DNA from: Pseudarthrobacter sp. MM222
Lineage (GTDB): Bacteria; Actinomycetota; Actinomycetes; Actinomycetales; Micrococcaceae
Direction: 5' to 3'
DNA: 64,000 bases
Assembly (NCBI RefSeq): GCF_947090775.1
Contig: NZ_OX352321.1
Coordinates: forward strand, 682,001-746,000
Numbering within the stretch: position 1 is the first letter of the stretch; every line of letters starts with the position of its first letter. Positions 1 through 64,000 of this stretch are shown here, one piece after another. The position numbers and the translations under genes are program-made. Below the pieces are notes generated by a model. It did not search any database and was not told the DNA's origin. It was given only the letters and a program-made list of their open reading frames with translations.

Positions 1-293
1 CTGAAGGGTTTTACGGTTTCGTCAGGAGCGCCGTGCCAGCCCACCCAGGCGCCGTCCGTCTTCGTCATCATGGGTGCGAGGGCGGTCACCAGGCCCCCGG
101 GGGAGCGGCGCCAGCCGTCCTCGCAGCCGGGCTCGTCCGGGGAACAGCGGTCGACGGGCAGGCGATTGGAGACCACCATGAAGTCGTATAGTGAGTCCGC
201 CTCGGCAGTGGCCTTGGATGCCTTGCCCTGGGGCATTTCGTCCGCTTCGGAGGTTTGTTCATTGCCGTGGTCGGCGCGGTCGGTCGCTTGCAT
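1..293 (-). CDS. otsA: Trehalose-6-phosphate synthase, N-terminal part (cut by window edge)
   Basis: Only the first 97 codons lie in the window; the gene runs off the left edge. After an acidic leader of about 36 residues comes YDFMVVSNRLPVDR, then GWRRSPGGLVTALAPMM and AWVGWHG. This is the N-terminal signature of GT20 trehalose-6-phosphate synthases, which join UDP-glucose and glucose-6-phosphate in osmoprotectant synthesis. The ATG at 293 is the first in-frame start I see. The gene is divergent from the DsbA-like gene at 476, so 294-475 should carry both promoters. The family call is firm; downstream catalytic residues cannot be seen. Confidence 0.9.
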   Translation of the reverse strand, partial: MQATDRADHGNEQTSEADEMPQGKASKATAEADSLYDFMVVSNRLPVDRCSPDEPGCEDGWRRSPGGLVTALAPMMTKTDGAWVGWHGAPDETVKPF

Positions 294-475
294 TGCTGCC
301 CCCTGGGGTCGCTTGTGGCTCTCAGCCCACCCTAGCCGGACGGAATCTTCCGGGCCATTCGTCCGTTAGGAGGCGTGAAGGCAAAACTTGAAAGCGCAAG
401 CTCTCGGGTTTCTCCCCTAAAATGATGAAGTTGCCACCCAGTGGAGCATTCCAGGCCGATCGACACGAGGAATTA

Positions 476-1366
476 ATGAGCCCCGCAAACGACCCCCGTC
501 AGTCCAAAGCAGAGCGCACTGCCGCGGCCCGCGAGAAAGCCCGTGAAATCCGCGAGGCGCAGCTGAAGAAAGAAAAGCGCAACAAGCTGCTCATCGGCTG
601 GGGCATCGTTGCCGCCGTCGTGGCCATTCTCGCCATCGTGGCTCTGGTGGTCACCTCCAGCATCAGGAACAACGCCCCGATCGCCGACGAAGGGCCCACG
701 CCGGCCAACGGCAACATCCACGGCGGCGTCACGCTGCTCGCCAATTCCGAGGTAGCCCAGTTGCCCTCGGCGACGGTCAAGCTCGCCGACCTTCCGGCAG
801 CGCCGGCCACGCCGCCGGCCGAGGTCACCGCCCCGGGCGCCGAGCCTGAGGCCGGCAAACCGGTCAAGGTTGTCCTCTATATCGACTTCATCTGCCCCGT
901 ATGCAAGAACTTCGAAGCGCAGTACAACGAAACCCTGACCAGCCTGCGCAACGAAGGCAAAATCTCGGTCGAGTACCGCCCGCTCGGCTTCCTGGACAGC
1001 CGGTCCACCACCAACTACTCCTCCCGCGCGGCCAACGCCGCCGCCTGCGTGGTCAACGAATCCCCGGAGAAGTACTCGGACTTCGTCAACGCGCTCTTCG
1101 ATAAGCAGCCTGCCGAAGGCGGTGCCGGCCTGCCGGACTCGGAGTTGAAGAAGATGGCAACCGACCTCGGAGCCAAGAGCATCGACAAGTGCGTGGATGA
1201 CAAGACCTACCGCCCGTTCGTGAAGTACACCACCCAGGAAGCCTCGGCCATTGGGGTCACGGGCACGCCCACCGTCTTCGTCGAAGGCAAGCAGTGGGGC
1301 AAGGGCGAGAGCGCCCAGACCCCGTTTGAGCAGTTCCTCACGGCGGCAATCGACGCCAAGCAGTAA
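476..1366 (+). CDS. Membrane-anchored DsbA-like thioredoxin-fold protein
   Basis: The 296-residue protein has a charged, Lys/Glu/Ala-rich cytoplasmic stretch (1-37), one transmembrane helix (about 38-60), a Pro/Ala-rich linker and an extracytoplasmic DSBA-like thioredoxin domain. The CPVC motif is at 140-143 and a cis-Pro loop (VTGTPTVFV) lies near the C-terminus. Proteins of this type oxidise or isomerise disulfides of exported proteins outside the membrane. I chose ATG 476 over the in-frame ATG at 422 because GAGG at 467-470 sits 5 nt upstream and the extra 18 residues look non-coding. A strong terminator follows, so it is probably monocistronic. Confidence 0.88.
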   Translation: MSPANDPRQSKAERTAAAREKAREIREAQLKKEKRNKLLIGWGIVAAVVAILAIVALVVTSSIRNNAPIADEGPTPANGNIHGGVTLLANSEVAQLPSATVKLADLPAAPATPPAEVTAPGAEPEAGKPVKVVLYIDFICPVCKNFEAQYNETLTSLRNEGKISVEYRPLGFLDSRSTTNYSSRAANAAACVVNESPEKYSDFVNALFDKQPAEGGAGLPDSELKKMATDLGAKSIDKCVDDKTYRPFVKYTTQEASAIGVTGTPTVFVEGKQWGKGESAQTPFEQFLTAAIDAKQ

Positions 1367-1388
1367 CAGCGCCACCGCAAGGCAACAG

Positions 1389-1434
1389 CAGTCGGCCCGG
1401 TCCCGGATTCGTCCGGAGCCGGGCCGACTGTTTT
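1389..1434 (+). terminator. Rho-independent terminator after the DsbA-like gene
   Basis: A perfect 12-bp stem (CAGTCGGCCCGG at 1389-1400 with its complement at 1419-1430) is followed directly by TTTT. Confidence 0.85.
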
Positions 1435-1584
1435 GGCGTGGGCACGCGGTTGGTCAGGCCATTCGGCGGCGGTCCTGCGCGCGTCCCGACCGGGTTTTTA
1501 CCACCGGGGGTCAGTGGGCTAACCTTATCTAGCGCCGTGGCGCCACGCCCTTCCCGGGCGACGGTCCGTTTGGCGCGAAGGAAT

Positions 1585-1658
1585 GCCTCCTTAGCTCAGT
1601 TGGCCAGAGCACCGCTCTTGTAAAGCGGGGGTCGTCGGTTCGAATCCGACAGGGGGCC
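1585..1658 (+). tRNA. tRNA-Thr (anticodon TGT)
   Basis: A 74-nt cloverleaf. Acceptor arms GCCTCCT and AGGGGGC pair with one G-U. D-arm, an anticodon stem CCGCT/AGCGG around loop CTTGTAA (anticodon TGT), and a T-arm with GGTTCGAATCC are all present. CCA is not encoded. The 3' half from 1623 is duplicated at 5370-5406, so this gene is the likely integration site of the adjoining island. Confidence 0.93.
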
Positions 1659-1659
1659 C
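1623..1659 (+). repeat. Left attachment-type repeat: 3' end of tRNA-Thr
   Basis: This 37-bp segment (anticodon-stem 3' strand, T-arm, acceptor 3' strand plus one base) is identical to 5370-5406 in the same orientation. Identical copies of a tRNA 3' end flanking about 3.7 kb are the usual footprint of tyrosine-integrase site-specific insertion. The copy next to the complete tRNA is the reconstituted junction. Confidence 0.8.
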
Positions 1660-1663
1660 TACG

Positions 1664-1707
1664 AACCCCTCCGTTCCGGCAATTTTGCCCCGAACGGAGG
1701 GGTTTTT
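1664..1707 (+). terminator. Rho-independent terminator after tRNA-Thr
   Basis: A 13-bp perfect stem (AACCCCTCCGTTC at 1664-1676 with complement 1692-1704) runs into TTTTT. If the island model is right, this terminator came with the insert and the tRNA's original one is at 5414-5461. Confidence 0.85.
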
Positions 1708-1789
1708 CATGCCTAAAAAGTGGGCACGACACGCTTACGTGCGTGCTTGCTGAACAACACCGGTAGCCCGCAATCCGTGCTCCTCTATC

Positions 1790-2022
1790 CGGGAGCGGCG
1801 CAAATCCCGGTGTACTTCTGTGACCCCGCCAGCCCCTGGCAGCGCGGCTCGAATGAGAACATCAACCAGTACTTCCCGAAAGGCACAGACCTGGGCGTCC
1901 ACAGCCCAGAACACCTCGCCATGGTCGCCGCGGAACTCAACCGGCGACCTCGCGAAATCCTGGGGTGGCAGAGCCCCATGGAGCACCTGGCTAGACTGGC
2001 TTCACCACCGACAGGACCATAA
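1790..2022 (+). pseudogene. IS30-family transposase, C-terminal remnant
   Basis: The translation reads VYFCDPASPWQRGSNEN, then QYFPKGTDL and a C-terminal LNRRPR-LGW segment. This is the end of an IS30-type DDE transposase, including the Glu of the catalytic triad in SNEN. About four to five residues normally found between SNEN-N and QYFPKGTDL are missing, consistent with a small in-frame deletion. The N-terminal HTH and both catalytic Asp residues are absent upstream, where 1720-1790 shows no similarity I recognise. No terminal inverted repeats were seen. It cannot be active. Confidence 0.8.
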
Positions 2023-2061
2023 ACCGTTGCAGCGTCCGCTGAAATCCGCCGCCCGGCCGAA

Positions 2062-2385
2062 ATGGCTCACTTTTCGACCGGTGCTGACACTGTAGGGCCG
2101 GGTGACGGAAAGCCTGCTGAGTTCAGCCTCACTTCCCTTACCGCTGCCCGCGATAGCGACGGCAAGACCCAGGTCACTGCGCGGGTAACCAACACGGGAG
2201 GGAGAGCCTTGGACGTCTTCGGAAACCTCGTTCTGAACGAAGGCTCAGGCGGCCTTTCCGCTGGTCCCTTAATGTTACAAAGGCGACAACCATCGTCCCT
2301 GAACAGGCTCAAAACGTGGTCTTCTTGCCTCCGGCGGAAATGCCGAAGGCGCCGTGGACAGCCAAACTCCAACTAAAAAGGCCGG
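2062..2385 (+). pseudogene. Frameshifted remnant of a surface protein with an Ig-like or conserved C-terminal domain
   Basis: Frame 1 reads a beta-rich stretch with VTARVTNTGGRALDVFGNL and ends at GGLSAGP near 2268. The next frame continues smoothly as LNVTKATTIVPEQAQNVVF and MPKAPWTAKLQLK, stopping being sensible near 2375. A one-base slip close to 2262-2270 explains the switch. The pattern (TNTGGRALD, a closing PWTAKLQLK) resembles C-terminal domains of actinobacterial cell-surface proteins; I cannot name the family. It has no start of its own and follows the IS30 scrap directly, so it is most likely debris. Confidence 0.5.
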
Positions 2386-2395
2386 CCAGTCGGCC

Positions 2396-3268
2396 CTACA
2401 AGTCGTCGATGAGAGTCCATCGTGCCTCTCGGTCGCCGTCCTGAAGCGTGCGGACCCGGTGCAGTAGCTCGGTATGGTGCCGTTGATCGAGCAAGCGAAA
2501 TCCAGCGAGGAGAAGATTGAGTTCGCGGAGTGTCACCATCTCATCCAGAACTGCGTCCGGGGCGGGGCCACCACAGTCCTGTTGGGCGGCGCATGCGAGA
2601 TGGTCGAGATCCCATCGATGGTTTTCGAACCGGCGCGCAATGAAGATCGCGCTCGACCAATCCCAGGCAACCGGTCCGACACATATGTCGTCGAGATCGA
2701 ACCACTTTGCGCGACCGTCAGAGGCGAAGCCGATGTTGTCCGGGTGCGGGTCGCCGTGCAACCCTGATACCCGCCCGGTCCCCACTCGCCCGAGTCGACA
2801 TTTCACCCGGTCGAAGACCTCCGAAAGCGGCTCAACGTGCACTCCACGAGATTCTCTGAGATCGTTGGCCGTCCGCTCCAGCCAGTCCCATTCCGGCGCA
2901 CCGCTCCGCTCGACCGGGGCTGAATGCAGGGCAGTCAACAAGCTGACGTAGCTTTCCTGAGAAACCAGCCCCGGCCGGAGGTATTCAGCAGTGGAAACCT
3001 CGTAGCCGCTCCGCTCGAGAGGACGACCAAGAAGTCGAACGAGCGGCACCCCGCCTTCCAGTAACGAGTTATAGAAGTCACACGGGAATGGCCGTGGCGG
3101 GTGCCGCCGGACGCGCACGACCGACGAAGGTTCGACGTGTGCGCCCGTCACGGGGCTAACACCTAATACGACGGAATGGTGGCCCTCTCCGACCCAGGCT
3201 AGTTCTGCCCCGGGGAAGATCCCGGCGGCTGCGGCCCGGGCCGCTCCTAAGTCGAGCGCGTCACTCAC
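2396..3268 (-). CDS. APH/choline-kinase-fold phosphotransferase
   Basis: A 290-residue protein of the aminoglycoside phosphotransferase fold. The catalytic loop HGDPHPDN is at 171-178 (general base D173, Mg ligand N178) and the metal-binding DLDD at 191-194, followed by a helical C-terminus. The family includes antibiotic, homoserine and choline kinases and protein-kinase-like enzymes; nothing here fixes the substrate. It starts with GTG at 3268 and overlaps the stop of the upstream membrane-protein gene by 8 bp, so the two are probably translationally coupled. It lies in the tRNA-Thr island and looks intact. Confidence 0.8.
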   Translation of the reverse strand: MSDALDLGAARAAAAGIFPGAELAWVGEGHHSVVLGVSPVTGAHVEPSSVVRVRRHPPRPFPCDFYNSLLEGGVPLVRLLGRPLERSGYEVSTAEYLRPGLVSQESYVSLLTALHSAPVERSGAPEWDWLERTANDLRESRGVHVEPLSEVFDRVKCRLGRVGTGRVSGLHGDPHPDNIGFASDGRAKWFDLDDICVGPVAWDWSSAIFIARRFENHRWDLDHLACAAQQDCGGPAPDAVLDEMVTLRELNLLLAGFRLLDQRHHTELLHRVRTLQDGDREARWTLIDDL

Positions 3269-4598
3269 TTTGCTTCCGCCGCCAGACGCGCAGGGGCCGA
3301 GCGGTGAGGGAGGTAGCGAGGACCAACACCGAGAAGGCCGCCGTCATGGTCGTGAGCAACATTAACCGTGTCTCGTTGACGCCGAGTATGGCCCCGCCGA
3401 CCACGAAGTCTGCGAGGGCTGCGCCACTGCTCAGTACAGTGAACAACGTGAACATCAGGGCGAGCCGGTTGAAACGATCGGTTCGATGCGCCTCGGCTTC
3501 GCTGTATCGCTGCTGCGCCATACGACTAAGCAGCGTGAGCTTTCGTTCTGTAGATGCCTCCAACTGCCCCCAACCCGAGACGCGCGTCCGCGACTGCCAG
3601 ACACCGACAGAGGCACTCCCCAGGAAGGCGACGGTGCTCTGCACCTTCGACCGGAACAACTCCGACCCTTCGAAGCTGCGGGTGGCGAACCTGACATGTT
3701 TGAGGGACTGGCGACGGTTAGCTCCCCGGGACGTCACCACGAGCGCGTTTAGCTCGTCAAACAACGCTCCATCTATGGCCAGGGCCCGCGCAAGCATTGC
3801 GGCCTCGAACTCGAAGATCCGAATGATCCAATCAGGCTCTTCAGCCGCTGCGTGGCAGGCAATAACACTGTTGTCCACGCCAATCACTACCACGGAGTCA
3901 CGAAACTCAAGCACCTCGTAAAAGTTCGGAAGCATGCCCCGATAGTGGTCACGAGCTGCAGCTGGGTCGTCGGATTCGGTGATGAATACCCGTTGCAGCC
4001 AAAGGAGTCCATCATCTTTCGATGTGGTGGAACCGGAACCGTCGTCTACTGAAAGGGGAATTGCGAGCCTCGCGCCTTGCTCAAAAGCCTGTACCACTCT
4101 CTCGAGCCTGCGCCAAAGCTGAGTACTTAGTCGGGTGGTGATCTGCTCGGTGAGTATCGCGAACGCGTGCGAGTCCACGGAGGGCGGTAGCGTGACGGTC
4201 ATCGAGAGACGCACGCACGCCACGGAGAAGGTGAAAAAGTTCACCGAAAGCGCGCGAAGAGACCAGTTTTCACCGGCGACGGCCTTTAAGTCTCCGTCGA
4301 CGAGGGCCGAGACGAGAGGATCTTCGTAACGCACGAGAGCCATTGGGAGAACGTCACGGTTACGGCCGCCGGGCGGCGTATAAAGGAGATCTTGTTCCTC
4401 AATCGCAGCGACCGTCCAAGGAACAGCCCCCGTCGGCGGCTCCTCTTCGGCCAGTTCGCGGCTCACACCGTTCAGCGCCGCTAGCAACCGGCTTTGATGG
4501 CGGTCGAAGCCCTCGAAGTAGACAAGTTCACTATCCAACGGCAGATCGAAGGCTATGGGACCGAGGACTTCGATCTGGAATTGATTCTGTGACCCCAT
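3261..4598 (-). CDS. Unknown island protein with two C-terminal transmembrane helices
   Basis: I do not recognise the family. The 445-residue protein has a long soluble N-terminal part (about 1-350), a basic, Gln/Glu-rich helical stretch that could be coiled coil (about 340-375), two adjacent transmembrane helices (about 379-399 and 411-430) and a short basic tail. The layout, a cytosolic domain on a C-terminal two-helix hairpin, recalls CorA-like and effector-type membrane proteins, but no GMN motif is seen. I start it at ATG 4598 because GGAGGG sits 8 nt upstream; the longer reading frame to 4739 has no such signal. It is first in a two-gene unit with the APH-fold gene. Confidence 0.7.
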   Translation of the reverse strand: MGSQNQFQIEVLGPIAFDLPLDSELVYFEGFDRHQSRLLAALNGVSRELAEEEPPTGAVPWTVAAIEEQDLLYTPPGGRNRDVLPMALVRYEDPLVSALVDGDLKAVAGENWSLRALSVNFFTFSVACVRLSMTVTLPPSVDSHAFAILTEQITTRLSTQLWRRLERVVQAFEQGARLAIPLSVDDGSGSTTSKDDGLLWLQRVFITESDDPAAARDHYRGMLPNFYEVLEFRDSVVVIGVDNSVIACHAAAEEPDWIIRIFEFEAAMLARALAIDGALFDELNALVVTSRGANRRQSLKHVRFATRSFEGSELFRSKVQSTVAFLGSASVGVWQSRTRVSGWGQLEASTERKLTLLSRMAQQRYSEAEAHRTDRFNRLALMFTLFTVLSSGAALADFVVGGAILGVNETRLMLLTTMTAAFSVLVLATSLTARPLRVWRRKQSE

Positions 4599-4871
4599 AG
4601 CTTGCACCCTCCGTTGAAACGTCCAGTTTAAGTCCCCCAATCCTATGCCGGACGGTCCTCGCCGGGCATTCGGCGCCCGATTTGCGAAGTCGAACCGTCC
4701 CGCTAGCCACTGACTCGGTCCGGACCCGAGGCAGCACAAGCTCCAACCAGTCGTGGGCTATCGGACAGCCGGGGATTGAATCAGCACTATGTTCACCCCC
4801 GGCTCAGATGCGGCCGAGTGATGAGCCGCGACGTCACCAGACCGAGGCGCAGGGTCAGTCCAGTCCTTCTG

Positions 4872-4955
4872 CTTGTGGGGATGCAGAACATGCTTGCCGC
4901 CCTGGCCGAGTACGAGCCCGAGTCGCCCAGGGCGCGCGCGAAGAGCACCCTGTAG
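4872..4955 (+). pseudogene. Possible trace of a serine recombinase
   Basis: One frame reads NMLAALAEYEPE followed by an Arg/Ala-rich stretch before a stop at 4953. It resembles the LAALAEFERELIRERT helix of resolvase/invertase enzymes. The match is short, several expected residues differ, and nothing else of a recombinase is present. I record it as a weak trace only. Confidence 0.25.
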
Positions 4956-5369
4956 GTGCTCCTGAACGACGGGTGACGGCGGCCAGCCTTTCCCAGCCTC
5001 ACCCTATCCAACGCTTGAGTTAGATGATCGGTCCTCGCTGCGCTCGGGCTGTAGAAGCGTTTTTCTGTTTTTTGCTGTGCCTAGTGTCGGCGCTTCGCTT
5101 ATTTCCTCCCACAACCCATCCGCTGCTCGCCCTCGGGTTGTGGCGGCTCCGTCGGGCACAGCTACGCGATGCTCCGCTCCGGACGGGAGTCTTCGTTGAC
5201 AACGTCATTGAGATTCCTTCGTATCTGCCCAGCGACACGTTTACGACACGCTTTGGACGGGAACTGTCGGGAACGTACAGGTACGATTTCGACACCAATA
5301 GTTGCAAGATTGCTGGTCAGGAGCCGATTCAGGGCACCACCGGGAACACCCGGGATACCCCGCCGCGAT
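4956..5369 (+). other. Non-coding right end of the tRNA island
   Basis: No reading frame here is convincing. The longest (5024-5371) has no recognisable domain, no good ribosome-binding site and ends inside the tRNA-like repeat. I see no integrase, rRNA or tRNA. It is probably eroded mobile-element sequence. Confidence 0.45.
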
Positions 5370-5406
5370 AAGCGGGGGTCGTCGGTTCGAATCCGACAGG
5401 GGGCCC
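5370..5406 (+). repeat. Right attachment-type repeat: copy of the tRNA-Thr 3' end
   Basis: Identical over 37 bp to 1623-1659. The sequence to its left bears no tRNA 5' half, so it is not a gene. The terminator directly downstream fits the original tRNA-Thr transcription unit before insertion. Confidence 0.8.
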
Positions 5407-5413
5407 CACGAAG

Positions 5414-5461
5414 AACCGCGCCGCCACCGGGATTTCTCCCGGCGGCGGCGCGGTTGTTTTT
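5414..5461 (+). terminator. Rho-independent terminator, probably the original one of tRNA-Thr
   Basis: A 12-bp stem (AACCGCGCCGCC at 5414-5425 with complement 5444-5455) is followed by GTTTTTCTCC. Confidence 0.8.
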
Positions 5462-5524
5462 CTCCACTCCGATGCCGTCCGCCAAATGGGCGGGACTGAG
5501 AGGCCCGGAAGCCCGGCCCCGGCC

Positions 5525-6898
5525 TTAGATGCAGGACTTGTTGTAGTCGAACCCGCCCGAGATGTATTGGGTCATGGTGACTTTGCCGCCGCCTGTCAGC
5601 GGCGCCGCCGAACACATGCTGCTGGCGCTGCTAAGCGAACTGGCGCCCGCTAGCCAGCTCCGCTGCCCGTAAAGATTGCTTGTCGAGGGCACTGTGCCGA
5701 CGATCTCTCCCCACTGGTAGCCGGTCGAGTAGAGGCCCGTCTTGGCTCCGATGCTGGCAAAGTATGCAGCCATGCCTTCCAGGTCGGCCCTGTTGGCGGC
5801 TTTGTTCGTGGACCACGAGTTTTCGGTCTCGACGTCCAGCCACCACGTGTAGGACGCCGGGTTCTTGATCCCGCGGATGTTAGCGTCGTCATAGGCCTTG
5901 GCATAGCCGTACATGTAGGAGCAGGCGGTGCCGACCGATCCCTTGGTGCAGGCACCGTACGGGTTGGCCACGGTCTTCCCGCCGTACGAGTTGCTGGTGG
6001 GCCACCAGGACCCGGCGGTCCCGGGGTTTCCGGTATTGACGTACAGCGCCACGAGGGGCTGCCCGGTCCCGCCGGTGGAGGTGGCGGCCCAGGACAGCTG
6101 GGTGGCCAGGCATGGATTGGTGTTGTTCGCCAGGCCGTTGTTGACGCCAACGATCGCGAAGCTCTGGCCCTTGGGCAGAGGCATGCCGCACTGCGGCCAG
6201 GACACGTCGACGCCGGGTCCTGCGGCGCTGACTGCGGCGGTGGGGGAGGAGGTCTTCACGCTGCTGGTGTACCCGGTCTTGGATCCGGTGACCGTAACGG
6301 AAATGGTCTTGCCCGCGTGGGCCGCGGCCGGCCTGAAGGTGGCCGCGGACGCGCCGATGAGGACAACGCCGTTGGCCTTCCACTGGTACTTCAGTGTCAC
6401 AGGCGACGGACCCCAGGTGCCCGGGACAGCGGTCAGCGTGTAACCCACCTTGGCGGTGCCGGTGATTGTCGGCACCGGTGCCGGCCCCAGCGTGCCGGCA
6501 GCGACGGCGGCAGTGGGGGCGGAGGTCTTTGCGGTGCTGGTGTAGCCGGTTTTCGTCCCCGTGACCGTGACGGTGAGAGTCATGCCCTTTTGGGCCGACG
6601 TCGGTTTGTAGGTGGCGGCCGTGGCGCCAATCAGTACAGCGCCGCTGGCCTTCCACTGATACTTCAAGGTCACTGGCGCCGGGCCCCAGGTCCCGGGGAC
6701 GGCGGTCAGCGTGTAACCGATCTTGGCCATGCCGGTGATCTTGGGCACCGGAGCGGGCTGCAACGGCGCTGCGGACGCTTCGCGTACAGGCGTCGTAGCG
6801 TGCGCCGACGAAGGGGCAAGCGGTGCCAGTGCCAGCATCAGGACCACGGCGAGGAACAACCGCATCGATAGAGGCCGAATGCGATCGGATAACAGCAT
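5525..6898 (-). CDS. Secreted glycoside-hydrolase-like protein with two Ig-like repeats
   Basis: A 457-residue exported protein. A signal peptide (hydrophobic core MRLFLAVVLMLALAPLAP, AHA cleavage) is followed by two repeats of about 85 residues starting ITG-AKVGYTL and ending TGSKTGYTS, a tandem module common in actinobacterial wall proteins. The C-terminal half opens with DVSWPQCG and has VGVNNGLANN, YTWWLDVET and GLYSTGYQW, which resembles the GH25-like / DUF1906 TIM-barrel group. The Asp/Glu of DVET could be catalytic. ATG 6898 is chosen because GGGGGA lies about 6 nt upstream; ATG 6865 has none. Cell-wall or polysaccharide cleavage is an inference. Confidence 0.75.
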   Translation of the reverse strand: MLLSDRIRPLSMRLFLAVVLMLALAPLAPSSAHATTPVREASAAPLQPAPVPKITGMAKIGYTLTAVPGTWGPAPVTLKYQWKASGAVLIGATAATYKPTSAQKGMTLTVTVTGTKTGYTSTAKTSAPTAAVAAGTLGPAPVPTITGTAKVGYTLTAVPGTWGPSPVTLKYQWKANGVVLIGASAATFRPAAAHAGKTISVTVTGSKTGYTSSVKTSSPTAAVSAAGPGVDVSWPQCGMPLPKGQSFAIVGVNNGLANNTNPCLATQLSWAATSTGGTGQPLVALYVNTGNPGTAGSWWPTSNSYGGKTVANPYGACTKGSVGTACSYMYGYAKAYDDANIRGIKNPASYTWWLDVETENSWSTNKAANRADLEGMAAYFASIGAKTGLYSTGYQWGEIVGTVPSTSNLYGQRSWLAGASSLSSASSMCSAAPLTGGGKVTMTQYISGGFDYNKSCI

Positions 6899-7444
6899 AA
6901 AAAATCCCCCAGATGGCCGCGCCCGAAGGGCTGCGCTACCGTGCATAGAAAATGCAGACAGCGAGAATCTAACACGTGGAGCTGTTTTCGAGGCAACGGA
7001 ACGTCTTGGTCGCGCAGAGGCGGCCGGGACGTTTTGTCTATCCGTGCCGTGTGAACGTTCCGCTCCCGGAAAATCTTTTGCGGAGTTCCGGCGGGTCCTG
7101 GAAGAACTAAGTGCGCAGGTCAGGGTTCTGCTGGGCAATTTCGGTGAGGTGCACGGCAGGCCATTCCGCCGGTTTTTCGCCAGTATATTTTTGACTTCAA
7201 ACAAGGCTCTACCTACGTTTAACCGCACACTGCTGCGATGTACCCCGGATATAGGCCCACCTGCCGACATAACCGGACGCAAGCAGTGCAGGCGCAAATC
7301 GCGCCTCGATAGTCGAAAGCAGCAGTCACCGAGTCCCTGCACCCTTGAGTCCCCGCGGCACAAGGCAGTTCGGTGCTGTGCTTTCAAGAATCCACGGGAT
7401 TGAACGCGATCAACTCCGTCCACTCCAAAACCGCAGGGACAAAC
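6899..7444. other. 546-bp divergent intergenic region
   Basis: It separates two exported-protein genes and must hold both promoters. It is more AT-rich than its surroundings near 7160-7260. A small GCCC-TTC-GGGC hairpin lies close to the 6898 start. I do not see a convincing riboswitch or a small ORF with a ribosome-binding site. Confidence 0.5.
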
Positions 7445-8767
7445 ATGAAGATCAAATCCGTCGCCGCAGCCGCATTCATGACCGCTCTTCTGGCCAGCGG
7501 ATTGTTGGCAGGTACCCCGACTCCGGCCTCGGCTGCGGGTACCACCTACTACGTCAGTGCCGCAGGGAACGACAGCAGTTCGGGAACCTCAAGCACCACG
7601 CCGTGGAAATCGCTGACAAAGGTAAATTCCGTGGTCCTCGTTCCCGGCGATACCGTCAGCTTCCGCAGGGGCGATACATGGACGGGAGGCATAGTGACCG
7701 TCCAGAGCGGGACTTCTACCGCCCCCATCACCTTGAACGGCTACGGAACCGGCACCACTCCGACTGTGACCGGGGGCAAGTCCGGCAACTGCATCAGGAT
7801 CAACGGCAACTACACCACGGTAGACGGGCTTAAAGGAGTCTCCTGCGGCTATGCCGGCATCAGCATCACCGGCGACCGCAATGTTGTCCGGAACTCCAGC
7901 GCCGCCAACAACGCCGTGGGCCTCAAGGTAGGAACCGGTTCCGACTTCGGGAAGTACACCGGCAATACGCTGACGAACAACAACATCATGAACGTGAAAA
8001 CGCAAGGCACGAATTGCGGTAGTTCGCAGGCAGTCAACTGCAGCGACGACTCTGGCGCTTTCGGTGTGCTGATTAACGGCAACGACAATGAGGTCTCGGG
8101 AAACACGGTGAGCGGGTCCAACGCGTTTTCCTATGATTACAACCGCGACGGCAGTGCGGTCGAAATTTACAACGGGAACCGAAACAACGTTCACCACAAT
8201 GTGGCCCTGGACAACAACAACTTCTCCGAGATCGGAAGGTCCTCCGGCACAGCGGACGGCAACATCTTCCGCTACAACCTCGTCCGGTCAACCTGCGGTG
8301 CTGACTGCTCCGAGACCACCGGGCTGATTGCCCGGGGAACAGGCACTTCGTTCGGACCTACGAATGGGACGATCTTCGAATTCAATACCGTGTATCTAAA
8401 CGGTCCGCAGTCCCAAGCCGTCGTGTGCCACGCGACCTGCCCTTCGTCGACAGTGATCCGGGCAAACATCCTGGTCGCCGTCAAGAATTCGCTGTGGATC
8501 AACGGGTCCGGCTGGACCGAGCGGCAGAACGTCCTTAATGGTCCGATCAATGTCCCGCGCAACAGCACGTCCACCACGGCGCCGGCGGCCTTCGTCAACG
8601 CGCCCACCGACCTCCACCTCACCGGCAGCAGCCCCGCCATCGACCGCGCGGGAACCGGCTTTTCCACTCTCGACCTGGACGGAAAGGCAGTGCCCCAGAA
8701 CGGGGACTGCGCCGGTACGGCTGCTGCTGATTCGGGCGTCTACGAGTACGACTCGCCCACCTGCTGA
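7445..8767 (+). CDS. Secreted right-handed beta-helix protein (polysaccharide-lyase-like)
   Basis: A 440-residue exported protein. The signal peptide MKIKSVAAAAFMTALLASGL ends with ASA near residue 30. The mature part starts TTYYVSAAGNDSSSGTSS, the usual opening of pectate-lyase-like and DUF1565 beta-helix proteins. Repeated N-rich turns follow (RNNVHHNVALDNNN, NTLTNNNIMN), the ladder of a parallel beta-helix. Four pairs of Cys may form disulfides. The C-terminus has HLTGSSPAIDRAG and DLDGKAVPQNGDCAGTAAADSGVYEY, the standard closing motif. The target is probably an acidic polysaccharide; the exact activity cannot be told. The start has only a weak AGGGA upstream. Confidence 0.8.
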   Translation: MKIKSVAAAAFMTALLASGLLAGTPTPASAAGTTYYVSAAGNDSSSGTSSTTPWKSLTKVNSVVLVPGDTVSFRRGDTWTGGIVTVQSGTSTAPITLNGYGTGTTPTVTGGKSGNCIRINGNYTTVDGLKGVSCGYAGISITGDRNVVRNSSAANNAVGLKVGTGSDFGKYTGNTLTNNNIMNVKTQGTNCGSSQAVNCSDDSGAFGVLINGNDNEVSGNTVSGSNAFSYDYNRDGSAVEIYNGNRNNVHHNVALDNNNFSEIGRSSGTADGNIFRYNLVRSTCGADCSETTGLIARGTGTSFGPTNGTIFEFNTVYLNGPQSQAVVCHATCPSSTVIRANILVAVKNSLWINGSGWTERQNVLNGPINVPRNSTSTTAPAAFVNAPTDLHLTGSSPAIDRAGTGFSTLDLDGKAVPQNGDCAGTAAADSGVYEYDSPTC

Positions 8768-8823
8768 CACTCAGACCCGGTTTGTGGCTGCGTTCTGAGG
8801 CTGAGCGCACCGACAGCGGAGAA

Positions 8824-9855
8824 CTATCGCGCCTGCAGGGGAGGGGAGCCGGCAACGCCGGCGCCCCTTCCCAGCCCGGCCAGGACCTCCGCTATCGCCT
8901 GCAACGAGGAGCGGCCGGGGGACCAGCCAAGCTCTTCCCGCGCCCTCGTCGTGTCCATAATCGGTGCGCCGGCGGCCATATCCACCCAGCCGGCATCCGT
9001 CGGCTGCAGGCGCGCCCGCCAGGCGAGGTCGACGACTACCCGCAACAGCGCGAGGGGCAGCGGCAGAGTACGCTGCGCACCCAGCAGCCAGCCCAAGGCG
9101 TTCGGGTCGATCACGGGTTCGGCGGCTACGTTGAACGCCCCTGAGGCCCTTCGGTGCAGGACCCGCCAGTAGGCGTCTGCGACGTCATCGGCATGCACGG
9201 CCTGGAACACGAACTCCGGTGGAACGGGCAGAACCGGGATGCGGGGTTTCGGCGGAAGGATCCGAGGTATCAGCCGGCCCAGAAAGTACTTTCCGATCTC
9301 GCTGCCGGCGTCCTCCTGGAAGATCAGAGCGGGGCGGAGCCTAGCGACCGTTATGGCCGGGTAGTCGGCAACAAACTCATTCAGCAGGGCTTCCTGCCGC
9401 GCCTTGTGCTCGCTGTAGTGCGATCCCGGAATACCGTCAACCGGCCAGTCCTCGGCAACCCGCCGGTCCTTGGCCGCCCGTGAGTATGCGCCAACGGATG
9501 AGGCACAGACAAAGTGCCCCACTCCAGCCCTGCCCGCGGCGGTCAGCACGTTCGCGGTGCCGGTCACATTGGTCCGGAAGAGCTCGTCCAGCCGATGGTT
9601 GGGCTGGATCTGCCAGGCGAGGTGGACCACGGCGTCGGCCCCCTGCAGACGGGTTTCGAGGCGCGGAACGGCGTCGGGCGAGCCAATATCGACGTTGTGC
9701 CACTCGACGCCCAGGTAGGGCGGGATGAGGGACTCCGGACTTCGCCGCGATATCCCAACGATCTGCAGGTCTTCACCTTCGGCCTTCGCCGCGGCCAGCC
9801 GTCTAAGCAGGGCCGTGCCCGCGTTGCCGGTGGCTCCGGTAATGACGATGCGCAT
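8824..9855 (-). CDS. NAD-dependent epimerase/dehydratase (extended SDR)
   Basis: 343 residues. The N-terminal MRIVITGATGNAGTALLRRL is a Rossmann GxxGxxG motif. VVHLAWQ, FVCASSVGAYS and a catalytic-type Tyr in SHYSEHKARQE (YxxxK-like, YSEHK) follow, as in the extended SDR/UDP-sugar epimerase group. The substrate is unknown. ATG 9855 has AGGGGAA about 5 nt upstream, so I reject the longer frame to 9975. The gene is alone, between the beta-helix gene and the permease of the agmatine operon. Confidence 0.85.
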   Translation of the reverse strand: MRIVITGATGNAGTALLRRLAAAKAEGEDLQIVGISRRSPESLIPPYLGVEWHNVDIGSPDAVPRLETRLQGADAVVHLAWQIQPNHRLDELFRTNVTGTANVLTAAGRAGVGHFVCASSVGAYSRAAKDRRVAEDWPVDGIPGSHYSEHKARQEALLNEFVADYPAITVARLRPALIFQEDAGSEIGKYFLGRLIPRILPPKPRIPVLPVPPEFVFQAVHADDVADAYWRVLHRRASGAFNVAAEPVIDPNALGWLLGAQRTLPLPLALLRVVVDLAWRARLQPTDAGWVDMAAGAPIMDTTRAREELGWSPGRSSLQAIAEVLAGLGRGAGVAGSPPLQAR

Positions 9856-9978
9856 GTGTTCCCCTTGCTCGTGTTGGACCCCGCCCGTGAGGTGCGTCCC
9901 GTCCCTTTGCTCTCCTCGACCGTAGCCGCGTGTTGGTCGGCTGTCACGGGCCTGCCATTCGGGCCCGCCCAACACGGG

Positions 9979-10040
9979 AAGGACCCGCCCAACGCGGCAA
10001 GGACCCGCCGGTCCGCGTTTCCTCGGTCCGGCGGGTCCTT
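9979..10040 (-). terminator. Hairpin with repeated GGACCCGCC blocks after the permease gene
   Basis: A perfect 13-bp inverted repeat (AAGGACCCGCCGG at 9999-10011 with complement 10028-10040) follows the end of the permease operon. The arm AAGGACCCGCC is also found at 9979-9989, 20 bp away, as a direct repeat. There is no run of T on either side, so termination is plausible but not certain. Confidence 0.55.
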
Positions 10041-10062
10041 CCCGCGCTGGGGCCTGCCGCGG

Positions 10063-11625
10063 CTATTCCGGGGCCACCAGCGCCGGGGTATCCTGCCGGA
10101 TGGTTTCGCCGCGGAAGAAACCCGGCCGGAACCGCGCCATCAGGATCATGAACACGCCGCCGAGAGCCAGGACGCCGATGCCCAGGACAAAGACCAGTCC
10201 GACGCCCAGGAACTCCGATCCGCTGCCGAACTCGGGTGCCCAGCTGTCCACCGCGGTCTGCAGGAACACGACGGACAGGCCCGCCCCGCCCAGCAACGGG
10301 CACAGCATGCGCAGGATGAAGTGGCGGGCGCTGCTGAATGCACTGCCGCGGAAGTACCAGGCGCACGCGAAGGCCGTTAGCCCGTAGTAGAAGCAGATCA
10401 TCAGACCCAGCGCCAGAATGGTGTCGTTAAGGACGTTTTCGCTGATCACGTGCATCACGGCGTAGAAGCCCGCCGAAACTACCCCGGCCGCGACCGTGGC
10501 GAAGCCGGGGGTGGAAAAGCGCTTGCTCACGTGGTTGAACGCAGCGGGCAGCGCGCCGTAGTGGGCCATGGCGAGAAGGCTGCGCGAGGGTGACGTGAAC
10601 GTGGACTGCAGCGACGCCGCGGAACTCGACAGCACCGCCAGGGACATCAGGATGGCGAAGGGACCCATGATGGGGGATGCCAGCGCCGTAAAGACATTCG
10701 CCTGGTTGTCGGCATTGGTCAGGCCGATCCCGACGTCGCCGATCCCGGCGAACATCATGGTTGCGATCGTCACCAGAAGATAGATGCCCAGAACCACGAC
10801 GGCGGTGAGGGTTCCGGCGACGCCGGCGGTCTTCTTGCCGTTGGAGGTCTCTTCATTGACCGTCAGGCATACATCCCAGCCCCAGTACACGAAGATCGAG
10901 AGCGAGATTCCGGCCGCCACCTGGCCGAAAGTCTGAATCTTGGTGACATCGAACCATTCCCAGCTGAACGGGATTGCCGTTTCCGAGCTGGACCAGTTGG
11001 CGAAGGCCAGAACGACAAACAGTCCCAGGACCAGCAGCTGGAAACCGACCAGCCCGTACTGGACCAGCTTGGTGGTGTGCAGGCCCCGGTAACTGATCCA
11101 GACCGCCAGGGCGACGAACACGAAGCAGGTCAGGACGTTCAGCGGTTTGTTGGCCGCGAGATCGGCCAGCTCCGGTGATCCCGTCAGCTGCGCCAAAAAG
11201 AGGTAGAAGAAATCCACCGCCACGCCGGCCAGGTTGGAGAGCACGATGATGTTGGCCGCCAGCAGCCCCCAGCCGCCCATCCAGCCAACCCAGGGTCCGA
11301 ATGCTTTCGTAACCCAGGTGAACGTGGTGCCGCTGTCCGGGGAGTCGGCGTTGAGTTCCCGGTAGGCGAGCGACACCAGGATCATCGGGATGAATCCGAT
11401 CAGGAAGATCACCGGCAGCTGCAGTCCGGCTTCACTGACGGTCGGCCCGAGGGCGCTCGTGAGGGTGTAGGCCGGAGCGATGGTTGAGATCCCCAGGACT
11501 ACGACGGCGAGCAGGCCAAGCTGTCCGCCTTTCAGGCCTTTCCCGGTGATGCCGTGGGCGGAGCCGGCTGCGCCGGCACCCGTCCCGGGATCCGGTGCGG
11601 GGCTTTGGCGGATGGTTTGCGTCAT
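10063..11625 (-). CDS. APC-superfamily amino acid/polyamine permease
   Basis: 520 residues with about 12 to 13 hydrophobic helices. The first helix carries GISTIAPAYTLTSALGP, the APC substrate-binding loop, and SPDSGTTFTWVTKAFGPWVGWMGGW follows. It is the last gene of the aguB-aguA unit, 12 bp after the aguA stop, so agmatine or putrescine uptake (or exchange) is the best guess. ATG 11625 has AAGGG 6 nt upstream and is preferred to TTG 11631. Confidence 0.87.
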   Translation of the reverse strand: MTQTIRQSPAPDPGTGAGAAGSAHGITGKGLKGGQLGLLAVVVLGISTIAPAYTLTSALGPTVSEAGLQLPVIFLIGFIPMILVSLAYRELNADSPDSGTTFTWVTKAFGPWVGWMGGWGLLAANIIVLSNLAGVAVDFFYLFLAQLTGSPELADLAANKPLNVLTCFVFVALAVWISYRGLHTTKLVQYGLVGFQLLVLGLFVVLAFANWSSSETAIPFSWEWFDVTKIQTFGQVAAGISLSIFVYWGWDVCLTVNEETSNGKKTAGVAGTLTAVVVLGIYLLVTIATMMFAGIGDVGIGLTNADNQANVFTALASPIMGPFAILMSLAVLSSSAASLQSTFTSPSRSLLAMAHYGALPAAFNHVSKRFSTPGFATVAAGVVSAGFYAVMHVISENVLNDTILALGLMICFYYGLTAFACAWYFRGSAFSSARHFILRMLCPLLGGAGLSVVFLQTAVDSWAPEFGSGSEFLGVGLVFVLGIGVLALGGVFMILMARFRPGFFRGETIRQDTPALVAPE

Positions 11626-11637
11626 GTTCAACCCTTT

Positions 11638-12662
11638 CTACGAGACTGCCGGTTGCTGTTGGGTGATGCAGTGGATGCCGCCCCCGCGGGCGAACAGCTC
11701 GCGGGCATCGATGCCCACGACCCGGCGGCCGGGATAGGCGTCCGCGAGGATGCGGAGGGCCTTCTCATCGTTGGGGTCCGAGAATGTGCAGGCTAGAACC
11801 CCGCCGTTGACCACGAGGTGGTTGATGTAGCTGTAATCAACCCAGCCCTCCTCATCCGAGAGTGTCTGCGGCGCGGGGACCTCAATGATGTTCCACTCCC
11901 GGCCGGCGGCGTCCCGCGTTGTGGACAGGAACGCGATGATCTCGCGGCTGACCTGAAAGTCCGGGTGCTCCGGGTTCTGCTGGGAATGGACCAGCAGCGT
12001 GCCCGGGGACGGAATGGCGGCCACGATGTCCACGTGCCCGCGGGTGCCGAACTTTTCCGAGTCGCGGGTGAGGCCCGGGGGAGCCAGATGGCGTGGGTGG
12101 CGCCGATGGTCCGGGCCAGCTCGGCTTCGACGTCCGCCTTAGTCAGCCCCGGGTTGCGCCCCGGGTCCAGCTGTACCGACTCGGTGATCAGCACGGTGCC
12201 CTCTCCGTCGACCTGGATGCCGCCGCCCTCGTTGACCAGCGCAGACGGAATATGCGTGGCCCGCGAGCGGCCGGCCACCTCGGCTGCGATCCGGGAGTCC
12301 TTGTCCCACGAGGCCCACTCCTGGGCGCCCCAGCCGTTAAAGACCCAGTCCACGGCACCCAGGTTTCCGTTGCCATCCAGCACAAAGCTGGGGCCGATGT
12401 CGCGCATCCAGGCGTCGTTAAGCTCCGCGGTTAGCACCTCGACGCCGGGCCGGAGGTAGCGCCCGGCCGTATCGACGTCGTCGGGGCTGACCATAACGGT
12501 GACCGGCTCGAAGTCGACGACGGCGTTAGCTACGGCGGCCCAGACGGACCGGGCGGCGTGGGCTTCCTCGGCGGACTCGCCGAGGGTGTACCCGCCGGTG
12601 GGGAAAGCCATCCAGATCCGCTCCTGCGGCGCCGTCTCTGCGGGCATGTGCCAGTTGCTCAT
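11638..12662 (-). pseudogene. aguA: Agmatine deiminase, split by one frameshift
   Basis: The first frame gives residues 1-194: MSNWHMPAET, then NDAWMRDIGPSFV (guanidino-binding Asp/Trp/Arg) and ALVNEGGGIQVDGEG. It should continue GLTRDSEKFGTRGHVDIVAA, but the sequence slips by one base in the CCC/GGGGG run at 12074-12081. The rest, with the catalytic His of GHVD and the nucleophile in GGGIHCITQQQP, reads in the next frame down to 11638. With one base restored the protein would be about 341 residues, normal for this family, which turns agmatine into N-carbamoylputrescine. Both halves are otherwise intact, so this is a recent mutation or a sequencing error rather than old decay. The start overlaps the aguB stop by 4 bp. 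Confidence 0.88.
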
Positions 12663-13693
12663 GCGGTTACCTCGAGATACAGGGGCGCCTCGCCGCCAAG
12701 CGGCGACTCTGGGCGTACGGGATCGTTCAGCCGGGCGTAGGTGTCAGGTCGACGCGTGGCCAGGAACGGGAAGAGCGTCAGCCAGTCCCGGCGCTGGTCG
12801 AGGTCCAGGTCGGCGACGAGGACGGCGGACTCGTCCCGCGGAGCCTGCGCGAGGATGCGACCATACGGATCGGAGATGAACGACGAGCCGTAGAAGTTCA
12901 GCGTCCCTTCATTTCCCCAGCGGTTGGGCGCGACCATGAAGAGGCCGTTGGCGATGCCGTTGCCGACAATGACCTGCTGCCAGAGCGGCTGGGTGTCGAA
13001 GTCCGGGTGGTCCGGCTCGGAACCGATGGCGGTGGGGTAGACCAGAAGTTCGGCTCCGCCGAGGGAATAGAGCCGGGCGACTTCGGGGAACCATTCGTCC
13101 CAGCAGGTGGGCATGCCAAGCCGAGCGCCGCCCAGTTCCGCAGGGGCGTGGACCTCGTAGGCGTCCGCGGAGGCCGGGCCGGGCCGAAAGAACTTGTCCT
13201 CGTAATAGCCGGCTGTCACCGGAATGTGCAGCTTGTGGGTCCGGGCCAGCAGTTCACCCGCCGGTGACACCAAAATTGCATTGTTGAGCCCTAGCCCGTC
13301 ATCGGAGCCGTCCGGGTTGTCCGCACGCTGGTACAGCGAGGCATGGATGGAGATCCCGTGCCGGCGGGCAGCGTCGGCGGCGAACCGGAAGGTGGGGCCG
13401 GTCAACAGGTCTTCCGCCAGGTCGGAGGGGCGTGCACGCGCGGCCCCGGGCCGGGAGGTGTCGTTTTCGGGACGGGTGTCGGCGGGATAGCGGGACAGGG
13501 TGAGTTCTGGAAGGAAGACAACGGTGGCTCCCAACCGGGCTGCGCGTGCGATGCCCTCGTCGAGTTCGGCGCGAAGATCGGCGATGTCGGAATGCCAGCG
13601 GTGCTGGACCACCCCGATTCGAAGGGCCGGGCGCGTCGAGGGACTGGTCCGCGCCAGCGAAACGGGTGCGTTGAGGCAGGTGATTTCGATCAT
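12659..13693 (-). CDS. aguB: N-carbamoylputrescine amidase (nitrilase superfamily)
   Basis: 344 residues of the carbon-nitrogen hydrolase fold. The catalytic triad is visible: E63 in FLPELTLSRYP, K154 in THKLHIP and C197 in PTCWDEWFPE. The WFPEVARLYSLGGAELLVYPTAIG stretch matches N-carbamoylputrescine amidases, which release putrescine, CO2 and ammonia. It is the first gene of the aguB-aguA-permease unit and overlaps aguA by ATGA. Two identical palindromic half-site pairs lie upstream, so a repressor probably controls it. The exact substrate is inferred from the agmatine deiminase next door. Confidence 0.87.
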   Translation of the reverse strand: MIEITCLNAPVSLARTSPSTRPALRIGVVQHRWHSDIADLRAELDEGIARAARLGATVVFLPELTLSRYPADTRPENDTSRPGAARARPSDLAEDLLTGPTFRFAADAARRHGISIHASLYQRADNPDGSDDGLGLNNAILVSPAGELLARTHKLHIPVTAGYYEDKFFRPGPASADAYEVHAPAELGGARLGMPTCWDEWFPEVARLYSLGGAELLVYPTAIGSEPDHPDFDTQPLWQQVIVGNGIANGLFMVAPNRWGNEGTLNFYGSSFISDPYGRILAQAPRDESAVLVADLDLDQRRDWLTLFPFLATRRPDTYARLNDPVRPESPLGGEAPLYLEVTA

Positions 13694-13721
13694 TTACTTA
13701 CTCCAGTGAGATGGGCGTCAC

Positions 13722-13742
13722 TAAATGAATAGCGTTCATTTA
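13722..13742 (-). promoter_or_regulatory. Palindromic operator 1 upstream of aguB
   Basis: Half-sites AAATGAA (13723-13729) and TTCATTT (13735-13741) around a 5-bp spacer TAGCG, extended by one T/A pair at each end. It lies about 30 bp before the aguB start. The same half-sites recur at 13776-13794. The form suits a dimeric repressor of TetR or GntR type. Confidence 0.72.
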
Positions 13743-13775
13743 GTATCCGGTGGCGTGGCCGGCAGGGCAAGACCT

Positions 13776-13794
13776 AAATGAATAAAGTTCATTT
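13776..13794 (-). promoter_or_regulatory. Palindromic operator 2 upstream of aguB
   Basis: Half-sites AAATGAA (13776-13782) and TTCATTT (13788-13794) around TAAAG. The centre is 53 bp from that of operator 1, about five helical turns, so two dimers would bind the same face of the DNA. Regulator unknown; none is encoded nearby. Confidence 0.72.
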
Positions 13795-13906
13795 TGTGAC
13801 GGCAGCCGCCGGTAGAAGATGCCCGGCACGTGACCGGACACGGGACCGAGGAATCGGGGGACGTTAGGCCCTAGCCCGGTCAGATGGGCCGACGGAGGCT
13901 GGAAAT

Positions 13907-14395
13907 ATGACTGAGGAGAATCCGGAAAAGACGCCGGAGATTACGTCCGCCCAACTCCACGAGCAACCGACCGCCGTCGTGCGTGAAACGGTGCCGGTGA
14001 CGGACCTGCGGGAATTCTTCGGCCGCGCGTACGGTGCAGTTGTGGGCGCGGTGCAACAGCAGCACGTCCAGCTGGCCGGTCCGCCGTTCGCGCTGTACCG
14101 GGGGACACCCAGCGATGTCGTCGACGTCGAAGCCGGATTTCCGCTGGCCGCGCCCTTCCCGGGACCGGGCGAGGGCGGCGTGACGGCGGGATCGCTCCCT
14201 GCGGGGCAAGCGTACGAGGCCATGCACATCGGACCGTACGAGAACCTCGAGAACACTTACCGGGCGCTCATGGCGCGGATGGCGGCCGAGGCTGTCGCAC
14301 CCGCAGACGAAATGTGGGAGTACTATCTCAGCGATCCGGGCAGGGAGCCGGACCCCTCACGGTGGAAGACACTCGTCGTCTGGCCTGTGGCTTAG
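13907..14395 (+). CDS. GyrI-like / AraC effector-binding-domain protein
   Basis: A 162-residue stand-alone small-molecule-binding domain of the GyrI (SOUL/BacR) type. Two repeats of the fold are visible: TVPVTDLREFFGRAYGAVVGAV with PPFALYRG, and AYEAMHIGPYENLENTYRALMARM, ending DEMWEYYLSDPGREPDPSRWKTLVVWPV, where the conserved Glu and the E-Y-Y-x-x-P motif lie. GGAGG sits 8 nt upstream of the ATG. Ligand unknown. It is not fused to an HTH, so it is probably a sequestering or catalytic relative. Confidence 0.8.
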   Translation: MTEENPEKTPEITSAQLHEQPTAVVRETVPVTDLREFFGRAYGAVVGAVQQQHVQLAGPPFALYRGTPSDVVDVEAGFPLAAPFPGPGEGGVTAGSLPAGQAYEAMHIGPYENLENTYRALMARMAAEAVAPADEMWEYYLSDPGREPDPSRWKTLVVWPVA

Positions 14396-14457
14396 TCGGT
14401 GCTCGACGGCCCGGCCTAGTCGCCGACGCCCTTTATTCAGCGCCCTCTACTCGCCCT

Positions 14458-14805
14458 CTATTCGGCGTCGATCCGCTCGAGGAGTTCCTTGGCCGCTTTG
14501 GCGATGTCGTCATGGCCATGCTGGGCGGCTCTGCTCTCCAGGGAGATGACAGCGCAGCGGTGCACCTTCTTGAAGTCTCCGAAGGGGAAGGTCACGCTGC
14601 CTTTCGTTCCCTCGGACGCCTCCCGGTCCAGGCCTAAGTGCCAGCTGGCGAATTCGTCGAAGCCATGCTTTTCGATGAACTTGTTTTCCTGTTCGGCCGA
14701 CGGCGCGTGTTCGCTCCAGTCGTCGCGCTCGTCCCGGCTGACGTGCCCCTCGCTGATCAGTTTCTTGGCATGTTCCAGCGACTTCTTATTGAGTTTCCCA
14801 GCCAT
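14458..14805 (-). CDS. Small conserved hypothetical protein
   Basis: 115 residues, highly charged. It begins MAGKLNKKSLEHAKKLISEG, then has WSEHAPSAEQENKFIEKHGFDEFASWHLG and TFPFGDFKKVHRCAVISLESRAAQ, and ends with a helix. I recognise the pattern from actinobacterial hypothetical proteins but can name no function. ATG 14805 is fixed by AAGGAGG 8 nt upstream; the frame runs on to 14949 without a better signal. It is convergent with the GyrI-like gene. Confidence 0.75.
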   Translation of the reverse strand: MAGKLNKKSLEHAKKLISEGHVSRDERDDWSEHAPSAEQENKFIEKHGFDEFASWHLGLDREASEGTKGSVTFPFGDFKKVHRCAVISLESRAAQHGHDDIAKAAKELLERIDAE

Positions 14806-15036
14806 CGAAGGAGCCTCCTTTGGGTCACATCCGCACCGGTCCTGCACACGGTCCCTCAAGGCTAGGACCCGCGCGGCGATACCGCCACTGAAGTCGTAAG
14901 ACTTAAAAGCGGGAAGGGCTGCGGGACGCCTTTGTTGGATTGCATCCACTATTCTTTAACTCCGCGCACAGTGGCCTAAACTGCTTCACTGAGGTGCCTG
15001 CAATGGCGCTGCGCAGCAACGAAAGTGAACCCCGCT

Positions 15037-15342
15037 ATGGCCACCGATTACGACGCCCCCCGCAACAAGACAGACGAAGAGTCCCAAGCTGAATCATTGG
15101 ATGCTCTTCAGGCGTCCCGCAGCGGCGGCGCCCAGACCGCTGTGATTGACGTCGAGGAGACCGACACGGCTGAAGGGATCGACCTTCCCGGCGCTGATCT
15201 GTCCGGCGAAGAGCTGACCGTCATCGTTGTTCCGGAGCAGTCCGACGAGTTCACCTGCTCCTCCTGTTTCCTGGTCCGGCACCGATCCCAGGTGGCCAGG
15301 GAAAAGAATGGCCTGAAGTACTGCCGCGACTGCGAAGGCTAG
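15037..15342 (+). CDS. DUF4193 family protein
   Basis: 101 residues. MATDYDAPRNK, an acidic middle with LPGADLSGEELTV, and a C-terminal zinc-finger-like pair of CxxC motifs (FTCSSCFLVRHRSQ, YCRDCEG) match the actinobacterial DUF4193 family, conserved beside RNA-polymerase-linked genes in many genomes; its role is unknown. I take ATG 15037, the start usual in the family, rather than GTG 15025. Confidence 0.9.
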   Translation: MATDYDAPRNKTDEESQAESLDALQASRSGGAQTAVIDVEETDTAEGIDLPGADLSGEELTVIVVPEQSDEFTCSSCFLVRHRSQVAREKNGLKYCRDCEG

Positions 15343-15441
15343 GGGAAGTCACGGTTCGGCGCCGAAGTCCGTCCGGCCCTCGATTCCCGGCGTCCACGCT
15401 TCTACGCTTGAAGCAACTCATCGCTTCAGGGGGTGGCCGGA

Positions 15442-15987
15442 TTGAAGAAGATCCAGGTATGGCTGGCGGCAGTGTTGCTGGCCGTCGGCATGGCCCTCGT
15501 CGCGCCCGTGCCGGCGTCGGCCGAACCGTATTGCGGCCTGGTATGGGGATCTCTGGCCAAGGCCGATCCGCCGCTGAGCCAGGCCAGGGTGACCAACGTG
15601 CGCACCGGCCAGCACTATTGCTTCGACCGGCTGGTGGTCGATCTCACCGGTGCTGTGGCGGGATACAACGTCCGCTATGTTCCGCAGGTGACCCAGGACG
15701 GCTCGGGGTTCGCGGTACCGCTGCGGGGCCAGGCATTCCTCCAGCTGACCGTGAACTCTCCCGCCTACGATGACAACGGAAACTCCACCTACAACCCGGC
15801 GGACAGGAACGAACTCAGCAACGTGACCGGTTACCAGACCTTCCGGCAGGCGGCCTGGGCGGGCAGTTTTGAGGGCTATACGAACCTCGGACTCGGGGTC
15901 CGCGCTCGCCTGCCATTCCGCGTGTTCGTCCTGGAGGGGCCCGACGCCGGAACCCGGCTGGTGGTTGACGTCGCCCACTTCTGGTGA
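15442..15987 (+). CDS. Secreted AMIN-like domain protein
   Basis: 181 residues. A signal peptide (MKKIQVWLAAVLLAVGMALV, ASA cleavage) is followed by PYCGLVWGSLAK, HYCFDRLVVDLTG, NVRYVP and a C-terminal LPFRVFVLEGPDAGTRLVVDVAHFW. This is the actinobacterial AMIN-like beta-sandwich, often periplasmic or wall-associated. A Cys pair could form a disulfide. TTG 15442 has AGGGGG 8 nt upstream and is preferred to GTG 15433, which overlaps that motif. Confidence 0.8.
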   Translation: MKKIQVWLAAVLLAVGMALVAPVPASAEPYCGLVWGSLAKADPPLSQARVTNVRTGQHYCFDRLVVDLTGAVAGYNVRYVPQVTQDGSGFAVPLRGQAFLQLTVNSPAYDDNGNSTYNPADRNELSNVTGYQTFRQAAWAGSFEGYTNLGLGVRARLPFRVFVLEGPDAGTRLVVDVAHFW

Positions 15988-16032
15988 GGCATGGCTCCGG
16001 CGGGGTCGCGCCGGAGCCTGGTAAGTGGCGGC

Positions 16033-16422
16033 CTACAGCGAGTTGAGGTCCGCCCTCAGCGGGTAGTTGCGGCCATCAAGCACGAGTTGCGTGCAGCGGC
16101 CGGTGGCCGGGTTGAGCACGATCGGGGCCATCAGGTTGACCGTGGTGGAGCCGGGAGCGTGCGTGAGTACCACCAGCAGCTGGGGTGCCTCACTCTGCCC
16201 AAGTCCAAGGGCCTCCAGCGTTGCGGCGGGAATCGGCGGGGCGTAGCCAGGCACGAAGACGGCCGCGTCGGCCAAGAACAGCCGCACCGGAGTGGCGCCC
16301 GATTCCAGGGCGTACAGCCCGGCGGCACCTTCGACGCTCCGTAGCGTGAAGTCGTGGACGTTTTCCAGGCCCGGCATGGGGGCGGTGAAGGAGACGGAGG
16401 GGTTCATCACGGCGGTGCTCAC
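16033..16422 (-). CDS. fliW: Flagellar assembly factor FliW
   Basis: 129 residues, the normal length. The FliW fold is seen in FTAPMPGLENVHDFTL, the VFVPGYAPPIPAATLEALGL segment and TVNLMAPIVLNPATGRCTQLVL. FliW binds free flagellin and the translational repressor CsrA in turn: when flagellin is exported FliW blocks CsrA. It overlaps flgL by 4 bp at the end of flgN-flgK-flgL-fliW. csrA is at 44373, so both partners are in this cluster. Confidence 0.93.
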   Translation of the reverse strand: MSTAVMNPSVSFTAPMPGLENVHDFTLRSVEGAAGLYALESGATPVRLFLADAAVFVPGYAPPIPAATLEALGLGQSEAPQLLVVLTHAPGSTTVNLMAPIVLNPATGRCTQLVLDGRNYPLRADLNSL

Positions 16423-17342
16423 CGGAGGAAGTCCATCAGCGTGGGCTGCAGCACCCGCGCCGTGGCGGCCAGCGCCACCTGGTAGTTGGTCTCCTGAAGC
16501 TTCAGATCCAAAATGACACTGCCAAGATCTGCCTTTTCAATGCCAATTCGCTGCGCATCCAAGTTGGCCTCCAATTCGGTGTTGACGTCTCCGGCGCGTT
16601 CCAGTTGCGCCTGCCTCGTTCCTATTTCAGCACGTCCGTTGATGACGGCGTTGAACGCTGTGTCGAGGGCTCCCAGTCGGTTGGTCAAGTCCTCGCCGCT
16701 CCGAAGCTTCGCAGCGATGTTGCTGACGACGGCGAACACGGAACCGCCGCCGCTGCCAAAGATCGCCCCGCCATCGGCGTCGACCCGGACGGTCTGAGTG
16801 GCGCTCACTCGCCGCTCGACTGGGCTGACGCCAGCTCCGTTGAAGGTCGGCGGCTGGCCGGCGTCGGCCGGGTTGCTGGGATCGCGCGGAGTGCCCGGGG
16901 TAAAAGCCTGATCGGCATCCGAACTTCCGGCGAAAATGTTTCGGCCCAGGTGTTTGCTGTTGGCAATGGAGACGAGGTCCTTGTTCAGAGCCTCCATCTC
17001 ACTGGCGATAGCGTCCTTTCCGGACTGAGGCAAGCTGCCGTTGCCCGCCAGCACGGTGAGGTCCCTGATCTTTTGGATCACGTTCGTGGCCTGCTCGAGG
17101 GCGGAGTCCGCCGCGGTGAGCCAGCTGCCGCCGTCGTCGATGTTCCGGCCGTACTGGGCATTGGCCGCCAGCAGGGCGCGGGTCTCGAGGGCCTGGGCCG
17201 TAGCGGCCGGATCGTCGGAGGGGCGAGTGATCTTGTCCAGCGAGGTGGCTTTATCCTGCAGCTGCGCAAGCTTGGCCTGCTGCGTCTGCAATGTCCTCTG
17301 GGCAAACGCGCTCATGGTCAGGTTTGTAACCCGGTTAAGCAT
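16419..17342 (-). CDS. flgL: Flagellar hook-filament junction protein FlgL (HAP3)
   Basis: 307 residues, flagellin-like at both ends. The N-terminal MLNRVTNLTMSAFAQRTLQTQQAKLAQLQDKATS, the RPSDDPAATAQALETRALL motif and the C-terminal LKLQETNYQVALAATARVLQPTLMDFLR are diagnostic. It forms the second of the two junction rings between hook and filament. It lies 2 bp after flgK and overlaps fliW. Confidence 0.95.
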   Translation of the reverse strand: MLNRVTNLTMSAFAQRTLQTQQAKLAQLQDKATSLDKITRPSDDPAATAQALETRALLAANAQYGRNIDDGGSWLTAADSALEQATNVIQKIRDLTVLAGNGSLPQSGKDAIASEMEALNKDLVSIANSKHLGRNIFAGSSDADQAFTPGTPRDPSNPADAGQPPTFNGAGVSPVERRVSATQTVRVDADGGAIFGSGGGSVFAVVSNIAAKLRSGEDLTNRLGALDTAFNAVINGRAEIGTRQAQLERAGDVNTELEANLDAQRIGIEKADLGSVILDLKLQETNYQVALAATARVLQPTLMDFLR

Positions 17343-17344
17343 GT

Positions 17345-18763
17345 TTATCTTCCTACCAGTCCGGTGCGGTTGATCAGTACATCGAGCGCCTCGTCGACGG
17401 CGGTCATCACGCGCGCCGCGGCCTGATAGGCGTGTTGGTTGGTGAGCAGGCTGACGTTCTCCTCGTCCAGGCTGACCGACGCCTGCGAGGCGCGGCTGGT
17501 CTGGGCCGAGGCCTGGGCGGCCGCGGTGAGTGTCTCGTGCTGTTGGGCCCCACGTGACTGCACGCCTATGTTGGTGACGATGCCTGACCAGATCTTGTCC
17601 GGTGAGCCCGGGCCGGTGCCGAGCTGCGAAATTTGGTCGGCGATGCTTGTGTCCAGGGCGCCCTTGCCCGCCAGCTTGAGTGCGATGTCGGCCGTGGCAG
17701 CGGGGCCCTTGATGCTGAGCGCGGCCGGCCCGCCGCCGCTAATGGTGAAGAAATCCGCGTTGGCACCATTTCCGGTTACTCCGGACTTGTGGATCGGATT
17801 CACAGCCGTAGCCAGGGCCGAAGCGATGTTGTTGTACGCCTCGGCTGCCTCGGCGATCACGCCCCCGGATCCTCCGTTGACGGAGGCGGGGGCCAGGACA
17901 GAGAGGGCACCAAGAATGCTACCGCCGTCAAGGACCACGGCGCCCTCGGGATTCACCCAGTCCACGCGCGGAGCATTTCCGCTGGCCTGACTCATCGTTG
18001 TGGCGCCCGTCAGCGCCAGCGTTCGCACGGACCCGCCGGTGACGAGGGCATTGCCTCCGAGCAGGACGTCCACGGTGCCGTCCGGCTGTTCCCGGACGGT
18101 GCCACCGACCAGGTTGGCGATGCTGTCCGTCAGCTTGGCGCGGGCGTCTATCAGTTCGTTGGCAGAGCCGCCGGCAGCGAGGGTGGAACGGATGGTCGTG
18201 TTGTAGGCAGCAACCTGGCTGGCGGCGGCGTTGACAGCGTTGACGTTGTCAGAGGCCTGGGCGCGAACGCTGCTCCACTGCGAGTCGAGAGCTTGGTACG
18301 CGGAAGAGATCTTGTCTGTCACGGAGTTGGCCGCATTCAGAATCAGACCCTTGGGTCCGTCCTCGGAGGGCTGGTTCGCGGCGGCTTGCCAGGCTGACCA
18401 GAAGCCTTGCAGTGCGGTGGAGATGCCGTTTTCGCCCGGTTCCCCAAGGATTTCCTCGATGCCCTGGAGCGCGCCGGAGCGGACGCTGGCGTAACCCGCT
18501 TGGGCGCCCGCGGAACGCGCGCTGGAATCCAGGAAGCTGCTGCCAAGCCGGGCGATGCCGTCCACGGAGACGCCTTGACCAGCCTCGGGCCGCCCCGATC
18601 CGAAGAGGCCCTGCGCGGGAGCGGCGAGGGACGACTGCTGCACACGCTGTCGCGTGTAGCCTTCGGTGGCCGCGTTCGCGATGTTCTGCCCCGCCACGTT
18701 CATGCCTTGCTGGGCTGCGGTCAGACCACGGTAGGCGGTGTTCAAGGCCCCGAAGGTGCTCAT
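17345..18763 (-). CDS. flgK: Flagellar hook-associated protein FlgK (HAP1)
   Basis: 472 residues. The N-terminal STFGALNTAYRGLTAAQQGMNVAGQNIANAATEGYTRQRV is the rod/hook coiled-coil motif with NIANAxTxGY. The C-terminal VSLDEENVSLLTNQHAYQAAARVMTAVDEALDVLINRTG is the matching helix. It forms the first hook-filament junction ring. It follows flgN, whose product should be its export chaperone. Confidence 0.95.
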   Translation of the reverse strand: MSTFGALNTAYRGLTAAQQGMNVAGQNIANAATEGYTRQRVQQSSLAAPAQGLFGSGRPEAGQGVSVDGIARLGSSFLDSSARSAGAQAGYASVRSGALQGIEEILGEPGENGISTALQGFWSAWQAAANQPSEDGPKGLILNAANSVTDKISSAYQALDSQWSSVRAQASDNVNAVNAAASQVAAYNTTIRSTLAAGGSANELIDARAKLTDSIANLVGGTVREQPDGTVDVLLGGNALVTGGSVRTLALTGATTMSQASGNAPRVDWVNPEGAVVLDGGSILGALSVLAPASVNGGSGGVIAEAAEAYNNIASALATAVNPIHKSGVTGNGANADFFTISGGGPAALSIKGPAATADIALKLAGKGALDTSIADQISQLGTGPGSPDKIWSGIVTNIGVQSRGAQQHETLTAAAQASAQTSRASQASVSLDEENVSLLTNQHAYQAAARVMTAVDEALDVLINRTGLVGR

Positions 18764-18773
18764 GGTCGCTTCC

Positions 18774-19262
18774 TTAGAATTGCTGGTCGAAGATGCGGGA
18801 GCCGGCGGATTCCCCGGTCTTGCCGTGGGCGTCGTAGGTTCCGGCCGCAGCGGTGGGACGCAGATCTGCCAGTGTTTCCTGGGTGGAGCGGACCGCGGTG
18901 CGCAGATACTGTTCGTTGGAGTCGCGAAGTTCCTTGATGAGGGCAGTTTGCCGCGTCAATGCGGTCAGGTGAGCCGTGAGGATTTCGGACCAGGCGCCTT
19001 CCGGCGCGGCGGCCGCAAGTTCGCCAAGGGAGGCATTGGTGGGTAGTCCCCAGGTTTCCGCGACGACGGCGGCTTCGATGGTGCGCGCCAGGCTCGCCTT
19101 GGAGAGGTGCTCCAGCACCTGCTCGACCTCTTTGGTGCCGTGCGGCAGCCAGCGCGACTTGCCGGCGGTCAGCAGGAGCTGCTCTTCTTCCAGCTTGAAG
19201 GTGAGAACGTCCAGAAGTTCACGTTCCCGCCATAGCAGGGCTGAAAGTTCGTGGATGGCCAT
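18774..19262 (-). CDS. flgN: FlgN-type export chaperone, copy 1
   Basis: 162 residues, almost entirely helical. LSALLWRERELLDVLTFKLEEEQLLLTAGKSRWLPHGTKEVEQVL is the FlgN helical hairpin; WGLP-NASLGELAAAAPEGAWSEIL follows. FlgN escorts FlgK and FlgL to the export gate. It is the first gene of the operon and has a FliA-type promoter at 19357-19383. A clear paralogue lies at 44644-45195, which is unusual. Confidence 0.88.
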   Translation of the reverse strand: MAIHELSALLWRERELLDVLTFKLEEEQLLLTAGKSRWLPHGTKEVEQVLEHLSKASLARTIEAAVVAETWGLPTNASLGELAAAAPEGAWSEILTAHLTALTRQTALIKELRDSNEQYLRTAVRSTQETLADLRPTAAAGTYDAHGKTGESAGSRIFDQQF

Positions 19263-19356
19263 GGTCCGGACGGCTCCTCGGGGTGGCTTGTGCGGTGGTG
19301 CCGGGGCGTCAACATCATCGTGCGGACGATTCAGCCTTCAGCGGGGTTCGTAGAAA

Positions 19357-19383
19357 CTATCGGCAGGCTCGACGAATCCGTTA
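19357..19383 (-). promoter_or_regulatory. FliA-type promoter for flgN-flgK-flgL-fliW
   Basis: On the minus strand TAAC (19383-19380), 15 bases, GCCGATAG (19364-19357). This fits the sigma-28 pattern TAAA-N15-GCCGATAA and the three similar sites in this window. It lies about 95 bp upstream of the flgN start. Confidence 0.75.
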
Positions 19384-19452
19384 GTAGGAATGGACCTGAT
19401 AGCTAGAGCGGCTGGGCGGAAAGATGACAAGAAAACAATTTTCGATTTCTGC

Positions 19453-19479
19453 TTACCCGCGCATCAGAACTGGCGATAA
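19453..19479 (+). promoter_or_regulatory. FliA-type promoter for fliC
   Basis: TTAC (19453-19456), 15 bases, GGCGATAA (19472-19479), preceded by TTCTGC as in the flgB promoter. The predicted transcript begins near 19486, giving a leader of about 55 nt. Confidence 0.75.
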
Positions 19480-19490
19480 CTACTCCTGAA

Positions 19491-19533
19491 GGCCCATGGA
19501 TGGGCCCTCGCTCAACACCCTAATCACGGAGGA
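19491..19533 (+). promoter_or_regulatory. Probable CsrA-binding leader of fliC
   Basis: A 6-bp hairpin GGCCCA-TGGA-TGGGCC (19491-19506) presents GGA in its loop, a few bases after the predicted transcript start. A second GGA lies in the Shine-Dalgarno itself (ACGGAGGA, 19526-19533), 30 nt further on. A high-affinity loop plus a site over the Shine-Dalgarno is how CsrA represses hag in Bacillus subtilis. The RNA fold is my reading, not computed. Confidence 0.6.
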
Positions 19534-19540
19534 ATTCACC

Positions 19541-20389
19541 ATGGGTATGCAGATCAACACCAACCTCGGCGCCAACAACGCCTACCGCAATCTGAACAAC
19601 ACGCAAAACGACCTGTCCAAGTCGCTCGAAAAGCTGTCCAGCGGTCTCCGTATCAACCGCGCGGCCGACGACGCTGCCGGCATGTCCATCGCAACGGCCC
19701 TTGGCTCGCAGGTCTCCGGCCTCGACCAGGCCGGCCGCAACACCCAGGACGGCATCTCGGTCATCCAGACCGCTGACGGCGCCCTCGGCCAGGTCACTTC
19801 GATTCTGCAGCGTATGCGTGACCTCGCTGTCCAGGGCAACAACGGTGCCAACAGCGTTGACGCCCAGGACGCTATCAGCAACGAAGCCAAGTCACTCGGC
19901 CAGGAACTTGCCCGCATTACCGACAACACCAAGTTCGGTGACAAGGATCTGCTCAAGGGTGGCTCCATGATCATCCAGGTCGGCGCCAACGGCAACGCCG
20001 ACGATCAGATCACGATCAACCTGGCTGACACGCAGGCTGGCGCCGACCTCGATTTGTTGTCCGGCGCGGACAACAACGTCGCTGGCGGCTTCGACATCTC
20101 CACCGCAGTCCTCGCTCAGGGCACGATCGATAGCATCGACCTCGCCCTGGAGAACGTCTCCGCATCGCGCTCCGACCTCGGTGCCGTGCAGAACCGCCTC
20201 GAGTCCGCCGCCAAGACCGTGGCCATCGCTAAGGAAAACCTGTCCGCGGCACAGTCCCGCATCCAGGACACCGACATGGCAGCCGAAATGGTCAAGTACA
20301 CCAAGGCCGGCATCCTGTCCCAGGCTGGCACTGCCATGCTGGCACAGGCCAACCAGTCCGGCCAGGGCGTTCTTCAGCTCCTGCGCTAA
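19541..20389 (+). CDS. fliC: Flagellin
   Basis: 282 residues, a compact flagellin with the conserved D0/D1 ends and almost no D2/D3 region. N-terminus: MGMQINTNLGANNAYRNLNN, KLSSGLRINRAADDAAGMSIA, QDGISVIQTADGALGQV. C-terminus: SRIQDTDMAAEMVKYTKAGIL and LAQANQSGQGVLQLLR. The ATG at 19541 is set by GGAGGAA 8 nt upstream; the in-frame ATG at 19496 lies in the leader hairpin. FliS (chaperone), FliW and CsrA (regulation) are all encoded in the cluster. It is the only flagellin in this window. Confidence 0.96.
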   Translation: MGMQINTNLGANNAYRNLNNTQNDLSKSLEKLSSGLRINRAADDAAGMSIATALGSQVSGLDQAGRNTQDGISVIQTADGALGQVTSILQRMRDLAVQGNNGANSVDAQDAISNEAKSLGQELARITDNTKFGDKDLLKGGSMIIQVGANGNADDQITINLADTQAGADLDLLSGADNNVAGGFDISTAVLAQGTIDSIDLALENVSASRSDLGAVQNRLESAAKTVAIAKENLSAAQSRIQDTDMAAEMVKYTKAGILSQAGTAMLAQANQSGQGVLQLLR

Positions 20390-20393
20390 ACCG

Positions 20394-20430
20394 CTCCCGG
20401 CGCTATCCGGTAGCACTGTTTGACCGGGAG
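20394..20430 (+). terminator. Hairpin after fliC
   Basis: A 7-bp inverted repeat CTCCCGG / CCGGGAG with a long inner part starts 5 nt after the fliC stop. No T-run follows, so it may be a weak terminator or an mRNA 3' stabiliser. Confidence 0.4.
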
Positions 20431-20530
20431 GGCCGGGCGGTAGGAGCAATCCATCGTCCGGCCTTTACCTGTAATACGATCCGGTTCCAGTCCGCACATT
20501 TGAAGTTCTAGCCAGTAAGGAGCAGCAGCC

Positions 20531-21841
20531 ATGGGAATCTCGCTCGACGGACTGGCCAGCGGGCTGGACACAACCTCGTTGATCAGCGCCCTGATGCAGG
20601 TCGAGGCGATTCCGCAAACGCAGCTTAAGAGCAAGTCGACCGGCATCCAGTCGATGGTCTCCGCGCTTCAGGGGCTCAACAGCAAGGTCGCTGCCCTGGC
20701 GACCCAGGCCGCCGCCGTGGCTAAACCCGGTGCCCTGGACCTTTACTCCGCCACGACGAGCAGCGACAAGATCGCTGCCACCACCACCTCGGCTGCGAAG
20801 GCCGGTTCAATCGATTTCCAGGTGGACAAGCTAGCCCAGACCCAGGTCACCGTGACCAACAAAGTGGTGGGCTGGCCCTACACCACGATGACCATTACCA
20901 GCGGTGGTCAATCCATCACAGTCACCCCGCTGACCAGCTCTCTGGATGACGTCGTCATGGCCGTCAACGCTGCCGGTGCAGGCGTTGTCGCCACCAAGGT
21001 GGCCGTCGGCGGCGGGGAGTTCCGCCTCCAATTTGCCGCGACCAAATCCGGCAGCGCCGGTGCCTTCACGATCAGCGACCCTGGGACGACGTTCACGAAT
21101 GCCAAGGACGCCCAAGACGCGGAGCTCCAGTTGTGGGCAGGCTCGCCGGCCGCCATGACAGTCAAGTCATCGACCAACACCTTTACGGATGTGCTGCCCG
21201 GTGTCTCGATCACGGCAAAAGAAATCACGGCGCTCGCGACGCTGACAGTTGCCCGTGACGACGCAGGAATCACCAAACTGGCCTCCGACCTCGTGACCGG
21301 CGCAAACGGCATCTTCTCCCTCGTGGCAAGCAAGACCGCCGTCTCTTCCACCGCCACCTCCACGACGGGCGGCATCTTCACTGGCGACAGCACCGTGCGA
21401 TCCGTCAACCAAAGCATTCTTTCAGCAGCATCGTTGCCTGTCGGTACCCCGCCGCGTTCGCCCTCGGAAATCGGTATCAGCATCACCAAGACTGGCACCA
21501 TGGAGTTCGACGAAAAGAAGTTTTCTGCTGCACTCGCCGCGGACCCTGCGGGAGTTGGAGCGAAGGTTCAGGAAATTGCCACCCGGATAGCTGCCGCCGC
21601 CACGAAAGCCTCGGACAAGTACGACGGGACGCTGACCACCAAGATAAGCGGCCAGGAGTCTGAGGTCCGCGATCTCGCGGACCGGATTACCGACTGGGAT
21701 GTTCGGCTTGCCTTACGCAAGACCTCGCTTCAGCGCACGTACTCCGCCCTCGAGGTGGCGCTCAGCGGCATGCAGGCGCAACAGTCGTGGCTCACTGCCC
21801 AACTCTCCGGCCTCTCCTCCTCAGGAAGTAACTCAGCATGA
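20531..21841 (+). CDS. fliD: Flagellar filament cap protein FliD
   Basis: 436 residues. The N-terminal MGISLDGLASGLDTTSLISALMQVE is the FliD signature. The FliD_C part holds GSAGAFTISD and GIFTGDSTVRSVNQSILSA, and the C-terminus has RITDWDVRLALRKTSLQRTYSALEVALSGMQAQQSWLTAQLSGL. It caps the filament and folds flagellin at the tip. AAGGAG lies upstream of the ATG. It overlaps fliS by 4 bp (ATGA). Confidence 0.95.
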   Translation: MGISLDGLASGLDTTSLISALMQVEAIPQTQLKSKSTGIQSMVSALQGLNSKVAALATQAAAVAKPGALDLYSATTSSDKIAATTTSAAKAGSIDFQVDKLAQTQVTVTNKVVGWPYTTMTITSGGQSITVTPLTSSLDDVVMAVNAAGAGVVATKVAVGGGEFRLQFAATKSGSAGAFTISDPGTTFTNAKDAQDAELQLWAGSPAAMTVKSSTNTFTDVLPGVSITAKEITALATLTVARDDAGITKLASDLVTGANGIFSLVASKTAVSSTATSTTGGIFTGDSTVRSVNQSILSAASLPVGTPPRSPSEIGISITKTGTMEFDEKKFSAALAADPAGVGAKVQEIATRIAAAATKASDKYDGTLTTKISGQESEVRDLADRITDWDVRLALRKTSLQRTYSALEVALSGMQAQQSWLTAQLSGLSSSGSNSA

Positions 21842-22341
21842 CCACCACCTCTTTCGGCAGCTCCGCCCAGAAGAACCAGTACCTGGCGGATTCCGTCCTG
21901 TCGGCCCCACCGGCGCGCCTGCTCACGATGCTGTACGACCGTCTCCTGTTGGACCTGGGCCGGGCCGAGGCAGCGCAGCAGGCCGAGAACTGGCCAGTCG
22001 CCTCGGAGAATCTCCTGCACGCGCAGGCCATAATCTCAGAGCTTTCATCCTCGCTCAAGCTCGGCACCTGGGACGGCGCGGACGGCCTGCTGGGTCTCTA
22101 CAACTACACCTACACCGCCCTGGTGAACGCCAATATCCAGCGGAATGCCTTGCTGACCCGGGAGGCCATCGAGCTGCTGGAACCATTGCGCCAGGCCTGG
22201 CACGAGGCCGCCGCCGCAATTCCTGCCCCGGCGACGGCCGCACCAACAGCTTTCGCCGCAGCCGCCCCGGCCGGGTTCCCGGCAGCGGCGGCATGGAATA
22301 CCCGGCCGGGATCAGGCGGCGGGAGCCTAGGTTTTGGCTGA
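21838..22341 (+). CDS. fliS: Flagellin export chaperone FliS
   Basis: 167 residues. QKNQYLADSVLSAPPARLLTMLYDRLLLDLGRAEAAQ and IISELSSSLKLGTWDGADGLLGLYNYTYTALVNANIQRN are the FliS helices that hold the flagellin C-terminus. The last 40 residues are an Ala/Pro-rich tail not usual for FliS. It overlaps fliD (4 bp) and the next gene (8 bp). Confidence 0.93.
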   Translation: MTTTSFGSSAQKNQYLADSVLSAPPARLLTMLYDRLLLDLGRAEAAQQAENWPVASENLLHAQAIISELSSSLKLGTWDGADGLLGLYNYTYTALVNANIQRNALLTREAIELLEPLRQAWHEAAAAIPAPATAAPTAFAAAAPAGFPAAAAWNTRPGSGGGSLGFG

Positions 22342-22759
22342 CCAGGCACCCCTGGCGGCCGGCTTTGGCGGAGCGGGGCTGAGCCACACCACAGCCACCC
22401 TCACCCAGAACGGTCCCACCGAAACGGCCCTGGCCGCGTGGACGGCCGTCCTGGACATGCTGGAGATGGCCGTCGGAGCCGCGGAACGCACGCTGAAAGA
22501 CCCCCTCGGTCCGCTGTCCTCCGCACCGCAGGACGGCGTGGTGCTCTCGCCCCAGGAGCGCTGGTCTCCACCCACACTCCCGGGCCCGCTGCCGCCGGAG
22601 GCACGGCGCCGTGCCGTCGCACTGTCGGCAGCCCAGGAACGCGTTGCCCGGCGGCTCGAAGAAGCCCGGCTGGACGTGGCCCGGCAGCTCCAGGCGGTGA
22701 CGTCGGTGCCCGGTGTCGGCGAATCCTCGAGCGCCGTCTACCTGGATGTCAACGGCTAA
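22334..22759 (+). CDS. Unknown protein in the fliT position
   Basis: 141 residues from TTG 22334, overlapping fliS by 8 bp. I do not recognise the sequence. It has one helix at about 33-55 (AWTAVLDMLEMAVGAAERTL), a Pro-rich loop (WSPPTLPGPLPPEARRRA) and a second helix (LSAAQERVARRLEEARLDVARQLQAV). FliT, the FliD chaperone, normally sits here, and the helical make-up would suit a chaperone, but that is by position only. The start codon is weak. Confidence 0.55.
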   Translation: MADQAPLAAGFGGAGLSHTTATLTQNGPTETALAAWTAVLDMLEMAVGAAERTLKDPLGPLSSAPQDGVVLSPQERWSPPTLPGPLPPEARRRAVALSAAQERVARRLEEARLDVARQLQAVTSVPGVGESSSAVYLDVNG

Positions 22760-22806
22760 ACCTACCGGCCGGTGGGCCGTTCGAAAAACCTCTTTGAATT
22801 TTCTGC

Positions 22807-22833
22807 TAACGCGCGGCTGACCAGTGCCGATAA
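22807..22833 (+). promoter_or_regulatory. FliA-type promoter for the flgB operon
   Basis: TAAC (22807-22810), 15 bases, GCCGATAA (22826-22833): the best match in the window to the sigma-28 consensus. The predicted start is near 22840. Confidence 0.78.
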
Positions 22834-22842
22834 CAACTGCTA

Positions 22843-22879
22843 GAGCACGGATCGCTCGTTTACCGGCCACGGATCGGCC
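22843..22879 (+). promoter_or_regulatory. Two GGA-loop hairpins in the flgB leader
   Basis: GAGC-ACGGATC-GCTC (22843-22857) and GGCC-ACGGATC-GGCC (22865-22879). Both show the same 7-nt loop ACGGATC on different 4-bp stems, 22 nt apart, right after the predicted transcript start. Loop conservation with stem change suggests selection on the RNA. The GGA loop is the core CsrA target. They lie about 30 nt before the flgB start, so the effect would not be simple Shine-Dalgarno blocking. Confidence 0.55.
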
Positions 22880-22906
22880 TCTTCTTTCCATCCCAGGCAG
22901 GACTCT

Positions 22907-23248
22907 GTGCTCGAATCCGTGACTTCCGCGGCCTTGGCTAGCGCCATGGACGGCCTTGCGCTGCGCCAGCGCACCATCGCGAACAACATCGCGAACGTCA
23001 ATACGCCGAATTACCAGGCGAAACGCGTCAGTTTCGAGGCAGCCCTCGCGGCCTCCGTGAAGTCCGGCGACGGCCACGCCGGAGCAACCACCTCGGCGTC
23101 CCTCGAACCGACCGGGTTGAACGGCAATAACGTCAACCTGGACACGGAAACCCTGTCCAACATCGACACCGTGCTGCGCTTCCAGTTCGCGGCCCGCGCC
23201 GCCGGCGGAGAATTCAATTCCCTGCGTGCCGCGATGAGGACCAACTGA
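22907..23248 (+). CDS. flgB: Flagellar proximal rod protein FlgB
   Basis: 113 residues from GTG 22907 with an AGGCAGGA-like site upstream. ASAMDGLALRQRTIANNIANVNTPNYQAKRVSFEAAL is the rod-protein N-terminus and FQFAARAAGGEFNSLRAAMRTN the C-terminus. First gene of the long basal-body operon; its stop overlaps the flgC start by 1 bp. Confidence 0.94.
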   Translation: MLESVTSAALASAMDGLALRQRTIANNIANVNTPNYQAKRVSFEAALAASVKSGDGHAGATTSASLEPTGLNGNNVNLDTETLSNIDTVLRFQFAARAAGGEFNSLRAAMRTN

Positions 23249-23640
23249 TGACCTTCGACGCAATCGGCATCGCCGGGTCAGCCCTGACCGTCCACCGCAA
23301 GTGGCTCGACGCCGTCTCGGACAACCTCGCCAACATGAACAACGCCTCGCCCACCAGCGGCAACGCGTTCCAGGCCCGCTACGTGGAAGCCGCCGAAGGT
23401 TCCGACGGCACCGGCGTTTACGTCAAAAGCACCCAGCTCGGCGACGCCGAGGGCCGGATCGTCTACCAGCCGGACCACCCGCTGGCCGACGCTGACGGCA
23501 ATGTCCGGTACCCGGAGATCGACATGGCCGAGCAGATGGGCGCGCTCATCATCGCCCAGCGCGGCTACCAGGCCAACGCGCAGGTCGTGGACCGCGCCCG
23601 CGAGACGTATATGGCTGCCCTTGAGATTGGAAGATCCTGA
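23248..23640 (+). CDS. flgC: Flagellar proximal rod protein FlgC
   Basis: 130 residues. MTFDAIGIAGSALTVHRKWLDAVSDNLANMNNASPTSGNAFQARYV at the N-terminus and YPEIDMAEQMGALIIAQRGYQANAQVVDRARETYMAALEIGRS at the C-terminus are FlgC signatures. With FlgB and FliE it forms the proximal rod. Confidence 0.95.
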   Translation: MTFDAIGIAGSALTVHRKWLDAVSDNLANMNNASPTSGNAFQARYVEAAEGSDGTGVYVKSTQLGDAEGRIVYQPDHPLADADGNVRYPEIDMAEQMGALIIAQRGYQANAQVVDRARETYMAALEIGRS

Positions 23641-23945
23641 TGCCTGTTTCCCCGATCGCCCCCGTCCAGGGCGTGCTTCCCTCGAATTTCGCCTCCGGCG
23701 CCGGTGCAGTTTCCGGCACCGACGGGTCCGGCTTCGCGAGCACCCTCACCGGCGCCGTGGACAACCTCCAGCAACTGCAGTCGACGTCGAAGGAGCTGGC
23801 CGTCTCGGCGGTCACCGGCGACCTGAGCGACATCCACAACGCGACCCTGGCCTCCAGCCGCGCCCAGATCACCCTTGAGCTCATGGCAACCGTGCGCAAC
23901 AAGGGTGTTGACGCCTTCAACGAGATCATGAGGATGCAGGCCTGA
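23640..23945 (+). CDS. fliE: MS-ring/rod junction protein FliE
   Basis: 101 residues, the usual size. After a Gly/Ala-rich start come FASTLTGAVDNLQQLQSTSKELAVSAVTGDLSDIHNATLASSRAQITLELMATVRNKGVDAFNEIMRMQ, the FliE core. TGATG coupling at both ends. Confidence 0.93.
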   Translation: MPVSPIAPVQGVLPSNFASGAGAVSGTDGSGFASTLTGAVDNLQQLQSTSKELAVSAVTGDLSDIHNATLASSRAQITLELMATVRNKGVDAFNEIMRMQA

Positions 23946-25555
23946 TGCCTCCGCAGATTACCGGCTTTTTCCAGCGCTTCGGCGCGGGCCTCAAAGGATT
24001 CACCGCCGGCCAGCGGACCATCGCCGTCATCGGCGCCGCCCTGCTGGTGGTCGGCATCATCGCTCTTTCGGCGTGGCTGACCAAGCCCGCCCTGACCCCG
24101 CTGTTCTCCGGCCTCAAGGACACGGACGCCAACGGCATCGTGGAGCTGTTGCGCAAGGACAACGTGCCGTACGAACTGAGCGACGGCGGTTCCACCATCC
24201 TGGTGCCGCAGGAGAAGGTCTACGACGAACGCCTCAAGGCCGCCGCCGCCGGCCTCCCCACCGCGGCCGCCACCGGCTACTCGCTGCTGGACAAGATGGG
24301 CGTCACGTCCTCGGAGTTCCAGCAGTCGGTCACCTACAAGCGCGCCCTCGAGGGCGAGCTCGCCAGCACCATCTCGGCCATGGACGGCGTGAACACCGCC
24401 GCCGTCCGCCTGGCCATCCCGGAAAAGACCGTCTTCGTGTCCACGGCCCCTGACACCACCGCCTCGGTGTTCGTCGAAACCACGCCCGGCTCCACGCTCT
24501 CCGGCGACAAGGTGCAGGCCATCGTGCACCTGACCTCTGCCGCGATCGAAAACCTCAAGCCCACCAACGTATCCGTCGTCGACTCGGCCGGAAACGTGCT
24601 CTCCGCCGTCGGTGGCGGGGCCGCCGGATCCTCCGCCAAGCAGGCAACGGACTTCCAGCAGCGGACCTCCGACGCCGTCAAGGCTGTCCTGGACCGCGTG
24701 GTCGGGCCCGGAAACTCCACCGTGGCCGTGGCCGCAGACGTGACCGGCGAATCGGCCCAGCAGAAAAGCGAGACGTTCTCCAACGCCGAAGGCGCCCTTC
24801 CCCTTAGCGAGTCTTCCAAGACCGAGAAGTACACCGGAAGCGGGGGAGGAGCCGCGGGGGTCCTGGGCCCGGATAACATCGCGGTCCCCGGCGGTTCCGC
24901 TGGGGATGGCACGTTCGATTCCTCCACCGCCACCAAAAACAACGCCGTCAACAAGGTCACCGAGGACCGTGTGATTCCGCCGGGCGCCGTCAAGCGCCAG
25001 ACGATTTCCGTGGCAGTCAACCAGGCCGCCGCCGGCGGACTGAACCTGGCCTCCCTGACCGCACTGGTCACGGCCGCCGCCGGCATCGACGCCGAACGGG
25101 GCGACGTGGTTACGGTGGAGGTGGTCCCCTTCAGCACCGCCGCCGCCGACCAGGCAGCAGCCTCCCTCGAGGCCGCCAAGGCCGACGCCGAAGCGCAGAA
25201 GCAGGCGGAGTTCTTCGGGACGCTCATCACCGCCGGCAGCATCCTGCTGGGGCTGCTGATCCTCGCGCTGGTCATCACGATCGTGCTTCGTCGCCGCCAG
25301 AAGCGCGAACCGGTGGACCTTGGCGAACGGCTGGACCTGGATGTCCTGCCGGTCCGGCCGATTGTCACGGCACTCCCACCTGCACCTGCGACGTCGGCGA
25401 TTCCGCTCACCGCCCTTCCCCCGCTGCCGGGGCCGCCGCCGGAACAGCTCGAGGCCGAGCGCCGCCGCGTGGAGATCGACAGCATGGTTGCCGCCAACCC
25501 GGAGAAGGCAGCCGACTACCTGCGCAGCCTCATGGATGATCGGCAGCCGGTATGA
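23945..25555 (+). CDS. fliF: MS-ring protein FliF
   Basis: 536 residues. First TM helix about 26-46, then the secretin-like ring-building motifs (LFSGLKDTDANGIVELLRKDNVPYELSDGGSTILVP), RALEGELASTISAMDGVNTAAVRLAIPE, the beta-collar, the second TM helix about 424-446 (TLITAGSILLGLLILALVITIVL) and a Pro-rich tail. The last 40 residues should bind FliG, encoded next with a 4-bp overlap. Confidence 0.96.
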   Translation: MPPQITGFFQRFGAGLKGFTAGQRTIAVIGAALLVVGIIALSAWLTKPALTPLFSGLKDTDANGIVELLRKDNVPYELSDGGSTILVPQEKVYDERLKAAAAGLPTAAATGYSLLDKMGVTSSEFQQSVTYKRALEGELASTISAMDGVNTAAVRLAIPEKTVFVSTAPDTTASVFVETTPGSTLSGDKVQAIVHLTSAAIENLKPTNVSVVDSAGNVLSAVGGGAAGSSAKQATDFQQRTSDAVKAVLDRVVGPGNSTVAVAADVTGESAQQKSETFSNAEGALPLSESSKTEKYTGSGGGAAGVLGPDNIAVPGGSAGDGTFDSSTATKNNAVNKVTEDRVIPPGAVKRQTISVAVNQAAAGGLNLASLTALVTAAAGIDAERGDVVTVEVVPFSTAAADQAAASLEAAKADAEAQKQAEFFGTLITAGSILLGLLILALVITIVLRRRQKREPVDLGERLDLDVLPVRPIVTALPPAPATSAIPLTALPPLPGPPPEQLEAERRRVEIDSMVAANPEKAADYLRSLMDDRQPV

Positions 25556-26568
25556 AACTAGCGGACGCCGTCCTCACCGGCACCCAGCGCGCCGCCGTCG
25601 TACTCATGCAGATGAGCCCGGACAACGCTGCCAAAGTCATGGCCCAGCTCACCGATTCCGAGGCGGAAGAAATTGCCGCCGAGATCGTCCGGCTCCGGAA
25701 GGTCGATCCGGACGTGGCCGAGCAGATCATGAAGGACTTTCACCACGCCGCGCTGTCCAGCCCCCGGCAGGCGCGGGGCGGCCGCGAACTCGCAGAAGGC
25801 CTGCTCGAGGCCTCCTTCGGGTCCGAAAAGGCTGCCGGGTTGATCAACCGGCTGACCGTCAACATGGCCGGGAAATCCTTCGAATTCCTCGAAGACCTTG
25901 AGCCGGTGCAGGTTCTGGCACTGATCGACGGCGAACTGCCGCAGACTATCGCACTGGTCCTGGCCCACCTCAGCCCCCGCAAAGCTTCCGCCGTGATGTC
26001 CGGACTGCCCGGCTCGCTGCGGGCCGACGTCGCCCTCAGCATCGCGACGATGGGTTCCGGCGCACCGGAGGCGATCGGAATCGTCGCGGACACCCTGAAG
26101 CTGCGCGGCGGCGCAGCCGTTTCACAGCAGGCCTCCAAAGTGGTGGGCGGTATCCAGCCCCTGCTGGAGATCATCAACCGGACCGATGCCGGCACGGAAC
26201 GCTCCGTGCTCGACGGCCTGGACCTGCTGGATCCGGAGCTCGCCGTGGAGATCCGCGCCCAGATGGTGACGTTCGACGACGTCGTGAAGCTGGAACGCAA
26301 GGACGTCCAGCTGGTGCTCCGTGGCCTGGACGCGTCCGTGCTGGCCGTGGCCATGAAGGGCGCCTCCGAGCCGGTCCTGGAAACCATTACCACCAACGTC
26401 TCCGGCCGCAACCTGGAAATCCTCGAATCCGAGATCGCCGCCCTGGGTCCGTTGCGCGCCTCCCAGATCGAAGAAGCCCGCGCAGCCGTGGTCAGGTCCA
26501 TGCGGGAACTCGACGCGGAAGGTTCCATCACCATCCAGCGCGGGGACGAAGAAGACTATGTTTACTGA
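25552..26568 (+). CDS. fliG: Flagellar motor switch protein FliG
   Basis: 338 residues. LTGTQRAAVVLMQMSPDNAAKVMAQLTDSEAEEIAAEI is the N-terminal, FliF-binding domain. The C-terminal FDDVVKLERKDVQLVLRGLDASVLAVAMKGASEPVLETI holds the charged helix that meets MotA. It overlaps fliH by 11 bp. Confidence 0.96.
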   Translation: MKLADAVLTGTQRAAVVLMQMSPDNAAKVMAQLTDSEAEEIAAEIVRLRKVDPDVAEQIMKDFHHAALSSPRQARGGRELAEGLLEASFGSEKAAGLINRLTVNMAGKSFEFLEDLEPVQVLALIDGELPQTIALVLAHLSPRKASAVMSGLPGSLRADVALSIATMGSGAPEAIGIVADTLKLRGGAAVSQQASKVVGGIQPLLEIINRTDAGTERSVLDGLDLLDPELAVEIRAQMVTFDDVVKLERKDVQLVLRGLDASVLAVAMKGASEPVLETITTNVSGRNLEILESEIAALGPLRASQIEEARAAVVRSMRELDAEGSITIQRGDEEDYVY

Positions 26569-27196
26569 CGGGGCCGCTGCCGGCACCGCCCCGGCCCGCA
26601 TTGTCTTTCCCTCGCTTCGTTCGAGCGGGCCGGCCAGCGATCAAGTCGGTTACACCGAGGGCCATGCCGCCGGCTACGCGGCCGGCGTCCGCGCCGCCGC
26701 GAAGGAACAGCGCCGCTGGCGGGACCGGATGGCCGCCGAACAGGCCGCCTCCCTCGCCGCCGGCCAGCAGGACCTCGACCGCGCCGTCCGCGCCCTGGCC
26801 GTGGCGCGCACCGACTTCGCCCACCGCAATGTCCAGGCCCTGCAGGACGCTGAGGAAGTCCTGGCCCGCACCGCGCTGGAACTCGCCGAAGCCATCCTGG
26901 GCTACGAACTCGCCGAAGGCACCCGCACGGCTCGCGCCGCCTTGGACCGTGCCCTTTCCGGGGACGACGCCGCCACCGTGCTGGCGATCCGGCTCAACCC
27001 GGCCGACATCGACGTCCTCGCCAAGGAAGGCCTGGACCTGCCCGCCGGCTTGCCGCTGCTCGCGGACCAGTCCCTCAGCCGCGGTGACGCCAAGGTGGAA
27101 TACCAGCAGGGCTGGCTCGACGCCAGCCTGGGCAGCGCCCTGACCCGTGCCCGTGCCGCCCTGTTGGGCGACGGATTTTCCGGAGGCCAGGCATGA
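26558..27196 (+). CDS. fliH: Flagellar export ATPase regulator FliH
   Basis: 212 residues. Gly/Ala-rich repeats (GYTEGHAAGYAAGVRAA), a long Ala/Arg/Glu helix and a C-terminal V-ATPase-E-like domain fit FliH, which holds FliI in the export complex. Position between fliG and fliI with overlaps at both ends (11 and 4 bp). Confidence 0.87.
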   Translation: MFTDGAAAGTAPARIVFPSLRSSGPASDQVGYTEGHAAGYAAGVRAAAKEQRRWRDRMAAEQAASLAAGQQDLDRAVRALAVARTDFAHRNVQALQDAEEVLARTALELAEAILGYELAEGTRTARAALDRALSGDDAATVLAIRLNPADIDVLAKEGLDLPAGLPLLADQSLSRGDAKVEYQQGWLDASLGSALTRARAALLGDGFSGGQA

Positions 27197-28521
27197 TTGC
27201 CGAGTGGCGCCCCAAGGGCGCCGATTACGCCGCAGCCCTTCGGGCCGCCGCCCCCCAGCGGGTCGGCGTCGTCACCTCCGTGATGGGGCTGGGCCTTGAA
27301 GTTTCCGGACTCGACTGCGCGCTCGGCGACCTGGTGACCGTGGGGCAGAACCCGGGCCTCGATGCCGAAGTGGTCGCGGCCCTCGACGGCGCCGTGCGCT
27401 GCATGCCGCTGGGCCGGCTCGCCGGCGTGGCCGCCGGCGACCACGTCCGGGCGAAGGGCGGCACCGTCCTCGTCCCCACCGGTCCGGGCCTTTTCGGTCG
27501 GGTTATTGACGGCCTGGGCCGGCCCATCGACGGCAAGGGCCCGCTCAACAGCGGCCCGCGCGTACCGATCGACAACGAAGCCCCGAACGCGATGAAGCGT
27601 GCCCGCATCGACACTCCGCTGCAGACCGGCGTCCGCGTGCTGGACACGATGACCACGCTGGGCAAGGGCCAGCGCATGGGCCTCTTCGCCGGGTCCGGCG
27701 TCGGAAAGTCCTCCCTGCTCTCGATGATCGCCCGCGGCACCGACGCCGAAGTCTCCGTCATCGCCCTCGTGGGGGAGCGCGGCCGTGAGGTCCGTGAATT
27801 CCTCGAGGACGATCTGGGCGCCGCGGGCCTGGCGCGCTCCGTCGTCGTCGTGGCAACGTCGGACGAACCCGCACTGATGCGCATGCGCGCCGCCTTCACC
27901 GCGACCCGCATCGCCGAATCCTTCCGCGACAAGGGGCAGGACGTCGTCCTGATGATGGACTCCCTCACCCGGGTGGCCATGGCCCAACGCGAGATCGGCC
28001 TGTCCGCCGGCGAGCCGCCCGCAACCCGCGGCTACCCGCCGTCGACCTTTTCGATCCTGGCCCGGCTGCTGGAACGCGCCGGCACCGCGGAAACCGGGTC
28101 CGTCACCGGCATCTACACCGTCCTCGTCGACGGCGACGACCACAACGAACCGATCGCAGACGCGGCAAGGTCCATCCTCGACGGGCACGTGGTGCTGGAT
28201 CGCAAACTCGCGGTCACCGGGCATTTTCCCTCCGTGGATGTCCTCGGGTCCGTCTCCCGTGTCGCCACCAAGGTCAACTCCCGGCCGCACCTCGAGGCCG
28301 CCGCGACGCTGCGCCGGGTCCTCGCCGCCCGCAAGGCGGCGCAGGACCTGATCGACGTCGGCGCCTACCAGGCAGGAACCAACCCCCTGGTGGACGCGGC
28401 CCTGAACCACGAGCAGGACGTGAGCCGCTTCCTGCAGCAGCCGATGGAGGAATCCACGGCCCACCCCGAGTCATGGCAGCGGCTCGACCACCTCACCACG
28501 ATCCTGAAGGCCGCAGCATGA
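27193..28521 (+). CDS. fliI: Flagellar export ATPase FliI
   Basis: 442 residues. Walker A GSGVGKSS at 167-174, Walker B VVLMMDSLTR, the catalytic-Glu loop ALVGERGREVREFL, and the F1-beta-like SLTRVAMAQREIGLSAGEPPATRGYPPSTFSILARLLERAG are all present. It is a hexameric ATPase of the type III export apparatus. Confidence 0.97.
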   Translation: MIAEWRPKGADYAAALRAAAPQRVGVVTSVMGLGLEVSGLDCALGDLVTVGQNPGLDAEVVAALDGAVRCMPLGRLAGVAAGDHVRAKGGTVLVPTGPGLFGRVIDGLGRPIDGKGPLNSGPRVPIDNEAPNAMKRARIDTPLQTGVRVLDTMTTLGKGQRMGLFAGSGVGKSSLLSMIARGTDAEVSVIALVGERGREVREFLEDDLGAAGLARSVVVVATSDEPALMRMRAAFTATRIAESFRDKGQDVVLMMDSLTRVAMAQREIGLSAGEPPATRGYPPSTFSILARLLERAGTAETGSVTGIYTVLVDGDDHNEPIADAARSILDGHVVLDRKLAVTGHFPSVDVLGSVSRVATKVNSRPHLEAAATLRRVLAARKAAQDLIDVGAYQAGTNPLVDAALNHEQDVSRFLQQPMEESTAHPESWQRLDHLTTILKAAA

Positions 28522-28952
28522 ACCGCGAATTCTCCCTGGCTGGCCTCCTGCGCCTCCGCCAGATCCAGCAGGACCAGGCCGCCACCGGGCTGGCGCGCGC
28601 CCGCTCGCGCTCCAGCTCCGTCCGGGCCCGGGAAGCTGCGGCCCGCCGGGACCTGGGTGCCACCGACGATCCCATCTCCAGTTCCGCCTCGCTGCGCGCC
28701 ATCGCCGCCGCGCGGTCCTCGTCCCACAGCATGCTCGCGGACCTGCAAAGCCTCGGCCGGATTGCGGAGACCGAGGAAGCCGACGCGCGCAGCGAGTTCA
28801 TCGCCGCACGCACCCGGTCCGTCGGCCTGGAAAAGCTGCAGGCCCGCCACCACGCGGAGGTCACCACCGAGGACCTCCGGGCCGAACAATCCGCACTGGA
28901 CGAAATCGCCTCCACCGTGTGGCACCGCGACGAGCAGCAGGTGAAGCAATGA
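28518..28952 (+). CDS. fliJ: Flagellar export stalk protein FliJ
   Basis: 144 residues from the ATG in the ATGA overlap with fliI. Almost wholly coiled coil (SLAGLLRLRQIQQDQAATGLARARSRSSSVRAREAAARRDLG and SLGRIAETEEADARSEFIAARTRSVGLEKLQARHHAEVT). FliJ is poorly conserved; identification rests on coiled coil, size and position. Confidence 0.85.
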   Translation: MNREFSLAGLLRLRQIQQDQAATGLARARSRSSSVRAREAAARRDLGATDDPISSSASLRAIAAARSSSHSMLADLQSLGRIAETEEADARSEFIAARTRSVGLEKLQARHHAEVTTEDLRAEQSALDEIASTVWHRDEQQVKQ

Positions 28953-29620
28953 GCATGACCGAAGCGATCGGCAGGATGCAGGGCATCCAGTCCATGATCG
29001 CGGAGCTGACACGCCCGGCCACGGAGACCAACGCCGCAGCAGTGAAGTCCGCGGCCGCGTCCTCGCTCGCCACCGCCACCGGCAACGGCGACGCCGCTTC
29101 GTTCAGCCAGGCGCTCACGGCAGCGCTGGGTGGAACCGCCGGAACCGACGCCGCATCCCTGGCGAACGGTTTGGGTCTCGACGGCACGACGGCGGTGGGA
29201 GCCCTGAGGGGACTCACCGCGCCGGGCGCCGTCGCCGGCGGCGCCGTCACCGGCACGGACGTCGTCGCCACGGCGAAGAAGTACATCGGCGTGCCCTACG
29301 TCTGGGGCGGCACCAACCCCGCCACGGGCATGGACTGCTCCGGGTTCACCCAGCGCGTCTTCAAGGACCTGGGCATCGAGATTCCCCGCGTCGTCAGTGA
29401 CCAGATGCGGCAGGGCACCCCTGTCGCGTCCCTGGCCGAGGCCAAACCCGGCGACCTGCTGGTCAGCTTCGGCGGGGACCACATCTCCATCTACCTCGGC
29501 AACGGCAAGGCCATCGACGCGCCCGTGCCCGGGAAGACCATCCAGATCCGGGACGCCTGGGAGCAGCACTCGAACCTGACGTCCATCCGGCGCATCGTCC
29601 CGGCGGGGGCCGGAGCATGA
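28949..29620 (+). CDS. NlpC/P60 peptidoglycan hydrolase in the flagellar operon
   Basis: 223 residues with no signal peptide. A Thr/Ala-rich N-terminal half is followed by an NlpC/P60 domain (about 105-220): YIGVPYVWGGTNP, nucleophile C130 in MDCSGFTQRVF, the base H178 in GGDHISIYLG. These enzymes cut peptide cross-links. Its place after fliJ, coupled by ATGA, suggests it opens the wall for the rod, the job of FlgJ in other bacteria, and that it leaves through the flagellar export gate. Both are inferences. Confidence 0.88.
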   Translation: MSMTEAIGRMQGIQSMIAELTRPATETNAAAVKSAAASSLATATGNGDAASFSQALTAALGGTAGTDAASLANGLGLDGTTAVGALRGLTAPGAVAGGAVTGTDVVATAKKYIGVPYVWGGTNPATGMDCSGFTQRVFKDLGIEIPRVVSDQMRQGTPVASLAEAKPGDLLVSFGGDHISIYLGNGKAIDAPVPGKTIQIRDAWEQHSNLTSIRRIVPAGAGA

Positions 29621-32112
29621 ACGGCCTGGGGTCAACGGATCTTGCTCCGGCGTTCCTCCCGGCCGCTGCACCGTCTGCCGCGGCAATCACAGGCCGCGGC
29701 GGCCAGCAGGAGACCTCCGGATTCGCGGACACGGGCTCCTTCGCGACGGTTCTCAGCGATTTCCTTCAGCCGGCAGGCGGCACGGACCCGGAGACCGGAA
29801 CACCGGAAGAACAGGACACCCCGGGCGGCGCCCCTCAGACACCCGCCGACGCCGCAGCTGCCGCCGATACCGCGCCCGCACCGGGTCTGGTTGCGCCTGC
29901 CCAGCCGGTGACCGCCTTGGCGTTTCCGGTTGTTGCAGATGGTGCCGCCCCGACGATGCCGACCGGCTCCGCAGCCATTCCGGCCGCCCCAACCGTTGAA
30001 ACCTCGGTCCGGACCCTAGGACCGGACGCCCCTCGTTCCGCGCAGTCTGCCGGTTCCCGTTCCGGTTCCTTGCAGCAGGGGCATTCCTTTGCTGCCGCGG
30101 TCCCGACGGCCGGGAAGCCAGGCACCCCCGCCGGGTCGTCGGCCGACCCCGAGGCTCCGGCGCCAGCGGTTCCCGGACTGGCTACCTTCGTGGCGGGCGA
30201 ACCCGGCCTGCCGGATTCGCGGCTGGCCCAGACCGGCACCGCTCATAACCGCACCCCTCGGCCCGTGGATGCAGCGTCTCCGCTTGCCCAAGCCGCCACG
30301 GTTCAGCCCGCCACGGTTCAGCCCGCCACGGTTCAGCCCGCCGGAGTGACGACAGTAGCCGGGGCCGTCCCGACGGTGCTGCCCGCTGGCGCGCAACCGA
30401 CGTCTGGGTCCACGGCGGTGCCGCCCACTTTCGAGGTGCCGGCAGTGCCGGCCGCGCGCGCCCCGGCCCTGGCAGCCACTGCGTCGACGACCGTGCAGCC
30501 CGTAGCTACGCGGCCCATGACGCCTTCTCCGACCACGGGCGAACTCCCGGTGGGGGCGGCCTCGACGGCTGCGACCTTAACTCCGGCCACCGCGCAGCCT
30601 GCCCAGGCCGCCGGCCCGGAGATGAGGCCTGCCGTACCTGCGGCAAACGCGGCGCAAGCGGCGCCTGCGGTCCCGGTTCAGACCGGTGGAGGGCGGTCAG
30701 CCGTCGTGCAGCCCGCCCCGGTCCAGCCCGCGACGGACGCGGTGGCGCCGACTGCTTTGCAGCTACCTGCCGCTCAGCCGTCGACGGCGGTCCCTTCGGC
30801 GCCCCGTGCCGTGCCGCCGGCGTCAGCGACGCCGTCGGCGGTCCCCGCGGCGCCTGCCGCCATTCAGCGCACTCCCGCCGAGCCTTCGACGGCGGTGCCT
30901 TCGGCGCCCCGTGCCGTGCCGCAGGCGTCAGCGACGCCGTCGGCGGTCCCCGCGGTGCCTGCCGCCGTTCAACCCACTCCCGCCGGGCCCTCGACGGCAG
31001 TCCCCGTGGCACCCTCCGCCGTGCAGCCCACCGCCTTGGCGGAATCCACCGTTCCGGGCAGCTACCCCGCAGCGCCCTCGACGGGTACCCCTTCAGTCGC
31101 GGGCGCAGCACGACCGAAGATGCCGACCTCCGCCTTTGGTTCGACTGCCACCCAGCCCCAACCGGCGGCCGCCCCCGAGCTTCCCGGCGTCCCTGGCACC
31201 CCCACCCAGCCGCAGCAGGCGGCCGCCGCCACTCAACTGGCGTCCGCCGGCCGGTCAGGCACCGCAACTCCAGCCGCCATGCCGGGGACGCTGCCGGCCA
31301 TCAGCGCTTCTGCTCCTGTAGCAGCGCCGCTAGCCGCGGCGTCGACCGTGGTATCGGTGGTCCCCGCCGGCGCTGCTCCCCAAGCCGACGCCCCCGTCAC
31401 CCAGCAGACGCCCACCGCCGTCGACCTTCCGCAGATGCCCGCCGCCGTTGATTCTGGCGGCAGCACACCGCAAGGATCTGCCGCGTCCGCGGTACCGGCC
31501 GCAGGCGCGGACGCCCTGACGGCAGTGAGCTCCATCGCCGCGCAGCCGGCGGCGGCACCCGCGCCTTCGGTGCCGGCTGCCCCGGCCGCGCCGCAGCAGG
31601 CGGCGCCCGCTGCTGCGTACCCCGCCCCAACCCTGCAGCCGCAGCTGGCCAAGCCGCTCTTCACCTTGGTAGGAGCCCCGCAGGGACAGCACATCATGAC
31701 CTTGCAGGTGACGCCCGAGGACCTCGGTCCGCTGACGGTCCGGGCCCAGATTGATGCGGCGGGCGTCCGGATCGAGCTGTTTGCTCCGGGAGATGTGGGG
31801 CGCGAGGCGATCAGGGGCATCCTGCCCGAGCTTCGGAAGGAACTGGCCGATGCCGGCTTCGGCGCCAGCCTCGACGTTTCCGACCGCAGCGGCCCCGGCG
31901 GCTCCAGCCAGGACGGCGCAGGCCGGGACAGCGCAGGCCGGGACGCGGGCCCGGACGGCCGTGGGAGCCGCGGCGGCTCCAGCCCGGGCGGCGGATACGC
32001 CCCCGGCGAGCAGCGCAGCGGTCACCGCTGGGATGCGCTGGCGGACGGAGCCGCAATGCGCACCGCCAGAACCCTGAACGGCCCCCAAACCACTCTCGAC
32101 ATTCTTGTCTGA
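29617..32112 (+). CDS. fliK: Hook-length control protein FliK, very long
   Basis: 831 residues. About 650 are Pro/Ala/Thr/Val-rich and probably extended. The C-terminal Flg_hook domain (about 680-770) reads LFTLVGAPQGQHIMTLQVTPEDLGPLTVRAQIDAAGVRIELFAPG and EAIRGILPELRKELADAGF, then a Gly/Ser/Arg-rich tail. FliK is the ruler that stops hook growth and switches the gate to filament export. Two in-frame tandem repeats lie in the ruler part (30295-30342 and 30781-31000). It overlaps the NlpC/P60 gene by 4 bp. Confidence 0.92.
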   Translation: MNGLGSTDLAPAFLPAAAPSAAAITGRGGQQETSGFADTGSFATVLSDFLQPAGGTDPETGTPEEQDTPGGAPQTPADAAAAADTAPAPGLVAPAQPVTALAFPVVADGAAPTMPTGSAAIPAAPTVETSVRTLGPDAPRSAQSAGSRSGSLQQGHSFAAAVPTAGKPGTPAGSSADPEAPAPAVPGLATFVAGEPGLPDSRLAQTGTAHNRTPRPVDAASPLAQAATVQPATVQPATVQPAGVTTVAGAVPTVLPAGAQPTSGSTAVPPTFEVPAVPAARAPALAATASTTVQPVATRPMTPSPTTGELPVGAASTAATLTPATAQPAQAAGPEMRPAVPAANAAQAAPAVPVQTGGGRSAVVQPAPVQPATDAVAPTALQLPAAQPSTAVPSAPRAVPPASATPSAVPAAPAAIQRTPAEPSTAVPSAPRAVPQASATPSAVPAVPAAVQPTPAGPSTAVPVAPSAVQPTALAESTVPGSYPAAPSTGTPSVAGAARPKMPTSAFGSTATQPQPAAAPELPGVPGTPTQPQQAAAATQLASAGRSGTATPAAMPGTLPAISASAPVAAPLAAASTVVSVVPAGAAPQADAPVTQQTPTAVDLPQMPAAVDSGGSTPQGSAASAVPAAGADALTAVSSIAAQPAAAPAPSVPAAPAAPQQAAPAAAYPAPTLQPQLAKPLFTLVGAPQGQHIMTLQVTPEDLGPLTVRAQIDAAGVRIELFAPGDVGREAIRGILPELRKELADAGFGASLDVSDRSGPGGSSQDGAGRDSAGRDAGPDGRGSRGGSSPGGGYAPGEQRSGHRWDALADGAAMRTARTLNGPQTTLDILV
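30295..30342 (+). repeat. 15-bp tandem repeat in fliK
   Basis: Three exact copies of GCCACGGTTCAGCCC (30295-30309, 30310-30324, 30325-30339), encoding ATVQP three times. In frame. Confidence 0.9.
30781..31010 (+). repeat. 105-bp tandem repeat in fliK
   Basis: Units start at 30781, 30886 and 30991, each with TCGACGGC. The first two are nearly identical (35 residues: STAVPSAPRAVP-ASATPSAV and a tail); the third is partial. The period is a multiple of three, so gain or loss of units keeps the frame. Confidence 0.85.
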
Positions 32113-32130
32113 CCCTAAGGAAAGCGACTC

Positions 32131-32565
32131 ATGACGATCCAGCCCATCGCCTCCCAGCCCATCGCGGCTGCGGGGGAGACCTCCCCGGCAGCTGCCGTGC
32201 GGGCACCCGTGCAGACCATGGACTCGGATGTCTTCATGTCCCTCCTGGTGGCACAGCTCAAGAACCAGAACCCGAGCGCCCCCATGGACACCAACCAGAT
32301 GATGAGCCAGACCATCCAGCTCTCCATGATGGAAAAGATGTCCGAGCTGACCACCAGCAGCAAGGAAGGGTTCTCCCTCCAGATGCGCTCGGCCGCCGCC
32401 CAACTGATTGGCCAATCCGTCGGCTACACGCTCGACGACGGAACCACCGGAACCGGCACTGCCAGCTCGGTGTCCTACGCCGGAACGGTCCCGACCGTGA
32501 AAGTCGGCGACCTGTCCATCCCTCTCGACTCCATCACCGGGCTCACTGCTCCGGCCGCTTCCTAA
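32131..32565 (+). CDS. flgD: Hook scaffold protein FlgD
   Basis: 144 residues, the short Gram-positive form. The N-terminal core DSDVFMSLLVAQLKNQNPSAPMDTNQMMSQTIQLSMMEKMSEL is diagnostic; RSAAAQLIGQSVGY and a short beta region follow. It caps the growing hook. AAGGAAAG lies upstream of the ATG. Confidence 0.93.
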   Translation: MTIQPIASQPIAAAGETSPAAAVRAPVQTMDSDVFMSLLVAQLKNQNPSAPMDTNQMMSQTIQLSMMEKMSELTTSSKEGFSLQMRSAAAQLIGQSVGYTLDDGTTGTGTASSVSYAGTVPTVKVGDLSIPLDSITGLTAPAAS

Positions 32566-32596
32566 ATAGTTTTTCAACCGTAGAAAGGCAGTTCCC

Positions 32597-33763
32597 ATGC
32601 TCCGCTCGCTGTACTCCGGAATCTCCGGCCTTCGCGCCCACCAGACCATGCTGGACGTAACCGGCAACAACATCGCCAACGTCAACACCGCCGGCTTCAA
32701 GGCGTCCTCCACCCAGTTCCAGGACACCCTCTCGCAGGTGCAGCAGGGCGCCACGGGCCCGCAGGCCGAGACCGGCGGCACCAACCCCGCCCAGGTCGGT
32801 CTGGGTGTCCGGGTAGCCGGTGTCAGCACCAACTTCAGCCAGGGCTCCTCGCAGAGCACCGGCCGCGCCACCGACCTGATGATTTCCGGTGACGGGTTCT
32901 TCGTCACCAGCAAGGGCGGCAACCAGCTCTTCACCCGCGCCGGCTCATTCAGCCCGGACGCGGCAAACCAGCTGGTCAGCCCCGACGGCGGCATCCTGCA
33001 GGGCTGGCCGGCCACCAACGGCGTCATCGATGCCGGCGGTCCCGTCGGCGACATCACCCTGAACCCCAACACCATGGTGGCCAAGGAAACCAACGCCGTC
33101 ACACTGGACGGGAACCTCCCCAGCGACGCCCCCGATAACACCAAGCTCGATCGCCTCGTCAAGGTCTATGACGCCGCCGGCGCGGAACGCAGCCTCACGG
33201 TGACCTTCACCAAGGCCGGAAGCACGTGGAACATGGCAGCGACCGACAATGGAACCACCTCCAACGGTTCGGTGACCTACACGGACGGCCAGCGCACTGC
33301 GGGCGGCAACTTCACCGTCAACGGCATCACCATCGACGTTTCCAAGGTCTCCGGCTACGCGACGATGAGCTCCCTGGCGGTCAGCGGCCAGAACGGCGCC
33401 GCCGTCGGCAAGCTTGAGTCCTACACTCTGGGCAACGACGGCTCCCTGATCGGATCCTTCAGCAACGGCATCAAGGAGGTCCTGGCCAAGATCGCGCTCG
33501 CCAAGTTCACCAACCCGGCGGGTCTCGAAAAGTCCGGCGGATCGTCCTATGTAGCGACCGGCAATTCCGGCGGCGTGCAGCTGGGTGCTGCCGGTGACCC
33601 CGGGATGGGGACCCTGACCGGCGGGACCCTGGAGATGTCCAACGTGGACCTGTCTCAGGAGTTCACCAACCTGATTGTGGCGCAGCGCGGCTTCCAGGCC
33701 AACGCCCGCATCATCACCACCTCCGATGAGGTGCTCCAGGAACTCGGCAACCTCAAGCGCTAA
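32597..33763 (+). CDS. flgE: Flagellar hook protein FlgE
   Basis: 388 residues. N-terminus MLRSLYSGISGLRAHQTMLDVTGNNIANVNTAGFKASSTQFQDTL; middle ATDLMISGDGFFVTSKGGNQLFTRAGSFSPD; C-terminus TLEMSNVDLSQEFTNLIVAQRGFQANARIITTSDEVLQELGNLKR. It is preceded by AGAAAGG. It is the only rod/hook protein of FlgE/F/G type here; size and the variable middle favour FlgE over FlgG. Confidence 0.94.
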   Translation: MLRSLYSGISGLRAHQTMLDVTGNNIANVNTAGFKASSTQFQDTLSQVQQGATGPQAETGGTNPAQVGLGVRVAGVSTNFSQGSSQSTGRATDLMISGDGFFVTSKGGNQLFTRAGSFSPDAANQLVSPDGGILQGWPATNGVIDAGGPVGDITLNPNTMVAKETNAVTLDGNLPSDAPDNTKLDRLVKVYDAAGAERSLTVTFTKAGSTWNMAATDNGTTSNGSVTYTDGQRTAGGNFTVNGITIDVSKVSGYATMSSLAVSGQNGAAVGKLESYTLGNDGSLIGSFSNGIKEVLAKIALAKFTNPAGLEKSGGSSYVATGNSGGVQLGAAGDPGMGTLTGGTLEMSNVDLSQEFTNLIVAQRGFQANARIITTSDEVLQELGNLKR

Positions 33764-33772
33764 GCCGCAGGA

Positions 33773-33803
33773 AGCCCCGGCGCCTAACGAAGGTGCCGGG
33801 GCT
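33773..33803 (+). terminator. Hairpin between flgE and flbD
   Basis: A 12-bp stem with one mismatch (AGCCCCGGCGCC, 7-nt loop, GGTGCCGGGGCT). No T-run follows. It may lower read-through into flbD-motAB or mark the 3' end of the flgB operon. Confidence 0.5.
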
Positions 33804-33882
33804 GCCGACAGTAAGGGAGGAGAACACCCCTTCCCGCCGCTTAGCTGAAACGCTGAGCCGAATAACAGAGCAGAATCGGCCC

Positions 33883-34170
33883 ATGATCGTCGTCACACGC
33901 CTTAACGGAACGCGCTTCGCGGTCAATCCGGACCTGATTGAACGGATCCACGAGAGCCCGGACACGCACCTGGTGACGCTCGACGGCGCCGCCTACGTGG
34001 TCCTCGAGAGCCTCGCCGAAGTCGTCGAGCTTATCGCTGACTACCGGGCCTACGTCCTCAGCAAGGCGCGGGACTTTCCCGCCGTGACGGGCTACCCGCT
34101 GAGCCTGGTCCCGGCGTCGGACCCCGCGGGCGATCCCAGCCGCCCCGCACCTGAAAAACCAAGAAAGTAA
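33883..34170 (+). CDS. flbD: FlbD family protein
   Basis: 95 residues. MIVVTRLNGTRFAVNPDLIERIHESPDTHLVTLDGAAYVVLESLAEVVELIADYRAYVL is the FlbD (YlzI) family, small proteins found between flgE and the motor genes in Gram-positive bacteria, of unclear role; not the Caulobacter regulator of the same name. The Pro-rich tail is extra. ATG 33883 is where family members start; the frame to 33793 is not coding. Confidence 0.9.
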   Translation: MIVVTRLNGTRFAVNPDLIERIHESPDTHLVTLDGAAYVVLESLAEVVELIADYRAYVLSKARDFPAVTGYPLSLVPASDPAGDPSRPAPEKPRK

Positions 34171-34173
34171 GCC

Positions 34174-34989
34174 ATGGATCCCGCAACAGTCATCGGGCTG
34201 CTCATCGCCTTTGGCTCCCTCATCGCCATGGTGCTCCTGGAAGGCGGCAGCATCAGCTCACTGCTGCTGCCCGCCCCCATGATCCTGGTCTTCGGGGCCA
34301 CCCTGGCGATCGGACTGGCCAGCAACACGATTAAGGACGTCATCCAGGCGTTCAAAGCCGTGCCGGGAATGTTCATCGGGAAAACCTCGAAGCCGCAGGA
34401 CAGCATCGACCAGGTGGTCCGGTTCGCCGAGAAGGCGCGCAGCGAGGGCCTGCTGTCGCTCGAGGAAGAGTCCGTCAGCGTCAAGGACCCCTTCCTGGCC
34501 CGTGCGCTGCAGAACATCGCCGACGGAACGGACGCCGAAGACCTCCGGATGCAGATGGAGGACGAAATCGACACGAAGGCGCGCAGCGACCACGCCAACT
34601 CCAAATTCTTCGCGAGCCTCGGCGGCTTTGCCCCAACCGTGGGCATCGTCGGAACCGTTGTGTCCCTGACCCACGTCCTGGAAAATCTGTCCAAGCCGGA
34701 CGAACTGGGGCACATGATCGCCGCCGCCTTCGTTGCCACCCTCTGGGGGCTGCTGTCCGCCAACTTCATCTGGCTTCCCTTCAGCGGACGCCTAGCACGG
34801 CTGTCCGAACTCGACATTGAACGCCGCACGCTGCTCATGGAAGGCATGCTCGCCGTGCAGGCCGGCGCCCAGCCGCTGCTGCTTGCCGAGCGGCTCCGTG
34901 CCATGGTCCCGGAGCACCAGCTCAGGAGCCCCGGTAAGGGCAGCAAGACGGCAGACAAAGACGCAGAAAAGATGGACCAGGCCGCGTGA
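34174..34989 (+). CDS. motA: Flagellar stator protein MotA
   Basis: 271 residues, four transmembrane helices and a large cytoplasmic loop. MDPATVIGLLIAFGSLIAMVLLEGG, SKFFASLGGFAPTVGIVGTVVSLTHVLENLSKPDELGHMIAAAFVATLWGLLSANFIWLPFSGRL and the SLEEES loop are MotA-typical. Forms the proton-driven stator with MotB, encoded next with a GTGA overlap. Confidence 0.95.
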   Translation: MDPATVIGLLIAFGSLIAMVLLEGGSISSLLLPAPMILVFGATLAIGLASNTIKDVIQAFKAVPGMFIGKTSKPQDSIDQVVRFAEKARSEGLLSLEEESVSVKDPFLARALQNIADGTDAEDLRMQMEDEIDTKARSDHANSKFFASLGGFAPTVGIVGTVVSLTHVLENLSKPDELGHMIAAAFVATLWGLLSANFIWLPFSGRLARLSELDIERRTLLMEGMLAVQAGAQPLLLAERLRAMVPEHQLRSPGKGSKTADKDAEKMDQAA

Positions 34990-35834
34990 GTTCCAGGCGG
35001 CGCCCACGCAAAAAGCCGGAAGAGCACCACGTCGACGAACGCTGGATGGCCTCCTACATGGACATGGTCACGGTGCTCATGTGCCTGTTCATCGTCCTGT
35101 ACGCCATGTCCACGGTGGACGCGAACAAGTTCGAGAAGCTGCGGAACTCCCTCGCTACTGGCTTCGGGACGGAGTCCACTCAGACGGTCGACACGGCCGA
35201 GGGTACCGTGGTGCCGGCGGACCTCGCTGACGCCGACCTGGAGGCCTTCGCCGCCGAGCAGGCGGCCGAACCCGCCGCGCAACCCGCTGCCCCCACGACT
35301 CCACCCGAGGCGCTGGAAGCAGCCATCAAGGAAGTAGACCGGCTGCGCGCCCTCGAGGCGCAGATGAAGGCTGGGCTGGCTGCCGCTGGACTCACCGAGA
35401 ACGTGGAGTTCCAGATCGACCAGCGCGGGCTGACCGTCAAACTGATCGGATCGCAAACCTTCTTCGCCCCGGACCGGCCGGAACTGACAGCACGCGCCTC
35501 CGAGGTCCTGCAGATCATTTCCCCGATCCTCGGCTCGGCCGCCCTGGAAATCATGGTGGAGGGCCACGCGGCGAACGGCATCACCGCGTACCCGTCCACC
35601 TGGGAGCTATCCTCGGCGCGGTCCGTCAACGTCCTGCGGTACATGGTGGACCGCGGCGGAATCGCCCCCGGAACCATTGGCGCCGTCGCCTTCGGGTCCG
35701 CCCGGCAGGTCAATGACGATTCCACCCCGGAGTTGATGGAACGCAACCGCCGGGTGGACATTGTGATCATCTCCGACCAGCCCGACGTCGTCCGTGCCCT
35801 GATTCCCGAGGTCCTGAAGCTCAACCAGAAATAG
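34986..35834 (+). CDS. motB: Flagellar stator protein MotB
   Basis: 282 residues from GTG 34986. A basic N-terminus, one TM helix with the proton-binding D26 in SYMDMVTVLMCLFIVLYAMS, a linker, and a C-terminal OmpA-like peptidoglycan-binding domain (LEIMVEGHAAN, STWELSSARSVNVLRYMVDR, ERNRRVDIVI). It anchors the stator to the wall. Confidence 0.95.
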   Translation: MSSRRRPRKKPEEHHVDERWMASYMDMVTVLMCLFIVLYAMSTVDANKFEKLRNSLATGFGTESTQTVDTAEGTVVPADLADADLEAFAAEQAAEPAAQPAAPTTPPEALEAAIKEVDRLRALEAQMKAGLAAAGLTENVEFQIDQRGLTVKLIGSQTFFAPDRPELTARASEVLQIISPILGSAALEIMVEGHAANGITAYPSTWELSSARSVNVLRYMVDRGGIAPGTIGAVAFGSARQVNDDSTPELMERNRRVDIVIISDQPDVVRALIPEVLKLNQK

Positions 35835-35873
35835 CGGTCCACTGCCCCCGGCGGTTTGCCTGAGGCGGACTGC

Positions 35874-35900
35874 TTACGGCGGCGGATCCCCGGCCGATAG
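35874..35900 (+). promoter_or_regulatory. FliA-type promoter for the fliM operon
   Basis: TTAC (35874-35877), 15 bases, GCCGATAG (35893-35900), with TGC before the -35 as at fliC and flgB. The predicted start is near 35907, at or next to GTG 35909, so the fliM message may have no leader. Confidence 0.7.
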
Positions 35901-35908
35901 TGGCAACC

Positions 35909-36805
35909 GTGAGTGTTCTGGATGAGCGGGAAGTGGTACGGGAGCGGACCGTTAGCGTCTATGACTTCCGGCGTCCCGCGACGCTCGCCCGAGAACACAG
36001 CAGGGTCCTGGAACTGGCCTTTGAAACCTTCGCGCGCCAATGGGGCACCCAACTGACCGCCAAAGTCCGGGTCAAATCCGTGGTCCGGCTCGAAGACGTG
36101 CGCATGGTCAGCTACGACGAGTACGCCGCGTCCCTGCCCGCCGTCACGGCCATGGTGCTGTGCGCCGTCGAGGCCCACGATTCCAAACTTGTGGTGCAGT
36201 TCCCCGCCCCCGCGGCGCTCGGCTGGGTGAACCGCATGCTCGGAGCCTCGAATGACGCGCCGATGCCGGACCGCAAGTTCACCCAGATCGAACAGGCCCT
36301 GATCAAGGGGCTCATGGACGAGGCCCTCGAAGACCTCGGCTACTCCCTCGGACCGCTGCTGAGCGAGACCGTCCGGGTCGATACCATCCAGTACAACTCC
36401 CAGTTCGCCCAGGCCGCCGCGCCGAGCGAACTGATGATCGTGGCCGCGTTCAGCATGAACGTCGGCAACATCAGCGCCCCGGCCACCCTGGCTGTCCCGG
36501 CCAGCATCCTGCTGGGGCGGCTCAAGAAGGTCAACCCCACGGACAACCGCGGGGACGCCTCGGCGCGGGTCAGCGCCCAGCTGGAGCGCGTGCCGGTCGA
36601 ACTCTCGGTCCGGCTCTCGACGTCGTTCGTCACCCCCAGCCAGGTCCTCGGACTCGCCGTGGGGGACGTCCTGACCTTGCCGCACCTGGAAAACCGGCCG
36701 TTTGACGTCACCCTGGACGGTACCAGGCTGGCCACCGCAGCCCCGGCCCGCAACGGATCCCGGGCAGCTGCCGTCATTGTCACAATCGAGGAGAACCACC
36801 GATGA
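35909..36805 (+). CDS. fliM: Flagellar motor switch protein FliM
   Basis: 298 residues. VYDFRRPATLAREHSRVLELAFETFARQWGTQL, RLEDVRMVSYDEYAASLP and GWVNRMLGAS open the CheC-like middle domain; the SpoA C-terminal domain has VELSVRLSTSFVTPSQVLGLAVGDVLTLPHLENRPFDVTLDG. The N-terminus lacks the LSQEEIDALL motif that binds phospho-CheY in other bacteria. The start is uncertain: GTG 35909 fits the promoter, GTG 35900 overlaps it, GTG 35933 has only a weak Shine-Dalgarno. It overlaps fliN by 4 bp. Confidence 0.92.
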   Translation: MSVLDEREVVRERTVSVYDFRRPATLAREHSRVLELAFETFARQWGTQLTAKVRVKSVVRLEDVRMVSYDEYAASLPAVTAMVLCAVEAHDSKLVVQFPAPAALGWVNRMLGASNDAPMPDRKFTQIEQALIKGLMDEALEDLGYSLGPLLSETVRVDTIQYNSQFAQAAAPSELMIVAAFSMNVGNISAPATLAVPASILLGRLKKVNPTDNRGDASARVSAQLERVPVELSVRLSTSFVTPSQVLGLAVGDVLTLPHLENRPFDVTLDGTRLATAAPARNGSRAAAVIVTIEENHR

Positions 36806-37521
36806 GCATCACCCTGACCCAGCACGAACTGTCGGCGGAGCGGCTTGTCGAGGAGCTGCCCAGCCCAGTGGCCCTCAAGGTGGTCGCCCTGGTGCCTTCC
36901 CGGGCTGCGGCTACGTACGCCCGCCAAGCAGTCACCGCAACCTTCGTCGGTTCGGTCACCGCGGATCTCGCCCTGATGCTGAGCGACCGCACCTTCCTCG
37001 ACGAGGCGGCCGGGGCGGGATCCCAGCTCGGGCACGTCGCCGTGACCGATGTGCTGCGCCCCGCAATGGAAAGCGCCAGCTCCGTCTTCGGTGCCGGGGT
37101 CCTGAGCGACCTGCGGGAATCCGACGCCTCCGGACTGCTCTCCGACCCGGACACCGCCGTCTTCGAACTTTCCGACGGCGCCAACGCCGCGGCCTGGTTC
37201 GCCGTCCGCCTCCGTGAGCACAGCGCCGGTCCCGACCGCGGCGAGCTGTTCGCCGGCGGGGACGTCGCGGCCGGGCGCCTGGGCCGGATCAACAACATCG
37301 AGATGGCCCTGACCGTGGAGATCGGACGCACCCGGATGTCGGTCCGCGACGTGCTCTCCCTGGAACCGGGCAAGGTCATCGAACTGGACCGGTCCGCGGG
37401 CGCCCCCGCGGACGTCCTGCTCAACGGGCGGCTGATTGCGCACGGCGAAGTCGTCGTCCTGGACCAGGACTACGCCGTCCGGATCACCCGGATCCTCGAC
37501 GTCGCCGAGGGGCTCAGCTGA
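36802..37521 (+). CDS. fliN: Flagellar motor switch protein FliN, long form
   Basis: 239 residues, about twice the usual length. The last 80 are a SpoA domain (MALTVEIGRTRMSVRDVLSLEPGKVIELDRSAGAPADVLLNGRLIAHGEVVVLDQDYAVRITRIL). The first 150 form a separate domain with no CheY-phosphatase motif I can see, similar in layout to FliY. It joins FliM in the C-ring. It abuts fliO with no gap. Confidence 0.93.
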   Translation: MSITLTQHELSAERLVEELPSPVALKVVALVPSRAAATYARQAVTATFVGSVTADLALMLSDRTFLDEAAGAGSQLGHVAVTDVLRPAMESASSVFGAGVLSDLRESDASGLLSDPDTAVFELSDGANAAAWFAVRLREHSAGPDRGELFAGGDVAAGRLGRINNIEMALTVEIGRTRMSVRDVLSLEPGKVIELDRSAGAPADVLLNGRLIAHGEVVVLDQDYAVRITRILDVAEGLS

Positions 37522-38070
37522 ATGGACACACTGATCCTCGGGCTGCGGGTACTCGTGGCCCTGGGCGCGGTGCTGGGCCTCATGTGGTTTCTGCAACGAC
37601 GGCTCGGCCAGGGCACCGGCCGCCGGCGGGCTGACCGCGCGCTGACCATCGTCAGCCGCCAGAGCGTCGGCCAAAAGGCCTCCGTCGTCGTGGTCGACGC
37701 CGCGGGCCAACGATTCCTCCTCGGCGTCACCGAGCACGCCGTCAATGTCCTGCACACCGGCGATATTCCGGCGGAAGCCGAAGAGCCGGCCGCCGCCGTG
37801 ACCCCGCGCGGATCCGGGGACTTCGCCCGGATCCTCTCGGGCTTCGGGCCCCTCTCCAGTGCCGACGGCGACGAGGCACCGGTCCGTTCCGGCGAAGCCG
37901 AGGACGCCGTCCCGCTGTCCCGCCGCAGCACCCTCCACCGGGACACCCATGGCCGCGGCCACGCCAGCCGTACTGGCGCCCCGGGACACCCCCCGATTCA
38001 CGGGTCGATACTTGCCGGCTCCACGTGGAAGCAGGCCGCCGCCGCTCTCAGGAGCGGACGCCGCAATTGA
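37522..38070 (+). CDS. fliO: Flagellar export apparatus protein FliO
   Basis: 182 residues. One N-terminal TM helix (LRVLVALGAVLGLMWFLQRRLG), then DRALTIVSRQSVGQKASVVVVDAAGQRFLLGVTEHAVNVLH, the FliO beta domain, and an unstructured tail. FliO helps assemble FliP. Confidence 0.88.
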   Translation: MDTLILGLRVLVALGAVLGLMWFLQRRLGQGTGRRRADRALTIVSRQSVGQKASVVVVDAAGQRFLLGVTEHAVNVLHTGDIPAEAEEPAAAVTPRGSGDFARILSGFGPLSSADGDEAPVRSGEAEDAVPLSRRSTLHRDTHGRGHASRTGAPGHPPIHGSILAGSTWKQAAAALRSGRRN

Positions 38071-38948
38071 TCCGTCCGCCCGCCGCCCGTCCTCTTTCCG
38101 CATGCCCGGCAGCTGCAGCCCCTGACCGCTTCCCGCCGGCCAGGGCATTCGTGTTGGGGCTCGCCGCCGTCCTCCTCGCCGTCCTGCTGCTGTGGCTGAA
38201 CGCCTCCGCCGGCCACGCCGCCCCCATCCTTCCCGCGCCGCCGGTGGCCCCGACGGACCCGGCGAACCCCGACGACGGCAGCGTCAACATCGAAATCAAC
38301 GGCATGGACGGCAAACCGTCCACGGCCGTGCTGACGCTGATCGGGATCACGATTCTCTCCGTCGCGCCGGCGCTGCTGCTGATGATGACGTCGTTCACCA
38401 AGATTTTCGTGGTGCTGGCCATGACCCGCAATGCGCTCTCACTGCCGTCCATCCCGCCCAACCAGGTGCTTGCCGGCCTGTCCCTGTTCCTCTCGATCTT
38501 CGTGATGTGGCCCGTCATCAACGAGATGAACAACCTCGGGATCCAGCCCTACCTCAACGGCACCCTGGACTTCAACGGTGCCGTCGGCGCCGCCTCCGGA
38601 CCCCTCCAGCAGTTCATGCTGGCCCACACGCGGGAGGAGGATATCGCCCTCATGTCCCGGGCCGCGGGAGCCGAGAACCCGGCCACGCCGGAGGCCGTGC
38701 CGCTGCAGACCCTCATCCCCGCCTTCATGATTTCCGAGCTGCGTGCCGCCTTCATCATCGGCTTCGTCATCTTCATCCCGTTCCTCGTGATCGACCTCGT
38801 GGTCTCCGCGGCGCTGATGTCGATGGGCATGATGATGCTCCCGCCGGTAATGATCTCGCTGCCATTCAAGATCCTGCTGTTCATCCTCGTGGACGGCTGG
38901 GGACTGATCATCACCTCGCTGATCCAAAGTTATTCGGGCACCGGATGA
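38067..38948 (+). CDS. fliP: Flagellar export gate protein FliP
   Basis: 293 residues from TTG 38067, which overlaps the fliO stop (TTGA) and has AGGAG upstream. A signal-like helix (about 29-47) precedes the conserved core: STAVLTLIGITILSVAPALLLMMTSFTKIFVVLAMTRNALS, PPNQVLAGLSLFLSIFVMWPVI, TLIPAFMISELRAAFIIGFVIFIPFLVIDLVV. Forms the gate with FliQ and FliR. Confidence 0.95.
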   Translation: MIRPPAARPLSACPAAAAPDRFPPARAFVLGLAAVLLAVLLLWLNASAGHAAPILPAPPVAPTDPANPDDGSVNIEINGMDGKPSTAVLTLIGITILSVAPALLLMMTSFTKIFVVLAMTRNALSLPSIPPNQVLAGLSLFLSIFVMWPVINEMNNLGIQPYLNGTLDFNGAVGAASGPLQQFMLAHTREEDIALMSRAAGAENPATPEAVPLQTLIPAFMISELRAAFIIGFVIFIPFLVIDLVVSAALMSMGMMMLPPVMISLPFKILLFILVDGWGLIITSLIQSYSGTG

Positions 38949-39220
38949 ACGCCAACGCCGTCCTGGACATCTGCCTCCAGGCGATGATCGTGGCCGCCAA
39001 ACTGTCCGCCCCCGTGCTGGTCACGGCGCTGGTGGTCGGCCTGGCCATCTCGCTGCTGCAGTCCATCACGCAGCTGCAGGAAGCCACACTGTCCTTCGTG
39101 CCGAAGGCCGCCGCCGTCGCTGTGGCCCTCGTGATCTGCGGGCACTGGATGATCTCCGAGATGGTCGCCTTCACCAATGACCTCTTCGCCAAGATCCCGT
39201 CCCTGCTCGGAGGCCTGTGA
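38945..39220 (+). CDS. fliQ: Flagellar export gate protein FliQ
   Basis: 91 residues, two TM helices, with the conserved VLDICLQAMIVAAKLSAPVLVTALVVGLAISLLQSITQLQEATLSFVPKAAAV. ATG in the ATGA overlap with fliP. Confidence 0.95.
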   Translation: MNANAVLDICLQAMIVAAKLSAPVLVTALVVGLAISLLQSITQLQEATLSFVPKAAAVAVALVICGHWMISEMVAFTNDLFAKIPSLLGGL

Positions 39221-39221
39221 G

Positions 39222-39980
39222 GTGGGCATCCCGATCGACCCGACGTGGCTGGAAGTGCTCCTGCTGGCCACCGTCCGGATGACGGCATTCCTGATCGTGG
39301 CACCTCCCTTCGCCCACCAGGCGTTCCCGGCCCGGATCAAGGCGATGCTCGGGCTCGGTCTGGGCCTCGCCGTGTCGCAGCGCGTCGCGGGAGGCTACGC
39401 ACCGCGGGACACCGCCGGCTTCCTGACCGGCGTGGTGCTGGAGCTCATCACCGGCCTGGCCCTGGGCTTCCTCGTTATGGTCATCTTCGCCGCCATCCAG
39501 TCCGCCGGCAGCCTGATCGACCTCTTCAGCGGATTCCAGATGGCCCAGGCCTTCGACCCCCAGATGATGGTCAACGGCGCACAGTTCACCCGGCTCCTGC
39601 AGATGGCGGCCCTGGCACTGCTGTTCGCCTCCGACGGCTACCAACTCGTCATCACCGGCCTGACCGGCAGCTTCGCCGCCCTGCCCCTCGCCGGCGGAAT
39701 CGACCTCGGCCAGCCGGTGGAGGCGATGACGACGGCGGTCACCGGCATGTTCCTTGCCGCCGTCCAGATCGCCGGACCGCTGATCGTGGTGCTGTTCCTC
39801 GCCGACGTCGGGCTCGGCCTGCTGACCCGCGTGGCGCCGGCACTTAATGCGTTCTCCCTTGGTTTCCCGCTGAAAATCCTCCTGACGCTGGCGCTGGCCG
39901 GCTTCATGTTCCTGGCCCTGCCGAGGATCGTCTCCAGCCTCGCCGGACAGGCCGCGAAGACAGTGCTGGGGGTGGGCTGA
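39222..39980 (+). CDS. fliR: Flagellar export gate protein FliR
   Basis: 252 residues with about six TM helices. RMTAFLIVAPPFAHQAFPARIKAMLGLGLGLAVS, GLALGFLVMVIFAAIQSAGSLIDLFSGFQMAQAFDPQ and LTRVAPALNAFSLGFPLKILLTL are FliR motifs. GTG 39222 lies 1 nt after the fliQ stop with GGAGG 8 nt upstream. It overlaps flhB by 1 bp. Confidence 0.95.
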   Translation: MGIPIDPTWLEVLLLATVRMTAFLIVAPPFAHQAFPARIKAMLGLGLGLAVSQRVAGGYAPRDTAGFLTGVVLELITGLALGFLVMVIFAAIQSAGSLIDLFSGFQMAQAFDPQMMVNGAQFTRLLQMAALALLFASDGYQLVITGLTGSFAALPLAGGIDLGQPVEAMTTAVTGMFLAAVQIAGPLIVVLFLADVGLGLLTRVAPALNAFSLGFPLKILLTLALAGFMFLALPRIVSSLAGQAAKTVLGVG

Positions 39981-41077
39981 TGGCGGATTCCCAGGAAAAA
40001 ACCGAGGAAGCCACCGACAAACGGATGAAAGAGGTCCGCTCCAAGGGCCAGCTTTCCAGGTCCCAGGACCTCACCGCATGGGTGGGCGTGGGCGCGGCCG
40101 CGATCATGATCCCGTCAACGGTGGACCGTGCCTCCAGCGCCGCCACGGATCAGCTCTTCAGCGTCCGGGGCATCATCGCCGAACCGGATCCGGGCAAGGC
40201 CATCAAGGCCCTGGAGGACGGTCTCGCCGCCATCGCCGGGATCGTCGGGCCGATGCTGATCGTCGTGTTCATCGTGGTCCTGGCTGGTTCCGCGGTGCAG
40301 GGCGGCGTGCACTTCAAGAAGTTCAAATTCGACTTCGAACACTTCAACCTGCTGAGCGGGCTGAAGCGGAGCTTCGGCGCCCAGGCGGTCTGGGGCGGGG
40401 TGAAGGCGTTGCTGAAGGCCACCGTGGTGGGGCTCGTGTTGTACAGCGTCGTGCAGGGACTCATCCCCGTCCTGCTGACGGCCGGCGGATTGCCTGTGTC
40501 GGGCGTGGTGCAGGCGGCGGCCGGCGGGGTGGCCGCACTGGTCCAGTTCGCCGTGGCCGCAGGAATCGTGCTGGCGGCCGCGGACTTCTTCGTGGTCATG
40601 CGGCGCAACCGCAAGAAAACCCGGATGTCCAAGAAGGAAGTCCAGGACGAGAACAAGAGCAGCGAAGGCGATCCGCTGATCCGGTCCCAACGCCGGGCAC
40701 GGCAGATGGCGATGAGCCGGAACCGCATGATTTCCGCGATCGGGGACGCCGACGTCGTGCTGGTCAACCCCACGCACGTGGCGGTGGCCCTCAAGTACGA
40801 ACCGGGGAAGTCCGCGCCGCGCGTGGTGGCCAAAGGCTCAGGCCACGTAGCGGCCAGGATCAGGGCAGAGGCAGAGGCGAAAAACGTGCCCATAGTCCAG
40901 GACATCCCGTTGGCGCGGGCACTCCACGAGGCCTGCGAACTCGGCCACGAGATTCCGGTGGACTTTTACCGCTCCGTGGCCGGGGTCCTCGCCTTCGTCA
41001 TGGCACTCAAGGCCCGCGGCGCCGCCTCGGGAATGCACCGGATGAGCACGCCGGCCGCCGTCGGGAGCCCGGTATGA
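39980..41077 (+). CDS. flhB: Flagellar export switch protein FlhB
   Basis: 365 residues. The N-terminal SQEKTEEATDKRMKEVRSKGQLSRSQD, four TM helices, and the self-cleaving NPTH at 263-266 (VVLVNPTHVAVALKYEPG) are diagnostic. Cleavage between N and P, helped by FliK, switches export from hook to filament substrates. Confidence 0.97.
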   Translation: MADSQEKTEEATDKRMKEVRSKGQLSRSQDLTAWVGVGAAAIMIPSTVDRASSAATDQLFSVRGIIAEPDPGKAIKALEDGLAAIAGIVGPMLIVVFIVVLAGSAVQGGVHFKKFKFDFEHFNLLSGLKRSFGAQAVWGGVKALLKATVVGLVLYSVVQGLIPVLLTAGGLPVSGVVQAAAGGVAALVQFAVAAGIVLAAADFFVVMRRNRKKTRMSKKEVQDENKSSEGDPLIRSQRRARQMAMSRNRMISAIGDADVVLVNPTHVAVALKYEPGKSAPRVVAKGSGHVAARIRAEAEAKNVPIVQDIPLARALHEACELGHEIPVDFYRSVAGVLAFVMALKARGAASGMHRMSTPAAVGSPV

Positions 41078-41126
41078 AGCGCGGGCTGAACACTTTTGAA
41101 ACCAGCGTCTGTGAAAGGACCGCACC

Positions 41127-43175
41127 ATGAACAACAGGCTCGCCAGACTGAGTGTGCCCGTCGGCATTGTGGGCATTGTGATGCTGCTGGTTGTTCCGTT
41201 GCCCGCGCTGCTGCTGGACTTCCTCATTGTCTGCAACATCCTGCTGGCGCTCCTGGTCCTGCTGACCAGCATGTTCGTGAAGAAGCCGCTGGACTTCTCG
41301 GTATTCCCCTCGTTGCTCCTGGTCGCCACCCTGTTCCGGCTGGGCCTCAACGTGGCCTCCACCCGGCTGGTGCTGGGGGAGGGGTACGCCGGCCAGGTGA
41401 TCGAGGCCTTTGGCCATGTCACCGTGGGCGGATCCTTGATCATCGGCGCGGTGGTGTTCCTGATCCTCGTGGTCATCCAGTTCGTGGTGGTCACCAAGGG
41501 CGCCGAGCGCGTCGCGGAAGTCGGCGCCCGCTTCACCCTCGACGCCATGCCCGGCAAGCAGATGGCGATCGACGCCGACCTCAACGCCGGGCTCATCACG
41601 GACACGCAGGCCCGGGAGCGGCGCGCCGAGGTCTCGGCGGAGGCCGACTTCTATGGCGCCATGGACGGTGCATCCAAATTCGTCAAGGGCGACGCGATCG
41701 CCGGTCTCATCATCATCATCATCAACTTCGTCGGCGGCATCGCGATCGGCATGCTGCAGCGCGGCATGGAAATCGGTGACGCCCTGAGCACCTACGGCAT
41801 CCTCACGATGGGGGACGGGCTGGTCACGCAGATCCCGGCACTGCTGATGGCCGTATCCACCGGCATGATCGTGACCCGGTCGAACGCCGAATCGGACATG
41901 GGCAGCACGGCGTCCACCCAGCTGATGCAGTCGCCCAACGCGCTGATGATTGCCGGCGTCGCCGCGATCGCCATGGCGCTGATCCCGGGCATGCCGCCCC
42001 TGCCGTTCATCCTGGTAGGTGGCGGACTGATCTTCGCGTCCCGCCGGATCGCCGCCAAGCAACGGCAGGACGAGAAGTCCGCGGAGGCCGAGGCGACGGC
42101 GCTGAGTTTTCCGGAGATGGACCCGAACGAAAAACTGCTCGAGGACATGCGCATCCATCCGGTGGAAATCCTGCTCGCGCCGGATCTCGTGGACATGGTC
42201 TCCGGCGCCTCGGACGACCTGCTGGCCCGCGTCCGGTCCCTGCGGCACAAGATCGCCATGGAGTTGGGCCTTGTCATCCCGCCTGTCCGCACCCGGGACA
42301 GCGTGGACTTGCCGCTGGCCAGCTATGCGATCCGGATCGCAGGGGTGGAGGCTGGCCGCGGCACTGCCCCGTCCGGGCAGATGCTGGCCCTGGGCGACAA
42401 CCTCGATTCGCTCCCCGGCGTCGCGATGATCGAGCCGGTGTTCGGCCTGGCCGGCAAATGGATCCCGGCGGAAATGCGCCACAACGCGGAGATGACCGGT
42501 GCCACCGTGATCGACCGTGTCTCTGTCCTGGTGACGCATCTGTCCTCGATCGTCACGGCCAACGCCGCCCGGCTGTTGTCTCGTGAGGACGTCCGGGTGC
42601 TGACCGAGGGCGTGCGCAAGCAGAGCCCCTCCGCCGTCGACGAGCTCACCCCGTCGTTGCTTTCCCTGGCCGAGCTGCAGCGTGTGCTGCAGGGCCTGCT
42701 GGATGAACAGGTGCCGATCAACGATCTGGCCCGGATTTATGAAGCGCTCACCCTCCGCGCCAAGGTCTCCACTGATCCCGAATCGCTGGTGGAATCAGCC
42801 CGCCAGGCATTGGGTCCCGCGCTGACGGCCAAATTCATGGACGGCCCCGTGCTCAATGTGATCATGATCGACCCGCTCCTGGAGCAGTCCATGCTCGAGG
42901 ACATGCGGCCGGCCGAGGGCGGCAGCCAGATCGTCATGGGCCAGGACCGGCTCGACGCCGTGCTCCGCTCCGTTGCATCCGCCGTCGATTCCGCTGCGGC
43001 CGCCAACCGCCAGGCCGTGCTGGTCTGCGCGCCGGCACTCCGGCCGGCGATCCGCCGCCTCGTGGGGAGCCAGCCGGGCTCCGTGCCGGTGCTGTCCTAC
43101 CGCGAAGTTACTTCAGCCAACGTCCGGATCGAAACCGTAGGAGTCGTGCGCCATGCCGAACCGCTATCGGCTTAA
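41127..43175 (+). CDS. flhA: Flagellar export gate protein FlhA
   Basis: 682 residues. Eight TM helices in the first 320 residues (VGIVMLLVVPLPALLLDFLIVCNILLALLVLL ...), the FHIPEP-like segment GLNVASTRLVLGEGYAGQVIEAFGHVTVGG, KGAERVAEVGARFTLDAMPGKQMAIDADLNAGLI, and a cytoplasmic domain that docks chaperones. GAAAGG upstream of the ATG. It overlaps the next gene by 23 bp. Confidence 0.97.
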   Translation: MNNRLARLSVPVGIVGIVMLLVVPLPALLLDFLIVCNILLALLVLLTSMFVKKPLDFSVFPSLLLVATLFRLGLNVASTRLVLGEGYAGQVIEAFGHVTVGGSLIIGAVVFLILVVIQFVVVTKGAERVAEVGARFTLDAMPGKQMAIDADLNAGLITDTQARERRAEVSAEADFYGAMDGASKFVKGDAIAGLIIIIINFVGGIAIGMLQRGMEIGDALSTYGILTMGDGLVTQIPALLMAVSTGMIVTRSNAESDMGSTASTQLMQSPNALMIAGVAAIAMALIPGMPPLPFILVGGGLIFASRRIAAKQRQDEKSAEAEATALSFPEMDPNEKLLEDMRIHPVEILLAPDLVDMVSGASDDLLARVRSLRHKIAMELGLVIPPVRTRDSVDLPLASYAIRIAGVEAGRGTAPSGQMLALGDNLDSLPGVAMIEPVFGLAGKWIPAEMRHNAEMTGATVIDRVSVLVTHLSSIVTANAARLLSREDVRVLTEGVRKQSPSAVDELTPSLLSLAELQRVLQGLLDEQVPINDLARIYEALTLRAKVSTDPESLVESARQALGPALTAKFMDGPVLNVIMIDPLLEQSMLEDMRPAEGGSQIVMGQDRLDAVLRSVASAVDSAAAANRQAVLVCAPALRPAIRRLVGSQPGSVPVLSYREVTSANVRIETVGVVRHAEPLSA

Positions 43176-44298
43176 GGGGGCCTCGCTCGAGGAGATCCGC
43201 CGCAAGGCGGAACAGCAGCACGGCCCCGCGGCCCGCATCGTCTCGGCGGAGCGCGTCATCAGCCCCGGAATCGCGGGCCTCTTCGCCGGCGACCGCTACG
43301 AGGCGATCGTCGAAGTGCTCCCCAGCCATGAGGTGGTCACGGGCGAAGTCGTGCCCGACCCGGACGTCCTCGCCGGGTCGGACCCTCGCACAGACGCGGC
43401 GGCGGATGTTGAGCCGCCCGCGGCCGGGAGCGGCTCGGGTACCGGCATGCCGGAGCCAGCGGCTTCCCGCCCTGCCTCCGCCGCTTCCCGCAACGTCCCG
43501 CCCGCGGCGGCGTCCCGCCCCGGCCAGGCTCCGGTCCCGGCTGACGCCCCCTCCCACCAGTTGCAGGGGGCCGCCATCGCGGCGCTGCTCGAAGAGGCCG
43601 ACGCGGCCGAACTCAACCTGCACCGCCCCGGCAGCGCCGGCGTGTCGACGGAGTCGCCGGACTTTGCGCAACTGCTGGAACAGCTCGGCGCCGGGCTGCG
43701 GGCCGCCCCCGTCACCGGCCGCGAGGACGTCCCGGTCGCGCCGGTCGCGCCGATTCCGGCGTCTCCGGTGCCTGATGGACGCGGGCCCGCACCTGCTCCG
43801 CCCCGCGAAACCGTTCCGGTCCTGTTGTCCGGGGTCGGTGATCTGGTGGTTCTCATCGGCCTCGGGGACGACGCGCTCGACGCGGCCCTGGCGATGTCCA
43901 TGGCGGCCGGCGGCGCAGACGTGCGCACGGCGGGGAAGTTGACGGCCTACGGTCATCTGCACGTGGACGGTCGTCAAAGCGCGACGGCGGCCCGGGCCCA
44001 CGCAGTGCTGACGGACCAGACGGTGCTCGTCGCCTTCGGGCTGGGGAAAGCCCGCGACACGGTCGCGCGGCTGCAGTCTGTCGCCGCGATCTCCGCCGAC
44101 CAGCTCTGGGTGGTGGTGGACGCCGGACGCAAGCAGGAGGACACTGCGCGCTGGGTCAAGGTGCTCGCCTCGCAGCTCAACGTCACTGCCGTCGCCGTCG
44201 TCGGAGCGGAAGAAACCGCCACGCCGGAAACCGTCCGGGGGCTGGGGCTGCCGGTCGGTTGGGTCGACTCCGACGACGCGGCGGCCAGTGGGATATAG
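43153..44298 (+). CDS. FlhF-like protein with a degenerate GTPase domain
   Basis: 381 residues. Residues 1-56 (YRLKGASLEEIRRKAEQQHG, AARIVSAERV, GIAGLFAGDRYEAIVEV) match the N-terminal domain of FlhF. A Pro/Ala linker follows. Residues from about 215 look like an SRP-type GTPase that has lost its nucleotide motifs: VVLIGLGDDALDAALAMSMAAGGADV sits where the P-loop GxxxxGKT should be, and AVVGAEETATPETVRGLGLPVGWVDS where TKLDE and the following helix should be. FlhF normally sets flagellar site and number. Position after flhA is the usual one for flhF. The call is mine from motif comparison. Confidence 0.65.
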   Translation: MPNRYRLKGASLEEIRRKAEQQHGPAARIVSAERVISPGIAGLFAGDRYEAIVEVLPSHEVVTGEVVPDPDVLAGSDPRTDAAADVEPPAAGSGSGTGMPEPAASRPASAASRNVPPAAASRPGQAPVPADAPSHQLQGAAIAALLEEADAAELNLHRPGSAGVSTESPDFAQLLEQLGAGLRAAPVTGREDVPVAPVAPIPASPVPDGRGPAPAPPRETVPVLLSGVGDLVVLIGLGDDALDAALAMSMAAGGADVRTAGKLTAYGHLHVDGRQSATAARAHAVLTDQTVLVAFGLGKARDTVARLQSVAAISADQLWVVVDAGRKQEDTARWVKVLASQLNVTAVAVVGAEETATPETVRGLGLPVGWVDSDDAAASGI

Positions 44299-44372
44299 CT
44301 TGCGCGGATCTCGGCCGATCCCCGGGCGTGGATTCGTCCTGAGCCCTACCCCGCGAAGGGTAGATTGAGAGG

Positions 44373-44633
44373 ATGCTGGTACTCACACGCAAGCCGGGCG
44401 AACAGATCATGATCGGCGACGGCATCGTCATCACGGTTCTGGAAGGCCGCGGCGACGGTGTCCGGATAGGCATCGAGGCACCCCGGGGCGTTCCGATCCA
44501 GCGCAAGGAAGTCATCGAGGCCATTGCCGCCGCCAACCTTGCCGCGGCAGAGGCCGGAGCGGGCTCCGGCCCGGATGCCGAGGACGCCCTGCGCGGACTG
44601 TTGCCCCCTGCCCCCGCCGGCAGCTCCGACTGA
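44373..44633 (+). CDS. csrA: Translational regulator CsrA
   Basis: 86 residues. MLVLTRKPGEQIMIGDGIVITVLEGRGDGVRIGIEAPRGVPIQRKEV is the complete CsrA core, with R44-type RNA contact region present (IQRKEV); the Ala-rich tail is longer than usual. It binds GGA-loop hairpins in mRNA. FliW, its antagonist in Gram-positive bacteria, is encoded at 16033-16422. Its own start is in AGAGGATG, itself a CsrA-like motif. Confidence 0.95.
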   Translation: MLVLTRKPGEQIMIGDGIVITVLEGRGDGVRIGIEAPRGVPIQRKEVIEAIAAANLAAAEAGAGSGPDAEDALRGLLPPAPAGSSD

Positions 44634-44643
44634 CAATTTTCGG

Positions 44644-45195
44644 TTACTGGCCCAGTTCGCCGTCGAGATACTGGTCCAGCATTGGCTGCGAGGTCCGTCG
44701 CAGAATGTTCCGGGCCCGCTCGATGTTGGCAGCCACGGTGAGCTGGTCGAGAGTCTCCGCTGTATCGGCGCCGGGTCCCGGGCCGGCCACCCCAACTGGG
44801 GACGCCCCTGATGATCCCGGCGGATTCAAGTTCCGCAGGAGCTGTTGGCCGGTGCTCGCCGCGGCACTGAGCTGGCCGAGCAAATTCCGGAGCCCGGCCC
44901 GATGCTCCCGCAGGATTTCCGCCCAGGTGCCGGCCGGTGCTCCCGCGATCAGTTCGACCAGCGTGGCCTGGGCGGGAAGTCCCCATTCCGCCGCCACGGC
45001 CGCCGACTCGACGCTCCGGGCCAGGGCTTCAAAGCGCAGGCGGTCCAGGACGTTTTCGACTTCGGAGGCGGTAAAGCTGAGCCATTGAAGGTTCCCGGCC
45101 AGGAGGTGCAACCGTTGTGTCTCGAGCCTGAACAGGAGCAGTTCCAGCTCGCGGCGCTCCTGCCAAAGAGCCGCCGAAAGATCACTCGCACCCAT
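44644..45195 (-). CDS. FlgN-type export chaperone, copy 2
   Basis: 183 residues, a clear paralogue of the FlgN at 18774-19262. Matching stretches are LSAxLWxER-xLxxLLFxLExxxLxLLAGxxxWL, SEVENVLDRLR, ALARSVESAAVAAEWGLPAQATLVELIAGAPAGTWAEIL. It differs in a Gly/Pro-rich linker and an extra C-terminal helix (NIERARNILRRTSQPMLDQYLDGELGQ). It is convergent with csrA, 10 bp between stops. A dedicated partner (FliD, FliK or the NlpC/P60 protein) is possible. Confidence 0.78.
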   Translation of the reverse strand: MGASDLSAALWQERRELELLLFRLETQRLHLLAGNLQWLSFTASEVENVLDRLRFEALARSVESAAVAAEWGLPAQATLVELIAGAPAGTWAEILREHRAGLRNLLGQLSAAASTGQQLLRNLNPPGSSGASPVGVAGPGPGADTAETLDQLTVAANIERARNILRRTSQPMLDQYLDGELGQ

Positions 45196-45419
45196 GCGCC
45201 CTTTCTTGTTGCGGCCCCCGCCGAAACAGTGTTACCGCAGTTTCGGCCAAGCTTTTTCCTGAGGGTACACGGACATTGCTGTTATGGTGATAAGTTTCCT
45301 CATGGGTGCTGCGCCCGGGTATCGAACACCGCCTCCCTTGGGGGGAGTGAGGGACCGTTTGCGGGTGCGGCTCTCGGTGTTTTTAAGCTCCTTATCCGGT
45401 CTCATGGGGGGACAATCTA

Positions 45420-46238
45420 TTGAATCGCGCGGAACGCAACGAGATGGTCACACAGCACCTTCCGCTGGTGGGCTACCTCGTTTCAGATTTGTGCTCGAAA
45501 GCGTCACACCTTTCCCGCGACGACCTGGCGTCAGCGGGCGCCATCGCCCTGATTACCTCCGCCGACTCCTTTGACCCGGATCTCGGCGTGCCGTTCGGAG
45601 CCTTTGCCCGCCGTCGCATCCTCGGCGCGTTCGCGGACGAAATGCGGGCCAGCGACTGGGCCACCCGCTCGGCGCGGCGCCGGATCAAGGAAACCATGTC
45701 CGTGCAGGAAACCCTGGCGGCCGCGTTGGGACGCACTCCCACTGTTGACGAGATCGCCTCGGCCCTCGGGGTGCAGCAGAGCGTCGTCGAGGCCGCCCTG
45801 GCCGACGCGTCCCGCACCTTGACGCCCCTTGATGAAGCAGTCGTCGACACGCTGGCAGCGGAGACACTGACCCCCGAACACTCCGTACTCGCGGACGAAC
45901 GGCTGCAATACCTCCGCGCGGCTGTGACATCGCTGCCGGAACGGATGCGCTACGTGGTGGAGGAGATCTACTTCGGCGACAGGACCGTAAAGGAACTCGC
46001 CGCGGAACTCGGCTCCACCCACGCGGCAGTGTCTCAGCAGCGTTCCGAAGCCATCCGCCTGATGCGCGACGGACTCACGGCACACTACTCGGACGAACCC
46101 GGGCAGAGCTTCGAGCCGCAATCCCGGATCACACCCAGGCGCCGGAATGACTACTTGTCCCAGCTGGCCGAGGCAACCACCGGCGGCATCACCCGCGCCA
46201 TCTTCCCCGCGGCATCCATGCTCAACGAAGCGGTCTAG
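45420..46238 (+). CDS. fliA: Flagellar sigma factor FliA (sigma-28 type)
   Basis: 272 residues from TTG 45420, preceded by a GGGGGG tract. Region 2 reads LVGYLVSDLCSKASHLSRDDLASAGAIALITSADSFDPDLGVPFGAFARRRILGAFADEMRASDWATRSARR; region 3 has ALGRTPTVDEIASALGV; region 4 YVVEEIYFGDRTVKELAAELGSTHAAVSQQRSEAIRLMRDGL. This is a FliA/WhiG-type sigma factor and the natural reader of the four promoters listed here. No flgM anti-sigma gene is seen. Confidence 0.93.
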   Translation: MNRAERNEMVTQHLPLVGYLVSDLCSKASHLSRDDLASAGAIALITSADSFDPDLGVPFGAFARRRILGAFADEMRASDWATRSARRRIKETMSVQETLAAALGRTPTVDEIASALGVQQSVVEAALADASRTLTPLDEAVVDTLAAETLTPEHSVLADERLQYLRAAVTSLPERMRYVVEEIYFGDRTVKELAAELGSTHAAVSQQRSEAIRLMRDGLTAHYSDEPGQSFEPQSRITPRRRNDYLSQLAEATTGGITRAIFPAASMLNEAV

Positions 46239-46377
46239 GTACCGCCCAAAACGGGGTAGTAAGCCGACTTAGTAAGCTGACCGAGAAATTTTACTGCGCC
46301 GGTCGCCGTCGGAATCGCTCTGGGGTAGCGTCGGAACTATCGGACCTAACGGTATTCGGACCTACTCAGGAGGACGC

Positions 46378-46860
46378 ATGAAAGCTTCACCTACCCTCAC
46401 CGCCAACTGTCAGGCAGTGCTCGTGGACCTGATCGAGCTGCATGTCCAGGGCAAGCAGGCGCACTGGAACATCGTGGGAACGAACTTCCGGGACCTGCAC
46501 CTGCAGCTGGACGAAATCATCGAAGCAGCCCGCGCCTTTGCCGATGAGATGGCTGAGCGCATGCGTGCCCTGCACGCACTGCCGGACGGCCGCAGCTCCA
46601 CGGTCTCCAAGTCCACCTCCCTGGCCGAGTTCCCCGCCGGACTGATTAACACCAAGGACGCTATCGACAAGATCGTCGCCGCGCTTGACGCCGCTGTCGG
46701 CACCATGCGCAAGGTCCATGACGAAGTGGACGAAGAAGACCCGACGACGGCGGACCTGCTGCACGCGTTCATCGCCAAGTTCGAGCAGTACGCCTGGATG
46801 GTCAATGCGGAGACCATGCGCGCCACCGCCAACGTCACCACCCCCGAGAGCAAGAAGTAG
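46378..46860 (+). CDS. dps: Dps family DNA-binding ferritin
   Basis: 160 residues. The ferroxidase site is seen in KQAHWNIVGTNFRDLHLQLDEIIEAARAFADEMAERM (His, Asp, Glu ligands between subunits). It stores iron, uses up peroxide and covers DNA. AGGAGG lies 5 nt before the ATG. A strong terminator follows. Confidence 0.95.
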   Translation: MKASPTLTANCQAVLVDLIELHVQGKQAHWNIVGTNFRDLHLQLDEIIEAARAFADEMAERMRALHALPDGRSSTVSKSTSLAEFPAGLINTKDAIDKIVAALDAAVGTMRKVHDEVDEEDPTTADLLHAFIAKFEQYAWMVNAETMRATANVTTPESKK

Positions 46861-46879
46861 CCTCAGCGCTCAGCGCAGT

Positions 46880-46925
46880 CCAAGCGCCCGCGCCGGGTAC
46901 TCCCCGGCGTCGGGCGCTTGGCATT
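46880..46925. terminator. Terminator after dps
   Basis: Two stacked inverted repeats, CCAAGCGCCCG (46880-46890) with 46911-46921 and CGCCGGG (46891-46897) with 46903-46909, form an 18-bp hairpin with one bulge. The MFS gene converges on it, so it may serve both. Confidence 0.75.
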
Positions 46926-46956
46926 TAAGCCCGACTGGAGGGCAGCCTCAAACGGC

Positions 46957-48582
46957 CTATTTGGCGGTCGGCACCTTTCGCAGGACGACGGCGGCCAGCA
47001 CCGAGGCGCCCGCCATCAGCACCAGTGCGATAGCCGCCGTCACGTGCACGCCGGAATCGAAGGCGGCACGGGCAGCCGCAGTCACGGCTTCCGCCAGCGG
47101 GCCGGGAAGGGCCTGCGCCAGGTCCACGGCACCGGCCAGCGTTTCCCGGGCTTGGGCAACCCCCTCCGCCGGTGCAGCCTCGGCGACGCCGTCCGGGAGC
47201 CGGAGGTTGCCCTGGTAGGAGGCAGTCAGAATGGAGCCGAGGATGGCGGTGCCCAGCAGGGACCCCACCTCGTAGCCGGTCTCGGAAATGGCCGCCGCCG
47301 CGCCGGACTTCTCCGCGGGCGCCGCCCCGAGGATCAGGTCATTGGAAATGGTCTCCGCCGCGCCGACGCCCAGGCAGAGGATCAACAGGGCCGCCAGCAG
47401 GAGCGCCGGGCCGTTGCCGTGGTCGCCGAAGGCCACCAGGCCGTACCCCGTGGCGCTCAGCAGCAGTCCGCCGGCCACGACGAAGCCCGGCCGGACGGTC
47501 CGCACCAGCGGCACCACCAGCAGGCCGGCCGCAACGGTGGCGATCAGGGCGGGGACCATGGCGACGCCGGACTCCGAGGGGGACTGGCCCTCCAGCAGCT
47601 GCAGGTGCTGGGCGAGGAAGAGAATGAAGCCGTTGAAGGAAAACAGGGCCAATACGTTCGCCGTGATGGCCGTGCTGAAGACACGGTTGCCGAACAGGCT
47701 GACATCCAACAGCGGCGCGGTCGGGCGCGGAGCAGCAGTGTGAGCGGCAGCCGTCCCCGTTCCGCGGAGTTCCTGGCCGTCCCGCAGCAAGGCCTGCTGC
47801 CGCCGGATGAAGACGTACCCCATCAGCAGGCCGAAGCCGATCGCTGCCAGCGGCACCAGGGACAGGCCGTGCGTGGCCAGTTCCTTGATGCCATAGACCA
47901 CCGGCACCATCACCAGCAGGGACAGGGCGATGCTGGGAACGTCCACCCGGCCGGGATTCGGATCGCGCGACTCCGGAATCAGGAACACTCCGAGCGCCAG
48001 CAGCGGCAGGATGATCGGCACCGCTACCAGCAGGACCGCGCCCCACCAGAAGTGCTCCACGAGCCAGCCCCCGAAAATCGGGCCCAGGGCGGCGCCGCCG
48101 GAGAAACCCGCTGCCCAGATGGCCACGGCCAGCCGGCGGCGGTTCGGCTCAGGGAATATGTTGCGGATCAGGGACAGTGTGGAGGGCATCAGCATTGCGC
48201 CGAAGAACCCGAGCCCCGCCCGCCCGGCGATCAGCCATTCGGCGCTGGGCGCGAAGGCCGTGACGGCCGAGACGGCGGCGAAGCCGGTGCTGCCGATGAA
48301 GAGCAGGCGGCGGCGTCCGATCCGGTCACCGAGGCTCCCCATCGCTACCAGAAGGCCGGCCAGCACCAGGGGATAAGCATCCACAATCCACAGCAGTTCG
48401 ACCCCGGACGCGTCGAGGCTGCGCGCGATGGCGGGCAGCGCGAAGGTGAGCGCCGTGTTGTCCACCGCGACCAGCAGTACCGGGAACATCAGCAGGGAAA
48501 GTGCCAGCCAGTCACGCCACGGCGCCCGCGGTGCGGATGCCGGCCTCGCGCCGGTGGCTGCAGGAATCGATGTAGTCCTCAT
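46957..48582 (-). CDS. MFS drug exporter of the QacA/SmvA (DHA2) type
   Basis: 541 residues, 14 TM helices. LVAVDNTALTFALPAIARSLDASGVELLWIVDAYPLVLAGLLVAMGSLGDRIGRRRLLFIGS carries motif D1 and motif A of the 14-TM DHA2 family, whose members export cations, biocides and dyes. A perfect palindrome lies directly upstream and a TetR regulator is divergent, the QacA/QacR layout. Confidence 0.9.
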   Translation of the reverse strand: MRTTSIPAATGARPASAPRAPWRDWLALSLLMFPVLLVAVDNTALTFALPAIARSLDASGVELLWIVDAYPLVLAGLLVAMGSLGDRIGRRRLLFIGSTGFAAVSAVTAFAPSAEWLIAGRAGLGFFGAMLMPSTLSLIRNIFPEPNRRRLAVAIWAAGFSGGAALGPIFGGWLVEHFWWGAVLLVAVPIILPLLALGVFLIPESRDPNPGRVDVPSIALSLLVMVPVVYGIKELATHGLSLVPLAAIGFGLLMGYVFIRRQQALLRDGQELRGTGTAAAHTAAPRPTAPLLDVSLFGNRVFSTAITANVLALFSFNGFILFLAQHLQLLEGQSPSESGVAMVPALIATVAAGLLVVPLVRTVRPGFVVAGGLLLSATGYGLVAFGDHGNGPALLLAALLILCLGVGAAETISNDLILGAAPAEKSGAAAAISETGYEVGSLLGTAILGSILTASYQGNLRLPDGVAEAAPAEGVAQARETLAGAVDLAQALPGPLAEAVTAAARAAFDSGVHVTAAIALVLMAGASVLAAVVLRKVPTAK

Positions 48583-48589
48583 AACCGAT

Positions 48590-48615
48590 AACTATACCGT
48601 CCAGACGGTACAGTT
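48590..48615. promoter_or_regulatory. TetR-type operator between the MFS and TetR genes
   Basis: TACCGTC (48595-48601), 2 bp, GACGGTA (48604-48610) is perfect; AACT/AGTT outside extends it to 26 bp with one mismatch. It lies 8 bp from the MFS start and covers likely promoter elements of both genes. Confidence 0.82.
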
Positions 48616-48650
48616 AAGAAATGCGCGTTTAGACGGGCATGATGGAACCC

Positions 48651-49190
48651 ATGCCCAGAAAACCCGTCGCCCGCGAAGCTGTCCTTGACGCCTTCGAATC
48701 CCTGCTGATCGAAGAGGGTGAACGGGCAGCAACGTTGGACGCCGTCGCCCGGCTGGCCGGCGTCTCCAAGGGCGGCCTGCTCTACCATTTCCCGAACAAG
48801 GAAGCCATGGTCTCCGTGCTGTTGGAGCGGCTCGACCGGCTCCTTGGCGAGGACCTCGGGAGGATGGCCGCTGCGCCGGAAGGGGCCGCCGCCTACTTCA
48901 TCAAATCCTCGGTCTGGGCGGACACTCCGATGGACCGCGTCTTTGTTGCCGCGACCCGGCTGGCCGAGGTGGCCCACGAGGAAACGCTGCAGCGGATCGC
49001 GGCCGCCCAGGCCGGCTGGCTGGAGCTGCTGGCGGCCGACGTCGGGCCCGGCATGGCCAAAGCCGTGCTCTATATGGGGGACGGACTGTATTTCAACGCG
49101 ATGCTGGCCCGCGGCCCCGGCGGACCGCTCCCGGAAGTGGAGGGCGACGTCGAAAGCCTCCTGGCCGCCGTCGAACGGCTGCGCGGCTGA
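48651..49190 (+). CDS. TetR family regulator of the MFS exporter
   Basis: 179 residues from ATG 48651 (ATG 48639 and 48642 are in frame and possible). The N-terminal HTH is LLIEEGERAATLDAVARLAGVSKGGLLYHFPNKEAMVSVLLERLD, a clear TetR motif (GGLLYHFPNKE). The C-terminal ligand domain is of the TetR_C_37/AcrR sort. It probably represses the divergent exporter and itself. Confidence 0.9.
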   Translation: MPRKPVAREAVLDAFESLLIEEGERAATLDAVARLAGVSKGGLLYHFPNKEAMVSVLLERLDRLLGEDLGRMAAAPEGAAAYFIKSSVWADTPMDRVFVAATRLAEVAHEETLQRIAAAQAGWLELLAADVGPGMAKAVLYMGDGLYFNAMLARGPGGPLPEVEGDVESLLAAVERLRG

Positions 49191-49239
49191 GCTGGACGCG
49201 GGGCAATCCCGTCCGCCGAGGTCGCCGGAAGCGCGCGGA

Positions 49240-49261
49240 GTCGCCGGAACTTTCCGGCGAC
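49240..49261 (+). terminator. Hairpin after the TetR gene
   Basis: GTCGCCGGAA, 2 nt, TTCCGGCGAC is a perfect 10-bp inverted repeat 50 bp after the stop. The unit TCGCCGGA occurs again at 49222 and in inverse near 49272. No T-run. Confidence 0.5.
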
Positions 49262-49410
49262 TTCGCAGCGCTCCGGCGAATTCGCGTCCGACGGCGGTGC
49301 TGGCGCGTAACTCCCGCCGGAGCAGGGTCATTGGTTTGCGGAGCGGAGCCGGGCGTAGGACAATGGAGGCTGTGACTGTGGTCACGAGCAATTGAATATG
49401 CCATTGATCT

Positions 49411-49622
49411 GCGGCGGGAGAGTCCTGCAAGTAGGTACAAGCAGGCGCCGTAGGAGCAAATCCTCCCCAGGAATCTCTCAGGCACATGTACCGCCGCGGC
49501 AAGGCAACTCTGGAAAGTAGCAGGCTGTCCGCTGACATGCTGTGCTCACCGACGGTGCAAGCGGAGCCATGCGAGAGCACGGGCGCCGCGGAAACTCTCA
49601 GGTCCAATACAGAGCGGGGAGG
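49411..49622 (+). ncRNA. Tandem glycine riboswitch
   Basis: Two gcvT-type aptamers in series before gcvP. Aptamer 1 (about 49411-49500) runs GCGGCGGGAGAGTCC to CCCCAGGAATCTCTCAGGCAC and closes with CCGCCGC. Aptamer 2 (about 49536-49622) runs from CATGCTGTGCTCACCGAC through GCGAGAGCACGGGCGCCG to GGAAACTCTCAGGTCC. The paired signature blocks (GGGAGAGT / CTCTCAGG) are those of the glycine riboswitch. Glycine binding should turn on the gcv genes so that excess glycine is broken down. Confidence 0.92.
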
Positions 49623-49673
49623 AACCCGAATCAATGTGGCGTACCCTGCGCCGCCTTAGTTATGGAGTTCCTT

Positions 49674-52529
<2,856 letters not shown>

Positions 52530-52539
52530 GGATCCCGAG

Positions 52540-53688
52540 ATGACTGAGAAATACACGGCCCTCTACGAAGAGCACAAGAAGCTCGGCGCCTCCTTCACGG
52601 ACTTCGGCGGCTGGCAGATGCCGCTCAAGTACAGCTCCGAGCTTGCCGAGCACCACGCCGTGCGCAAGTCCGCCGGGCTGTTCGATCTCTCCCACATGGG
52701 CGAAGTCTGGGTCACCGGCCCGGACGCAGCGGCGTTCCTGGACTACGCCCTCGTCGGCAAAATCTCCGCGATGGCGGTCGGCAAGGCCAAGTACTCGCTG
52801 ATCTGCAACGGGGACGGCGGCATCATTGACGACCTCATCACCTACCGCCGCCCGGCTGCTGCCGACGGCACGGACAAGTTCCTTGTGGTCCCCAATGCCG
52901 GCAACGCCAAGGTCGTGGCTGCGGCCCTGGCCGAGCGGGCTGCAGGATTCGACGTCACCGTCAATGACGCCTCCGCCGAGACCTCGCTGATCGCCGTGCA
53001 GGGGCCGAAGGCCGAGGAGATCCTGCTCCGCCTCGTCCCGGCCGCGCAGCACGAGCTCGTCACCGGCCTGAAATACTATGCCGCCGTCGAGGTCCCCTTT
53101 CTGTCCGGCGGCGCCAGCCAGGACCTCCTGCTGGCCCGCACCGGCTACACCGGCGAAGATGGCTTCGAGATCTTCGTGACGAACGACGCCGCCGCGGCTC
53201 TGTGGCAGGCCCTCATCGCCGTGGCTGAGGAGGGCGAGCTGACGCCCGCCGGGCTCGCCTCCCGCGACTCGCTTCGGCTTGAGGCCGGGATGCCGCTGTA
53301 CGGCAATGAGCTCTCTTTGGAAGGCGATCCGTTCGCCGCCGGCCTGGGTCCCGTCGTCGCGCTGTCCAAGGAAGGCGACTTCATCGGCAAGGCCGCCCTG
53401 GCCGCCAAGAAGGAAGCCGGCGCCGGTGCCACCACCGGCCGGAAGCTGGTCGGCCTCAAGGGCCTCGGGCGCCGGGCCGGCCGCGGCCACTACCCGGTGC
53501 TCAAGGACGGCAACGTCGTCGGCGAAGTGACCTCCGGCCAGCCGAGCCCCACGCTGGGTTACCCCGTCGCGATGGCCTACGTCGACGTCGAGCACACAAC
53601 TCCGGGCACGACGCTAGACATCGACCTGCGCGGCAAGGCCGAGCCGTTCGAAGTCGTGGCACTGCCGTTCTACAAGCGCGACAAGTAG
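52540..53688 (+). CDS. gcvT: Aminomethyltransferase, T-protein
   Basis: 382 residues. GASFTDFGGWQMPLKYSSELAEHHAVRKSAGLFDLSHMGEVWVTGPDA and GLASRDSLRLEAGMPLYGNEL carry the folate-binding Asp and the GcvT signature. It releases ammonia and makes 5,10-methylene-THF. It starts 10 bp after the gcvP stop. Confidence 0.96.
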   Translation: MTEKYTALYEEHKKLGASFTDFGGWQMPLKYSSELAEHHAVRKSAGLFDLSHMGEVWVTGPDAAAFLDYALVGKISAMAVGKAKYSLICNGDGGIIDDLITYRRPAAADGTDKFLVVPNAGNAKVVAAALAERAAGFDVTVNDASAETSLIAVQGPKAEEILLRLVPAAQHELVTGLKYYAAVEVPFLSGGASQDLLLARTGYTGEDGFEIFVTNDAAAALWQALIAVAEEGELTPAGLASRDSLRLEAGMPLYGNELSLEGDPFAAGLGPVVALSKEGDFIGKAALAAKKEAGAGATTGRKLVGLKGLGRRAGRGHYPVLKDGNVVGEVTSGQPSPTLGYPVAMAYVDVEHTTPGTTLDIDLRGKAEPFEVVALPFYKRDK

Positions 53689-54165
53689 CCCAGCGCCAGC
53701 GGGTTCTCGGGTGCCGTCGGTGCTGTGGCTGGCTCCGGGCCGGCTGGCCCCAGTTTTCACGCGTGCTGCTCCTTCGTCGCTTTGACGCACGCTTTCGAAA
53801 ACCGCGGCCAGCCGCCCCTCGAGAACACGTCACCTCCCGTTCCAAGCAGCTTGGGAAGCGCATTTCGAAGGCCAAAGGTGCTGGGGATGAAGCGCCTGCC
53901 GGGGGTCGGCTCTGGAAGAATACGAACGGCCACTGTTTCTTCCCGGAGAACAATGGGCCCCGGAAACGTAACTGGATTTCAGCGGCAGGGGAGCGGATTC
54001 CGGAAGCGTGCGTCTAAGGGAGCGGCGCGTCCGCCCAGCGGGCGCCTTCGCGACCGAGCACGCGGAGGAATTCGGTTTCCGGCCGCGTAACCCGCCAAGG
54101 TCAGTCCGTAACCCAGCAACAATAGATTTAGCACCAAGACCACTCCGAGACTTAGGAAAAAACAC
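53689..54165 (+). other. 477-bp gap between gcvT and gcvH with an inverted repeat
   Basis: No convincing gene. Imperfect inverted repeats (22 bp, 3 mismatches) at 53784-53805 and 53993-54014 bound about 230 bp. The pair starts GACGCACGCTT and continues through CCGC on the inner side. Short frames on both strands share GFRKRASK because of the repeat. It could be a small inserted element or a long-stem RNA; it breaks what is otherwise a close-packed operon. Confidence 0.45.
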
Positions 54166-54549
54166 ATGGCAAGAGTTGCCCCTGAACTGCAGTACTCCGA
54201 CGAGCATGAGTGGGTTGCACGGGAGGCCGGGAACGTTGTGTCCATCGGCATTTCGGCGGTGGCGACGGACGCCCTGGGCGACATCGTCTACGTTGATCTG
54301 CCAGAGGTCGGCTCGGCGGTGACGGCGGGGGAGACCTGCGGCGAGGTGGAGTCCACCAAGTCCGTCTCGGACCTGTACTCCCCGGTCACGGGCGAGGTCA
54401 CGGAGACCAACCCGGCCGTCGTCGACGACCCGGCGCTGATCAACAGCGACCCTTACGGGGCCGGCTGGCTCTTCAAGGTCGCCGCCGAGTCCGATGGACC
54501 GCTGCTCTCGGCCCAGGAGTACGCGTCCAAGAACGGCGGCGAACTGTGA
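54166..54549 (+). CDS. gcvH: Glycine cleavage H-protein
   Basis: 127 residues. [28 protein letters not shown] and [21 protein letters not shown], with the lipoylated lysine K65, are all normal. It carries the aminomethyl arm between P-, T- and L-proteins. It overlaps glyA by GTGA. Confidence 0.97.
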
Positions 54550-55883
54550 ACGCCGCCGCAGGCAGCACAACAGTCGCAACGGCCACCTTTGAGCAGGTTC
54601 TTTCGCCGAGCCTGGATGCGGAGCTGTCGGCGCTGGATCCGGAGATCGCGGCGAAGATCGATGATGAGCTGACCCGCCAGCGGGACGGCCTGGAGATGAT
54701 CGCCTCGGAGAACCACACGGCCAGGGCCGTGATGCAGGCGCAGGGTTCGGTGCTGACCAACAAGTACGCCGAGGGCTACCCGGGCAAGCGCTACTATGGC
54801 GGCTGCGAGCACGTCGACGTGATTGAGCAGCTCGCGATCGACCGGGTCAAGGCCCTGTTCGGGGCCGGGTACGCGAACGTGCAGCCGCACTCCGGCGCGC
54901 AGGCCAACGCCTCGGTGATGCACGCGCTGATCAAGCCCGGGGACACGATCATGGGCCTGAACCTGGCGCACGGCGGGCACCTCACGCACGGCATGAAGAT
55001 CAACTTCTCCGGCCGGCTCTACAACGTGATCCCGTACCAGGTCCGGGAGGATGACCACCGGATCGACATGGCCGAGGTGGAGCGCCTGGCCCAGGAGCAC
55101 AAGCCCCAGCTCATCGTTGCCGGCTGGTCCGCGTACGCCCGGCAGCTGGACTTCGCCGAGTTCCGCCGGATCGCTGATTCCGTGGGCGCCTACCTGATGG
55201 TGGACATGGCGCACTTCGCCGGCCTGGTCGCGGCCGGCCTGCACCCGAGCCCGGTCCCGCACGCGCACGTGACCACGTCCACGACGCACAAGACCCTTGC
55301 CGGTCCGCGCGGCGGGATCATCCTGAGCAACGACGCCGAGATCGCCAAGAAGATCAACTCGGCCGTGTTCCCCGGCCAGCAGGGCGGCCCGCTGGAGCAC
55401 GTCATCGCCGGCAAGGCCGTGGCGTTCAAGATCGCCGCGTCCCCGGAGTTCAGGGAACGGCAGGAACGCGTCCTGGCCGGAGCCCGGATCCTGGCCGAGC
55501 GGCTGGTCCAGCCGGACGTGACCGCGAAGGGGATCAACGTGATCTCCGGCGGCACCGACGTGCACCTGGTCCTGGTGGACCTGCGTGAGTGCGAACTCAA
55601 CGGCCAGCAGGCCGAGGACCGGCTCGCGGAAATCGACATCACGGTCAACCGCAACGCCGTGCCGTTCGATCCGCGCCCGCCGATGGTCACCTCGGGGCTG
55701 CGGATCGGCACCCCGGCGCTGGCGACCCGCGGTTTCGGCGAGGCTGCGTTTGCCGAGGTTGCGGAGATCATCGCCGAGGCGCTGACCGCCGACGCCGGCG
55801 CGGACCTCTCCGGCCTGCGCTCCCGGGTGGAGGCCCTCGCCGCCGCCCACCCGCTCTACCCCTCAGTCGCGAACCTTTCCTAG
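54546..55883 (+). CDS. glyA: Serine hydroxymethyltransferase
   Basis: 445 residues from GTG 54546. [44 protein letters not shown] and [17 protein letters not shown] (PLP lysine K249) are diagnostic. It makes serine from glycine and the methylene-THF released by GcvT, coupling the two reactions in one operon. Confidence 0.97.
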
Positions 55884-55890
55884 GGTCCGC

Positions 55891-56020
55891 AGGACAGAAG
55901 ACGACAGAAGTAGTAATACAGAAGTAGAGAAGTACAGAAATGCAGTTCAGATCACGATGCCCGGGCGGCCGCCACAAGCTGCCGCCCGACGTCGTGTATC
56001 CGGCCGCGCTGCCGCCAACC
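55891..56020 (+). other. glyA-sdaA leader with ACAGAAGTA-like repeats and a GC-rich hairpin
   Basis: Between 55891 and 55941 the words ACAGAAG, ACAGAAGTA, ACAGAAGTA and ACAGAAATG recur at 10 to 16-bp spacing, AT-rich for this genome. A hairpin from GGGCGGC (55961) and GCCGCCC (55981) follows. Possible attenuator or operator cluster; nothing specific recognised. Confidence 0.35.
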
Positions 56021-56087
56021 AGCGGCAGCACAGCCTTCCGGCAGGACCATCTGCCGGGCCACAGTTAGACCTAGTTAGGAACCGACA

Positions 56088-57500
56088 ATGGCTGTTGGAG
56101 TCTTTGACCTTTTTTCCATCGGAATAGGACCGTCGAGTTCGCACACCGTGGGCCCCATGCGGGCCGCCGCAGTCTTCGCCGAAGAGCTCAAGGCCTCCGG
56201 AATCCTTGACCGGGTGGCGTCGCTGCGCGTGGACCTCTACGGTTCCCTCGCCGCCACCGGGCACGGCCACGGCACTATGACCGCGATCCTGCTGGGCCTG
56301 GAGGGCTTCCACCCGGAGCTGATCCTGCCCGAGGAAGTGGAGGCACGGCTCGCCGCCATCGCCGAAACCGGCACCCTGCAGCTGGCCGGCGCCGTCCCTC
56401 TGCCGTACGGCGTGAAGGACATGGTGCTGCGCCCGCTCACCATCCTGCCCCGGCACACCAACGGCATGACATTCACCGTCTTCGCCGCCGACGGCGAAGT
56501 CCTGCACAGTGCCACGTTCTTCTCCGTAGGCGGCGGCTTCATCGTCCGCGAGGGCGAGGAGGATGCCGCGCTCAAGGAACTCGACGAGTCCAAGAAGGAA
56601 CTGCCCCTGCCGTTCCGCACCGCCGCGGAACTGCTGGGCCGCTGCCAGTCCAAGGGCCTCTCGATCGGCGAGATCATGTTCGTCAATGAGCGTGCGTCCC
56701 GGACCGAGGAGGAGATCCGCGAGGGCCTGCTGCACATCTACTCCGTCATGGAGGGCTGCGTCCAGGTCAGCCTCAAGCGCGAAGGCCTGCTCCCGGGCGG
56801 GCTGAAGGTCCGGCGCCGGGCCCCCGACTGGCACGAGCGCCTGATGAAGGAGACCCGCGATCAGGATCCCGACTACCGGGACCCGAAGTACTGGCAGGAA
56901 TGGGTGAACCTGATTGCCCTGGCCGTGAACGAGGAGAACGCCTCCGGGGGCCGGGTGGTCACCGCGCCCACCAACGGTGCCGCCGGCATCATTCCCGCCG
57001 TGCTGTATTACGCCTTGCACTTCGCCCCCGGGATGGACAAGGCCACTCAGGCGGACCGCGACGACGTCGTGATCAAGTTCCTGCTGACCGCGGCCGCCGT
57101 CGGGGTGCTCTACAAGGAACAGGCCTCGATCTCCGGAGCCGAGGTCGGCTGCCAGGGCGAGGTGGGCTCGGCGTCCTCGATGGCCGCCGCCGGCCTGGCC
57201 GAAGTTCTGGGCGGCACCCCGCAGCAGGTGGAGAACGCCGCGGAAATTGCGATGGAGCACAACCTGGGACTGACCTGCGACCCGATCGGCGGGCTCGTGC
57301 AGATCCCCTGCATCGAACGCAACGCGATCGCCGCCGCGAAGGCGATCAACGCCGCCAAGATGGCGCTCTGGGGCGACGGAACACACCGGGTGTCCCTGGA
57401 CGAGGTCATCGTGACCATGCGCGAGACCGGCAAGGACATGAGCTCCAAATACAAGGAAACGGCCATGGGCGGCCTCGCCGTCAACGTCGTCGAATGCTGA
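56088..57500 (+). CDS. sdaA: L-serine dehydratase (iron-sulfur type)
   Basis: 470 residues, single-chain. [22 protein letters not shown] opens the beta domain; [23 protein letters not shown] and [18 protein letters not shown] hold three of the cysteines for the 4Fe-4S cluster. It turns serine into pyruvate and ammonia, completing a glycine-to-pyruvate route with the genes upstream. It is convergent with tspO (4-bp gap). Confidence 0.96.
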
Positions 57501-57504
57501 AGCA

Positions 57505-58059
57505 TTAGTTGTGCAGCGCTGCCCACGCGTTGAGCGACGAGGCGAACACGATCCATGACAGGTACGGCAGCATCAGCAGTCCTGCGGTGCGGCTGATGGG
57601 ACCGAAGCGCAGCACCGTGACGGCCACCGCCACGGCCAGGGCGACAATGACGAGGAAGCCGATCCAGAGCGCCGGGGTGCCCATCGCCGGGTAGAGCCCG
57701 AAGAACACGGGCGTCCAGAGCAGGTTCAGGACAAGCTGCACGCCGTAGGCCGTCAGGGCCGCCCGGGAGCCTTCGGCGCGGCGGCGCCAGACCAGCCAGG
57801 CCGCCACCGCCATCGCGGTGTAAAGCACCGCCCACACGGGTCCGAACACCCAGTTCGGCGGCGACCACGGGGCCTTGTCCGCGGTGGCGTACCAGCCGTT
57901 GACGTTACTGCCGGTGGCCAGCCCGCCCAGCCCGGCCACGACGGCTGAGGCGGCCAGGAACACCAGCAGCCCGAGGAATTGGGAGCGCATTCCAAGCCTT
58001 CGGAGGCCCCGCAGGGGTGCCCCCGAACGAGGCGCGGGCGGTGGATCGTGTGCTGGCAT
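57505..58059 (-). CDS. tspO: TspO/MBR family membrane protein
   Basis: 184 residues, five TM helices. NGWYATADKAPWSPPNWVFGPVWAVLYTAMAVAAWLVWRR and LNLLWTPVFFGLYPAM ... FGPISRTAGLLMLPYLSWIVFASSLNAW are the TspO signatures (WxPPxxxFxPVWxxLY). It binds porphyrins and is linked to stress and tetrapyrrole control. ATG 57990 (MRSQFLGLL) is an alternative start without the Pro-rich leader. Confidence 0.92.
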   Translation of the reverse strand: MPAHDPPPAPRSGAPLRGLRRLGMRSQFLGLLVFLAASAVVAGLGGLATGSNVNGWYATADKAPWSPPNWVFGPVWAVLYTAMAVAAWLVWRRRAEGSRAALTAYGVQLVLNLLWTPVFFGLYPAMGTPALWIGFLVIVALAVAVAVTVLRFGPISRTAGLLMLPYLSWIVFASSLNAWAALHN

Positions 58060-58182
58060 GATCCCAGCGTAACCCCCTGCGTTCGGCGTCCGTTCAGGCT
58101 ACGTTCCGGGCCGGAGCACAGGGCCGGGCAGATAGACTTGAGCCTGCATGTCCGCATGCCGCCGAAGCTCGTACCGCAATGA

Positions 58183-59271
58183 TTGGATGCCGCACCCTTG
58201 CGTGAATTCACTGCCCGCTTTGCCTCCGCCGAAGAGGTCGCCAACTGGGATGCCCACGTCACCGCGAACCCCAATGGCGGCAATCTCCTCCAGTCGGAGG
58301 CCTTTGCAGAGGTCAAACAGCACTTCGGCTGGAAACCCCTGCACCTTGTCTACGAGACGGCTGACTACACCAGCTACAACCTCGTGCTGGAGAAGTCCTT
58401 CCCCCTTCTGGGCAAACTCTGGTACCTGATCAAGGGTCCCGACGTCGCCTCGGTCGAGGACATTCCCGGCATCGCCGCCGCCAACGCGGACTTCGTCAAA
58501 CGCGCCAGGCTGGGTGTCTTCGCCATCAAGATCGAGCCGGACATCGTGCTGTCTGACGAAGCGCGGACGGTCATCGAAGGGGCAGGGCTGGTCAAGACCC
58601 ACAACCTGCAACCCAACGATTCGACGGCGCTGCTGGACATCTCCCCAGAGGAGAACCAGCTCCTGCGCAACCTCCATTCCCGCGGGCGAAATGCCGTCCG
58701 CCGGGCCATCCGCGAAGGCGTTGAAGTGCACAACGTGGAGCCCACCGAGGAGAACTTCCAGGCCATGTATGCCCTCATGACCACGACGGTGGAAGCCAAA
58801 TCGCAGGTCCGGGTGCGCGAATTCGACTACTACCGCCAGTTCTGGACCAACTTCCTCAACCGGGGCCAGGGCCGCCTGCTGTTCGTCTATGAGAACGGCG
58901 TCCCGTCCGTGGGCGCGTTCGTCATCAACTACGGCCGGAAGGCGACCTACAAGGACGGCGGATCGCTGCAGAAACGCAGCCAGTACGGCGATTCCCACCT
59001 CGTCCAGTGGACCGCCATCAACCAGCTCAAGGAGCTGGGCTGCACCGAATACGATTTCTGCGGCACGCCCCCGAGCAGCCAGCTCAAGGACACGTCCAAC
59101 CCGTTCCACGGGCTGGGGCTGTTCAAGACCAGCTTCAGCAAGACCGTCACCGATTTCGTCGGCTGCTACGACCAGGTGCTGAGCCCGCTGAAGTACAAGG
59201 CCTGGATGGCCGCCGGGGAGCGGCTGGCCCGCCAGATCCACACCCGCCGCACGGGCCAGCAGTTTTACTGA
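58183..59271 (+). CDS. FemX/FemAB-type peptidoglycan bridge transferase
   Basis: 362 residues of two GNAT-like domains. NGGNLLQSEAFAEVKQHFGWKPLHL, GRNAVRRAIREGVEV and YKDGGSLQKRSQYGDSHLVQWTAINQLKELGCTEYDFCGTPP are Fem motifs. These enzymes add the first interpeptide amino acids to lipid II from aminoacyl-tRNA. The start is uncertain: TTG 58183 has no Shine-Dalgarno; TTG 58198 (LREFTARFAS) may be the true one. Confidence 0.87.
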   Translation: MDAAPLREFTARFASAEEVANWDAHVTANPNGGNLLQSEAFAEVKQHFGWKPLHLVYETADYTSYNLVLEKSFPLLGKLWYLIKGPDVASVEDIPGIAAANADFVKRARLGVFAIKIEPDIVLSDEARTVIEGAGLVKTHNLQPNDSTALLDISPEENQLLRNLHSRGRNAVRRAIREGVEVHNVEPTEENFQAMYALMTTTVEAKSQVRVREFDYYRQFWTNFLNRGQGRLLFVYENGVPSVGAFVINYGRKATYKDGGSLQKRSQYGDSHLVQWTAINQLKELGCTEYDFCGTPPSSQLKDTSNPFHGLGLFKTSFSKTVTDFVGCYDQVLSPLKYKAWMAAGERLARQIHTRRTGQQFY

Positions 59272-59303
59272 ACCGGCTGAAACCGAAACCTAGGAGGCCG
59301 GAA

Positions 59304-60800
59304 ATGACTAAAGAATCCGACGGCCGACGCAGGCCGTACACGGACGGACTGCCCCGGACCGAGCCGATGTCACCCATGCAGGTGCGCCAGAACGCCGCCG
59401 CCAAGCGCATGCTGCGCAGGCTGGTGCAGGGCGAGAACCCGCCGACAGCGCCCATGAGCATCGTGGACCGGCTGGCTGGCAGCCCCTACGCCAATCCAAT
59501 GATCCAGGTCGGCGGCGTTGACACCTCGGCGCGCAAGACCATCGACTTCGCCCTGCATCTGGCAGAGTCCATGTTCCGGTACGGCGCCGGAGCCCTCGAA
59601 GTGGAAACCAGCATCATCGCCATCACCGCTGCCCTGGGCCTGAAGAACATCGAGGTGGACATCACCAACCAGTCGGTGGCCATCAACTACGCCCCGAAGG
59701 ACCAGACCCCCATCACCCTGCTGCGTGTGGTGCGGTCCTGGACCAACAACTACGCCGGGCTGGCCAAGGTGCATCAGCTGGTGACGGACATTGTGGTGGG
59801 GGGCGTTGGCCGCGAGGAAGCGGTGCGCCGGCTCGAGGAGATCACCCACAGTCCAAAGCCTTTCCCACGGTGGATGGTCACCGTGGCGTTCGCGGTGTTC
59901 TCCGCCGTCTTCGTCGGCGTACTCGGCGGCGGCCCGGGCGCCTCAGCCGTCGCCTTCGTCTCCAACCTGCTGGTCAGCCTGCTCGCCCGGCGGCTGGGCC
60001 GCTGGCGCACGCCGGACTTCTTCATCACTGCCTCCTGTTCCTTCCTGGTCACCTTCGTCGCCCTGCTGCTATGGCGGTTCGGCAGCCCGTTGGGGATCCA
60101 GATTGCCCCCGAGATCGTGGTGGTCGGCGGAATCCTGCTGCTGCTCCCGACCGGACGGCTCGTCTCCTCGGTGCAGGATGCGATCAACGGCTTCCCGGTC
60201 ACGGCAGCCGGACGGTTCCTGTCCACCATGCTGACCTTCGGCGCGCTCGTTGCCGGCATCGCCGTCGGCTTCGTGGTCTGCGACATGACCGGGATGGAAC
60301 CCATCAACGTCACCAAAACATTCCCGCCCGCGTATCCGTGGTGGGCGGTGGGCATCATGGTTGCCGTCGCGGTGGTAGCGATCGGAATCACTGAACAGAC
60401 CAGCTGGCAGCTGCTGCTGCCGACGGCAGCCATCGGCGTCGTTGGCTACCTCGTCCTCATCGGGGGCGAGGCCCTCGGGATCGGGCCGCGTTTCTCGCCG
60501 GCACTGGCTGCCGTCGTGATCGGCCTGCTGGCCCGCGTGGTTGCCCTGCGGATGGGCGCCCCGCAGCTGGTGGTGGCCGTTCCGGCGGCACTAATCCTGC
60601 TGCCCGGACTCACTATATTCCGGTCGATGTATGTGTTGACGATCGAGGAGTCCGAGATCGTCATGGGGGCGGGCGGGATGCTGAACGCCGGTGCCATTGT
60701 GCTGGGCGTTGCAGCCGGCATCGTGCTCGGCGACACCCTCGCCCGGCCCCTCACGAAGAGCCTAGCCAGCAACGAACGACGCCGGGCACGGCGCCGCTAG
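59304..60800 (+). CDS. ThrE-type threonine/serine exporter
   Basis: 498 residues. A soluble ThrE N-terminal domain (IDFALHLAESMFRYGAGALEVETSIIAITAALGL, KVHQLVTDIVVGGVGREEA) is followed by about ten TM helices, as in Corynebacterium ThrE. It exports threonine and serine. GGAGG is 7 nt before ATG 59304; longer frames start inside the Fem gene. With the glycine/serine genes nearby, serine overflow is a sensible role, but the distance makes that only suggestive. Confidence 0.9.
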   Translation: MTKESDGRRRPYTDGLPRTEPMSPMQVRQNAAAKRMLRRLVQGENPPTAPMSIVDRLAGSPYANPMIQVGGVDTSARKTIDFALHLAESMFRYGAGALEVETSIIAITAALGLKNIEVDITNQSVAINYAPKDQTPITLLRVVRSWTNNYAGLAKVHQLVTDIVVGGVGREEAVRRLEEITHSPKPFPRWMVTVAFAVFSAVFVGVLGGGPGASAVAFVSNLLVSLLARRLGRWRTPDFFITASCSFLVTFVALLLWRFGSPLGIQIAPEIVVVGGILLLLPTGRLVSSVQDAINGFPVTAAGRFLSTMLTFGALVAGIAVGFVVCDMTGMEPINVTKTFPPAYPWWAVGIMVAVAVVAIGITEQTSWQLLLPTAAIGVVGYLVLIGGEALGIGPRFSPALAAVVIGLLARVVALRMGAPQLVVAVPAALILLPGLTIFRSMYVLTIEESEIVMGAGGMLNAGAIVLGVAAGIVLGDTLARPLTKSLASNERRRARRR

Positions 60801-60859
60801 CCCGGCGCAGCCCGGCAACCCGTTTGGGCCGCCTCCGCCGTCCGGATCGGAACCCCCTG

Positions 60860-61699
60860 CTAGATCTGCCCTACGGGTAGTTTCTTCTCCGCCTGGAAGT
60901 CGTCCTCCACGCGGCCGCTGGCCCAGTAGCCGGAGAGTGAAACCTGTCCGCGTTCGAGTCCGCGCTGGGCATAGAAGACGTCCCGCAGGCTCTTCATGTA
61001 GCCACGCTCGCCGTGGGCAAAGACCTGGACCCGACCCTCGGGCCATTCGGAGTCCCGTACGGCGCGGAGCAAGACCTCGCTGGCGCCGGCCGGAGCGCCT
61101 GCGCGGAAGAGCCACCGCAGTTCGATGCCGGCGGGTGCGGCGATCGCCTGGATATCCGCCTCGCTGTCCACTTCCAGGAAGGCGAGGCCGCGGGCGTGCT
61201 GCGGCAGGGCCTCGATCACGGCGCCGATCGCCGGCAGGGCGGATTCGTCGCCGGCGAAGAGGTACCAGTCCGCCGCCGGGTCGGGGTTGTGGCCGCCGCC
61301 GGGGCCGGTGAAGAGGAGGCTGTCGCCCGGCTGTGCGGTGGCCGCCCAGGGGCCAGCGAGGCCCTCGTCGCCGTGGATCACGAAGTCGATCGCCAGTTCC
61401 CCGGCCGCCTCGTTGACCCAGCGGACCGTGTAGGTGCGGGTGTGCGGCCATTGTTCGCGCGGCATGGTCTCGCGGACGGTCCAGAGGTCCAGCGGTTCCG
61501 GGTACGCGATTCCGGGCTGCGGAAACACAATCTTGACGTAGCGGTCTACGAACTCGTTGTTGACGTACTCGCCAAAGCCCGGACCGCCGGCGACGATGCG
61601 GACCATGTGCGGAGAGAGCTGTTCGCGTCGCAGCACGGTGAGGTTGATCTGCGGTCGCGATTTTCGGCTGGCCGAGGTGGTGGCGGGAACTGTGGTCAT
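60860..61699 (-). CDS. Siderophore-interacting protein (ferric reductase, FAD-binding)
   Basis: 279 residues. NLTVLRREQLSPHMVRIVAGG, DRYVKIVFPQPG, RTYTVRWVNEAAGELAIDFVIHGDEGLAGPWAATAQPGD (FAD motif RxYT and GPxxxWA) and WYLFAGDESALPAIGAVIEALP (NADPH part) are the SIP/ViuB family. They release iron from siderophores in the cytosol. ATG 61699 is taken, as the longer frame runs over ung. Confidence 0.92.
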   Translation of the reverse strand: MTTVPATTSASRKSRPQINLTVLRREQLSPHMVRIVAGGPGFGEYVNNEFVDRYVKIVFPQPGIAYPEPLDLWTVRETMPREQWPHTRTYTVRWVNEAAGELAIDFVIHGDEGLAGPWAATAQPGDSLLFTGPGGGHNPDPAADWYLFAGDESALPAIGAVIEALPQHARGLAFLEVDSEADIQAIAAPAGIELRWLFRAGAPAGASEVLLRAVRDSEWPEGRVQVFAHGERGYMKSLRDVFYAQRGLERGQVSLSGYWASGRVEDDFQAEKKLPVGQI

Positions 61700-61752
61700 G
61701 GGCCCAAGCCTAGCCAACCAGCCTGTAAATTCTCCGTGCGGGGAACGCTGGG

Positions 61753-62607
61753 TTACGGAAGCGGGGGCAACTCCCAGTCCACAGTGCCGTTTCCTTGAGC
61801 CTGCAGCAGGGCGTTGGCGCGGCTGAAGGGACGCGAGCCGAAGAAACCCCGTGAGGCCGAAAGCGGACTGGGGTGCGCGCTGGCGATCACCGGCGTGGGA
61901 CCCAGCAACGGTCGGGCGGATTCGGCGTCCTTGCCCCAAAGTACCGCCACCAGGGGTGCACGTCCGCCGGCTGGCGCGCTGCGGTTAGCCACGGCGCGGA
62001 TGGCGGCCGCCGTAATGGCCTCCCAGCCCTTACCGCGGTGTGACCCTGCCGCCCCAGCCCGGACGCTGAGCACCCTGTTCAGCAGCAGGACACCCTGCTC
62101 CGCCCAGCGGCCGAGGTCACCGTGGGTCCTCGGCGGGAGCCCCAGATCGGCGTCGAGTTCCTTGTAGATGTTGGCGAGACTGCGGGGGATGGGGCGGGTG
62201 CCGCCGTCCACCGCGAAGGACAGGCCGACGGCGTGGCCCGGCGTCGGGTAGGGGTCCTGGCCCACAACCAGGACCCGGACGCCGGCCAGCGGCTGCCGGA
62301 AGGCACGCAGTACGTTCGTCGGCCGGGGAAGCACGTTCTGCCCGCCGGCGGCCTCCGCCGCGAGGAACCCCAGCACCTCGCGCAGCTTTCCCTCCACGGG
62401 GGTTAGCGCCTCCGCCCAGTCGGGGGCCACGAGCTCCGCCAGCGGCAGCCGTGCCAGCTGCGCGAACCCCAGAAGGTCACCGGGCGCCGCGTCCAGCTCA
62501 AAGAGGGCATCCGCACCAGGCAGGTCGGCAGAAGGCAGGTCGGCAGAAGGCGGGTCGGCGCGAGGGGAGCTGGAGGAAGGCACCGCTCCATTCTTGCAGG
62601 GCCCCAA
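61753..62607 (-). CDS. ung: Uracil-DNA glycosylase (family 1)
   Basis: About 284 residues. [22 protein letters not shown] (water-activating D118), [11 protein letters not shown] and the leucine loop [18 protein letters not shown] are complete. It cuts uracil from DNA. The first 40 residues are a low-complexity leader with a 15-bp tandem repeat ([14 protein letters not shown]); the start is uncertain (TTG 62607 or GTG 62583), neither with a good Shine-Dalgarno. Confidence 0.94.
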
Positions 62608-62675
62608 ATGACAACGGTGTTATTCGCCCGTAACATGGGACTGACCTTTAGTCGGATCCAGCCAGGGAGTGTGTC

Positions 62676-62993
62676 GTGGCCGAAGCAGCGCAAGAGCACC
62701 TTTCGACGCCGGAATCTTTTCCCGCGGACACGCGCAGCGAGTCGCCGCTGAGCAGCCGCGATCAGCAGATGCTGGCCCTCGAACGGCAGTGGTGGAAGTA
62801 CGCCGGGGCCAAGGAACAGGCCATTCGCGAACTCTTCGACCTCTCCGCGACGCACTACTACCAGATCCTCAACGCGCTCATCGATACTGAGGATGCGCTG
62901 GCCCACGATCCCATGCTGGTGAAGAGATTGCGTAGACTACGTACGTCACGCCAACGTGCCCGCACTGCCCGCCGCTTGGGTTCAGACGCGTAA
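62676..62993 (+). CDS. DUF3263 family protein
   Basis: 105 residues from GTG 62676, AGGGAG 6 nt upstream. LSSRDQQMLALERQWWKYAGAKEQAIRELFDLSATHYYQILNALIDTEDAL is the actinobacterial DUF3263 domain, an HTH-like fold of unknown role. Usually next to a LytR_C gene, as here. Confidence 0.9.
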   Translation: MAEAAQEHLSTPESFPADTRSESPLSSRDQQMLALERQWWKYAGAKEQAIRELFDLSATHYYQILNALIDTEDALAHDPMLVKRLRRLRTSRQRARTARRLGSDA

Positions 62994-63075
62994 AGCACCG
63001 GCCGGACGCGCGGATTTTCCGCGCCGATAAGGCCCTGGCAACTCGTAAGAAATCAGCAAGGACGTCGTTTTTATC

Positions 63076-63711
63076 ATGACCAAATACGCGCGGGATGAAT
63101 TTGACCGGGTCCCGGAGACCCCCACCCGGCAGGGTGTCCACCGGGCAGCCGCCGAATCCCGTCGCCGCAGCCTTGCCCCTGTCCTGGCTGTCGGCGCCGT
63201 GGCGCTGGTCATCGGCCTGGTGGCTTTCCTGTTCCTGCCGAAACTTGGCTTCAACTCGGCCGGCAGCTCCTCGGCCGTGACCGCGGAACAGTCCGCCACC
63301 CCCACCGCTTCAGCGGCGCCCAGCGCCAGCAGCTCCGCCCCGGCGAGTGAGTCCCCGTCGGCAGCAGCCACACCCGACGCGGCGACGCCCTCCGAAGCGC
63401 CGTCGCCCACGGCCACGCCGGCGGACGACGCCGCAGTGGACAAGACGCAGCCCGTCGCGATCTATAACGCCACCGGCACGCCCGGACTGGCGAGCAGGGT
63501 GGGCGCCACGGTCGCTTCCGACGGCTGGACCCTCGGCCCGCTGGGCAACTGGGGCGGCGCGCGGCAAACGAGTTCAGTGATTTTCTATGACGGCGCGGAG
63601 CAGCGAGTCAACGCCGAGGCCCTGGCCTCCCTGCTCAACATCCCGACCCTCGTCGACTCCGCCGAGTTCAACATGCCGCTTGTCGTCGTCCTCGGACCCG
63701 GCTTCCAGTAG
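63076..63711 (+). CDS. LytR C-terminal domain protein, membrane-anchored
   Basis: 211 residues. A cytoplasmic N-terminus (YARDEFDRVPETPTRQGVHRAAAESRRRS), one TM helix (about 34-54), a Ser/Ala/Pro/Thr-rich linker and a LytR_C domain (VAIYNATGTPGLASRVGATVASDGW, SSVIFYDGAEQRVNAEALASLL). Cell-wall-related, function unknown. Confidence 0.9.
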   Translation: MTKYARDEFDRVPETPTRQGVHRAAAESRRRSLAPVLAVGAVALVIGLVAFLFLPKLGFNSAGSSSAVTAEQSATPTASAAPSASSSAPASESPSAAATPDAATPSEAPSPTATPADDAAVDKTQPVAIYNATGTPGLASRVGATVASDGWTLGPLGNWGGARQTSSVIFYDGAEQRVNAEALASLLNIPTLVDSAEFNMPLVVVLGPGFQ

Positions 63712-63919
63712 CCCGCGTCCCGGCTTCCAGCGGCCCGCCACCCGGCTCTTCCAGCGGCCCCGGTTCGGTTACGCGTGAATAACTATTGGCCGACGGCGCG
63801 GCCTGCACCCTGCGCACAGGCGCGCCGCCGCGGGTACAGTGATTTGCGGACTTCGTTTTCGCATTCCGCGGCGCACATCGTGGTGCGGCGCCCGCAAGCT
63901 AGCTGAAAGTGTGGACACC

Positions 63920-64000
63920 ATGGCACTGGGAACCGTCAAGTGGTTCAACGCCGAAAAGGGCTACGGCTTCATCACCGTGGACGACTCCGGCGATGACGTC
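63920..64000 (+). CDS. cspA: Cold-shock protein, N-terminal part (cut by window edge)
   Basis: The first 27 codons read MALGTVKWFNAEKGYGFITV and on, the start of a CspA-family OB fold with the RNP1 motif KGYGFIT. It binds RNA and single-stranded DNA. The roughly 200-bp gap before it fits the long leader usual for csp genes. The rest is outside the window. Confidence 0.93.
   Translation, partial: MALGTVKWFNAEKGYGFITVDDSGDDV

Follow-up and report, generated by a model that had tools for sequence, protein, structure and literature searches.

Background

The question raised by this locus is what a small hairpin just upstream of a flagellin gene does in an actinobacterium. In Bacillus subtilis CsrA blocks the Shine-Dalgarno (SD) of the flagellin mRNA, free FliW removes CsrA, and cytoplasmic flagellin holds FliW, as described in PMC7652899, PMC6529632 and PMC6070490. 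An earlier reading of the window (the whole stretch of 64 kb that was analysed), made from its letters and called the sequence-only reading here, claimed a CsrA target with two sites in the fliC leader. We believe that the leader is very probably such an operator, predicted to bind CsrA in a CsrA-FliW-flagellin loop of the Bacillus type, and that this is the best reading of the evidence. The argument turns on these features:

16033..16422, minus strand: fliW, 129 aa (Pfam PF02623, E 2.4e-22, 79.5 bits against a cut-off of 25)
19452..19479, plus strand: FliA (sigma-28)-type promoter, CTTA at 19452-19455 and the -10-like GGCGATAA at 19472-19479
19491..19506, plus strand: BS1-like hairpin, stem GGCCC/GGGCC, loop ATGGAT, GGA at 19498-19500
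19524..19533, plus strand: BS2-like site, the SD TCACGGAGGA with CANGGANG inside it
19541..20389, plus strand: fliC, flagellin of 282 aa (Pfam Flagellin_N and Flagellin_C), ATG at 19541
44373..44633, plus strand: csrA, 86 aa (PF02599, 88.2 bits)
45420..46238, plus strand: FliA/WhiG-like sigma factor gene (TIGR02479), start codon uncertain

The fliC leader and the flagellar cluster

The hairpin reads GGCCC-ATGGAT-GGGCC (full stretch AAGGCCCATGGATGGGCCCT, 19491-19506 of the window), and an additional A-T pair is able to close the stem, leaving the loop TGGA. The motif CANGGANG is common to the hairpin and the SD TCACGGAGGA, and the GGA of the loop lies 30 nt from that of the SD. The hairpin begins 11 nt after the FliA-type -10. 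We infer that the transcript starts near 19486, which would make the leader about 55 nt long and put the hairpin at its 5' end. The sequence-only reading had described a 6-bp hairpin with loop TGGA shortly after a predicted FliA start and a second GGA within the SD, and each of these parts is present in the window. The arrangement relative to the promoter is a common one: 202 fliC leaders that could be anchored share the promoter profile C-T-A/C/T-A, 16 nt, GCCGATA (9 of the 211 leaders had no anchor), and in 123 of the 202 the spacing from CGAT to CANGGA is 21 nt.

The motif alone is unremarkable in 64 kb, since the window holds 5 hairpins that combine an ANGGAN loop with 5 or more stem pairs, against 4.26 expected; when the 75-nt leader is shuffled by dinucleotides, 8 of 5000 versions contain one. 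It is conservation among relatives that marks the hairpin as non-random.

A single flagellar cluster lies in the window. From the fliC promoter region flgN, flgK, flgL and fliW run leftward; fliC, fliD and fliS point the other way, and beyond them come the genes for basal body, hook, motor and export, then csrA and the sigma factor gene. The sequence-only reading had csrA and fliW in the same cluster, and this holds for the flagellar cluster as a whole; the two genes are however about 28 kb apart on opposite strands, not side by side in an operon of the Bacillus layout. We count such an operon as non-defining for the CsrA-FliW-flagellin partner-switching loop. The two genes are adjacent in some other genomes of the class and phylum (e.g. 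G903:C13 and G1017:C13), so their coupling differs between lineages. The sigma factor scores 131.6 bits against TIGR02479, which is below the curated cut-off of 189.6 and still the best among 56 matching families. A frame at 43153-44298, between flhA and csrA, matches the FlhF-like family TIGR03499 weakly, at E 0.0014 and with a score far under the cut-off, and has no match in Pfam. Another frame at 44845-45423, between csrA and the sigma factor gene, was considered as a FlgM substitute and dropped, as it has no Pfam or NCBIfam match and nothing supports that role.

Conservation of the two sites

Of 206 genomes of the genus 59 have a flagellin match, weak in G020 and G102, as do 100 of 295 genomes sampled from the family; leaders were fetched for part of the latter, giving a family set of 143 loci with 130 distinct leaders. 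All 143 loci carry CANGGANGG upstream and TCA[CT]GGAGGA as SD, either as TCACGGAGGA (122 loci) or as TCATGGAGGA (21 loci); in L121 the first CANGGANGG match is not the hairpin. An uninterrupted hairpin with an ANGGAN loop and at least 4 bp forms in 126 of the 130 distinct leaders, where shuffled leaders give a mean of 0.83 and a maximum of 3. The stems of L037, L064, L092 and L106 have one mismatch (e.g. A-A or A-G) and pairing continues past it. For L036 the hairpin that was counted is a neighbouring pairing, and its own hairpin has one mismatch and further pairs. At least five of the seven pairs form in all 130. A second collection of 80 named relatives, which overlaps the family collection, has the uninterrupted hairpin in 68 and CANGGA in the SD of every leader; the remaining 12 have one or two internal mismatches by inspection. 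Four Leifsonia leaders (L321, L331, L333, L343) have a tandem G-A/A-G mismatch in the stem (GCGGGACATGGACGGACCGC) in place of two standard pairs, possibly sheared GA pairs.

The sequence-only reading was staked on conservation of the hairpin and its GGA loop, and proposed that related leaders be aligned for covariation. The hairpin is kept, as these counts make plain, and the stem covaries. Of 107 distinct hairpin windows, 25 that were nearly identical were removed by hand and one was re-anchored; in the remaining 82, 90.4% of cells pair against 72.5% in shuffles. The covariation score is 0.438 against 0.127 for shuffled sets, with none of 500 shuffles as high and slid versions reaching at most 0.119. 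Two other measures on these windows, pairs changed on both sides and further pair types, are not above shuffles, and three of the seven stem pairs are invariant. Shuffles ignore kinship, and therefore a parsimony count of changes was also made on a tree of the flagellin proteins of 157 loci (184 less 25 whose proteins are identical and less L232 and L235, which have no candidate hairpin). Compensatory double changes from pair to pair number 70 over six pairs, 26 of them at pair 3, where the hairpin taken for each locus was the ANGGA with the best pairing, 4 of 6 pairs being the minimum, a choice that is biased towards pairing and loses those 2 loci. The same tree has 19 single pair-to-pair changes over the six pairs and 77 changes into or out of a mismatch, including 60 at the outer pairs 5 and 6. 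The loop stays ANGGAN while the stem is exchanged.

The pattern is nearly absent before two other flagellar genes. Before fliD a qualifying hairpin occurs in 1 of 140 leaders and CANGGA in the SD of 18 of 140; before flgN both counts are 0 of 70. A covariance model of hairpin and SD, built from 46 of 114 distinct family leaders, gives the fliC leader 67.5 bits (E 1.4e-18) in a search of the genome that scored 150 of 2930 first-look candidates; the next match among those scored has 19.1 bits (E 0.026). That match (404596-404633, plus strand) is antisense to a long frame, which we take to encode a purine-synthesis enzyme from its looks, and was judged to be chance. A third match, at 3550142-3550200 on the minus strand, lies in a stretch open on both strands. 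The Rfam covariance models have no match on the leader and three weak ones elsewhere in 18700-20700 (E 4 to 6.9).

Spread through the phylum

Sampling more widely, flagellin matches were found in 77 of 248 genomes drawn from the order, 31 of 246 from the class and 44 of 246 from the phylum. For order and class together, leaders were located in 89 of 92 loci; removing 4 that repeat family leaders and 3 same-genome repeats leaves 82 distinct ones. An uninterrupted hairpin forms in 67 of these 82 and at least four of seven pairs form in 79; L210 forms three of seven, and for L232 and L235 the stretch searched contains no ANGGA. With the four family repeats included the count is 71 of 86, where shuffles lead one to expect 0.47. 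Several order genomes have three to six full-length flagellin matches in tandem (G596:C18, G531:C3, G516:C3, G500:C2, G549:C1), and order genomes with tandem flagellins entered the counts with one leader each.

The pattern continues into other classes, more weakly than in the order and class. Outside the class the strict hairpin is found in 10 of 27 leaders against 0.16 expected, with a maximum of 2 in 200 rounds. Several of the ten have GCAAGGAUGC-type stems unlike those of the family, and one, L240, may be a chance pairing. The other 17 lack the strict hairpin although fliW is present in all 27 genomes and csrA in 26; the strict rule misses variants such as GGAGCGAC-AAGGA-GTCGCTCC in L247. 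Among 55 flagellated genomes of the class and phylum, picked from the flagellin matches with most weak ones excluded, csrA is present in 53 and fliW in 54. The genome G1111 lacks csrA and has no strict hairpin (L260); G727, which is 80% complete, lacks both csrA and fliW and has one (L223).

Co-inheritance and the absence of FlgM

Across the 206 genomes of the genus csrA is found in 58, fliW in 59 and flagellin in 59, with all three together in 57. Outside these 57 csrA occurs only in G156, a genome that is 68% complete and has csrA and fliW with no flagellin found, so csrA follows the flagellum in the genus. G102 has a weak flagellin match only. In G020 (C1:4352616-4353699) fragments of flagellin and FliW lie side by side, an apparent remnant, in a genome in which no csrA was found.

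A search for the FlgM family gave no match in 198 genomes drawn from the order, with three control genomes positive; the window does have its FliA-like sigma factor, yet the anti-sigma family is missing from the order genomes searched. This agrees with the literature. In 2008 no flgM was reported in Kineococcus radiotolerans or three other flagellated actinobacteria (PMC2587704), and in 2023 FlgM absence was noted for classes without FlgFG, including Actinomycetia (PMC10746217). With FlgM undetected, flagellin may be checked mainly or solely by a translational loop; an analogue of FlgM that has no homology to it might also exist. A more sweeping idea we offer tentatively, and would not bet on at even odds: that in flagellated Actinomycetes, with no FlgM, the CsrA-FliW loop on a single mRNA is the sole checkpoint that couples flagellin synthesis to completion of the hook, with CsrA a dedicated flagellin repressor instead of a global regulator, gained and lost with the flagellum, perhaps close to the ancestral job of CsrA.

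The CsrA and FliW proteins

The window CsrA is longer at its C-terminus than E. coli CsrA (86 against 61 aa). Its closest PDB match is 5dmb chain D (E 4e-13), a CsrA in an entry that also contains FliW, and the alignment has no gaps across residues 2-68 of the 86. For the window FliW the matches are 2aj7 and chain A of 5dmb (E 1.2e-5 for 5dmb). The NCBIfam scores of the two proteins (for FliW, the equivalog) are below their cut-offs. CsrA has L4, R44, I51 and N55 in the window and in all 20 genus proteins fetched out of 58 matches; L4 and R44 we take to be RNA-contact positions. According to PMC7829508, V51 and N55 of Campylobacter CsrA bind FliW and N55 does so in Bacillus; N55 is invariant in the FliW-containing species compared there and V51 is replaced by isoleucine in half of them.

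Four of the features that we regard as making up the loop are found: a CsrA homologue that keeps L4 and R44, its C-terminal extension with the FliW-binding positions N55 and V/I51, a FliW homologue (PF02623, as listed), and a flagellin leader with a pair of GGA sites, the upstream one in a hairpin loop and the other in the SD.

Proposed mechanism and its alternatives

The pair of hairpin and SD is kept by relatives, and for this reason the feedback switch of Bacillus probably operates here as well. The case as read from sequence is made by both sites, the covariation of the stem, the co-inheritance of csrA, fliW and fliC, and the CsrA contact positions; CsrA binding, the ribosome block, FliW antagonism and FliW-flagellin binding are carried over from the Bacillus system by analogy. 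One RNA-binding face of a CsrA dimer would sit on the ANGGAN loop of BS1, the 5' hairpin, and the other on CANGGANG of the SD (BS2) about 30 nt downstream, and the docked dimer would keep ribosomes off fliC. FliW not bound by unsecreted flagellin would bind CsrA around I51 and N55 and free the leader. Because the leader would be freed by FliW released from flagellin, flagellin synthesis would be paced by export.

Folding predictions bear on whether the hairpin exists in the mRNA. Up to the ATG its probability in the window leader is 0.997, from which we expect it to form first during transcription; with 30 coding bases included it is 0.0002. The minimum-energy fold switches when 3 to 15 coding bases are added, and the 5' arm then pairs around the start codon. 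One could take this as a switch that needs no protein, similar to a riboswitch or thermometer, with the 5' arm pairing alternatively with the start codon. The alternative fold (19484-19570) is however not conserved and was set aside for that reason: with 30 coding bases the hairpin keeps a probability above 0.5 in 168 of 193 leaders, including 0.9985 in the closest relative L003, and falls to 0.5 or less in 25. The leader has no Rfam match either, so we consider a protein-free switch very improbable. The SD is predicted to be partly paired, with a median unpaired probability of 0.40-0.46 and 0.21 in the window leader.

It is also important to consider that the hairpin could act without CsrA as a 5' stabiliser of the mRNA or a promoter-proximal element of FliA transcripts, the SD simply being a good ribosome-binding site. 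Stabilising stem-loops can occur at mRNA 5' ends, and this hairpin is placed there too, with constant spacing from the -10. A stabiliser has no need of a fixed loop, yet in a search that itself required ANGGA the loop in the best position is ANGGAN in all 130 distinct family leaders and in 80 of 82 from order and class, the other two having no ANGGA. The loop is ANGGAN in 229 of 230 loci even when only GGA is required, a search that picked a neighbouring GGA in five of the 230. The stem has been exchanged many times under this fixed loop, and CANGGA stands in the fliC SD of 80 of 80 named relatives against the 18 of 140 for fliD. These points make the stabiliser unlikely, although we rate it above the protein-free switch. 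Early termination at an attenuator is the least credible proposal and we give it almost no weight: the stem is GC-rich and lies just after the inferred start, but no T-run follows it, and a scan of 19250-20560 for intrinsic terminators (a GC-rich hairpin with a T-run) gave 0 sites. The two-site CsrA operator is the reading we carry forward.

Comparison with known systems

The usual picture of CsrA is of a global regulator with many targets, and here csrA follows the flagellar genes in a large group in which one mRNA carries a predicted two-site operator that covaries. If binding is confirmed, flagellin homeostasis without FlgM could be studied here in a minimal CsrA system, and the view of an old flagellin loop common to Bacillota and Actinomycetota would gain support.

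The sequence-only reading supposed that the loop was new for an actinobacterium of this kind, and in this it went too far. A 2008 study of Kineococcus radiotolerans had put forward CsrA control of fliC on the SD site alone, 9 of 12 bases of which equal B. subtilis BS2, and as here csrA lies in the motility island (PMC2587704). That paper deals with one genome and with BS2 only; its main text mentions neither BS1 nor a stem-loop nor FliW. Actinobacteria are also named among the phyla that may use FliW against CsrA (PMC4682653). Our literature search, which worked at the level of titles and the starts of abstracts and covered few subscription papers, turned up no CsrA test on an actinobacterial flagellin mRNA and no description of the hairpin. 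As far as the searches show, what is new is the covarying hairpin site, its spread, and the fact that csrA follows the flagellum.

In the CsrA-FliW-flaA system of Campylobacter jejuni FliW antagonises CsrA, whose V51 and N55 bind FliW (PMC7829508); a wider CsrA regulon has been described for this species (PMC4894983). For the fliC leader of Clostridioides difficile a pair of CsrA sites is likewise predicted, BS1 TGACAAGGATGT and a BS2 at the SD, and FliW antagonises CsrA; it belongs to another phylum and the prediction is from one leader, without covariation (PMC8523840).

A close parallel is the CsrA-FliW-Hag system of Bacillus subtilis. The hag gene has a sigma-28-type promoter and its BS1 sits in a hairpin loop. 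Both leaders have an upstream CsrA site and another on the SD (predicted here; for hag BS1 at A51-A55 and BS2 at C75-G82, as cited in PMC8523840), both systems have FliW, and Bacillus CsrA too has a C-terminal extension (PMC7652899). Translational coupling links CsrA to FliW in B. subtilis (PMC6529632), whereas csrA and fliW are about 28 kb apart here. The present system also differs in having no detectable FlgM and in its leader, which at a predicted 55 nt or so would carry the hairpin at its 5' end.
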